Below, piece by piece: positions 1-37,026 of a stretch of 37,026 bases of DNA. A program made the position numbers and the translations under genes. The number at the start of each line of letters is the position of its first letter. Positions within the stretch are counted from its first letter, which is position 1. A model generated the notes under the pieces. That model made no database searches. It saw nothing but the letters and a program-made list of their open reading frames with translations, and was not told the DNA's origin. Source of the stretch: Anaerolineaceae bacterium (GTDB lineage Bacteria > Chloroflexota > Anaerolineae > Anaerolineales > Anaerolineaceae); assembly GCA_016927865.1 (NCBI GenBank), contig JAFGLU010000040.1, positions 1 to 37,026 on the forward strand, read 5' to 3'.

Positions 1-990
1 CTCGCGCAGGGGGGTGAACCACTGTCCGTTGTAGACCACCTCCGCGTAGCGCTGGGCGACCACGTCCTTGTAATGTAGGGTGTCGCGGTCCAGGGTGATC
101 TGCTCAAGCTGTTTGTGCGCTTCCATGAGGATGGTGCCGCCGGGGGTCTCGTACACGCCGCGGGATTTCATGCCCACCAGGCGGTTCTCCACCAGGTCGG
201 CGCGGCCAACGGCGTGCTTGCCGCCCAGCTCATTGAGCGCGCGCACCAGGTCGGCAGGGGAGAGGGCCTTGCCGTTGACCTTGACCGGCACGCCTTCCTC
301 GAACTGGATTTCCACATACTCCGGCTCGTCGGGGGCATTCTCGGGCGAGACGCTCAGCTTGAACATTTCTTCTTCCGGCTCGGCCCAGGGGTCTTCCAGG
401 ATGCCGCCCTCATGGGAGATGTGCCACAGATTGGCGTCGCGGCTGTAGATGGACTTGATGGTGGAAGAGACGGGCACATTGTGGGCGGCTGCATAAGCCA
501 GAGCATCTTCGCGCGAGGTGATGTTCCACTCGCGCCAGGGGGCAATCACCTTGAGGCGCGGGTCGAGGGCCATGGCGGTCAGTTCAAAGCGCACCTGGTC
601 GTTGCCTTTGCCGGTGCAGCCGTGGGCGAAGGCATCCGCGCCTTCCAGGTGGGCCACGTCCACCATGTGCTTGGCAATGAGCGGGCGCGCGATGGAGGTG
701 CCCAGCAGGTAATCGCGCTCGTACCTGGCGCCGGACTTGATCAGCTTAAACAGGTACTGCCCGGCGAACTCTTCGGTGAGATCTTCGATGTAGATCTTGC
801 TGGCGCCGCTGGCCTTGGCCTTCTCGGGCAGCCCGGAGAGCTCTTCGCCCTGGCCCACGTCGGCGGTGTAACAGATGACTTCGCAGCCGTAGTTCTCAAT
901 GAGCCACGGGACAATGACGGAAGTGTCCAGGCCGCCGGAGTAGGCCAGGACGACTTTCTTGAGTTGGGTTGTTGGGGGTTTCTTTGCCAT
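1..990 (-). CDS. argG: Argininosuccinate synthase, C-terminus cut by window edge
   Basis: ArgG joins citrulline and aspartate using ATP to make argininosuccinate, the penultimate step of arginine synthesis, in the cytosol. The N-terminus carries the ATP pyrophosphatase P-loop [11 protein letters not shown]. Further conserved stretches follow, including the [13 protein letters not shown] and [15 protein letters not shown] regions. About 330 codons are present of a usual 400 or so; the rest lies left of position 1. The start is the ATG at 988-990, with GGAG about ten bases upstream. No other gene is read with it here. Its leader (promoter, short Arg-rich ORF, terminator; 1030-1223) suggests attenuation by arginine supply. 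Identity is clear from the sequence; the regulation is inferred. Confidence 0.97.
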
Positions 991-1029
991 AATAAATGCT
1001 CCTTGGATTGGATGAGAGGGTGGAATCAC

Positions 1030-1057
1030 AAAAAAATAGCCCTCCGGGCGGAGGGCT
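1030..1057 (-). terminator. argG: Intrinsic terminator/attenuator in argG leader
   Basis: On the minus strand an 8-bp GC-rich stem (1050-1057 with 1038-1045, loop of four) is followed by seven U residues (1036-1030). It lies upstream of the argG RBS, so it must be read through to express argG. Alternative pairings exist: segment 1 (1148-1154, inside the Arg codons) pairs with segment 2 (1118-1124) over 7 bp. Segment 2 (1117-1122) can instead pair with segment 3 (1054-1059), the 5' half of the terminator, over 6 bp. This is the classical attenuator order, but the antiterminator pairing is short. Confidence 0.65.
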
Positions 1058-1115
1058 TGGTTTTACTTTTAGGATGTCGCGTTTTAGGAAAGCAAGCGAA
1101 CGATATCCCGGCAGG

Positions 1116-1187
1116 TCAAGCCGACCTATCCCAGAGTGTGGGCAGGCTCGGCTTTCGTCGGAGGCGAAGTTCGCGCGGGAATAACAT
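1116..1187 (-). CDS. Putative Arg-rich leader peptide of argG (23 aa)
   Basis: A 23-codon ORF lies between the argG promoter and the intrinsic terminator. It reads M-L-F-P-R-E-L-R-L-R-R-K, continues, and ends in W-D-R-S-A. Five of 23 codons are arginine (CGC, CGC, CGA, CGA, AGG), four of them within seven codons. There is no Shine-Dalgarno sequence; the ATG falls where transcription should start, so it would be read as a leaderless message. Position and composition match a leader peptide that senses arginyl-tRNA. CGC is common in this genome, so chance enrichment remains possible. No protein homology is claimed. Confidence 0.5.
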   Translation of the reverse strand: MLFPRELRLRRKPSLPTLWDRSA

Positions 1188-1194
1188 GGGCGCA

Positions 1195-1223
1195 AATATA
1201 CTACACGGATTAGGAAAAGTCAA
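1195..1223 (-). promoter_or_regulatory. Sigma-70-type promoter for argG leader
   Basis: On the minus strand TTGACT (1218-1223) and TATATT (1195-1200) are separated by exactly 17 bases. Only seven bases separate the -10 box from the ATG of the short leader ORF at 1185-1187, so the transcript would begin at or next to that ATG. Confidence 0.7.
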
Positions 1224-1280
1224 GTTATTTGCTGGTTTTGGCCAATAGATAAATTGCCCCATCAAGGCGGAGGAATCTCA

Positions 1281-1417
1281 TTTCTGGTAGGGGCGAGGCG
1301 GAATCGCGGTTGAAGTTTGAGGCCGTGCCTAATAGCCTCGCTCTGAGCAGAGCTGGGCGAGGCTAATGGTTGGTTGGAAGAAGTAGTTGTTGAAGCTCGC
1401 CTCGCCCCTACCAGAAA
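1281..1417. repeat. MITE-like inverted repeat, copy 1
   Basis: Perfect 20-bp terminal inverted repeats lie at 1281-1300 and 1398-1417, containing GTAGGGGCGAGGCG. An internal stem TAGCCTCGC/GCGAGGCTA lies at 1333-1341 and 1357-1365. The element has no coding capacity. A second copy with the same end, the same internal GGAATCRCGGTTG block and the same internal stem is at 19968-20094 and has almost the same length. This looks like a small non-autonomous mobile element or palindromic repeat. Confidence 0.8.
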
Positions 1418-1428
1418 GTCGCCCCGGT

Positions 1429-2187
1429 TCATTCTGTAGTTGTGTGTCTTTTATGTTCAATCCAATTCTTCACCCAATCAGGCGCGACCTGCGACAGGCG
1501 GTTCTTCTTGAGATTTTCTTTCATGATCCAGCGCACGTCTGGATCGGGTTCGCCCAGCCATTTTTCCATGCGCGCCTTGCCTTCCTCCGGCAGTGCCGCC
1601 GCCGCCACGCTCCAGCAGTAGGCCAGGCCTTTGCGCAGGGCCAGGAAATCCTCGCTACGGCGGGAAGGATTTGCCAGGATGGACGCGGTGATCTGGTCGA
1701 GGATATCCAGCACGGCCCGGGCGTGGCGCGGGTCTTTCAGCAGGCGCGGCTCGCACAGTCCCGCCGCTGCGGCGCGCTGCTCCAGAGGACTGCCCTGCGC
1801 CCACTCCCGCATCTCCGCCAGCAAGCGGTCCATGTCCGCGTCGCCCAGGCGCTGCAAGGCCATCGCTACGGCCTCGCGTGCGCGCCAGCGCGGGTCATTG
1901 GCGCATGCGCGCAGCGTGGGCAGGTGTTCCATGTGCCCCTCCGCCAGCAGCCGCCCCAGGCCCAATATGCCGCAAAAGGCCAGGAACTCTTCCGGCGTGT
2001 TCACAGGGGCTTCTTCGGCAGTGAAGGTCAACAAGTGTTGGAAAATCTCCAGGTTGCCTTCGTCGGCCACGGCCTGCCCCAGCTCGATGTTCCCGCGCGG
2101 GCCGGGCAAACCGGATTCTTGCAGCAAGAAGGTGTCCCAATCCTTGAGTGCGTTCAGTTGGGCGCGGTATGCTTGTGCTTTGCTCAT
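1429..2187 (-). CDS. HEAT-repeat-like protein
   Basis: A protein of 252 residues, predicted soluble and all-helical. It contains repeated helix pairs of HEAT/PBS-lyase type, for example around DPRWRAREAVAMALQRLGD and near the C-terminus around GEPDPDVRWIMKENLKKN. Such proteins are usually binding scaffolds; no catalytic motif is visible. The ATG at 2185-2187 was chosen because it overlaps the stop codon of the upstream diguanylate cyclase gene (ATGA), which suggests translational coupling. A start 14 codons further upstream is possible but would lie inside that gene. It is last in a five-gene operon. The partner it binds is unknown. Confidence 0.75.
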   Translation of the reverse strand: MSKAQAYRAQLNALKDWDTFLLQESGLPGPRGNIELGQAVADEGNLEIFQHLLTFTAEEAPVNTPEEFLAFCGILGLGRLLAEGHMEHLPTLRACANDPRWRAREAVAMALQRLGDADMDRLLAEMREWAQGSPLEQRAAAAGLCEPRLLKDPRHARAVLDILDQITASILANPSRRSEDFLALRKGLAYCWSVAAAALPEEGKARMEKWLGEPDPDVRWIMKENLKKNRLSQVAPDWVKNWIEHKRHTTTE

Positions 2188-3749
2188 GTGGATGTCTCGT
2201 TTTTGTTTGAAGCCCAATCGTTTTGCCACAATACGGTGCAGTTACGGCCCCGGTCTTTGGCAGAATACATGGCCTGGTCGGCCCGGCTGAGTAGCGCCTC
2301 CAGGGTATCTTGCGGGCTGGAAAGCGGCGCCACGCCTAGGCTGGCCGTCACGGTGATGGAATAAGGGCCTACCAGGGATGGCGTCTCAGCGATCAGGCGG
2401 CGCAAGCGCTCGGTGAATTCAAAAGCTTCGTTTCCATCGGTTTCGGGCAGCAGGAAAATGAACTCCTCGCCGCCCCAGCGGGCAAAGAGGTCTTTCTTGC
2501 GCTTGGTGCGCATGCAGAACTGGGCAAAATTGTGCAGCACCTGGTCTCCGACTTGGTGGCTGTAGGTGTCGTTGACGTTCTTGAAGCGGTCCAGGTCGGC
2601 GATGACAATAGACATAGGCTGGCTCAGGCGCGTGGTTCGGTGCAGCTCGGCCTGGGCCAACTCCATGAAGCGGCGGCGGTTATAGACCTCGGTGACCGCG
2701 TCCCTGCCGGCCAGGTCTTTGAGCTCCAGTTGCATCAGCTTGAGTTGGGTAATATCCCGCCAGACGATGAGCTTTCCGATGGGTTGGCGCTGTCGGTCAA
2801 ACAAGGGCGAGATGCGCACGTCCAGGTAGGTTGGAGGCGTTCTTGCCAGGGTGACCTCCGTGTGGACTTCATCGAGTTGAGGAATGTTTCTTGCCAACAG
2901 GGTGGTTGCCTTTAGGAAGTTTCCTGCCGGTTCGCCAATCTTCAACTCTGGGATGGCATTTCTGGCCGCGGGGTTGAAATCAACCAGGCGGTTATGGTTA
3001 TCCACCACCATCACGCCGTCGTGCATGTTATCGACCAGCCGGTCGCGCGCGATGGGGACAATTTCCAGCAAGCGCAGGCGCAGCAAGGCGAAAGCGAAGA
3101 CCAACCCGGTGAGGGTGAAAAAGAAGGGCGTGTTGTCGGCGTTGGGCAGAATGTTGAAGCCCAGCGTGAAGATCAGGCTACCCATCCAGGTAATGCCCAT
3201 TCCCAAAAGGATGGTCAGGTACTGCTGGCGATATAACCCTTTGGAGCGGATGACCGCTCGCGCTAGCAAGATAAATGCTACCCCGACGAGGAAGTAAGAG
3301 TAAATGATGTTGGCCCAGGAGGCCACCCCGGCGTCCAGAATGCTGGCTGTGTTCAGGTCGCGTTTTCCGCCAAAGAACAGGTTATGCCAGGGATCGGTCC
3401 ACATCAGGATATTGATCAGCAGCGGCTCGAGGCACAGGGCCAGCAGGAAGGGTTTCTTCAACCACCGCTCGCCCTGCACCACCTGAATCACAAACAACAA
3501 TACTGCCGTGGGAACGATCGTAACGCCGATGAAGGTGATATCCAACCAGAAGTAGGGAGTGGGGCCGGGTACATCTGCCCAAAAGAGAGCGTAGGTGATG
3601 TCCCACCAGGTCAACGCGCCCATGAGAACGATCAACGGGATAGCCCCCGACGAGCTGCGGCGCATTTGCCAGACGACTACAGCTACAACCAGGCAGATAA
3701 TCCCGGCTGCCAGCAAAATTCCGCCGGCCAACAAATTTGGGGGGGCCAT
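2184..3749 (-). CDS. 7TM-PAS-GGDEF diguanylate cyclase
   Basis: A 521-residue membrane sensor that should make cyclic di-GMP from two GTP. Residues 1-230 form about seven hydrophobic helices resembling the N-terminal 7TM module of some histidine kinases. A PAS-like domain follows (around MHDGVMVVDNHNRLVDFNPA), then a GGDEF domain with the active-site variant GGEEF, DLDRFKNVND and the ASLGVA region. An RxxD inhibitory site (RKKD) lies five residues before GGEEF, so product inhibition is likely. No EAL domain is present. The start is ATG 3747-3749, 12 bases after the DUF2804 gene; no clear RBS is seen, so translation may be coupled. The ligand sensed is unknown. Confidence 0.9.
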   Translation of the reverse strand: MAPPNLLAGGILLAAGIICLVVAVVVWQMRRSSSGAIPLIVLMGALTWWDITYALFWADVPGPTPYFWLDITFIGVTIVPTAVLLFVIQVVQGERWLKKPFLLALCLEPLLINILMWTDPWHNLFFGGKRDLNTASILDAGVASWANIIYSYFLVGVAFILLARAVIRSKGLYRQQYLTILLGMGITWMGSLIFTLGFNILPNADNTPFFFTLTGLVFAFALLRLRLLEIVPIARDRLVDNMHDGVMVVDNHNRLVDFNPAARNAIPELKIGEPAGNFLKATTLLARNIPQLDEVHTEVTLARTPPTYLDVRISPLFDRQRQPIGKLIVWRDITQLKLMQLELKDLAGRDAVTEVYNRRRFMELAQAELHRTTRLSQPMSIVIADLDRFKNVNDTYSHQVGDQVLHNFAQFCMRTKRKKDLFARWGGEEFIFLLPETDGNEAFEFTERLRRLIAETPSLVGPYSITVTASLGVAPLSSPQDTLEALLSRADQAMYSAKDRGRNCTVLWQNDWASNKNETST

Positions 3750-3761
3750 TAACGTTTTATT

Positions 3762-4802
3762 TTACCAGCGCGCGCGGTGTTCCTCGGCAAAACCAACCAA
3801 GTCGTTGATCTCGATTGTCTCGCCGCTGTCCAATACGGCTTTTCCGGCGTAGCGCCCGAACATCTGGTGCACTTCGCTGTCGATGATTCCCAATTTGGTT
3901 GTGGCGATGCGCTCTTTGAACGGCGTCAGGGTGATATCCAGCCGCCCGGCGTTGTCGGTGAAGTGCCAGGGGCGCATGTAGTCGCCGGAGGTGTAGTCGA
4001 AGGCCACCTGGTCGAGCTTGTGAACGCGCCCGTCCAGGATGACGCAGTTTTCGCCGGCCCGGCTGAGATCGCCGAAGCCCTTGCCCAGGTTGAGGCCCAC
4101 GCGGCGCCCATCGGCCAGAAAGCCCGAAGCGCTGGTCCAGTTCCAGTAGCTCTGGTACTCCCACACCCCGCGGCCCCAATCCAGCGAACCCAGGCTTTCA
4201 TCCGGGCGCAGTTCCTCCAGCCAATCGCCGTAACGAATGGAGCCGCTGGCGGGCATGCAGTTGATCTTGCGGTTGTAGTAGAAGCGTTTTTGGCCGATGG
4301 GAATGACGATGGTCATTGACTCGTGCTCGGGCGGGCAGGTTAGCTCGAGCTCGGCTTTGATTCCGCGCCCGGCGTGGAACCCGGGCCAATCGACAAAAAC
4401 GCGCCGCGAGCCGGGCAGGGCCTGAAACCGCAAGGTCATCTTATCATTGGCGAAGGAGGTTTCGCCTTCGCTGCTGTTGCGCGGCAATGTGATGCCCTTG
4501 CCCAGCGGGATGACAGCGCCTTCTTCGTGCAATTCTCCGCTGGCAAAGTCCAGGCTGTAGACGAAGATGTTCCCGGCGTAGCCCAGGTCGGCAATGGTGG
4601 CAGAGAAAAAGCGCCGTGGGGTGAAGACGGCGTAGTAATCCCAGCGCTTGATACGAAAGCGCTGAAAGGCGCTCAGCGTGTAGAAGCGGGCCTTTTCCAG
4701 ATTGCAATCCAGCAGTGGCTGGCGCATCCATCCGACCTGGGCCAGTTTGCCCTGTGCGTCCAGCAGCGGACCAGGCTGAGTGAGCTCGATTTGCGTTTTC
4801 AA
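3762..4802 (-). CDS. DUF2804 family protein
   Basis: A 346-residue protein matching the DUF2804 family in overall pattern: an N-terminal GPLLDAQGKLAQVGW segment, a RIKRWDYYAVFTPRRFF block and a central MTIVIPIGQKRFYYNRKINC block. The C-terminal half is predicted to be beta-rich. There is no signal peptide or membrane helix. The start is TTG at 4800-4802; GGGAGG sits at good spacing and no in-frame ATG is nearby. The family is of unknown function, with lipocalin-like beta folds suspected. It lies 18 bases after the lipoprotein hydrolase gene and 12 bases before the diguanylate cyclase gene, so it is co-transcribed with both. Confidence 0.8.
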   Translation of the reverse strand: MKTQIELTQPGPLLDAQGKLAQVGWMRQPLLDCNLEKARFYTLSAFQRFRIKRWDYYAVFTPRRFFSATIADLGYAGNIFVYSLDFASGELHEEGAVIPLGKGITLPRNSSEGETSFANDKMTLRFQALPGSRRVFVDWPGFHAGRGIKAELELTCPPEHESMTIVIPIGQKRFYYNRKINCMPASGSIRYGDWLEELRPDESLGSLDWGRGVWEYQSYWNWTSASGFLADGRRVGLNLGKGFGDLSRAGENCVILDGRVHKLDQVAFDYTSGDYMRPWHFTDNAGRLDITLTPFKERIATTKLGIIDSEVHQMFGRYAGKAVLDSGETIEINDLVGFAEEHRARW

Positions 4803-4820
4803 TGCTTTCCCTCCCGCGGT

Positions 4821-5708
4821 CTAGCGAACTTTTTCTCTCATATCCCTCACAGCGATGATAATCGTACCGGGCGAGTCTTCATAAATCATGTGCCCGCTGT
4901 CTTCCGCCAGGACAAAACGCCCGGTGGAGGATTTCTGTGCCAATGCCTGGCTCTGCTCAATCCAGAATTGCTGGAAGGCATCTGCCGAGGCGCCAAAGTC
5001 GGGGTTCGGCTGCGCTGAGTTGATGACGATCAGCGGCAGATCGCCGAAGGAGGCGATATCGGCGGCCTGGCTGGCGCTTTCGCCGAACAACTCGCTGTGC
5101 TCCGAAGCCAGGGCCTGAAGGGATGCCCCCTGGGCCTGGTCGGCAGCGTTTTCGGAGCGCAGCAGCGCTTCGGCCTGGGCGTTCAACTCCTGGGCCTGCG
5201 CCTCAAATTGAGCAGTCAACTCGGGAAAGGTGCTGCCATCCAGCAGCCAGCCCAAGGGGGTGGGGTCCAGCAGGATCAATCCGGCGGTCACGTCCGGGTA
5301 CTGCGCGGCGAAGACCTGCATGTTCACGGCGCCCAGGGAATGGCCTACCAGGATGTAGGGTCCGGGCAGGGCGGCGGCCTGGAGCAAGGCGCGCAATTCG
5401 TTGGCGACTTGCAGGCTGTGGCGCGGCAGAGGGCCGGGCTCGCTTTGACCGTACCCGGCCCGGTCGTAGCTGCACACTGTGGTCGTTCCGGCTAAATGGC
5501 CCATGATGGCGGCCCAGCTTTGGTAGGAATCGCCCGCGCCCACATCAATAATCACCACCGGGCTGCCGCTGCCAACGCATTCCAGGTGCAGGCTGTGCGT
5601 GCCGATGTTATAGGACTGGCTCACCGGAAATCCTGCGGCGGCGCAGCTTGTCAGAACTACAGTCAGCAGCAGGGCAAGGGAAAGACGGGGAGCAAGGCGG
5701 AGGTTCAT
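4821..5708 (-). CDS. Lipoprotein alpha/beta hydrolase
   Basis: A 295-residue alpha/beta-fold hydrolase. The N-terminus is a lipoprotein signal (hydrophobic stretch ending LTSC, predicted lipidated Cys at about residue 22), placing the enzyme outside the membrane. The nucleophile elbow is GHSLGA. The oxyanion/loop region CSYDRAGYGQSEPG precedes it, and the catalytic His is in DSGHMIYED. The substrate cannot be told; esterase, lipase and haloperoxidase-like enzymes share this pattern. Its start overlaps the MOSC gene stop by four bases (ATGA), indicating coupling. Catalytic class is confident, substrate unknown. Confidence 0.87.
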   Translation of the reverse strand: MNLRLAPRLSLALLLTVVLTSCAAAGFPVSQSYNIGTHSLHLECVGSGSPVVIIDVGAGDSYQSWAAIMGHLAGTTTVCSYDRAGYGQSEPGPLPRHSLQVANELRALLQAAALPGPYILVGHSLGAVNMQVFAAQYPDVTAGLILLDPTPLGWLLDGSTFPELTAQFEAQAQELNAQAEALLRSENAADQAQGASLQALASEHSELFGESASQAADIASFGDLPLIVINSAQPNPDFGASADAFQQFWIEQSQALAQKSSTGRFVLAEDSGHMIYEDSPGTIIIAVRDMREKVR

Positions 5709-6373
5709 TCTTTCTTAGAGGCCAGCAGCTCGGCCAGCTTTTGTTCTTTTTCAGCGCGGTCTTTGTAGTGAACCGGGGCTGCCAGGTGGCGGCGCAGGGT
5801 GGCTTCATCGAGGTGCGGTTCGTAGTAGTCGCGGAACATTTCCAGGATGGAGAATGGTTCGCCGGTGTAGTGCCCATAGAAGACAGCATCTCCCGCACGC
5901 ACCCATCCTTCTTGCAGGACGCGGCAGTAAAAGCCAGGGCGCTCGGCAGCGCGGAAGCGCTTGACAAAGGCCGGGTCGCCCATGCGCGCCGCCAGGGTGA
6001 CGCAGGGAATGCGCGGCGAGGTGACTTCCAGCAGCACCTCGCCAATTTCCAGCCGGTCACCGATGAGAGCCTGGGCGGTTTCCACCCCGGCAATGGTCAG
6101 GTTTTCGCCAAAGGTGCCCGGCTCCAGCGGAGACCCCAGTTCCTGCGCCCACCATTCGTAGTCAGGCCCGCCGTAGACATACACGGCCTGATCCACGCCA
6201 CCGTGATTCTTGGTGTCGCAAATGGCGTCGTCTTTTAATCCCAGCCGAGAGATGAAGACGGCCTCGTTGCTGGGTTGCTTGAAAATGCCGGTCAAACCGG
6301 AGGATTTGGCATTTTGGATGGGCTGCGCTTGCCCAATATTCACGCTCATCAGGTAAAGGGGTTTGCTTGTCAT
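5705..6373 (-). CDS. MOSC domain protein (YiiM-like)
   Basis: A 222-residue MOSC domain protein. MOSC domains bind or transfer sulfur through a conserved Cys and are linked to molybdenum-cofactor enzymes and to YiiM-type detoxification of N-hydroxylated compounds. Visible family features are DAICDTKNHGGVDQAVYVYG, GTFGENLTIAG and the cysteine in SPRIPC, typical of the YiiM/YuaD subgroup. A C-terminal helical tail follows (RRHLAAPVHYKDRAEKEQ). The start is ATG 6371-6373, ten bases downstream of a -10 box, so the message is probably leaderless. It is first in the five-gene minus-strand operon and divergent from the MFS gene. Confidence 0.9.
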   Translation of the reverse strand: MTSKPLYLMSVNIGQAQPIQNAKSSGLTGIFKQPSNEAVFISRLGLKDDAICDTKNHGGVDQAVYVYGGPDYEWWAQELGSPLEPGTFGENLTIAGVETAQALIGDRLEIGEVLLEVTSPRIPCVTLAARMGDPAFVKRFRAAERPGFYCRVLQEGWVRAGDAVFYGHYTGEPFSILEMFRDYYEPHLDEATLRRHLAAPVHYKDRAEKEQKLAELLASKKE

Positions 6374-6391
6374 AGTAAGGTAAAGTATAGG
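6363..6391 (+). promoter_or_regulatory. Possible promoter of MFS gene
   Basis: TTGCTT (6363-6368) and TATAGG (6386-6391) have a 17-base spacer. They overlap the divergent MOSC promoter and start codon, so the two promoters could compete. The match is weaker than that of the MOSC promoter. Confidence 0.4.
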
Positions 6392-6412
6392 CAGATTGAA
6401 GACGCAGGTCAA
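6384..6412 (-). promoter_or_regulatory. Promoter of the MOSC-to-HEAT operon
   Basis: TTGACC (6407-6412) and TATACT (6384-6389) on the minus strand are 17 bases apart. The MOSC start codon lies ten bases past the -10 box, leaving a 5' UTR of about 0-4 bases. Confidence 0.65.
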
Positions 6413-6427
6413 GGAAGGAGATATGTT

Positions 6428-7735
6428 ATGATCTGCCTCATGCCGCGGAAAAACTTGACCACATTCTTTATTTTGCTGGTCACCCAGACCATTTCGCTAA
6501 TCGGCAGCCGCATGACCTCGATGGCCATGGGCATCTGGATTTTTACCGAGACCGGCAAGGCTGCGCCGTTACTGCTGGCTTCTTTCTTCGCCGAACTGCC
6601 GGGCATGCTGGTGGGGAGTCTGGCCGGTGTGCTGGTGGATCGTTGGCCGCGCAAAACGGTGATGATCCTCTCAGACGCGGGACAGGCCTTGGGCAGTTTG
6701 CTGCTGTTGTTGAGCTTCAGCTCGGGCCAATTTCAACTCTGGCACCTGTATGTTGTTTCGCTCATGCAAGGCCTGTTCGCCACTTTCCAGGGTCCAGCCC
6801 GGGATGCCACCACCACTTTGTTAATCCCCGCCGAGAAACGCGAACGGTTGAACGCGGTCATCGAACTTTCCTTCCCGCTGGCCGGAACGATTGCCCCGGT
6901 GCTGGCTGGACTGCTGTTTAGCCTGGTCGGGGTGAGCGGGGTGATCCTCATCGACTTGGGTACATTCCTGCTGGCGGTGCTGGTGGTAGCCTTCCAGACC
7001 ATTCCACAGCCCCCCACCAGCGAGGAGGGTGCTGAAGGACGGGGGCGCTTCCTGGCTGAAGCGCTGGTAGGCTTGCGCTTCTTCCTCAAGCGGCGCGCGC
7101 TGTTTCTGTTTCTGCTGTACCTGGTGTTTGTCAACTTCTTGCTCAACGGGCCGTTGTCACTGGATGTGCCTTACCTCATCGCCGTGACCGGCTCCGAGCA
7201 GACGATGGGTTGGGTGGTCGGATTGATGAGCCTGGGCGCGTTCAGCGGCGCCCTGTTGATCAGTTTTTGGGGCGGTACCCGCCCTCGAATCTACACCATT
7301 CTGGGCGGGTTGGCCCTCAGCGGGGTGATGTATCTCATTTGTGGTACGGCGCGCTCTGTACCCGTCTTAGGCGCGGCCTTCTTTCTGGTGATGGTTCCAC
7401 TGCCGATCAACAACGCGCTGATCGTATCGATTCTTCAACTCAAAACGCCGCCCGATCTGCAGGGACGCGTGTTTGCTTTCTACGGGCAGGCCAGCTTTCT
7501 TGGCTCCACGCTGTCATTCGCCCTCACGGGTTGGCTGGTAGACCATTGGCTGGAACCGGCGATAGGCGGGCCTGGTTGGGAGCGCGTGGCCTGGCTGGTG
7601 GGGGATTCGGCTGGAGCAGGGATGGGGTTGGTGCTGGTGGCGGCGGGGCTGCTCATGCTGGCATCCACTCTGCTGATCTGGGCGCAGCGCTCGATCCGGC
7701 GGCTGGAAGTAGATTTACCTGACTTAAACGATTGA
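6428..7735 (+). CDS. MFS transporter, MefA/macrolide-efflux-like
   Basis: A 435-residue integral membrane protein with about 12 hydrophobic helices, typical of the major facilitator superfamily. It carries the cytoplasmic loop 2-3 signature GVLVDRWPRKT. The overall pattern (short N-terminus, MARDATTTLLIPAEKR-like loop) resembles the macrolide-efflux-like MFS subfamily; the substrate is unknown. The start ATG at 6428 was chosen because GGAAGGAG (6413-6420) lies seven bases upstream; an earlier in-frame start would overlap the MOSC gene. Divergent from the MOSC operon and followed by the kinase-like gene. Confidence 0.9.
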   Translation: MICLMPRKNLTTFFILLVTQTISLIGSRMTSMAMGIWIFTETGKAAPLLLASFFAELPGMLVGSLAGVLVDRWPRKTVMILSDAGQALGSLLLLLSFSSGQFQLWHLYVVSLMQGLFATFQGPARDATTTLLIPAEKRERLNAVIELSFPLAGTIAPVLAGLLFSLVGVSGVILIDLGTFLLAVLVVAFQTIPQPPTSEEGAEGRGRFLAEALVGLRFFLKRRALFLFLLYLVFVNFLLNGPLSLDVPYLIAVTGSEQTMGWVVGLMSLGAFSGALLISFWGGTRPRIYTILGGLALSGVMYLICGTARSVPVLGAAFFLVMVPLPINNALIVSILQLKTPPDLQGRVFAFYGQASFLGSTLSFALTGWLVDHWLEPAIGGPGWERVAWLVGDSAGAGMGLVLVAAGLLMLASTLLIWAQRSIRRLEVDLPDLND

Positions 7736-7760
7736 AATCGCGGGAAGGGTATGCTATAGT
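7732..7760 (+). promoter_or_regulatory. Promoter of cytidylate-kinase-like gene
   Basis: TTGAAA (7732-7737), a 17-base spacer and TATAGT (7755-7760) overlap the 3' end of the MFS gene. This predicts a leader of about 125 bases before the next start codon. Confidence 0.6.
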
Positions 7761-7835
7761 TTAAGTGCACCGGCGATATCCTCACTACACCCGTTTCGTT
7801 AGGCGCTGACCATAGTAGCCTGAGAAACCTCGCTG

Positions 7836-7869
7836 TTCCCGCCTTCGCCAGGAGGGGATTGTGTTTTTT
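7836..7869 (+). terminator. Hairpin plus T-tract in leader of kinase-like gene
   Basis: An imperfect stem (7836-7844 with 7850-7858, one G-A mismatch, 5-base loop) is followed by TTGTGTTTTTT. It resembles an intrinsic terminator. It lies downstream of the promoter at 7732-7760 and upstream of the RBS at about 7877-7885. It either ends MFS transcription or controls read-through into the next gene. Confidence 0.5.
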
Positions 7870-7891
7870 GAGTCAGGAAGGAAGGTGAAAA

Positions 7892-8602
7892 ATGGCAGTT
7901 ATCACCATTTCACGCCAATATGGCAGCGGCGCAGACGAGATTGCCAGCCGCGTGTGCGAAGCGTTGGGTTACCGCACCTTTGATAAGCGCTTGATTGCGC
8001 GAGCCGCTGCCGAAGCGGGCATCTCTGCGCAGGAAGCCATTGATTACTCCGAGGAAAACTATAAGGTCAAGGGGTTCCTTGACCGGCTGTTCTCCCGTTC
8101 TACCCCAGTTGCGCAGGTGCGTGTCTGGCGAGAAGACCCCTCCGGAACGCGCAGCACCGAGGATCTGTCGTTGAGTGAGGATGCCGCGCTGAGCCTGGTG
8201 CAGCACGCCATTCGCAGCGCGTATGAGGCAGACAACGTGGTGATCATGGGACGCGGCGGGCAGGCCTTGCTCAAGGACAAGCCCGGCGTGCTGCATATTC
8301 GCCTGGAAGCTCCCCTGGAAGATCGCATCCAGCGGGTGAAGGAACGATTCAAAGAGTCGCGCCACTTGTTCCAAGCGGATATCGAAATCCGCCGTGAAGC
8401 GCAAGACTACATTACCCAACGTGACCAGGCTTCAGAAGATTATCTGCTGCGCTACTACAATTTCGACTGGGCCGATTCGCTGCAGTACCACATGATTTTA
8501 AATACCGGCAAGCTGAGTATTGATCAGGCGGTGGAGATGATCGTGACGCTTGCCCACCAGATGGACAAGGAGATCCAGGCGGCTCACCCAGTCCAGGCTT
8601 GA
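7892..8602 (+). CDS. Cytidylate kinase-like family protein
   Basis: A 236-residue P-loop protein of the cytidylate-kinase-like (Cytidylate_kin2) family. The N-terminus ITISRQYGSGADEIA replaces the standard kinase P-loop in the way typical of this family. A GRGGQALLKDKPGVLHIRLEAP segment (strand and substrate region) and an arginine-rich lid-like segment around EDRIQRVKERFKESR follow. Members are assumed to phosphorylate a nucleotide or related small molecule, but the substrate is unproven. The start ATG has AGGAAGGTG upstream. It is monocistronic between an MFS gene and a convergent amidohydrolase gene, with its own promoter and a long leader. Confidence 0.88.
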   Translation: MAVITISRQYGSGADEIASRVCEALGYRTFDKRLIARAAAEAGISAQEAIDYSEENYKVKGFLDRLFSRSTPVAQVRVWREDPSGTRSTEDLSLSEDAALSLVQHAIRSAYEADNVVIMGRGGQALLKDKPGVLHIRLEAPLEDRIQRVKERFKESRHLFQADIEIRREAQDYITQRDQASEDYLLRYYNFDWADSLQYHMILNTGKLSIDQAVEMIVTLAHQMDKEIQAAHPVQA

Positions 8603-8648
8603 TGACGCTTCTATCGTAATCAGGCAAAGGCGAAGGACTTTAGTGAAT

Positions 8649-8691
8649 TCGAGGTATTTGCGGGGTGTTACATACCCCGCAAATACCTCGA
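8649..8691. repeat. Palindromic repeat, GAGGTATTTGCGGGG type
   Basis: An 18-bp perfect stem (8649-8666 with 8674-8691) with a 7-base loop lies between convergent genes. It could stop transcription from both sides, although only a weak T-run follows on either strand. Its arm is nearly the same as those of the palindromes at 11168-11220 and 22045-22098. Confidence 0.85.
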
Positions 8692-8697
8692 TTGGTT

Positions 8698-9903
8698 TTA
8701 GCGCCGGTAGCTGATCTCGCCGTTTACGATGACCACTTCGGACACGGTTTTGTAGTCAAAGGGGTGGCCGCTGAACACCACTACGTCGGCGTCTTTGCCT
8801 GCTTCCAGGCTTCCCACTCGATCTTGCACGCCGATCACTTCGGCGGAATTAATGGTGATGGCTTTGAGAGCCTCTTCTTCAGGCATGCCTTCGCGCACTG
8901 CCAGCGCCGCGTTGATGCTCAGATAGCGCACGGCTGACATTTCGTCGGTCTGGATGGCAACTTTGACGCCCGCTTTGGCCAACACGCCGGGGTTCTTGGG
9001 AGTCAAGTTGCGCAGTTCATATTTGCTGCGCGAGAACAAAATCGGCCCTACGGTGCAGGGAACGCCTTTCTGTGCCAGGATATCGGCGATCTTGTAGCCT
9101 TCGGTGGCGTGCTCGATGTTCAAATCCAGGTTGAACTCTTCGGCAATGCGCACGGCGGTGAGGATATCGTCGGCGCGGTGGGCGTGGATGTGCACGCGCA
9201 TGCCCCGGTCGAGGACACGGGCAAGGGCTTCCCACTTGAGGTTGCGCTCGGGCGCGGTCGGCTCCTTGGTGTCCTTCTCGCCCGCTTTCATTTTGTCTTG
9301 ATAGGCTTGCAGGTCCTTTTCATACTGCTGCCACTTGGCGCGGTAGTTTTGCGCGCTTACCAGGGCGCTGCGCAGCTCGCCGGCGTTGCCCATGCGCGTG
9401 GAGGGCATCTTGCTCTTGCTGCCGTACACTCGGCGGGGATTCTCGCCCAGGGCCATCTTCATTCCGGCCGGCTCGAGCAGGATCATCTCCTCGATGCTGG
9501 GTTTGGGGGCGGTTTTAATGCAGGCCCAGGTGCCGCCGATCAGGTTCCCGCTGCCGGGGCCGGTCATGATCGTAGTGACACCCGCTTCGACCAGGTCGGG
9601 GAAGGCGATATCTTCAGGGTGTATACCATCCAGAGCGCGCATGTGTGGGGTGATCGGGTCCGTCATTTCATTGCCGTCGGCGTGCTCCCAGCCGATGCCG
9701 TCACCGAATAAGCCGGTGTGGCAGTGCGCATCGATCAGGCCAGGCATGACCACCTTGCCTGCCGCGTCGATGATCTGGGTTCCTGGCGGAACGGTTAGGC
9801 CGGCGCCGACGGCGGTGATCTTGCCGCCATCGATCAGCACCGTTCCGTGTTCGATGGTTCCGTGCGTGATGGTCATCACGGTTCCGTTGATGATCGCAAG
9901 CAT
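8698..9903 (-). CDS. Metal-dependent amidohydrolase (imidazolonepropionase/prolidase-like)
   Basis: A 401-residue amidohydrolase-superfamily enzyme (TIM barrel with flanking beta domain). Metal-site motifs are seen in order: HxH in PGLIDAHCH, histidines in RVHIHAHRADD and LNIEHATEG, and the aspartate in QTDEMSA. The C-terminus has the usual GSLEAGKDADVVVFSGHP closing. Members of this branch act on cyclic amides or Xaa-Pro dipeptides. Pairing with an M24 peptidase 16 bases upstream favours peptide or proline-dipeptide turnover (inference). The start ATG 9901-9903 was chosen for AAAGGAC at good spacing; an upstream in-frame ATG would overlap the peptidase gene. Confidence 0.9.
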   Translation of the reverse strand: MLAIINGTVMTITHGTIEHGTVLIDGGKITAVGAGLTVPPGTQIIDAAGKVVMPGLIDAHCHTGLFGDGIGWEHADGNEMTDPITPHMRALDGIHPEDIAFPDLVEAGVTTIMTGPGSGNLIGGTWACIKTAPKPSIEEMILLEPAGMKMALGENPRRVYGSKSKMPSTRMGNAGELRSALVSAQNYRAKWQQYEKDLQAYQDKMKAGEKDTKEPTAPERNLKWEALARVLDRGMRVHIHAHRADDILTAVRIAEEFNLDLNIEHATEGYKIADILAQKGVPCTVGPILFSRSKYELRNLTPKNPGVLAKAGVKVAIQTDEMSAVRYLSINAALAVREGMPEEEALKAITINSAEVIGVQDRVGSLEAGKDADVVVFSGHPFDYKTVSEVVIVNGEISYRR

Positions 9904-9919
9904 ATTTTGTCCTTTCTGG

Positions 9920-11113
9920 CTATGGCGCCACAACTATCAATTTGGTTTGCGGCTCGGAAAGAAATTCTGCGCCCTGATCGGTGACCAGCACATCTTCTTC
10001 GAGGCCGATGTATCCATACCCGGGCAGCATCAGGCCCGGCTCAATGGTGTAAACTTGTCCGGCTTCTAAGCGATAGCCGGGAGCCTTGCCGTAACGATCC
10101 CAGCGGGGGCCGAGTAAAGCGCCGCCATCGTGAGCCAGGCGGCCCAATTGGTGGCCGGTCGCGTACATGTACTGCGGGTAACCGGCGCGGGTGATGTAGG
10201 AACGGGCAATCGCGTCGATCTCTTCGCCTTTGCGCCCCGGTTTGAGGGCCTGGGCGGCGGCCTGGATGGCTTCAACCACCGTATTGAAGCCGCGCAGCAC
10301 TTCGGCGGGCGGCTCGCTCTCGCCGGGAGCCAGGTAGTAAACCAATCGCTGGATGTCCGAACAGTATTCTGCCTGGCGTACGCCGAAATCGATGTGCAGG
10401 ATCATGCCGGGCTCGAGGAGGAAGTCGCCCGGTTCGCTGTGGCCCACCGGTGAATCGGGCCCGGCGTTGACAATGGGGCAGCCTTCATAGCTCCAGGCAG
10501 CACCCACCCCGCGCGCGGCCATCTGCTCGTGCATGAAAGCGGCTATTTCCTGCTCGCTCATGCCTGGGCGGGCAAAGGCGAATGTTTGCGCATAGATTTC
10601 TGCCGTCGTGCGGATGGCAGCGCGGATGCGTTCCAACTCGGCGGGCGTTTTGCGTCCTCGCAAGGCGCCGATCAGATCTTCCGAAGAAACCAGCCGCCCG
10701 GCGAAGGGCGTTCCGGCCAGCATTTCGATCAGCATCTGGTACATGCCGTGGGTCAGCCCGTCGGCCATCACATCGCTGACCGAGGTGTTAATGGCCAGGC
10801 GGCGCGGGTTCAGCCGTTCAAGCACTTCGCGCAGGTGTGGTTGAAGCGACTCGTCGTAAGGGATCACCTGGGTGTAAGCGTTGCTGGCTTCAGCCACGTG
10901 GGCTTCGTACCTGCCAACCAGCGCAATGGTGTCTCCGTTGCGGGCGATAAGCAGCACGCTGGGCCAGGTCAGGCTGGCGGAGCCGTAGATCAAGGGCAGT
11001 ACCGGGTCGCCCCCGGCGCTGGTCTCGCGGACAAAGGTTAGCCAGGCATCCAGGTTGAGTTCATTGAGCAAGGCAACAGCCTGACGTACTTTTTCCTGCA
11101 CGATTGTGAGCAT
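9920..11113 (-). CDS. M24 family metallopeptidase (Xaa-Pro aminopeptidase/dipeptidase)
   Basis: A 397-residue creatinase/prolidase-fold enzyme. The N-terminal domain (about 1-160) is the creatinase N-domain, and the C-terminal pita-bread domain shows all five metal ligands: Asp in HIDFGV, Asp in CSDIQR, His in [13 protein letters not shown], Glu in TIEPGL and Glu in LEEDVLVT. It should cleave bonds involving proline, in the cytosol. The start ATG (11111-11113) lies only six bases past a perfect TATAAT, so the message is probably leaderless. It is first of a two-gene operon with the amidohydrolase. Confidence 0.93.
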
Positions 11114-11119
11114 AAAGAA

Positions 11120-11125
11120 ATTATA
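11120..11125 (-). promoter_or_regulatory. -10 box for M24 peptidase gene
   Basis: A perfect TATAAT on the minus strand ends six bases before the start codon. No good -35 hexamer is found at 16-18 bases; TTTGCA at 15 bases is the best. Leaderless transcription is likely. Confidence 0.5.
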
Positions 11126-11167
11126 CTGGATTTGGGCTTTTGCAAAACATGTGGAGGCGAAAAAAGA

Positions 11168-11220
11168 CCCGAATTTGAGGTGTTTGTGGGCGTCAATCCT
11201 GCTAACACCTCAAATTCGGG
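11168..11220. repeat. Palindromic repeat, GAGGTGTTTGTGGG type
   Basis: 17-bp perfect arms (11168-11184 and 11204-11220) with a 19-base loop. A further 5 bp of pairing (11162-11166 with 11223-11227) follows past a small bulge. It lies between divergent genes, so it is not a simple terminator. The left arm and loop edge match the consensus GAGGTRTNTGYGGG shared with 8649-8691 and 22045-22098; the inner part of the right arm has decayed. Confidence 0.8.
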
Positions 11221-11262
11221 AGCTTTTGACCGACCTGGTGAGTTGACAATGGAGAAAATGCA

Positions 11263-11268
11263 TATAAT
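11263..11268 (+). promoter_or_regulatory. -10 box for PIG-L gene
   Basis: TATAAT lies 24 bases before the PIG-L start codon. A TTGACA at 11243-11248 is present, but the spacer is only 14 bases, so the pair is unusual. Confidence 0.35.
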
Positions 11269-11292
11269 AGATAAACGAAAGGAGATTATCCT

Positions 11293-12111
11293 ATGGAAGG
11301 TCCTTACAAACTCTTAGCGGTCATTCCCCATCCCGATGATGAATCGTTGGGTATGGGTGGAACATTGGCGAAATATGCTGCCGAAGGCGTGGAAATCTCT
11401 CTACTCATGGCCACGCGCGGCGAGCGCGGCTGGACTGGCCCGGCAGAGGAAAACCCTGGTATGGAATTGTTGGGCCAACTCCGCGAGCAAGAACTGCGCG
11501 ATGCGGCTCAGGTGTTGGGCGTGCGTGAGATTAACTTCCTGGATTGGATTGACGGCGAAGTGGACCATGTGGACCCTGCCGAGGCGGTGATGAAAATCGC
11601 CTGCCATATTCGCCTGATTCGTCCGCACGTGGTGGTGACTTTTGACCCATTTGGCGCTTACGGTCATCCCGACCACATTGCCCTGTCCCAGTACACGGTG
11701 GGGGCGGTGATGGCGGCCGCGGACGCGGGCTTCCTCAACCCTTACTGTGACACGCCTCACCGGGTGAGCAAGCTGTACTATATGGCCGATACGGTTAACC
11801 TTGTAGAAGATTATCGCAGGATGTTTGATGGGCCGATAACCTACGAAATGGACGGCGTGAACCGTGAGCACACTGGCTGGCCTACCTGGGCCGTGAGTGC
11901 GCGCATTGACACCCGCGCCTACTGGCCGGTGATGCTCAAGGCCATTTTGTGCCACCGCAGCCAGGTGAGCGAAATGGCAGATAAGTTAACCGACACGCCT
12001 ACCCAATTTGAACACCCGGATTGGTGGGCCGAACAGACCTATTACCGGGTGTTCAGCCTGGTGAATGGCGGCCACAAGGTGGAAACTGATTTGTTCGAGG
12101 GGCTGCGTTAG
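11293..12111 (+). CDS. PIG-L/LmbE family deacetylase
   Basis: A 272-residue zinc-dependent N-deacetylase of the PIG-L/LmbE superfamily, which includes MshB, Mca and N-acetylglucosaminyl-phosphoinositol deacetylases. The zinc and catalytic motif PHPDDE starts at residue 12, with a second motif HPDH at residues 125-128. The segment RGERGWTGPAEENPG is of the kind found in thiol-conjugate amidase relatives, so a sugar or thiol-conjugate substrate is possible; the real substrate is unknown. AAAGGAG precedes the ATG by about nine bases. Its stop codon overlaps that of the convergent surE gene by four bases. Confidence 0.9.
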   Translation: MEGPYKLLAVIPHPDDESLGMGGTLAKYAAEGVEISLLMATRGERGWTGPAEENPGMELLGQLREQELRDAAQVLGVREINFLDWIDGEVDHVDPAEAVMKIACHIRLIRPHVVVTFDPFGAYGHPDHIALSQYTVGAVMAAADAGFLNPYCDTPHRVSKLYYMADTVNLVEDYRRMFDGPITYEMDGVNREHTGWPTWAVSARIDTRAYWPVMLKAILCHRSQVSEMADKLTDTPTQFEHPDWWAEQTYYRVFSLVNGGHKVETDLFEGLR

Positions 12112-12896
12112 CCCTGTTCTGAAACTTTTGGTCCAAATTTCCAGGTATTCAACTCGGGCAGCCAGTGATAGGCCGTCAGATCCAACTGGATGGGAGTGAT
12201 GCTGACGTATCCTTCGGCTAGCGCGCCGACATCGGTGCCGCGCTCGGGAATACCGCCGGGGACGCTGCCGATGGACCAATAATAGGGTTTGCCGCGCGGG
12301 TCTTCGCGTTTGTCAAACTGCTCGTGATAGACGCGCAGTCCCTGGCGGGTGATTTGCATGCCTTTGATCTGTTCCAGCGGCAAGTACGGCACGTTGACGT
12401 TGAGCAGCAGATGCGGGGCGATGCCGTATTGGATAACTGACTCGACCACCTGGGTGGCGATCGCAGCGGTGGCGGCGTAATCGACCAGGCCGAGGTGGTT
12501 GTCGGGCGAGTCAACCGAAAAAGCGACCGCGGGCATCTCCCAAATGGCGGCTTCCATGGCGGCGGTGACAGTACCGGAGTAGGTCACGTCATGGCCGAGG
12601 TTGGCATAGGGGTTGATCCCCGAAACGACCAGGTCGATTTTTTCGTCGAAGAACCCGGCGTGGGCCAGAGCCACGCAGTCTGAGGGGGCGCCATCACAGG
12701 CCAGGGCTTCAGAACCGTCGGTGAGGACCACCGGGCGCACCCGCAGGGGCCGGTCGAGGGTCTTGACATGCCCCGAAGCAGACCAGTTGCGATCGGGGGC
12801 TAAGATGCTGACTTTGCCAAACGGTCGTACCGCTTGGGCCAGGGCTAATAATCCAGGGGCAGTAACGCCATCATCGTTGGTAACAAGAATATGCAT
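12108..12896 (-). CDS. surE: 5'-nucleotidase SurE
   Basis: SurE is a metal-dependent nucleoside 5'-monophosphate phosphatase linked to stationary-phase survival. The 262-residue protein opens with ILVTNDDGVTAPG, the acidic metal-binding motif. It continues with the conserved serine loop WSASGHVKT and GAPSDCVALA, then VVSGINPYANLGHDVTYSGT with the metal-ligand Asn. The start is ATG 12894-12896 with TGGAG upstream. Length fits the family. It converges on the PIG-L gene: the two stop codons share bases 12108-12111, so no terminator fits between them. Confidence 0.95.
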   Translation of the reverse strand: MHILVTNDDGVTAPGLLALAQAVRPFGKVSILAPDRNWSASGHVKTLDRPLRVRPVVLTDGSEALACDGAPSDCVALAHAGFFDEKIDLVVSGINPYANLGHDVTYSGTVTAAMEAAIWEMPAVAFSVDSPDNHLGLVDYAATAAIATQVVESVIQYGIAPHLLLNVNVPYLPLEQIKGMQITRQGLRVYHEQFDKREDPRGKPYYWSIGSVPGGIPERGTDVGALAEGYVSITPIQLDLTAYHWLPELNTWKFGPKVSEQG

Positions 12897-13020
12897 TTAG
12901 AATCTCCATTATTTTCCTATGAACAGCATATCTCGCCAAGATTAAGCGGCGATCAAGGGACAGTTATGGTTGTGTAAACCTGTGAGATGCTGAGCAAAAA
13001 TTTGTTAACAATTCAAAACC

Positions 13021-13048
13021 TTGACGTATTTCTCTCAGGTGGTAAACT
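13021..13048 (+). promoter_or_regulatory. Promoter of lysine (alpha-aminoadipate) operon
   Basis: TTGACG (13021-13026) and TAAACT (13043-13048) have a 16-base spacer. The ATG of a short leader ORF begins nine bases past the -10 box, which implies an almost leaderless transcript. The 12897-13020 stretch upstream holds no gene I can support. Confidence 0.6.
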
Positions 13049-13057
13049 TCCGCCTCA

Positions 13058-13153
13058 ATGAGATCTATGTTGTTAGTTGTCCAGACCACTGATAAGCGCT
13101 TGAAGCGCAAGCTGCCTCACCCCAACCGGGCGTGCTGGCTTTCAGTGGTTTAA
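13058..13153 (+). CDS. Putative Lys/Arg-rich leader peptide (31 aa)
   Basis: A 31-codon ORF between the operon promoter and an intrinsic terminator. The central run is D-K-R-L-K-R-K-L: three AAG lysine, two CGC arginine and two leucine codons in eight. There is no Shine-Dalgarno sequence; the ATG sits at the expected transcription start, as in the argG leader. The Lys/Arg codons overlap the left arm of a hairpin (13085-13097 with 13138-13149) whose right arm contains the end of the ORF. The layout fits a leader peptide sensing lysyl-tRNA (or lysine plus arginine). A real translation product is not proven. Confidence 0.5.
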   Translation: MRSMLLVVQTTDKRLKRKLPHPNRACWLSVV

Positions 13154-13190
13154 TCGGGTTCCGAACTCAGAACCCTTACCCACGTGTAAA

Positions 13191-13220
13191 AGCTCTCCGT
13201 ACCGGAGGGCTTTTTTGTTT
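13191..13220 (+). terminator. Intrinsic terminator/attenuator before homocitrate synthase
   Basis: A 9-bp stem (13191-13199 with 13203-13211, one G-T pair, 3-base loop) is followed by TTTTTTGTTT. It sits about 70 bases before the first structural gene, downstream of the promoter and leader ORF, so operon expression needs read-through. A second small hairpin, GGGTTC/GAACCC, precedes it at about 13157-13176. The 5' edge of the terminator (13189-13193) can pair over 5 bp with 13138-13142, which is weak. Confidence 0.75.
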
Positions 13221-13287
13221 TCCGCAACGTTGGAAAGCAAACCCCTCCAACCCGGCTGGCAAACCTATTTTTTGATGGAGGTGGATG

Positions 13288-14670
13288 ATGGTCGAAATTT
13301 TGGATAGCACGCTGCGAGAAGGCGAACAGACTCCTCAGGTGAACTTCATGATCGAGGAGAAGCTGGAGATTGCCCGGATGTTGGATCGGATTGGGGTGGA
13401 TATGATCGAGGCGGGCGACCCGAGCGTCTCGCCCAACGTGTTTCAGGCAGTCAAGCGCATTGCCGCGTTGAAGCTGCGCGCTGAGATCGTGGCTCACTCG
13501 CTGGCGACCAAGAGCGGCATCGACCACGCCCGCGATTGTGGCGTGCAGCGCGTGGTGGTGTTTTACCCGACTTCCAAGATTCACCTGGAGGCCAAAATGC
13601 ACCGCAGCGAAGATGAGGCCGTGGCGATTGTCTGTGAGCAGATTCGCTATGCGCGCAGCCTGGGACTCAAGGTGCGCTACACCCCCGAGGATGCCTCGCG
13701 CACCGATTTTACCTTCCTGGTGCGGGTGTGCAATGCGGCCATCGAAGCCGGCGCGGATCGCATCAGCTACGCCGACACGCTGGGCATCCTCCAACCGCAC
13801 GAGATGTTCGAGCGCATCACCGACCTGCGCCGCAGCCTGCTGCCCTGCAAAATCGACCTGCACTGCCACAATGATTACGGCCTGGCCCTGGCAAACGTGA
13901 TGGCGGGCATTCGCGGCGGGGCCGATTGCATTCACACCACGGTCAACGGGCTGGGCGAGCGCACGGGCATCCCGGATTTGTGCGAGACGGTGCTGGCTCT
14001 GCGCAACCTGATGGGCGTGGAAAAGTATGATTTGCACGGTTTGACGGAAATTTCGGCATACCTGGAGCGTTCGACGGGCTTTTTCATGGCGCCCAACAAG
14101 CCGGTTACTGGTTTGAATGCCTTCTCGCACAAGTCCGGCGTGCATACCAATGGGGTGTTGAAAGACCCGCGCACCTACGAGAATTTCGATCCGGCTCTGC
14201 TGGGGCGTGAGCGGCGCATTGTGATTGATAAGTACACCGGGAAACGGGCGGTGCAGGTGCGCCTGGAGGAATATGGGGTGACGGTGAATGGCGAGGATCT
14301 GGACAGCATTGTGGATGAGATTAAACGGATGGGGGACGAGCGCAAGATGCTGCACGACGCGGATATCGTTGAGATTGCTGAACGAGTGACGGGGCGCGTT
14401 ATCGATATTTTCCCCAAGGATATCAATGCCCTGGTGATGATCGCGGTGGAGTCGCACGTCTACACCGGCGCGGTGGTGCAGCGGCTGAAGGCACGCAAAG
14501 AGGTTTCCAGCGTATACGAACTGACCGGGGATTACGATATCAGCCTGTATGTGCGCGTGCCGAATACTTGCGATTTGAATAATTTCATCGAGGAACTACG
14601 CTTGATGCCGGGGGTCAAGACGACGGACACGCGGCTGGTGTTGAAGAAGCACGCCGAGGTGGTTGCGTAG
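13288..14670 (+). CDS. lysS: Homocitrate synthase with C-terminal RAM domain
   Basis: A 460-residue enzyme of the isopropylmalate/homocitrate synthase family that condenses acetyl-CoA with 2-oxoglutarate, the first step of lysine synthesis via alpha-aminoadipate. The N-terminal TIM barrel has DSTLREGEQTP, the metal motif DLHCHNDYG, VNGLGERTG and the downstream HKSGVHTNGVL. The last 75 or so residues (from about 378, ALVMIAVESHVYTGAVV) form an Lrp/AsnC-type RAM ligand-binding domain, a fusion known in archaeal homocitrate synthases and likely used for lysine feedback. The second of two adjacent ATGs (13288) fits GGAGG at six bases better than 13285. The neighbouring homoaconitase, dehydrogenase and LysX genes argue against leucine synthesis. 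Confidence 0.85.
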   Translation: MVEILDSTLREGEQTPQVNFMIEEKLEIARMLDRIGVDMIEAGDPSVSPNVFQAVKRIAALKLRAEIVAHSLATKSGIDHARDCGVQRVVVFYPTSKIHLEAKMHRSEDEAVAIVCEQIRYARSLGLKVRYTPEDASRTDFTFLVRVCNAAIEAGADRISYADTLGILQPHEMFERITDLRRSLLPCKIDLHCHNDYGLALANVMAGIRGGADCIHTTVNGLGERTGIPDLCETVLALRNLMGVEKYDLHGLTEISAYLERSTGFFMAPNKPVTGLNAFSHKSGVHTNGVLKDPRTYENFDPALLGRERRIVIDKYTGKRAVQVRLEEYGVTVNGEDLDSIVDEIKRMGDERKMLHDADIVEIAERVTGRVIDIFPKDINALVMIAVESHVYTGAVVQRLKARKEVSSVYELTGDYDISLYVRVPNTCDLNNFIEELRLMPGVKTTDTRLVLKKHAEVVA

Positions 14671-14890
14671 GGGCGCAGCGGTGGAAAAAGGCATGTGAAT
14701 TAACCAGGGTTGAGCTGCGCCCGTGAAGAGAAACCGCAATGGCGCAGAGAGCGCAGAGAGAAAGATAAGAGAGATATTGAAAGACGAACCATCGATGAAC
14801 AGCCAACAGCGGATCGCCGAAAGCGAACAGCGAACCTCTTTCTGGCTAACGGCTGATGGCTTACAGCTTAGAGCATTCTTCGGAGGACAC
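14667..14890. repeat. Composite dispersed repeat, copy A (upstream of lysT)
   Basis: Three blocks in order. The first is a GTAGGGGCGCAGC...GCTGCGCCC inverted repeat (14667-14722), which contains the stop codon of the homocitrate synthase gene. The second is an AACCGCA/GCGCAGAG-type block (about 14731-14765). The third is a TCTGGCTAA...GGCTTACAGCTT block (about 14841-14869), followed by the GGAGGACA ribosome site of the next gene. The same blocks in the same order fill 16198-16424. No gene is seen within it. Confidence 0.8.
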
Positions 14891-16138
14891 ATGGGTACAT
14901 TGGTTGAAGAAATTTTTGCACGTCGAGTTGGACACAGCGTGGAGCCTGGCGAAATCGTCTTGTTGGATGTGGACGCGATCATGAGCCACGACAACACCAC
15001 CCCGCTGGCAATCAAGGCCTTTCGCGAGATTGGCAAACCGCTGCGCGACCCGGACAAGGTGGTGATTCATTTTGATCACGCCTACCCGGCGCCGAACTTG
15101 CTGGCGGCTGAAAACCAGCAGAAGATCACCCGCTTCGTGCGCGAGCAAGGCATCCGCCACTTCTACCGCCGCGGGGTATGCCACCAGGTGATGATTGAGG
15201 AGGGTTTTGTGCGCCCGGGCGGAATCTTGATCGGCGCGGATTCGCACACCGTGACCTATGGCGCACTGGGTGCCTTCTCCACGGGCCTGGGCTCCAGCGA
15301 GGTGGGCGCGGCCTGGGTGACCGGCAAGACCTGGTTCCGCGTGCCGCAGACCATCCTGGTGCGACTGGAGGGACAGACTCAGCCGGGCGTGTATTCCAAG
15401 GACGTGATGATTGCGCTGGCAGGCCAGTTGGGCATGGACGGTGCCACTTACCGGTGTTTGGAATTTGCCGGGTCATATATCGACGAACTGCCCGTACACG
15501 CACGGATTGTGTTTGCCAATATGTCGGTGGAGGTGGGAGCCAAGTGCGGCTTGATTGCTCCCGACCAGCGCACGGTGGATTACCTCCAGCGCGAGACGAA
15601 AGCCCAGCCGCCCTTCGAGGTGTTCCAGGCGATCAACCCGCGCTATGAGCGGGTGATTGAGATGGATGTCTCGACCCTGGAGCCGCAGGTGGCTTGCCAC
15701 CCCGACGTGGACCACGTCAAACCGCTGCGCGAGGTGGCCGGGTTGGAGATCGACCAGGTGTACATCGGTACGTGCACCAACGCCCGCTACGAGGACCTGG
15801 AGATTGCGGCGGGAATTCTGCGCGGGCGGCAGGTGGCCCCCTATACGCGCACGCTGGTCACTCCGGCCAGCCAGACCATCTATGAGAAGGCCCTGGCCAA
15901 CGGCTTGATCCAGGTGTTTCTGGACGCGGGCTGCACGGTGAATGCGCCGGGCTGCGGCGCGTGCATCGGGCGGCATGGCGGGGTGCTGGCTCCCGGTGAG
16001 CGAGCTTTCACTACCATGAACCGCAACTTCATCGGGCGCATGGGCAGCCCCGACGCCGAGATCTACCTGGGCAGCCCGGCAACCGCCGCCGCCACCGCCC
16101 TGGCAGGCAAAATCGCTGACCCCCGGCCGTATGTGTGA
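14891..16138 (+). CDS. lysT: Homoaconitase large subunit
   Basis: A 415-residue aconitase-family large subunit that isomerises homocitrate to homoisocitrate together with the small subunit. The [4Fe-4S] ligands are C295 (GTCTNAR), C355 and C358 (GCGACIG). DSHTVTYGALGAF and the catalytic MSHDN region are also present. Length matches the separate-subunit IPM isomerase/homoaconitase type. The start ATG 14891 follows GGAGG at four bases; an in-frame extension upstream runs through repeat DNA and is not believable. Assignment to homocitrate rather than isopropylmalate rests on the adjacent homocitrate synthase and lysX genes. Confidence 0.87.
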   Translation: MGTLVEEIFARRVGHSVEPGEIVLLDVDAIMSHDNTTPLAIKAFREIGKPLRDPDKVVIHFDHAYPAPNLLAAENQQKITRFVREQGIRHFYRRGVCHQVMIEEGFVRPGGILIGADSHTVTYGALGAFSTGLGSSEVGAAWVTGKTWFRVPQTILVRLEGQTQPGVYSKDVMIALAGQLGMDGATYRCLEFAGSYIDELPVHARIVFANMSVEVGAKCGLIAPDQRTVDYLQRETKAQPPFEVFQAINPRYERVIEMDVSTLEPQVACHPDVDHVKPLREVAGLEIDQVYIGTCTNARYEDLEIAAGILRGRQVAPYTRTLVTPASQTIYEKALANGLIQVFLDAGCTVNAPGCGACIGRHGGVLAPGERAFTTMNRNFIGRMGSPDAEIYLGSPATAAATALAGKIADPRPYV

Positions 16139-16424
16139 GAAGAGGGTTTCTCCACGAATGCACACGAATTCAACGAATGGAAGACGGCAAATTCTTCGTA
16201 GGGGCGCAGCGGTGGAAAAAGACATGAGAATCAACCAGGGTTGAGCTGCGCCCTGTAAGTAGATCAAGAGAAACCGCAGAGGTGCAGAGTTCGCAGAGGA
16301 ACGCAGAGAAAGAAAGAGAAAGACCAAGTAAGAAAGAGATAAAAAAACCAGCGGAAAGTGTACTGCAAAACGCGAAACCAATTCTGGCTAATAGCTGACG
16401 GCTTACAGCTTCTTGGAGGACATC
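16139..16424. repeat. Composite dispersed repeat, copy B (upstream of lysU)
   Basis: Starts with three CACGAAT/AACGAAT tandem units (16152-16178). It then repeats the copy A order: GTAGGGGCGCAGC inverted repeat (16198-16255), AACCGCAGAG/GCAGAG block (about 16270-16310) and TTCTGGCTAA...GGCTTACAGCTT block (about 16382-16411). It ends in the GGAGGACAT ribosome site of the next gene. No gene is seen within it. Confidence 0.8.
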
Positions 16425-16922
16425 ATGGGAAAAGCATGGAAATTTGAAGACAATTTGAATACCGACGAAATCATCCCCGCCCGCTTCAATATCACCATTG
16501 ACGAGCGGGAACTGGCAAGCAAGGTTTTTTGCGAGGTGCGCCCTGACTTTGCTCCGGGCGTGCAGCCCGGCGACGTGGTGGTGGCGAGCTGGAATTTTGG
16601 CTGCGGCTCGTCGCGCGAGCACGCCCCCATTGCTATTCGGGGGTCACAGGTGCGCTGCGTGATCGCGGCGTCGTATGCGCGGATTTTCTTCCGCAATGCC
16701 ATCAACATTGGTTTGCCCATTCTGGAATGCCCCCAGGCCGCCGCCGAGATCAACGAGGGCGACGAGGTGGAGGTAAATCTGACCAGCGGCGAGATTTTCG
16801 ACCGCACTACGGGTCGATCGTTTCAGGCCAAGCCGCTGCCCGAGTTCGTGCTCAAAATCGCCGAGGCAGGCGGGCTGGTGCGCTTCCTCAAAGAGCATTC
16901 GCTCGAGGAGTTGGTCGAATGA
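16425..16922 (+). CDS. lysU: Homoaconitase small subunit
   Basis: A 165-residue swivel-domain subunit that completes the homoaconitase active site. Diagnostic features are the opening KFEDNLNTDEIIPARF and the GCGSSREHAP loop that binds the substrate carboxylate. Length is normal for bacterial and archaeal small subunits. The start ATG 16425 lies close behind GGAGGAC. The end overlaps the next gene by four bases (ATGA), indicating coupling. It shares the assignment caveat of the large subunit; isopropylmalate isomerase is the alternative. Confidence 0.87.
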   Translation: MGKAWKFEDNLNTDEIIPARFNITIDERELASKVFCEVRPDFAPGVQPGDVVVASWNFGCGSSREHAPIAIRGSQVRCVIAASYARIFFRNAINIGLPILECPQAAAEINEGDEVEVNLTSGEIFDRTTGRSFQAKPLPEFVLKIAEAGGLVRFLKEHSLEELVE

Positions 16923-17932
16923 GCGCGCGCCGCATCTGCCTGCTGCCCGGCGATGGGATTGGCCCCGAGGTGATTGGAGCAGCCCGGCGCGCGCTGGAAG
17001 CGCTGCCCGTGCAGTTCGAGTGGTCGGAGGGAGAAATCGGTTTTGGGGCTTACCAGCGCTGTGGTTCACCGCTGCCGGAGGCCACCCTGGAGAAAGTCCG
17101 CGCTGCAGAGGCCACCCTGTTTGGGGCGGTGACCACACCGCCCGATCTCCCTGGGTATTTTTCGCCCATCTTGCGCTTGCGCAAGACCTTTGATCTTTAC
17201 GCCAACCTGCGCCCGATTCGCTCGATTCCCAACCCCGTGTCGCGACAGGGCATCGACATGGTCATTGTGCGCGAGAACACCGAGGGCCTGTACTCGGGGG
17301 TTGAGCGGGTGGAGGAGGACGGGGCGCGGGCGGTGACGGAGCGAGTCATCACCCGGCGCGGCTCGCAGCGCATTGCCCGGGCGGCCTTTGAACTGGCGCG
17401 CAAACGCGGCGCGAGCAAGGTGGCGGTGGTGCACAAGGCCAACGTCCTGCGCCAGACCTGCGGGCTGTTCCGCCGGACGGCCCTGGAATTGGCCGCCGAA
17501 TACCCCGACCTGGAGGTGCAGGAACTGCTGGTGGATACCTGCGCGATGGAGCTGATCCGCGCGCCAGAGCAGTTCCAGGTGATTGTGACCACCAACCTGT
17601 TTGGCGACATCCTCAGCGATGAAGCCTCCATGCTGGTGGGCGGGCTGGGGCTTGCGGCCTCGGGCAATTTGGGCGAAGGGGCGGCGGTGTTCGAGCCGGT
17701 GCACGGCAGCGCGCCCAAGCTGGTGGGCACGGGGCAGGCCAACCCGCTGGCCACGCTGCTCTCGGCGGCCATGATGCTGGAGCATTTGGGCGAGGGCGGG
17801 CAGGCGGCGCGGCTGCGCGCAGCGGTGGAACAGGTGATTGCGGCGGGGCAGGTGACTCCTGATTTGGGCGGCACGCTTCGCACCGAGCAGGTGGTGGATG
17901 AGGTACTTCTAGTTTTGGAGGAAATGGCATGA
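16919..17932 (+). CDS. Homoisocitrate dehydrogenase (isocitrate/IPM dehydrogenase family)
   Basis: A 337-residue NAD-dependent beta-decarboxylating dehydrogenase that oxidises homoisocitrate to 2-oxoadipate. Family motifs are LLPGDGIGPEV at the N-terminus, LRKTFDLYANLRP, IVRENTEGLYSG, HKANVLR, the metal-site segment TTNLFGDILSDEASMLVGG and EPVHGSAPKLVGTGQANP. Motifs alone do not separate homoisocitrate from isopropylmalate or isocitrate activity; the operon context decides. The start ATG overlaps the lysU stop, and its stop overlaps the lysX start, each by four bases. A longer in-frame extension would run back inside lysU and is rejected. Confidence 0.87.
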   Translation: MSARRICLLPGDGIGPEVIGAARRALEALPVQFEWSEGEIGFGAYQRCGSPLPEATLEKVRAAEATLFGAVTTPPDLPGYFSPILRLRKTFDLYANLRPIRSIPNPVSRQGIDMVIVRENTEGLYSGVERVEEDGARAVTERVITRRGSQRIARAAFELARKRGASKVAVVHKANVLRQTCGLFRRTALELAAEYPDLEVQELLVDTCAMELIRAPEQFQVIVTTNLFGDILSDEASMLVGGLGLAASGNLGEGAAVFEPVHGSAPKLVGTGQANPLATLLSAAMMLEHLGEGGQAARLRAAVEQVIAAGQVTPDLGGTLRTEQVVDEVLLVLEEMA

Positions 17933-18777
17933 TCCGAGTAGGTTTTTTGTATACCCGAGTGCGCGTGGAGGAAAAACTCTTGCTGCAGGAGTTCGCCAAA
18001 CGCGACAACGTGGAAGTGGTGCAGCTTTGCGACGAGAACGCTTTCTTTGAGATCGACCGCTTGCCCACCGATGTAGATGTGCTCTTTGAGCGGTCGGTAT
18101 CCTATTCGCGCGGTTTGTATATCTCGCGCATTTTTGCCGCCAACGGCGTGCCGGTGGTCAACCCGCCCGAGACGGCTGAGCGCTGTGGCGATAAGTACGT
18201 CACCAGCCAGATTTTGGTGCAGAACGGCATCCCCACACCGCGGGTGCTGATGGCCTTTTCGGAAGAAGCGGCCCTGGCGGCGGTGGAGGCGATGGGCTAC
18301 CCCTGCGTGCTCAAGCCGGTGGTCGGCTCGTGGGGGCGGCTGCTGGCCAAGGTGGATAACCGCACTACGGCGGAGGCCTTCATCGAGCACAAGGCCACGC
18401 TGGGGGTCAATCACCAGGTGTTTTACATCCAGGAATTTGTCAACAAACCGGGGCGGGATATCCGCGCGTTTGTGGTGGGGGATGAACCGATTGGAGCCAT
18501 CTACCGCAGCTCGGAGAACTGGATCACCAACACGGCGCGGGGCGGGGTGGCGTCCAACTGCCCGGTGACGCCGGAACTGGCGGAGCTGTGCCGTCGCACG
18601 GCGCGAGCCCTGGGCGGGGGACTGCTGGCGATTGATGTGTTCGAGTCGGACAATGGTTTGACGGTGAATGAGGTGAACCATACGATGGAGTTCCGCAACA
18701 GCATCGCCACCACGGGGGTGAACATCCCGGCGCTGATGGTGGATTATGTGATACGGAGTAGTAAGGGCAATTCATGA
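17929..18777 (+). CDS. lysX: LysX: LysW-aminoadipate ligase (ATP-grasp)
   Basis: A 282-residue ATP-grasp ligase of the RimK/LysX type. LysX attaches the alpha-amino group of aminoadipate to the C-terminal glutamate of the carrier protein LysW, protecting it for the later steps of lysine synthesis. Visible features are NPPETAERCGDKYVTSQIL, PCVLKPVVGSWGRLL, the ATP/metal region FVVGDEPIGAIYRSS-NW and VNEVNHTMEFRNS near the C-terminus. ArgX, the ornithine-pathway paralogue, is closely related, and bifunctional enzymes exist. No lysW or later pathway gene is present in the window. The last codons and the stop lie inside a GTAAGGGCA/TGCCCCTAC hairpin. Confidence 0.88.
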   Translation: MIRVGFLYTRVRVEEKLLLQEFAKRDNVEVVQLCDENAFFEIDRLPTDVDVLFERSVSYSRGLYISRIFAANGVPVVNPPETAERCGDKYVTSQILVQNGIPTPRVLMAFSEEAALAAVEAMGYPCVLKPVVGSWGRLLAKVDNRTTAEAFIEHKATLGVNHQVFYIQEFVNKPGRDIRAFVVGDEPIGAIYRSSENWITNTARGGVASNCPVTPELAELCRRTARALGGGLLAIDVFESDNGLTVNEVNHTMEFRNSIATTGVNIPALMVDYVIRSSKGNS

Positions 18778-18795
18778 ACTGCCCCTACAATTTTT
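18761..18795 (+). terminator. Operon terminator overlapping lysX stop
   Basis: Arms 18761-18769 and 18780-18788 pair over 8 of 9 positions with a 10-base loop, followed by AATTTTT. The loop contains the lysX TGA stop. The arm sequence is of the GTAGGGGC repeat family. Confidence 0.65.
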
Positions 18796-18869
18796 AACGT
18801 TCACATCTGCGGTTGGATTTGGGGTAGAATCACGCTATCATCCTCTTTGTTCCCCTGGAGTTGATTCCT

Positions 18870-19922
18870 ATGACCAACACGTTGAAGGTTGGCATTTTGG
18901 GGCTGGGCGGCATCGCCAACACCCATGTCCCCGGTTGGAAGGCTTCCCCCTACACCGAAATTGTTGCCGGTTGTGATGTGCGCCCCGAGGTGTTTGCTGT
19001 ATGGCGCGAGAAGCACGGTTTGACGCATTTCTATGAGAAGCCCGCCGATTTGATCGCCGACCCCGATATCGACATCCTGGATATTTGCTCGCCCAATATG
19101 TTCCACACCGAGCAGGTGGTGGCGGCGCTGGAAGCGGGCAAGCACGTGATCTGCGAAAAGCCGCTGGCCCCCACCCCCGCTGAAATCCGCAAGATGATTG
19201 ATGCCCGCGACCGCTCAGGCAAGCTGCTAATGACGGCGCAGCATTTCCGCTTCCACGGGCATTCGCGGGCTCTCAAAGCCGAGATTGATGAAGGGGCGTT
19301 GGGTGCGGTGTACCATGCCCGCGCCTGGTGGCTGCGCCGCAACGGGCTGCCGATTGCGCCCACCTTCATCTATAAGAATCGCTCGGGCGGCGGCCCTTGC
19401 ATTGATATTGGTGTGCACGTCCTCGACCTGACCCTGTGGCTGCTGGGACACCCGAAACCCGTGGCGGTCTCGGGCGTGGCTCGCACCGAGCTGGCCCACA
19501 CCCCCGGCGCCTTTACGGCATGGGGCCGTCACCTTGTTCCCGCCGATATGGACGTGGAGGATTTCGCAGCGGCTTTTGTGCGTTTTGAGAACGGTTCCAC
19601 GCTCATGCTAGAGACTTCCTGGCTGCTGCACCATCCCGACGAGGATATCAAGGTGTGGTTGTATGGGACAGAGGGCGGCTGCCAGTGGCCCAGCGCGGAG
19701 ATCTATACGACCAATTACAAGACGCGCCAATTGGTGACGCAGGCGTTGAAGCTAACCCGGGACGAGATGGAGCCGCACGCGCTGGAGTGCGTAGAGTTTG
19801 CCCAGGCGGTAGCCGAGGGGCTGCCTTCGCCGGTTCCACCGGAGCAGTCGCTGCAGGTGCAAACCATTTTGGATGGCATTTACCGCAGCCAGGCTGCTGG
19901 CAAAGAAGTAACGATCGCGTAG
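18870..19922 (+). CDS. Gfo/Idh/MocA family oxidoreductase
   Basis: A 350-residue NAD(P)-dependent dehydrogenase of the Gfo/Idh/MocA family, acting on sugars, inositols or their derivatives. The Rossmann motif GILGLGGIANTH is at the N-terminus. The catalytic lysine motif CEKPLA is near residue 100, and the second-domain motif GGPCIDIGVHVLDLTLW with its His near residue 180. The substrate is not identifiable. The start ATG 18870 was chosen with GGAG nine bases upstream; a TTG nine bases earlier is less likely. The stop codon TAG lies in a GTAGGGGT repeat end. It follows the lysX terminator, so it is probably transcribed separately. Confidence 0.9.
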   Translation: MTNTLKVGILGLGGIANTHVPGWKASPYTEIVAGCDVRPEVFAVWREKHGLTHFYEKPADLIADPDIDILDICSPNMFHTEQVVAALEAGKHVICEKPLAPTPAEIRKMIDARDRSGKLLMTAQHFRFHGHSRALKAEIDEGALGAVYHARAWWLRRNGLPIAPTFIYKNRSGGGPCIDIGVHVLDLTLWLLGHPKPVAVSGVARTELAHTPGAFTAWGRHLVPADMDVEDFAAAFVRFENGSTLMLETSWLLHHPDEDIKVWLYGTEGGCQWPSAEIYTTNYKTRQLVTQALKLTRDEMEPHALECVEFAQAVAEGLPSPVPPEQSLQVQTILDGIYRSQAAGKEVTIA

Positions 19923-19940
19923 GGGTCGGGTTTCCCGACC
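19919..19940. repeat. Short GTAGGGGT hairpin at MocA-family gene stop
   Basis: A 7-bp perfect stem GGTCGGG/CCCGACC (19924-19930 with 19934-19940) with a TTT loop begins at the stop codon. There is no T-tract. It belongs to the GTAGGGG-ended repeat group. Confidence 0.6.
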
Positions 19941-19967
19941 TTGCATCCGAAGAATACTGCCTTGGCT

Positions 19968-20094
19968 GTAGGTGCAAGGCGGAATCACGGTTGCCAATTA
20001 ACCGGCATCTTGTAGCCTCGCCCAGGTTGCAAAAGAGGGCGAGGCTATCGGGTTGACTGGGAGGTCGAGTTGTCGAATCTCGCCTCGCCCCTAC
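19968..20094. repeat. MITE-like inverted repeat, copy 2
   Basis: 127 bp with the right end CGCCTCGCCCCTAC intact (20081-20094) and a decayed left end GTAGGTGCAAGGCG (19968-19981). The internal block GGCGGAATCACGGTTG and an 11-bp internal stem (20013-20023 with 20037-20047) match copy 1 at 1281-1417. The right end overlaps the last codon and stop of the hydrolase gene on the minus strand. Confidence 0.8.
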
Positions 20095-20972
20095 GGTTGC
20101 TGCGTTCCCCGGTGAAATTCGAGGAATTCTAGCACATGCCGGGCATAACCGGCAGGGTCGGCTTGCAGGTAGCCGCCGTGATCGACGCCGGGCACAATCC
20201 ACAGCGCCTTGGGCTCAAGCGCTACGGCGAACTGCGCCTGCGCTTGCGCGTCGGCGGCTTCGCGCTCACCGAAGATGAGCAGCACCGGTCGCGGCGACAG
20301 CTCGGGCAGCGAGTCAATAGGGCTGACCTGCCCGGGCCAGACTCCCAGCCGTGCCCACAGCACCAAGGCCACCCCGTGCTGGATTTGCCATTCTAATGAA
20401 AGCGGGCGCGAAGGCGGCGTGAGCAGGATTTCACTCCACAAGTTGGCATAGTGCCCCTCGGCAATCACCGCGCGCACCTCGGGGCGCTCGAGCGAGCCGC
20501 GCAGCACCGCCGCCCCGCCCGCCGAAAAGCCCAGCGCAGCGATCCATTCCACACCGGGTTGAGCCTGGACGAAATCCAGGGCGGCGTGGAATTCTTCCAC
20601 CTCCAGCGCGCCCAGACCCACGGGCCGGCCGGCGCATTGGCGGTAATCCAGGGTCAGCGCGCCGTAGCCCTGGGCCGCCAGCAGTTGGGCTTCAGGCAGC
20701 ATGGAGTCGCGCGTGCCGCCGTGCCCGGCCAGCAGCACCACCGCGGCGCCGTTTTGGGGCGGGCGCCACCAGCCGCGCAGGCGCGGGCCGGATGGCAAGG
20801 TGATTTCAACCGGCTCAAAACCAGGCGGAGGAGACTCTAATCCAATGGGGCAGGGCGGGTTGAGCAGGGCGTTGACGTAACGAATGGAGAGCGCGGCGAT
20901 GACGAGAGTCCAGGACGCTGCCAGGGCCAGCAAGATGCGCCCGGTGCGGCGAAGCCAGCCCCGCCCGCGCAT
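20091..20972 (-). CDS. Membrane-anchored alpha/beta hydrolase
   Basis: A 293-residue alpha/beta hydrolase with a positively charged N-terminus and one hydrophobic helix (about residues 12-32), probably a signal anchor. The nucleophile elbow is GFSAGG. The catalytic His is in VDHGGY. The acid residue may be in the FGEREAAD loop, where Glu stands where Asp is more usual. The oxyanion region is LLAGHGGTRDS. The substrate is unknown. The start ATG overlaps the CDF gene stop by one base (TAATG), so the two are coupled. The TAG stop codon is part of the GTAGGGGC end of a repeat element. Confidence 0.85.
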   Translation of the reverse strand: MRGRGWLRRTGRILLALAASWTLVIAALSIRYVNALLNPPCPIGLESPPPGFEPVEITLPSGPRLRGWWRPPQNGAAVVLLAGHGGTRDSMLPEAQLLAAQGYGALTLDYRQCAGRPVGLGALEVEEFHAALDFVQAQPGVEWIAALGFSAGGAAVLRGSLERPEVRAVIAEGHYANLWSEILLTPPSRPLSLEWQIQHGVALVLWARLGVWPGQVSPIDSLPELSPRPVLLIFGEREAADAQAQAQFAVALEPKALWIVPGVDHGGYLQADPAGYARHVLEFLEFHRGTQQP

Positions 20973-21868
20973 TAATCGTATCCTTCAGGCTCAATATGCA
21001 CGTAAGCGCGGTCTACTTCGGGCTGCGCTTGCAGCCGCTCGATGATTTCGTCGGCGATATCATGCGCCTGTCGCAGGGTCATCTCGCCATCTACGTTAAT
21101 GTGCAAATCTACCACCAGACGCGTGCCGGTGTACTCGGTCATCAGATGGTGGACGCGCTGGACGCCGGGCACTTCCTGCGCTACGTCGACCAGTCGTTCA
21201 CGCAGGGCTGGGTCGGCGCCTGCGCCGGTGAGAAAATCGAGGTTCTCTTTTCCGGCACGGACCACGTTGCGGAAGATCCACAACGCCACCAGGATGCCCG
21301 CGATGGGGTCGGTGAGGGGATGGAGGAAGGTGCTGCCCACCGCGCCAACGAGGGCTGCCAGAGAGGTGAGCACGTCGCTGAGGTTGTCTGTGGCGGTGGT
21401 TGCCAGGGTGGGGCTGTTGGTGCGGCGGGCAATCCAACGGACGCGCCAGAACATGAGGGCCTTGACCAGTGCGCCGCTGAGCAGCACCAGGGTGGGCAAG
21501 CCAGGGTCGACAGCCGAGCCGCCTTCCACCAGCCGCGAAATGGCCGCTCGGGCGGCTTCAAATCCGGCGAAAGCCATCGAGAACGTCACCGCCATGCCCA
21601 CCAGCGGCTCGAAGCGGTTATGCCCCTGAGGGTGAGAGATATCCGGCGGGCGCCGGGCCACCCAAAGCCCGAAAACCATCAGCAAGGAGTAAACCACATC
21701 GGAGATGGAATTGGCGGCATCGGCGTAAACGGCAACGCTGCCGGTCAGGTAAGCCACCAGGGCTTTGGCTGCCGCCAGAAGAATGTTCCCGGCCAGGGTA
21801 ATAATAAGCGCCTGAGTGTACAGGCGGCTTTGGTCAGGTTGCGGTTGGTAGTCGCGGGTCCAGCGCAT
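20972..21868 (-). CDS. Cation diffusion facilitator, predicted Mn(II) exporter
   Basis: A 298-residue CDF transporter with about six membrane helices (residues 18-210) and a C-terminal cytoplasmic metal-binding domain (about 215-298) holding RVHHLMTEYTGTRLVVDLHINVD. Transport-site residues are N53 and D57 (NSISD) in helix 2 and D161 and D165 (DNLSD) in helix 5. The N-D-D-D set is the pattern of MntE-type manganese exporters, whereas zinc carriers have H-D-H-D. AAGGA precedes the ATG at 21866-21868. It is first of a two-gene operon with the hydrolase and divergent from the hydrogenase operon. Confidence 0.92.
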   Translation of the reverse strand: MRWTRDYQPQPDQSRLYTQALIITLAGNILLAAAKALVAYLTGSVAVYADAANSISDVVYSLLMVFGLWVARRPPDISHPQGHNRFEPLVGMAVTFSMAFAGFEAARAAISRLVEGGSAVDPGLPTLVLLSGALVKALMFWRVRWIARRTNSPTLATTATDNLSDVLTSLAALVGAVGSTFLHPLTDPIAGILVALWIFRNVVRAGKENLDFLTGAGADPALRERLVDVAQEVPGVQRVHHLMTEYTGTRLVVDLHINVDGEMTLRQAHDIADEIIERLQAQPEVDRAYVHIEPEGYD

Positions 21869-21956
21869 AGAGGAATCCTTCCGTTTAGTCTACCACAAAT
21901 TTTTACCACTCGACCTTCGGTGGAAGATGGGTCATTGGGAATTGGCGTGGTGAACC

Positions 21957-22006
21957 CCGCATTTTGGGGTGTGAGAGCGGCGAAGCTCTCACACCCCAAA
22001 ATGCGG
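21957..22006. repeat. 22-bp-stem palindrome in divergent spacer
   Basis: A perfect 22-bp stem (21957-21978 with 21985-22006) with the loop GGCGAA. It is extended by a further 6 bp of pairing (21946-21951 with 22012-22017). It lies between the CDF gene and the hydrogenase operon. Nothing else is seen between 21869 and 21945 except the CDF RBS. Confidence 0.9.
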
Positions 22007-22044
22007 CAGCTACCACGGCAACTCCCAGAGAACCTGGAAGATGT

Positions 22045-22098
22045 CCAAAATTGAGGTATGTGCGGGGTGCATGCACCCCGCACATACCTCAATTTTGG
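22045..22098. repeat. 54-bp perfect palindrome upstream of hydrogenase operon
   Basis: A perfect dyad of 27-bp arms with no unpaired loop, centred between 22071 and 22072. Its arms contain GAGGTATGTGCGGGG, matching the palindromes at 8649 and 11168. It lies about 95 bases upstream of the hydrogenase promoter. Confidence 0.9.
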
Positions 22099-22192
22099 GA
22101 ACTTTTAGTCTTCTGACTGAGTATTGGCGAAATAATTGGATATTCATATCAAATTCATGATGAATCACCCGTTTAATCCTGATACCTCTCAC

Positions 22193-22221
22193 ATGACAAT
22201 TTAACTGGGACGATGTATAAG
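22193..22221 (+). promoter_or_regulatory. Promoter of hydrogenase operon
   Basis: ATGACA (22193-22198), a 17-base spacer and TATAAG (22216-22221), each one mismatch from consensus, give a leader of about 90 bases. The 10-bp direct repeat TCCTGATACC occurs at 22077+100 (22177-22186) and at 22224-22233, flanking the promoter. A third GATACC is at 22296-22301. A small palindrome ATTCAT-G-ATGAAT lies at 22153-22165. Confidence 0.6.
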
Positions 22222-22318
22222 TTTCCTGATACCAATCGGTCACATTATTCTCTGCATGGTGGCCAGCCATGATGTTGTGAAACTGACCAGATATCGATAC
22301 CTCTGGGGAGGGGTCGCA

Positions 22319-22843
22319 ATGCTCAATGTATTAATTGGAGTTGGGATTTTGGTGAGCGCTTTCTTGTCCATTCGGGAAAGCCGCTTGCTGGTTACGGCGC
22401 TTTGGCTTGCGCTGACCAGCGCATTGGTTTCGTGGCTGATGTTCCGTATGGGCGCCGCTGAGGTGGCCGTAGTTGAACTCAGCGTGGGGGCCGGGTTGGT
22501 GACGGTGATCTTTGTCTTCGCCATCAATATCGCCGGGGATGAGGCTTTGGGCTCGCAGCCGCTGCTGCCCCGACCCCTGGCCTGGGTGGCGGTGGTGCTG
22601 GCTGGCGTCATGCTGGCCTGGATGGTTCTGCCGGCCATGCAAGCCCCCGAATTCCTCACCGGCCTGGAAGAAACTTCCAGCCTGCACGGCTATTTCAAGC
22701 GGGTGTTGTGGCATGATCGCAGCGTGGATGTGATCTTGCAGGCCGTGCTGATGTTTGCCGGGGTGCTAACCGTGCTGGGGCTGCTCACCGACGATCCCTT
22801 TGCCACCGGAAAGGAGGAAAGCCATGATCTTCAATCTCATTAA
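22319..22843 (+). CDS. NuoJ/MbhD-like membrane subunit (DUF4040-type)
   Basis: A 174-residue membrane protein with about five helices, first gene of the hydrogenase operon. The stretch AAEVAVVELSVGAGLVTVIFV resembles the helix shared by DUF4040/MbhD/MrpB subunits and NuoJ, which carries the conserved acidic residue in the ion path. A second hydrophobic part follows (about 85-160). It probably forms part of the ion-translocating arm beside the NuoK-like subunit. The start ATG 22319 has GGGGAGGGG upstream; an earlier in-frame ATG at 22256 lacks an RBS. It overlaps the next gene by 20 bases. Confidence 0.75.
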   Translation: MLNVLIGVGILVSAFLSIRESRLLVTALWLALTSALVSWLMFRMGAAEVAVVELSVGAGLVTVIFVFAINIAGDEALGSQPLLPRPLAWVAVVLAGVMLAWMVLPAMQAPEFLTGLEETSSLHGYFKRVLWHDRSVDVILQAVLMFAGVLTVLGLLTDDPFATGKEESHDLQSH

Positions 22844-23135
22844 TGTGGTCGTGGTGGTTACTGTTGGTCTGGTGGGAATTGCCATCTACGGCATGCTGGT
22901 CTCGCGCAACCTGATGAAAATTGTGGTGGGGCTGCAACTGGCGGTCAAGGCCGCCATGCTGGCCTTCATCTTGTCGGGCCGCTTGAACGGAAAAATCGAC
23001 GAAGCGCAGAGCCTGGCCCTGACCGTCATCGTGACCGATACGGTGGTGGCGGTGGTGGCCCTGGCGCTGGTGGTGCAGGTGCGCCGCAAGTTTGGCACCC
23101 TCGATATCAAAGCTATTTCTACGCTGCGGAGGTAG
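22824..23135 (+). CDS. NuoK/MrpC-like membrane subunit
   Basis: A 103-residue three-helix membrane protein of the NuoK/MnhC family. Helix 1 spans residues 4-26. The segment SRNLMKIVVGLQLAVKAAMLA matches the NuoK pattern of a short amphipathic loop then helix 2, and helix 3 carries LTVIVTDTVVAVVALALVV. It should link the antiporter-like subunits to the rest of the ion path. AAGGAGG precedes the ATG. The gene lies three bases before the next one, in the hydrogenase operon. Confidence 0.85.
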   Translation: MIFNLINVVVVVTVGLVGIAIYGMLVSRNLMKIVVGLQLAVKAAMLAFILSGRLNGKIDEAQSLALTVIVTDTVVAVVALALVVQVRRKFGTLDIKAISTLRR

Positions 23136-23138
23136 GCC

Positions 23139-24893
23139 ATGAATTACGCGGCTTTGTGCATTGGATTGGTGATTGGCCTGCCCTGGTTGGGCGCGCTGCT
23201 GGTGTGGTGGGCCGGCGATGGCCGTCCGCGTCTTCAGCATACGCTGGCGGTGTTGTTTTCGGTGGCGGCGGGCGTGGCGGCTGCGCTGCTCATCCCGCTC
23301 GGCTCCCATGAAACAGCGGTCAAGATTTCGGTAGGCGGGGCCTTTGGCGATTTCACCTTCGTCCCCGACGGCCTGGGGGTATTCCTGGCGGCGATTGCCA
23401 CGGTGGTTGGTTCGCTGGCGGTCATCTTCTCGGTCGATTACATGAAGGGCGAGGCTCAGTTGGGCCGTTATTACGCCATGATTCTGTTTTTCATCGGCGC
23501 CATGGCCGGGTTGGTGCTCACGAACAACCTTTTCCTCATTTTCCTGTTCTGGGAAATCACCGCGCTCACTTCCTATGCGCTGATCTCCTTCTATAACGAC
23601 GACCCCAAGGCTGTGGCCGGCGGTATGAAAGCCCTCATCATCACCCAGTTGGGCGGGGTGGGGCTGCTGGCCGGAGCGCTGATCAGTTATGCCTACCTGG
23701 GCAGTTTTGAGGTATCGGTCCTGCTGGAAAAGGCCGAAGTGCTGCCGGAAAGCGTGCTGGGCATTCTGGCCTTTGGCTTCCTCATTGCTGCGGCGGCAAA
23801 ATCATCACAGTTCCCCTTCCAAACCTGGCTGCCCGACGCGATGGAAGCGCCCACCCCGGTGAGCGCATTGATCCATGCAGCCACGATGGTCAACGCGGGC
23901 GTTTACCTGCTGGCGCGCTTCTACCCAGCCTTTGAGGGTGTTCCCGGCTGGCGTGAGGCGGTTATGCTGGTGGGAATGCTCTCGGCAGTGCTCTCGGCCA
24001 TCATGGCCCTCACGGCTTACGATCTGAAGCGCGTTCTCGCCTATTCGACTGTCAGCCAGTTGGGCTACATGGTTTACGCGGTGGGCGCGGGCGGTGTGTT
24101 CGCCAGCCAGTTTCATCTGTTCAGCCATAGCATCTTTAAAGCCCTGCTGTTCCTCAGCGCGGGCGCGGTGATCCACGCGGCGGGCACGCGCGACATGCGC
24201 CAGATGGGCGGCCTGGGCAAGCAAATGCCCGTGGTGCGCGCGGTCTTTGTCATTGGGGCGCTGGCCCTGGCTGGTTTGCCGGTGCTGAACGGTTTTTGGA
24301 GCAAAGAATTGATTCTGGAGGCCGGTTTGACGGGCGGCCCGGCCTGGATGCTGGGCGTGATGATCTTCACCGCGGGGGTGACGGCCTTATACACCTTCCG
24401 CTGCGTGTATATGGTGTTCTACGGTCAGCCCGCCCAGAACCGCCACGCGCACGATGCGGGCATGTTCATGAAGATCGCCCTCATCCCCCTGGCGCTGGGC
24501 ACGCTGGTGTCCTGGCTGGTGGTGGGGCCGTTCGGCCGCCTGCTGGAAGAGACCCTGCCTTTCCACGGCATTCATGCCCATTCTCTGGGCGATATTGCTC
24601 TGGAAATTGTCAAAGCCCCCGTCACCTGGATTGCCCTGGGGGTGATTGCCCTGGGCCTGGCGGCCTGGGTGCTGCGCAAGCAATTGCGGTTGGTGAGCGA
24701 GCCGCTGCAAGGCGTGGCTGGGGTGTCGCGCAGCAGTTTTGGCTTTGAATTCATCAATCGCAAGGTGGTAGATTTCACCCAGCAGTTGGCCGAAGATTTG
24801 CGCGCCGGGCAAACGGGCGTGTTGAGTTGGAACTTGCTGGCAATCGTCGTCACCCTGTTCGTGGTCATTGCTATCTTATCCCTGGGAGTGTGA
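23139..24893 (+). CDS. Antiporter-like subunit, NuoL/MrpA type
   Basis: A 584-residue polytopic membrane protein of the proton-conducting antiporter family. Conserved elements are FWEITALTSYALISFY (helix 5 acidic residue), the half-channel region SQFPFQTWLPDAMEAPTPVS with downstream HAATMVNAGVYLLAR, and DLKRVLAYSTVSQLGYM. Helices continue to the C-terminus, including a late membrane segment at about residues 560-584. It should pump protons or sodium when the hydrogenase module turns over. It is shorter than MrpA and lacks its MrpB-like extension. Four bases separate its stop from the next start. Confidence 0.92.
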   Translation: MNYAALCIGLVIGLPWLGALLVWWAGDGRPRLQHTLAVLFSVAAGVAAALLIPLGSHETAVKISVGGAFGDFTFVPDGLGVFLAAIATVVGSLAVIFSVDYMKGEAQLGRYYAMILFFIGAMAGLVLTNNLFLIFLFWEITALTSYALISFYNDDPKAVAGGMKALIITQLGGVGLLAGALISYAYLGSFEVSVLLEKAEVLPESVLGILAFGFLIAAAAKSSQFPFQTWLPDAMEAPTPVSALIHAATMVNAGVYLLARFYPAFEGVPGWREAVMLVGMLSAVLSAIMALTAYDLKRVLAYSTVSQLGYMVYAVGAGGVFASQFHLFSHSIFKALLFLSAGAVIHAAGTRDMRQMGGLGKQMPVVRAVFVIGALALAGLPVLNGFWSKELILEAGLTGGPAWMLGVMIFTAGVTALYTFRCVYMVFYGQPAQNRHAHDAGMFMKIALIPLALGTLVSWLVVGPFGRLLEETLPFHGIHAHSLGDIALEIVKAPVTWIALGVIALGLAAWVLRKQLRLVSEPLQGVAGVSRSSFGFEFINRKVVDFTQQLAEDLRAGQTGVLSWNLLAIVVTLFVVIAILSLGV

Positions 24894-24897
24894 CGAG

Positions 24898-26406
24898 ATG
24901 AATCCACAAATGGCACTGCTCTGGATGATCATTTTGCCCCTGGGGGCTTCTCCGGTTGCTTACATGATTGGCCGCTTGAGCTATAACCGCTCGAAGGGCC
25001 TGTTTGGTTTGGCTCGCTGGGTCACCCTGGTGACCGTGATGCTCACCTGGATCCCGTTGTTCTTTGTGGGGCGGGCCGTGGTCATAGATGGCCCGGTCTC
25101 GTTTAAGGTTGGGCGCATTGTAATGGAGATGGACGGCATCGGTTTGCTGCTTTCGGCCACGGTGGTCTTACTGGGCACGCTGGTGACCATCTTCTCACTG
25201 TCCTATATGAAGGACGAAGAAGGAGAGGAGAAATACTACGCCCTGCTGCCGGCCCTGTGCGGAATGATGATCGGCCTGGGCTGCGCCCGCGACCTGTTCA
25301 ACCTGTGGGTGTGGTTTGAAGGCATGGCCATCACCTCTTATCTGCTGGTAGCTTTCTACCGCGACCAACCAGGCGCGCTGGAGGCTGGAATCAAGTACCT
25401 GGTGCAATCGGCGGTGGGATCGGTGCTGGTGCTCTTCGGCATCTCCATCATCTTCCTCAAAGCAGGCACCCTGGATCTGGTTGAACTGCGCGAGATGGCG
25501 AGCGGGTTTGGCCCGCTGGGGCTGGCTGCCGGAGCTCTGTTCCTGGCGGGTTTTGGCGTCAAAGCGGCTATGGTTCCGGCGCACACCTGGCTGCCCGATG
25601 CGCACTCGCAGGCCCCCAGTGGGATCAGCGCCATGCTCTCTGGCGTGGTGATTGAAGCCGGCCTGGTGGCTATGCTGAGGGCACTGGGGGTGCTTTCTGC
25701 CACCTCCACGGCCTGGGGCGCGCTGCTGCTGATGTTCGGTGTGCTGAACATGGTGGTGGGCAACCTGATGGCCTTGCGCCAGACGCAAGTGAAGCGCATG
25801 CTGGCTTATTCCAGCCTGGCCCAGGTGGGCTACATGCTGATCGGTTTTGGGGTGAGCGCCTCCTACGGTCTGTCCAACGGGGCAGCGGGCGGCTTCTTCC
25901 ACCTCTTCAACCACGCCATGATGAAAGGCCTGGCCTTCCTGGCGGCGGGATCCCTCATTTACGCCCTGTACCTTTCACGAGGCAAGCACAACCCCCTCAT
26001 GGTGGAGGACCTGGACGGCGCAGCGCAGCGCTATCCGCTGACCGCCTTTGCCTTGAGCGTGGCGCTGCTGGCGCTGGGCGGGCTGCCGCCGCTGTCGGGC
26101 TTCATGTCCAAGTGGCAGATCTTCCTGGCGGGCGCCGAGACGCGCAGCACGGCCCTGCTGTGGCTGGTCATCTTCGCCGGGCTCAACAGCGTGCTGTCGC
26201 TCGGCTATTACGCACCTCTGGTCAACCGCATGTACCGTCGCCAGCCTTCGGAAGCCGTGAAGGAGGGGAAACCGATAGCGGTTTCGATGGCCCTGCCGAT
26301 GGTGGCGATGTTGCTCTTTGTCGTGGTGCTGGGCTTTTGGCCGGTATGGATGTCCTGGTTGACCGCTCCGGCGGCAAGCAGCCTGCTGGCAGGGTTTGGG
26401 TTCTAA
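24898..26406 (+). CDS. Antiporter-like subunit, NuoM/MrpD type
   Basis: A 502-residue second antiporter-like subunit. Visible conserved elements include NLWVWFEGMAITSYLLVAFY (helix 5 glutamate), KAAMVPAHTWLPDAHSQAPS, SGVVIEAGLVAMLR and VKRMLAYSSLAQVGYMLIGF. Together with the NuoL-like protein it gives the complex two putative pumping units. The start ATG 24898 lies just after the previous stop; no strong Shine-Dalgarno sequence is seen, so translational coupling is likely. An in-frame GTG-type extension into the upstream gene is not favoured. Confidence 0.92.
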   Translation: MNPQMALLWMIILPLGASPVAYMIGRLSYNRSKGLFGLARWVTLVTVMLTWIPLFFVGRAVVIDGPVSFKVGRIVMEMDGIGLLLSATVVLLGTLVTIFSLSYMKDEEGEEKYYALLPALCGMMIGLGCARDLFNLWVWFEGMAITSYLLVAFYRDQPGALEAGIKYLVQSAVGSVLVLFGISIIFLKAGTLDLVELREMASGFGPLGLAAGALFLAGFGVKAAMVPAHTWLPDAHSQAPSGISAMLSGVVIEAGLVAMLRALGVLSATSTAWGALLLMFGVLNMVVGNLMALRQTQVKRMLAYSSLAQVGYMLIGFGVSASYGLSNGAAGGFFHLFNHAMMKGLAFLAAGSLIYALYLSRGKHNPLMVEDLDGAAQRYPLTAFALSVALLALGGLPPLSGFMSKWQIFLAGAETRSTALLWLVIFAGLNSVLSLGYYAPLVNRMYRRQPSEAVKEGKPIAVSMALPMVAMLLFVVVLGFWPVWMSWLTAPAASSLLAGFGF

Positions 26407-26419
26407 CGAGGAGGGCTGC

Positions 26420-26737
26420 ATGGATACCAACCTATTGTTTTCTCCCGTGATTGCGGTTCTGGTGTATGTGCCGTTGGTGGGGCTCGTGGTGTGGCTGGGC
26501 AAGCAACTGGCCGGGCCCGAAAAATCGGACGCCGCCAAGAGCAGCATTTACGGCTCGGGCGAAGAGGCCCCCACCTATCTGGCCGCGCCGGGGTACCGCC
26601 CCTTTTTACTGGTAGCGCTGTTCTTTGCCATCCTGCACCTGGGCATGTTGGTGCTGGGCCTCAGCGATTTCTCTCCGGCCAGCGCCATCTACCTGGTGGG
26701 GCTGATGTTCGGTTTGATCGCCTTAATCTTGGGGTAA
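26420..26737 (+). CDS. NuoA-like small membrane subunit (divergent)
   Basis: A 105-residue three-helix protein (about 7-27, 60-80, 85-105). The loop AKSSIYGSGEEAPTYLAAPGYRPFLLVALFFAILHLG aligns with the NuoA loop and helix 2 by position and pattern. The usual NuoA residues are missing: the ECG cysteine motif is SGEE here, and the acidic helix-2 residue (DLE) is HLG. It is therefore a remote NuoA relative that may have lost the quinone-site loop role. CGAGGAGGGC precedes the ATG. Position between the antiporter subunits and the hydrogenase module supports the assignment, which remains moderate. Confidence 0.65.
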   Translation: MDTNLLFSPVIAVLVYVPLVGLVVWLGKQLAGPEKSDAAKSSIYGSGEEAPTYLAAPGYRPFLLVALFFAILHLGMLVLGLSDFSPASAIYLVGLMFGLIALILG

Positions 26738-26747
26738 AGGAGCTTTA

Positions 26748-27215
26748 ATGGAAACCAGTTTACCGACCCCCTGGCAGCAAGCATTGGATAAACTGCGCGA
26801 TTGGGCGCGGATCAACTCTCCCTGGGCCATTCACTACAACAGCGGCTCTTGCAACGGCTGCGACATTGAAATTTTGGCCACGCTCACCCCGCGCTATGAT
26901 ATCGAGCGCTTTGGCATTAAGCTGCAGGGCAGCCCGCGCCATGCCGATGTGCTCATCTGCACCGGCCCGGTCACGCGCCAGTCTCGCGATCGCCTGCTGC
27001 GCATCTACGAGCAGATGCCCGACCCGAAGTTCGTGGTGGCGGTGGGCTCGTGTGGCATTTCCGGCGGTGCGTTCCGCGGCTGCTATAACATTGTTGGCGA
27101 CATCAGCGCGGTGATCCCGGTCAACGTATACATCCCCGGCTGCCCGCCCCGCCCCGAAGCCATCATCTACGGCGTGGTGCAGCTTCTGGAAACTTTAAAG
27201 AAACCGGTGGCCTAG
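26748..27215 (+). CDS. Group 4 [NiFe] hydrogenase small subunit (NuoB-like)
   Basis: A 155-residue electron-transfer subunit holding the [4Fe-4S] cluster next to the NiFe site. Ligands are C35 and C38 (SCNGCD), C102 (GSCG) and C132 (PGCPPRPEA). The CxxC pair, instead of the tandem Cys-Cys of complex I NuoB, marks it as hydrogenase-type. It lacks a Tat signal and the extra clusters of uptake hydrogenases, so it faces the cytosol. Ten bases follow the NuoA-like gene; an AAGGAG ribosome site is present. Confidence 0.93.
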   Translation: METSLPTPWQQALDKLRDWARINSPWAIHYNSGSCNGCDIEILATLTPRYDIERFGIKLQGSPRHADVLICTGPVTRQSRDRLLRIYEQMPDPKFVVAVGSCGISGGAFRGCYNIVGDISAVIPVNVYIPGCPPRPEAIIYGVVQLLETLKKPVA

Positions 27216-27224
27216 GAGGCAAAT

Positions 27225-27698
27225 ATGGATACACAAACTGCATTAACCCAGGCTCAGGAGCTTTTACAGCAATGGACGGATAGCACGGCGCAGCCTGAAG
27301 CGCATCGTTTGGATGTGAAGGTCAGCCGGGAGAACTTCAAAGCGGCCATCACGGCGGTGAAACAGGCCAAATGGGGTTACCTGGCCGCCATCACCGGGTT
27401 GGATGTTCCGGCGACCGAAGAAGCCGAGGGCCAGGTCGAAGGCCTGTACCAGTTCTGTGAGGGGGCCGCGGTGCTGACCATTCGAGTGGCGGCGCCCTAT
27501 TCCGAGCCGTACCTGCCTAGCATCTGCGATCTCATACCTGTAGCTACGCTCTACGAGAGAGAATTCATTGAAATGTTTGGGGTGTTCCTGGAGGGCACGC
27601 CCAACACCGAGCGCCTGCTGCTGGCAGATGATTGGCCGGTGGGCGTTTACCCGCTGCGTAAATCTTTTACCGGTTTTGATTCGCCGGATGAGGCATAG
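27225..27698 (+). CDS. NuoC-like hydrogenase subunit
   Basis: A 157-residue homologue of the 30-kDa (NuoC) subunit. The conserved pattern is IPVATLYEREFIEMFGVFLEG and then LLLADDWPVGVYPLRKSF, matching the family signature ERE-x-D-x-F-G with N/M-type variation. It stabilises the interface of small and large subunits. Length is near that of hydrogenase NuoC/EchD proteins. GGAGG lies upstream of the ATG. It is in the hydrogenase operon, nine bases before the large-subunit gene. Confidence 0.9.
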   Translation: MDTQTALTQAQELLQQWTDSTAQPEAHRLDVKVSRENFKAAITAVKQAKWGYLAAITGLDVPATEEAEGQVEGLYQFCEGAAVLTIRVAAPYSEPYLPSICDLIPVATLYEREFIEMFGVFLEGTPNTERLLLADDWPVGVYPLRKSFTGFDSPDEA

Positions 27699-27706
27699 GA
27701 GGGAAG

Positions 27707-28879
27707 ATGGAAGAGACCAAGAAATTTATCGTGCCCATTGGTCCGCAGCATCCTGCGCTGAAAGAGCCCGGGCATTTTGAGTTTTCAGTTGAAGGCGAGA
27801 TTGTCACCGGTGTTTCGATACGCCTTGGATATGTTCACCGGGGAATTGAAAAGGGCGCCGAAAATCGTTCATGGGTGCAGAGCTTGTATTTGTTTGAGCG
27901 GGTGTGCGGCATTTGCTCGCACGTGCATGCCACGGCCTTCGCCCTGGGCGTTGAAAAGCTGTGCAATGTCAGCGCCCCGCCACGCGCGCAAGCCATTCGC
28001 ACCCTGGTGGGCGAGCTGGAGCGCATTCACAGCCACATGCTGTGGCTGGGCGTAGCGGCTCACGAGGGCGGCTTCGATACCCTGTTCATGTATTCATGGC
28101 GCGACCGAGAAACGGTCATGGACCTGCTCGAAATGCTGTGTGGCAATCGGGTGAATTACTCGATCAACCTGCTCGGCGGGGTCAAGTTTGATATTGACCA
28201 TGCCCAACGCGACGCGATTTTACGCGGCGTTGATTTCCTGGAAGAACGTTCCCATCACTACTTGAAAATATGCACTACCGACCGCACCTTCCTGGGGCGC
28301 ACGCGCGGCGTGGGTACCATGACCCGCGAGCAGGCTGACGAATTTGGTATGGTGGGGCCGACCGGACGCGCATCAGGTAACAAACGGGATGTGCGCATTG
28401 ACGCGCCTTACGCTTCTTATGCGGAGTTTCCGGTGAAGTTGGTGACTGCCGAAGCCGGCGACCTGATGGCTCGCTTTGACGTGCGTATCCGCGAATTGTT
28501 TGAAAGTTTCCGCCTGATCCGCCTGATCCTGGACAACCTGCCGCAGAGCGAGCTGACCGCGCGCGTTCCGCGCCGAGTCCCTGCAGGCGAAGTGGTCAGC
28601 CGGGTAGAGGCACCGCGCGGCGAGCTGTTTTACTACATCAAGAGCAACGGCAGCGACCAACCCGAGCGGGTCAAGGTGCGCACGCCCAGCCTGTGCAACT
28701 GGGGCTCTGTAACCCAAACAGCCGTCGGGTCCAAGCTGGCCGACATGCCCATGATCCTTTCCGGCATCGATCCGTGCTTCTCTTGCAACGACCGTTTGGT
28801 GAATATCCAGCGAGGCGATAACAGCCAGGTGTGGACCTGGGAAGACTTACGCCGCTACGGAATCGAGTACTACCGATGA
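27707..28879 (+). CDS. Group 4 [NiFe] hydrogenase large (catalytic) subunit
   Basis: A 390-residue NuoD/HycE-like catalytic subunit. Both NiFe-binding CxxC pairs are intact: C67/C70 in FERVCGICSH and C357/C360 in DPCFSCNDR. Complex I NuoD lacks these, so this is a true hydrogenase. A 27-residue tail follows R363, as expected for a precursor cleaved by the protease encoded at the operon end. GPQHPALKEPGHF at the N-terminus is typical of group 4. The enzyme probably evolves H2 from reduced ferredoxin (or the reverse) while driving ion transport; the subgroup cannot be fixed by eye. The stop overlaps the next start (ATGA). Confidence 0.95.
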   Translation: MEETKKFIVPIGPQHPALKEPGHFEFSVEGEIVTGVSIRLGYVHRGIEKGAENRSWVQSLYLFERVCGICSHVHATAFALGVEKLCNVSAPPRAQAIRTLVGELERIHSHMLWLGVAAHEGGFDTLFMYSWRDRETVMDLLEMLCGNRVNYSINLLGGVKFDIDHAQRDAILRGVDFLEERSHHYLKICTTDRTFLGRTRGVGTMTREQADEFGMVGPTGRASGNKRDVRIDAPYASYAEFPVKLVTAEAGDLMARFDVRIRELFESFRLIRLILDNLPQSELTARVPRRVPAGEVVSRVEAPRGELFYYIKSNGSDQPERVKVRTPSLCNWGSVTQTAVGSKLADMPMILSGIDPCFSCNDRLVNIQRGDNSQVWTWEDLRRYGIEYYR

Positions 28880-29808
28880 ACAATCTGACCGTACCTCCTC
28901 TGATCGCATTTTTGTTTTTCCCCGGCGGCCTGTTCCTGATGTTCGGAGGCATGGCTTACGAATGGATTGACCGCAAGCTGGTGGCGCGCTTCCAAAATCG
29001 CATTGGTCCGCGCTGGTTCCAGCCTTTGGCCGACGTAGTCAAATTGCTATCCAAAGAAGAGATCATCCCGCAGGGCGTAGATCGCATCCTGTTCTACCTG
29101 CTGCCCGTGCTGGCTCTCTCGGCCGCGCTGGCTTCAGCGCTGTACGTGCCGATCGCCGGGTTTGCCCCCGCTTACAGCTTCAAGGGCGATTTGGTGGTGA
29201 CCCTGTATATGCTCAGCGTGCTGACGTTGTGCCTGGGCCTGGCGGGGGCCAACACTCCCAACCGCTTCGCCTTGATTGGCGCCACCCGCACGCTCACCCA
29301 GTTGTTTTCCTACGAAGCGCCCTTCTTGCTGGCGCTGCTAGGTCCGGCTATTGTGGCGGGTACCTGGACGATTGGGGAGATCAACTTTTACACGCAACTG
29401 CATCCCTGGCAGATGATCCTCACTCAGCCGCTGGGCTTCGTGGTGGCGCTGGTGGGCTTGATGGGCAAGCTGGAACTACCGCCCTTTGACGCGCCGGAAG
29501 CCGAGACCGAGATTGTGGCCGGGGCCCTCACCGAGTACTCCGGGCGCGGGCTGGCCCTGTTCCGCATCGGCAAGAACGTGGAACTACTCATCGGCCTGAC
29601 CCTGGTGTCGGCCTTCTACCTGGGCGGCGTGGGCAACCCGCTGCTCTTCGTGGTCAAGACTGTGGGACTGTTGTTCGTCATGGCGGTATTGCAATCGCTG
29701 TTTGCCCGCCTGCGCATCGATCAGACCGTGGGCCTGTGGTGGCGCATTGGGGCCTTGCTGGCGCTGCTCAACTTACTGGTCGTGGCATTATTCCGCGCCC
29801 TGGCTTAG
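28876..29808 (+). CDS. NuoH/EchB-like membrane subunit
   Basis: A 310-residue membrane protein with about eight helices that anchors the hydrogenase module to the ion-translocating arm. NuoH signatures include the loop RKLVARFQNRIGPRW, the charged stretch ADVVKLLSKEEIIP, and GKLELPPFDAPEAETEIVAG followed by EYSGRGLALF. These acidic residues line the route coupling redox to ion transfer. The ATG 28876 overlaps the large-subunit stop by four bases. Start chosen on this overlap and on the hydrophobic N-terminus. Confidence 0.93.
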   Translation: MNNLTVPPLIAFLFFPGGLFLMFGGMAYEWIDRKLVARFQNRIGPRWFQPLADVVKLLSKEEIIPQGVDRILFYLLPVLALSAALASALYVPIAGFAPAYSFKGDLVVTLYMLSVLTLCLGLAGANTPNRFALIGATRTLTQLFSYEAPFLLALLGPAIVAGTWTIGEINFYTQLHPWQMILTQPLGFVVALVGLMGKLELPPFDAPEAETEIVAGALTEYSGRGLALFRIGKNVELLIGLTLVSAFYLGGVGNPLLFVVKTVGLLFVMAVLQSLFARLRIDQTVGLWWRIGALLALLNLLVVALFRALA

Positions 29809-29818
29809 GAGGTATTGG

Positions 29819-30253
29819 ATGAAGAAACCCAACAAGCGTTTGCGGCTGGGGACGATGATCGGGGATGTTGTTCGCTCGATCTTTCGCCGCCCCATCACCC
29901 AACAATATCCGTTTGTGCGCACCGAAGCCCCGCCCCGTTTTCGCGGCAAGCTGGTTTACGACCCCGAGAAATGCGCCGGGTGCATGTTATGCGTCAAAGA
30001 CTGCCCCTCCGATGCCATCGAGCTGATTACCATCGACAAAGCCGCCAAGAAGTTCGTCATGCGCTATCACGCCGACCGCTGCACCTACTGCGCGCAGTGT
30101 GTGATAAGCTGCCGGTTTAAGTGCCTGTCGATGTCTAGCGAAGATTGGGAGCTGGCTTCGGTCCATAAAGAGCCTTTTGAGGTGTATTACGGAAGAGAAG
30201 AAGATGTCGCTTTCCTCCTGGAAAAACGACCTGCGGAATGCCCTGAGGAATAA
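29819..30253 (+). CDS. NuoI-like 2x[4Fe-4S] subunit
   Basis: A 144-residue polyferredoxin subunit that carries electrons to the small subunit. Cluster motifs are C52/C55/C58 with C62 (CAGCMLCVKDCP) and C88/C91/C94 with C98 (CTYCAQCVISC). An extra cysteine, C102, follows closely. GGAGG lies eight bases before the ATG. No NADH-binding subunits are encoded nearby, so ferredoxin is the likely partner. The 3' end overlaps the protease gene by 50 bases. Confidence 0.92.
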   Translation: MKKPNKRLRLGTMIGDVVRSIFRRPITQQYPFVRTEAPPRFRGKLVYDPEKCAGCMLCVKDCPSDAIELITIDKAAKKFVMRYHADRCTYCAQCVISCRFKCLSMSSEDWELASVHKEPFEVYYGREEDVAFLLEKRPAECPEE

Positions 30254-30701
30254 CCAACGGGTGGCCCTGATGGGCATTGGCAACGAATTGAACGGAGATG
30301 ACGCCGCCGGGGTTCTGGCGGCGCGCCGTTTGAAGGGGTTGGCGTTGCCCGATTCCTGGCTGGTCATCGAGGCCGGAGTCGGCCCCGAGGCGTACACGGG
30401 CGTGCTGCGCCGCTTTGGGCCGGGGCTGGTACTGCTGGTGGACGCGGCCCACATGGACGAAGCTCCGGGAACCATCCTCGTGGTGGATTGCGCCCAGGCC
30501 TCGGGCTTTGGCGGCTCCACGCACACCCAGCCACCTTCCACGCTGGCCGAGTTCCTCTCCGCTGACCTCGGCTGCCGCGTGCTGCTGGTGGGCATCCAGC
30601 CCCGGCAGGTGGATTTTGACGTGCCGGTGACCGGAGCGGTGCTGGCGGCGGTGGAGGAGCTGGTGGGGGTGGTGGGAAAAGCGGCTGTTGAGTCTTTGTA
30701 G
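30204..30701 (+). CDS. hycI: Hydrogenase maturation endopeptidase (HycI/HybD family)
   Basis: A 165-residue protease that removes the C-terminal tail of the large subunit after nickel insertion. Features are MGIGNELNGDDAAG (nickel-contacting Glu and Asp), a VDAAHMDEAPGTI segment with Asp and His, and the late QVDF-VPVTGAV pattern. It supports the view that the large subunit is matured as a functional NiFe enzyme; the general HypA-F factors are not in the window. The start ATG 30204 has AGAGAAG upstream. Last gene of the operon. Confidence 0.9.
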   Translation: MSLSSWKNDLRNALRNNQRVALMGIGNELNGDDAAGVLAARRLKGLALPDSWLVIEAGVGPEAYTGVLRRFGPGLVLLVDAAHMDEAPGTILVVDCAQASGFGGSTHTQPPSTLAEFLSADLGCRVLLVGIQPRQVDFDVPVTGAVLAAVEELVGVVGKAAVESL

Positions 30702-30895
30702 GTAGAGACCCTCTTAACGAATCTGTGAGGGGCGCGGCGCGCTTAAACTGTTAGAATATAGTTGTGTTAACGGGTATGGCCCGGTATGTTTTGCGTGCAT
30801 AGCGCTGCCGGGAACGCAATAACGGTATTTCGTTGGGGGTGGAATGTCCAGGTTCGCGCAAATGCGACAATCAACATTCTGCCCCGTTTCATTAA

Positions 30896-33800
30896 ATGCC
30901 TCATCCACGGGTGCCGATGAACGCTTGCGACCAATGCGGTTTTGAAAATCCTCCTCAAATGCGCTTTTGCGGCAAGTGCGGCGCGCGCCTGCCCGAAGAA
31001 TCCGCGTCCGAGCACAGCACCCCGGCCGAGTACCTGGGGGTGATGATGGGCGCCGACCTGATGGATCGCTTCCGCAAGGCCGGGGTGGAAGCACGCGGCC
31101 AGCGGCGCAGCGTGACCATCTTGTTCGTCGACCTGACCGGGTACACGCAGCTATCCGAATCCCTGGGGGACGAGGACCTTTACGAGCTGGTGCAGCGCTT
31201 CATCCGCATGTTGGTCGAGACCGTCCACCGCTACGAAGGCATGGTCGATAAGCTCACTGGCGACGGCCTGATGGCCCTGTTCGGCGCGCCGATAGCTTAC
31301 GAAAACAACGCTGAGCGCGCCTTGCGCTGCGCCCAGGATATGCAAGAAGGCGTGGAAAAATTGAGCCGCTCCTTCCCTGCGCTCAAAGATGAGCACCTGC
31401 AAGTGCACATCGGCCTGAACTCGGGCTCGGTCATTGTGGGCGGGGTGGGCGCCGACACATTGATGAACTACACCGCCATTGGCGATTCGGTCAACCTGGC
31501 TCGCCGCCTGGAAGAAATTGCCTGCGCGGGCTGCGTGCTGGTCAGTGAGAGCGTGCAGCGCCAGACCTACCGCCTGTTTGATTTTGAAGCCCTGCCGCCG
31601 GTGGCCTTGAAGGGCATGAGCCGCCCGGTGACGGCCTACCAGTTGGTTGGCTCCAAAGACCGCCCCGGCTCGTCCCGCGGCCTGGAAGGGCTGCATGCCC
31701 CGATGGTGGGCCGCGAAACCGAGCTGTCGCGCATGCGCGCGGTGATCGACCGGCTGGCGGGCCAGCGCGTGGGCAGCCTGGTGCTGGTGGTGGGCGAAGG
31801 CGGCATGGGTAAGACCCGCCTGGTTTCCGAGGCGCGCAGCCACGTGCCTCAGGATGATATCCGCGTCATTGTTGGTCAGAGCCTGACCTACCGCAAGGCC
31901 ATCGCTTACTGGATTTTCCAGGATGTGCTGCGCCAATTGCTGTCCGCGCCTGTCGATTTGCCCGCTGTGGATTTGCGCGTTCGCCTGACGGCTTATTTGA
32001 AGGACTTGCTGCCGGGCTGGATTGCGGAAACGCAGCCTTATCTCGAAGCCTTGTTTGGCCTGGAGCCGGAAGGAGATGCCGCCGACCGCATCCAGTACCT
32101 GGATGCAGGGCAGCTGCGCCAGCGCATCTTCATGGCCCTGCGCGACGTGCTGGTGGCCGAGGCGCGTCGCAAATCCCTGCTGCTCATCCTGGAAGACCTG
32201 CACTGGGCCGATGATTCGTCGCTCGATTTGCTGCTCTTCTTGATGGAAAGTGTGCGCACCGAAGCGCTGGTTATTTGCGCGCTCTCGCGGCCCTTTGAGG
32301 GCGGGGCGGTGGCCAGCATTGTGGAACGTGCCCGCCAGCGTTTGGCCACGCGCTTCGTGCATGTCCAGTTGGACGCGCTGGAACCCGATCAATCTCGGCA
32401 GTTGTTGCATTCCCTGCTCTCCATTCCCGATTTACCCGACAGCCTGGGCGAGCAAATTGTCCGCCGCGCCGCGGGTATGCCGTTCTACCTGGAAGAAATT
32501 TTGCGTAGCCTGATTGAAAGCGGTGTGATCCACCACACGGTGGACGGCTGGCGCCTGACGCCAGGCGCGGAAACGACCCGCATCGGCGTGCCCGAGAGCG
32601 TGCAAAGCCTGATCCTGACTCGCTTTGACCGCCTGGACCCTTACCCGCGCCGCATTTTGCAGAGCGCGGCGGTCATTGGCGACCGTTTTCGCCTGGCGGT
32701 GCTGCGCATCGTCCTGGCGGATATGCCCTCGGGAGCGCTTTCGGAGGGGCTCACCTTCCTGGCCGACCGCGAATTTCTCACCCCGGATATGTCGGGGCCG
32801 GAAGTGATGTACAACTTCCGCCATGCCCTGGTCTCGGATGCTATTTACAGCACCCTGCTGCTGCGCGACCGCGCTGACCTGCACGGGCGAGTGGGGTTGG
32901 CCATCGAGGCGCTCTATCCCAACCGCCTGGAGGGGCAGGTGGAAGTGCTGGCGGGGCATTTCCTGCGCAGTTCCATGCTCGATCGGGCTTTGCGCTACCT
33001 GATCCTTTCGGGCTTGAAGGCCTCGGCGGCTTTTGCCAACGATCAGGCGCTGCACCACTTTCAGCAGGCGCAAGAGATTCTGGGCAAAGTGGAGCACACC
33101 CCCGAGCAGGCCGTGCAGGTGGAAATTGGCCTGGGCGATGCGCAGGTGACGGCGGGTGAATACGCCGCCGCGATGGAGCATTACCAGGCTGTTATGGAGC
33201 GCAGCGACATTTCGGGCCGCCTGCGCGCTCGTCTGGTGCGCAAGGCAGCGGTGGCGCTGGAGCGGCAGGGAAGCTATGCCGAGGCCGTTCAACGCCTGCA
33301 GCAAGCCGTTTGCGAGCCGGATATGGACCCGGTGGAGCATGGCCGGGTGCTGAATGACCTGGGATGGATCGATTTCCGGCGCGGCAACCTGGACGACGCG
33401 GAAGGCTTCTTCAAACAGGCCTTGGAACTGGCGGAACCGGCCGCCCAATACGATGTGATCGCGTCGATCTATAACCGCCTGGGGGGAATTTACTTCCAGC
33501 GCGACCAGGTGGAGCGCGCCAAGGAATATGTCCAGCGCAGCCTGGCCTTGCGCGAGCGCATTGGCGATGTGGTGGCGGTGGCCCGCACTTACAATAATCT
33601 AGGCCTGCTGGCCTGGAAACAAGGCGATTGGGACGCGGCCCAGGAGAACTTCCAGCGCAGTTTCAAGCTGCAATCCAACCTGGGCGACGTGGAAGGAATG
33701 ATCGAGCTGCGCTCGAACATGGGCCTGCTGGAGATTGACCGCGGCAGCTTGCTGGCGGCGCGCAGCTACTTGCAGGATGCCCTGGCTTCGGCCCAACAGA

Positions 33801-34339
33801 TCGGGCACACCTACCAGGTGGGGTTGGCTTACTTGCATCTTGTGCTATTGAATCAAGCGGAAGGCGACTGGAGCACCCTGCTGGATAACGCCAACCTGGG
33901 GCTAGAGGCCTTCCAGAGCATTGGCGTGCAGGAGCACCTGGTGGAATTGTGGGCCATCATGGGGCTGGCCTGGCTGGGGTTGAACCAGCAGGAGCAGGCT
34001 GTGGAATGCGCACAGAAGGCCCGTCTGGGCTACCAGGTGCTGGGCGGCGATTCGTCGGGACGGGTGGAGGATTATGCCCGCCTGCTGCAATTGGATGGCG
34101 AGATAGCTGTGCGGAGGGGCGACCTGGAGTCGGCGGCGCGCAGCTTCCGCGAGTGCGCGGAGCGCTTTGGCGAGGTGGCCGACCCGGCCAAACGCGGGCG
34201 GGCGCTGCTCAGCCTGGCGGAAGTAGAGACGCGGCGCGGAGATGGTGACAAAGCGGCGGCATTGGTAGAACAGGCCCGCGCGGCGCTGGGCAGAGCCATG
34301 ACTCCCGCCGACGAAGCCCGGCTGAAAGCTTGCTGCTAA
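30896..34339 (+). CDS. Zinc ribbon-class III adenylate cyclase-ATPase-TPR protein
   Basis: A 1147-residue cytosolic signalling protein. In order it has a zinc ribbon (CDQC at 11-14, CGKC at 25-28) and a class III cyclase domain (about 70-240) with ILFVDLTGYT, KLTGDGLMALFG and AIGDSVNLARRLEEIA. The metal aspartates and the Asn/Arg pair are present, so it is probably active. A P-loop ATPase follows (about 265-560), with Walker A GEGGMGKTRL near 300 and Walker B LLLILEDLHWADD near 430. TPR repeats run from about 700 to the end. The architecture is common in multi-domain cyclases of the STAND type. No RBS is obvious at 30896 or at the in-frame ATG 30917. The upstream 30702-30895 holds no clear promoter. 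Confidence 0.9.
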   Translation: MPHPRVPMNACDQCGFENPPQMRFCGKCGARLPEESASEHSTPAEYLGVMMGADLMDRFRKAGVEARGQRRSVTILFVDLTGYTQLSESLGDEDLYELVQRFIRMLVETVHRYEGMVDKLTGDGLMALFGAPIAYENNAERALRCAQDMQEGVEKLSRSFPALKDEHLQVHIGLNSGSVIVGGVGADTLMNYTAIGDSVNLARRLEEIACAGCVLVSESVQRQTYRLFDFEALPPVALKGMSRPVTAYQLVGSKDRPGSSRGLEGLHAPMVGRETELSRMRAVIDRLAGQRVGSLVLVVGEGGMGKTRLVSEARSHVPQDDIRVIVGQSLTYRKAIAYWIFQDVLRQLLSAPVDLPAVDLRVRLTAYLKDLLPGWIAETQPYLEALFGLEPEGDAADRIQYLDAGQLRQRIFMALRDVLVAEARRKSLLLILEDLHWADDSSLDLLLFLMESVRTEALVICALSRPFEGGAVASIVERARQRLATRFVHVQLDALEPDQSRQLLHSLLSIPDLPDSLGEQIVRRAAGMPFYLEEILRSLIESGVIHHTVDGWRLTPGAETTRIGVPESVQSLILTRFDRLDPYPRRILQSAAVIGDRFRLAVLRIVLADMPSGALSEGLTFLADREFLTPDMSGPEVMYNFRHALVSDAIYSTLLLRDRADLHGRVGLAIEALYPNRLEGQVEVLAGHFLRSSMLDRALRYLILSGLKASAAFANDQALHHFQQAQEILGKVEHTPEQAVQVEIGLGDAQVTAGEYAAAMEHYQAVMERSDISGRLRARLVRKAAVALERQGSYAEAVQRLQQAVCEPDMDPVEHGRVLNDLGWIDFRRGNLDDAEGFFKQALELAEPAAQYDVIASIYNRLGGIYFQRDQVERAKEYVQRSLALRERIGDVVAVARTYNNLGLLAWKQGDWDAAQENFQRSFKLQSNLGDVEGMIELRSNMGLLEIDRGSLLAARSYLQDALASAQQIGHTYQVGLAYLHLVLLNQAEGDWSTLLDNANLGLEAFQSIGVQEHLVELWAIMGLAWLGLNQQEQAVECAQKARLGYQVLGGDSSGRVEDYARLLQLDGEIAVRRGDLESAARSFRECAERFGEVADPAKRGRALLSLAEVETRRGDGDKAAALVEQARAALGRAMTPADEARLKACC

Positions 34340-34631
34340 GCTGCGCGGCCTTCAAGGGTCAGCCTGAGGGTTCTATCTGAGCGCCCAGGCAGCCCTTGCG
34401 GCGGTAACGGCTCTCTTTCGAATTTGCGAATAGGTTATTAGAATTGGCCAGGTGACTTTTGTGCCCAAATCGTATTATCTTGCCAATTCCCGGTGGGCTT
34501 GCGTAACTCAAGTCTCTAAATATGGTTATAGAAGGAAACATAGATTTTACATTACTACTCAGCCAGAGGTGGAAGATGCAGGAACTTTCCCCACCCTCTG
34601 AGCAATTAGGATTTTACCGAGGAGTTTGTTG

Positions 34632-36155
34632 ATGGGTTCTCAAATCCAATTTACCGATGTTACTTTGAGAGATGGCCAGCAGAGCCTTGCGGCCACACGC
34701 ATGACCACCTCTATGGGTTTGCGAGTGCTTGAGTTGACCCGGAATGCGGGCTTTTCGACGATGGAATTGTGGGGCGGCGCCATTTTGGATAGCTGTCTGC
34801 GGTTTACCCAAGAAGACCCCTGGGAACGGCTGGACAGCTTCCGCGAAGTATTAGACGGGAAATCGTCTATCCAGGCGCTGGTGCGAGGGCAAAACCTGTT
34901 TGGTTACCAGCCCTATGCGGATGACCTCGTGCTGGCGTTTATCCGCGAGGCGATCCAATCCGGAATTGGGGTGGTGCGCATTTTTGACGCGATGAATGAT
35001 TTTCGAAACCTGCAACCGGCGTTGTTGGCCGGAAAAGCCTATGGAGGCAAGGTGGAGGCTGCGCTGGTCTACACCGTCAGCCCGGTGCATACAACCCAGT
35101 ACTTTGTCGATTATGCGCTGAAGCTTCAAGAAGAAGGCGCCGACCAGATTGTGATCAAGGATATGGCGGGCATCCTGTATCCGTTTGAAGCCATTGAGCT
35201 GATGCGGGGCTTGAAAGAGAAGCTGACCGTGCCGCTGGCGCTGCACAGTCACTCCACGACCGGGGTTTCGCTATTAAATGGTGTGATTGGCATGATGGCG
35301 GGGGTTGACTCGGTAGACACAGCCATCACGCCGTTTGCAGGTGGGTCTTCTCTGCCGCCGGTTGAACTGTTGATCGTGTTTGCGGAAGAATTGGGTATCG
35401 AACACCATCTGGATAAGAAAGTATTGCTGCAAGCACAGGCTGTATTGTTCGAGGTGGCGGAACAATTGAAGGAGTACAACCCCTATCATGGCCGGTACTA
35501 TCGCCCCATTCGCTTTGAGGATGTGGATCGCAAGCAGGTGCAAGCTGTTTTGAAGCACCTGGCTGGCGGAAGCAGGGAAGATGTGGAGCGGGCGCTGGCT
35601 GTTTCGCGAACGATGTTGGCGGACCTGGGTTACCCCGCCTATGACGACCGGATTTTTAAGTCGCAGATACCGGGCGGAATGCTGACAAACCTGTATGATC
35701 AACTCAAACAGATTGGCCAGCCTGCCGAGATGATCGACGATGTGATGAAAGAAATCCCGGCTGTCCGTGCGGATGTGGGGTACGTTCCATTGGTCACGCC
35801 CACCAGCCAGATTGTCGGCGCCCAGGCGGCTTATAATGTCATGTTGGGCCGGCGCTATGAAATGGTGTCGGAAGAATTTAAGATGATCTTGCGGGGTGAG
35901 TTTGGGCGCACACCGGCGGACCCGAACCCTGAAATCCTCGAAAAGGTGCTTGGCTCAGACGAACCCCGCGTGAAATATCGCGCGGCCTCGTACCTCAAGC
36001 CGGTTTTAGAAGACCCTATTGATCTGCCTTTCATTCAATCCAGGCGGGATTTGCTGCTGTACTTGATGTTCGCCCATACGGCGGAAAAATTCCTGAAGGC
36101 GAACAGAAATTGGGCTCCTGAGCCAGTATTCGAAGATGAAGTGATTTGCTTTTAG
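34632..36155 (+). CDS. Biotin-dependent carboxyltransferase subunit (PycB/OadA/5S type)
   Basis: A 507-residue carboxyltransferase that moves CO2 between carboxybiotin and pyruvate/oxaloacetate. The TIM barrel begins with DVTLRDGQQSLAATRM; the carboxylated lysine lies in IKDMAGILYPFEA and the metal ligands in LHSHSTTG. The C-terminal conserved domain (GRYYRPIRFEDV onward) is present, but there is no biotinyl domain and no MKM motif. That is the size of transcarboxylase 5S or separate PycB. The biotin carrier and carboxylase partners are not in the window. The start ATG 34632 follows GAGGAG. The 34340-34631 spacer holds an 8-bp inverted repeat (34441-34448, 34482-34489) and a hairpin near 34565-34599. 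Confidence 0.88.
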   Translation: MGSQIQFTDVTLRDGQQSLAATRMTTSMGLRVLELTRNAGFSTMELWGGAILDSCLRFTQEDPWERLDSFREVLDGKSSIQALVRGQNLFGYQPYADDLVLAFIREAIQSGIGVVRIFDAMNDFRNLQPALLAGKAYGGKVEAALVYTVSPVHTTQYFVDYALKLQEEGADQIVIKDMAGILYPFEAIELMRGLKEKLTVPLALHSHSTTGVSLLNGVIGMMAGVDSVDTAITPFAGGSSLPPVELLIVFAEELGIEHHLDKKVLLQAQAVLFEVAEQLKEYNPYHGRYYRPIRFEDVDRKQVQAVLKHLAGGSREDVERALAVSRTMLADLGYPAYDDRIFKSQIPGGMLTNLYDQLKQIGQPAEMIDDVMKEIPAVRADVGYVPLVTPTSQIVGAQAAYNVMLGRRYEMVSEEFKMILRGEFGRTPADPNPEILEKVLGSDEPRVKYRAASYLKPVLEDPIDLPFIQSRRDLLLYLMFAHTAEKFLKANRNWAPEPVFEDEVICF

Positions 36156-36174
36156 GGTGTCTCTGGAGACTGTA

Positions 36175-36513
36175 ATGACACATGACGAAACCCCAACCGT
36201 CTGGTCTTCTGGCCAGGGTGATTTGCGCAAGAAGCCTGTTGCCGCGGCCCCGGCGAAATCCCTGTCGGCCCGAGAGCAGACGATCTACCTGCACCGCGAC
36301 TCGAAGGGCCGGGGCGGGAAATCGGTCAGCTTGATCAAAGGGTTGGTGCTAACCGAAGCCGATATGACGGTCCTGGCGAAGCAGCTCAAGCAGGCCTGCG
36401 GCAGCGGCGGCACGGTGAAAGACGGTGTGATTGAGATTCAGGGCGATCACCGCGAGCGGATTGCTGAGGTGTTGAAAAAGCTGGGCTACAAGGTGAAATT
36501 GGCAGGTGGATGA
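36175..36513 (+). CDS. yciH: SUI1/YciH family translation initiation factor-like protein
   Basis: A 112-residue eIF1/SUI1-family protein. The first 35 residues are a flexible tail. The rest has the SUI1 fold pattern: IYLHRDSKGRGGKSVSLIKGL, then LKQACGSGGTVKDGVIEIQGDHRE and KLGYKVKLAGG. Bacterial YciH proteins are thought to affect start-site fidelity on the 30S subunit, which is of note here because leaderless starts look common. The ATG 36175 is chosen for GGAG upstream; a GTG six codons earlier is possible. It lies 19 bases after the carboxyltransferase gene, so co-transcription is likely. Confidence 0.9.
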   Translation: MTHDETPTVWSSGQGDLRKKPVAAAPAKSLSAREQTIYLHRDSKGRGGKSVSLIKGLVLTEADMTVLAKQLKQACGSGGTVKDGVIEIQGDHRERIAEVLKKLGYKVKLAGG

Positions 36514-36545
36514 GGTTACGAGTAACCGAATTTCCTTTAAAAATA

Positions 36546-36567
36546 ACCCCTTCCCAGGGGTCTTTTT
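36546..36567 (+). terminator. Intrinsic terminator after yciH
   Basis: Stem ACCCC/GGGGT (36546-36550 with 36557-36561) and TCTTTTTG. A competing 11-bp pairing (36548-36558 with 36585-36595) also exists. A small hairpin GGTTA/TAACC lies just after the stop codon, at about 36514-36527. Confidence 0.65.
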
Positions 36568-36664
36568 GTGATGGGGGCGACGATCCTGGGAAGGGCTCAA
36601 AACTGTAACCAAAAATTTTCACAAATCTGATAATGGACCGGCAACGAAGTGGTACAATTGTTCT

Positions 36665-37026
36665 ATGAGGATCCATCGGGGCTACAAGACCAAGTTAGAC
36701 CTGACAGAACAACAGCGACAAACGTGTATTCGTCATGCCGGAGCAGCACGCTATGCATATAACTTTGGACTAGCCCGCAAGCTCGAAGCCTACCGATCGG
36801 GACAGAAAGTCCCCACAGCCATTGACCTGCACCGGGAACTGAATGCGCTCAAGAAAAGCGAACTGGCCTGGATGTACGAGGTGTCCAAGTGCGCGGGTCA
36901 AGAAGCCCTGCGAGACCTGGATCGAGGATGCAAGAACTATTTCCGCGGATTGGACGAGAACAAGGCGGGCAAGAAGACCAAGGTCGGCTACCCGCGCTTC
37001 AAATCCCGGAAGAAAGGCATCGGCAG
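36665..37026 (+). CDS. tnpB: TnpB-like RNA-guided nuclease of IS200/IS605 family, 3' end beyond window
   Basis: The first 120 residues of a TnpB/OrfB (IS1341/IS605-type) protein. Recognisable are the N-terminal YKTKLDLTEQQ, RYAYNFGLARKLEAY, the ELNALKKSELAWMYEVSK region and KVGYPRFKSRKKG, which leads into the beta-barrel/WED part. The RuvC and zinc-finger parts lie past position 37026. No tnpA is seen upstream. The -10-like TACAAT at 36653-36658 lies six bases before the ATG and there is no RBS, again suggesting leaderless expression. The right end, where the guide RNA would be encoded, is not visible. Confidence 0.9.
   Translation, partial: MRIHRGYKTKLDLTEQQRQTCIRHAGAARYAYNFGLARKLEAYRSGQKVPTAIDLHRELNALKKSELAWMYEVSKCAGQEALRDLDRGCKNYFRGLDENKAGKKTKVGYPRFKSRKKGIG

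Follow-up and report, generated by a model that had tools for sequence, protein, structure and literature searches.

The lysine operon of this Anaerolineaceae bacterium is preceded by a leader that is, with a probability of about 0.88, a ribosome-mediated (trp-type) transcription attenuator sensing lysyl-tRNA. The reading as a leader peptide combined with a terminator/antiterminator switch is supported by comparative evidence from related leaders. Coordinates refer to the window, i.e. the whole stretch of 37,026 nucleotides that was analysed, in which the leader comprises the following elements.

13021-13048, + strand: promoter with -35 element TTGACG (13021-13026), a 16-nt spacer and an extended -10 element TGG-TAAACT (hexamer TAAACT at 13043-13048)
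13058-13153, + strand: leader ORF of 31 codons plus TAA (13151-13153), peptide MRSMLLVVQTTDKRLKRKLPHPNRACWLSVV
13094, 13103 and 13109, + strand: control codons Lys13, Lys16 and Lys18 of the leader ORF
13083-13151, + strand: hairpin P1 (segments 1:2), in which 13083-13092 pairs with 13142-13151
13137-13142, + strand: GGCUUU, 5' strand of the proposed antiterminator, with AAAGCU in the terminator 5' arm as partner
13156-13175, + strand: predicted hairpin GGGUUC...GAACCC, apical part of the proposed antiterminator
13188-13214, + strand: intrinsic terminator, a 12-pair stem (13188-13199/13203-13214) followed by a U-tract

The promoter, the nine bases to the ATG and the 31-codon ORF that a preliminary description had read from the letters were all found at 13021-13153, the ATG at 13058 lying nine bases past the -10 element. 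The K-R-L-K-R-K cluster was exactly as described, with Arg14 and Arg17 interspersed with the three lysine codons. With an RNA start probably near 13055, the start would be near-leaderless. The hairpin reported over the lysine codons (13085-13097 with 13138-13149) was refined to the nearby closing stem 13083-13092/13142-13151, the 5' strand of which adjoins the lysine codons while its 3' end touches the stop codon. The terminator was located downstream of the ORF, where it had been placed, and the leader ends about 70 nt upstream of the homocitrate synthase gene.

Folding of the 172-nt leader yielded -59.8 kcal/mol versus -45.0 ± 3.8 kcal/mol for 200 shuffled sequences (z = -3.9), the native sequence being more stable than 200/200 shuffles, and the free fold was a multibranched element. 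The GGCUUU:AAAGCU pairing is a predicted fold, obtained with the ribosomal A-site at 13103-13109; an equivalent pairing covaries in relatives. An Rfam search of the window revealed no family at gathering score, and neither the L-box lysine riboswitch nor the T-box gave a covariance-model match in the window. At E ≤ 10, six sub-threshold matches fell within 12900-13300, the best reaching 22 bits versus 55 needed and being mostly driven by the terminator.

Under the proposed attenuation mechanism, transcription would begin almost on the AUG. When lysyl-tRNA is plentiful, the ribosome would clear the lysine codons and run on to the stop codon at the distal end of P1; segment 2 would then be covered or held in P1, the terminator at 13188-13214 would form and RNA polymerase would halt before hcs. 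When lysyl-tRNA is scarce, the ribosome would stall at Lys13, Lys16 or Lys18 and P1 would stay open, so that its freed 3' strand GGCUUU (13137-13142) could pair with AAAGCU around the 13156-13175 hairpin. The resulting antitermination would allow readthrough into the five genes listed below.

13285-14670, + strand: hcs, first gene of the operon, homocitrate synthase family, with an Lrp/AsnC ligand-binding (RAM) domain at the C terminus
14723-16138, + strand: hacA, large subunit of the homoaconitase/isopropylmalate dehydratase family
16413-16922, + strand: hacB, small subunit of the same family
16727-17932, + strand: gene of the homoisocitrate/isopropylmalate dehydrogenase family, with similarity from about residue 68
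17929-18777, + strand: lysX, above the TIGR02144 cut-off

Judged by their sequence similarities, these genes together are the lysine-specific arm of the alpha-aminoadipate pathway. The hcs product scored 410.1 bits against homocitrate synthase TIGR02146 (cut-off 413.55) and reached none of the listed NCBIfam cut-offs; the name is based on this score lying so near the cut-off, on a Pfam HCS_D2 domain and on the operon context. Its RAM domain (residues 384-454) is a possible allosteric lysine site besides the attenuator. As similarity of hacA begins at residue 59, its true start probably lies downstream. Close hcs relatives (E ≤ 1e-120) were uncommon, being found in 8/396 sampled genomes of the class, 48/400 of the order, 6/301 of the phylum and 16/147 of the family, in samples that overlap and include the window's genome. 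At the far end of the window (36665-37026, + strand), the start of a gene resembling, by eye, a TnpB/OrfB transposon protein is cut by the contig end.

To assess how widely the leader occurs, 53 hcs loci were parsed, 52 of them distinct; L038, which lies at the position of L004, and L039, which lacks upstream sequence, were left unparsed and genome G637 was not in the set. A leader stood directly before hcs in 48 of the 52, with the ATG 5-14 bases past the -10 element and a terminator detected by script in 47 of the 48. At L058 the contig provides only 136 nt upstream. In L007, L009 and L064, lysW precedes hcs, with lysX also ahead in L007 and L009, and here the leader stands in front of lysW, as follows.

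L007, leader before lysW: D-K-R-R-K, MNLSNPTPFFLSFGDKRRKP..
L009/L165, leader before lysW: D-K-R-R, MNGPVFLLNGDKRRNLP..
L064, leader before lysW: T-K-Q-G-Q, MNKLFVVSFWTKQGQYNSPTPM, with a single Lys at the control place

Since these three leaders precede lysW, a leader is found ahead of the lysine run in 51 of 52 distinct loci. In genome G308, a K-S-K-R leader stands in front of lysX. A second lysine leader in genome G044 (L118, contig C94, 30875-31029) is very like the first one of that genome; the hcs-like ORF behind it has only 62 codons and is probably a truncated duplicate.

For the folding tests, L040 (same sequence as L035), L058 and L009 (no leader by script) and L055 (terminator below the script threshold) were dropped, as were L007 and L064, where the script matches lay in lysX and lysW and the real leaders before lysW, so that 47 leaders entered. 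The leaders of G115 and G308 and the second one of G044 are outside the 47. In each leader a reference Lys was taken, lying at codons 11-16; because it was set by a Lys-containing pattern, its presence is not counted as evidence, and in K-R-x-K-R leaders, the window's included, the pattern took the first and not the last Lys. Two nearby lysines within the first 20 residues were present in 45 of the 47. Lys-Arg occurred in 42 and was absent from five (K-S-K-H once, K-Q-L-K-K four times); therefore lysine, not arginine, is the conserved signal. Arginine is thus not essential at hcs.

A covariance model, R1, was built from 32 other leaders with the window's sequence excluded. Its best match in the window's genome was 13098-13222 (E = 1.3e-4). 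Together with the layout that 48 of 52 distinct loci show directly ahead of hcs, this makes chance an unlikely explanation, as had been supposed from the two leaders of the window. Matches at E ≤ 0.1 were obtained in 18/20 genomes, many being the model's own training sequences. At genome scale R1 failed to find part of the leaders in the window's genus and in genus g9: those of G002 and G763 were not found and the sole G674 match lay elsewhere, all three being recovered in a smaller search (E of 4e-5, 0.004 and 0.006 for G002, G763 and G674, respectively). The G026 leader gave no R1 match. Many weaker matches cover only model positions of about 100 to 148, which is the terminator, and five of 14 inspected (L135, L155, L156, L160 and L162) look like chance and were set aside.

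Two further leader-like arrangements were met in these loci. In L151 (987-1182, genome G505), a leader-like ORF with a Val/Leu/Ile run, seen by eye, is followed by a terminator and by an ilvD gene that scores slightly under its cut-off and has 421 residues within the locus; the same layout here probably forms a branched-chain attenuator. In L134 (1501-1630, genome G452), a terminator likewise follows a leader-like ORF, which carries a run of Asn and Thr (DNTNRNTRT), and the gene behind them shows a weak similarity to PLP-dependent enzymes (79 bits versus a cut-off of 415).

The comparative alignment of leaders upstream of homocitrate synthase genes, which the preliminary description had named as a check, revealed a conserved leader in which terminator and antiterminator covary. 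RNAalifold alone, run on a truncated MAFFT alignment, gave almost no consensus structure; therefore, the structures were written by hand and then counted. Alignment A2 comprised 32 of the 47 leaders, picked by peptide endings, the 15 excluded ones including all of the window's genus. P1 and the terminator were paired in 95.8% of cells, and 13 pairs were changed on both sides, values that 0/500 shuffles reached in either case. The antiterminator, the columns of which were chosen by eye on A2 itself, was paired in 82.7% of cells (0/500 shuffles), with nine pairs changed on both sides (5/500) and 32 double-change cells versus 14.4 in shuffles (0/500); further pair types were no more frequent than in shuffles (102/500). 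Sliding the antiterminator partners dropped pairing to 30-53%. As the antiterminator uses the first three 5' columns of the terminator, the two folds appear, by sequence comparison, to be mutually exclusive in these relatives and to share bases of the terminator 5' arm.

Strand swaps were carried out on 20 representatives, obtained by clustering at 75% identity and covering all leader kinds. Own antiterminator strands paired at -19.1 kcal/mol versus -16.5 kcal/mol for swapped ones, and 0/5000 permutations were as good, with control values of 482/5000 (reversed strand), 4145/5000 (upstream) and 4308/5000 (promoter). A first, cruder swap test had given p = 0.011. Swapping the terminator 5' arm alone revealed no own-partner signal (1651/5000). 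An antiterminator consisting of the terminator 5' arm and segment 2 only was rejected, as it gave no clear signal in the swap tests; the flanking elements GGU:ACC and CAGG:CCUG, visible in the alignment, seem to be required for the antiterminator as well. For the window's own genus the antiterminator is probable by extension from these relatives, and for the window alone it is a predicted fold.

To simulate stalling, the ribosome-covered RNA was removed and the remainder folded, the RNA being cut off where the terminator 5' arm ends. Across the 47 leaders, pairing of this arm with upstream RNA was 0.38 when the A-site stood 2-6 codons before the reference Lys, 0.64 when it stood on that Lys or up to three codons past it, and 0.18 at 12-15 codons past it. 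The value at Lys exceeded the earlier one in 42/47 and the later one in 44/47 leaders (17/20 and 19/20 representatives, respectively). The window leader gave 0.35 earlier, 0.37 at the first Lys (+0 to +3 average) and 0.10 later, with 0.46 at Lys16 and 0.62 at Lys18, the effect being clear only at Lys18. Thus, the model predicts across leaders that a stall at the control codons favours the antiterminator and passage to the stop codon favours the terminator. With the full terminator present, its probability remained above 0.5 in 40/47 leaders under simulated stall (mean 0.82 versus 0.95 when free); therefore, the switch must be kinetic.

The window carries a second leader on the opposite strand, in front of argG.

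1116-1187, - strand: argG leader ORF, MLFPRELRLRRKPSLPTLWDRSA, with four Arg codons at positions 5-11
about 1057-1038, - strand: terminator of the argG leader
990, - strand: beginning of argG

R1 matched weakly over this leader (1027-1158, - strand, E = 0.034). A promoter search in 18 genomes revealed a leader at 17 of 18 argG loci, L090 being the one without; L080 has no scripted terminator, and in L084 the start lies 37 bases from the -10 element. Arg-Arg was present in 17/17 argG leaders versus 1/47 hcs leaders, and two nearby lysines in 4/17 versus 45/47. Three further argG leaders were found via R1; two read R-T-R-R and R-S-R-R, and the third, L150, reads R-P-R-S-K and lacks Arg-Arg. In 16 of the 17 argG leaders, the simulated stall profile centred on Arg-Arg mirrored that of the lysine leaders; the own-strand test on argG leaders was weak (268/5000). 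The parallel with argG drawn earlier therefore holds: the same plan carries clustered lysines before hcs and Arg-Arg before argG.

In genome G108, an Arg-led operon (L106, 6750-15132) comprises argG, argH, lysW, a second lysX, argC, the [LysW]-aminoadipate kinase gene (lysZ), a lysJ-like and a lysK-like gene, and the Lys-led genes lie just upstream of it. The Arg-led operon consists of steps that lysine and arginine could share, and the second lysX suggests, from gene content, that Anaerolineales use LysW for making arginine in addition to lysine. We tentatively propose that Anaerolineales split a shared LysW-based pathway between two homologous attenuators differing mainly in their control codons, the pair integrating both supplies. 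In such a division, the lysine-specific arm would have K-x-K-R and the arginine operon, which holds the shared LysW module, R-x-R-R, while K-R-R is read in two genomes that have lysW in the lysine run. If true, the leaders would form a natural series of codon swaps, specificity having been re-aimed on a single RNA scaffold by changing two or three codons.

Since the LysW module would serve both pathways, the hcs leader could also sense lysine and arginine jointly, with either shortage inducing the operon, which would refine rather than exclude attenuation through lysyl-tRNA. In line with this are the Lys-Arg in 42/47 hcs leaders, the position of the +1 codon within the productive stall window, the shared LysW genes in the Arg-led operon of G108, and the K-R-R of two of the three leaders with lysW in the lysine run. 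However, the K-S-K-H and K-Q-L-K-K leaders lack that arginine, the third lysW leader reads T-K-Q-G-Q, and AAG-CGC could persist for reasons of codon context or RNA. We regard joint sensing as rather unlikely.

Evolutionary change in the ORF served to judge whether it is translated. In the stretch from the ATG to the Lys motif, codons with a single difference showed 274 synonymous versus 97 non-synonymous changes, with 18.7% synonymous expected, and differences at codon positions 1/2/3 were 166/98/350 (122 pairs). Like the other counts over related sequences given here, these pairwise counts are not independent; they show direction, with no significance level. Of the 47 leaders examined, 43 have the word AARCGN within 75 nt of the ATG; in 42 of these it is in frame 0, at six distances. 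Past the lysine codons several leaders shift frame (SVVGFG and LRLSELG endings) while the RNA hairpin is kept. Up to its lysine codons the ORF thus shows the evolution of a coding sequence and appears to be translated.

This pattern bears on nascent-peptide arrest of the TnaC/SecM type, where the peptide would sense lysine or another ligand in the exit tunnel. Some clades do retain the peptide past the lysines (e.g. MFRDRASILMEAKAKRKP..VVGFG), but the N-terminal parts vary between clades, the frame shifts after Lys leave the RNA intact, and Lys is replaced by Arg according to the operon, which makes such arrest very improbable. Even less credible is a riboswitch or protein-binding attenuator, in which P1 or a three-way junction would sense lysine or a precursor directly and the ORF would be incidental. 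Its appeal lies in the well conserved, covarying P1 and terminator and in the multibranched free fold of the window leader; against it are the synonymous excess in the ORF, the in-frame Lys-Arg codons at varied distances and the Arg-Arg that the same RNA plan has before argG. The riboswitch and T-box readings were rejected because of the absent Rfam matches together with the coding signature. Relatives keeping the terminator and a riboswitch-like fold with no ORF, which the preliminary description had named as contrary evidence, were not encountered in the examined loci. The least plausible reading is a constitutive terminator accompanied by a small ORF that is unregulated or unrelated. It would be compatible with regulation having been deduced from sequence and in silico folding, but two mutually exclusive covarying folds, a stall window opening at the lysine codons and a leader ahead of the operon in 51/52 distinct loci speak against it.

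Attenuation through lysyl-tRNA has known counterparts. A leader-peptide attenuation of the Thermus thermophilus lysine cluster was reportedly described by Tsubouchi et al. in J Biol Chem in 2005. That system is likewise reported to concern lysine, the alpha-aminoadipate/LysW pathway, a leader peptide and transcription attenuation; it belongs to another phylum. A plasmid protein search meant for a comparison with Thermus gave matches below 60% identity, 13 Thermus records among them. A lysine leader peptide, new to the preliminary description, would accordingly not be wholly new. In the trp, his, leu, ilv and thr attenuators of Proteobacteria, control codons lie at the base of a 1:2 hairpin, with 2:3 as antiterminator and 3:4 as terminator. 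The window leader shares this plan but differs in its lysine codons, near-leaderless start and occurrence in Chloroflexota. Because of the textbook attenuators and the reported Thermus case, the mechanism is not novel in kind. Lysine genes are also controlled by the L-box riboswitch, often before a terminator; to this family (RF00168) the window leader has no match.

His attenuation is described in PMC9413887. According to PMC10117765, Sinorhizobium meliloti trpL/rnTrpL is a leaderless leader ORF at the RNA 5' end within an attenuator, and thus a precedent for the near-leaderless start, which senses tryptophan instead. According to PMC6386406, two adjacent Arg codons in the leader ORF orf34 of Salmonella speF sense arginine, acting via Rho and RNase G on a polyamine gene; this is relevant only to the argG leader. 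A search of the open-licence literature, to which most subscription journals do not belong, revealed neither a lysine attenuator nor an argG attenuator described for Chloroflexota; this also holds for PMC3556520, PMC4833913, PMC9413887, PMC10117765 and PMC6386406. Within that literature and as far as these searches show, the family of leaders in Chloroflexota is new, as are its near-leaderless start and the pairing of matched Lys and Arg leaders.

Lysine attenuation by a leader peptide is here extended to Chloroflexota, backed by broad comparative evidence. The same genomes hold Lys and Arg leaders that match in architecture, which makes codon-specific sensing testable by natural swaps, and bacteria that use LysW for lysine, and apparently for arginine too, may divide the control of shared steps in this way.
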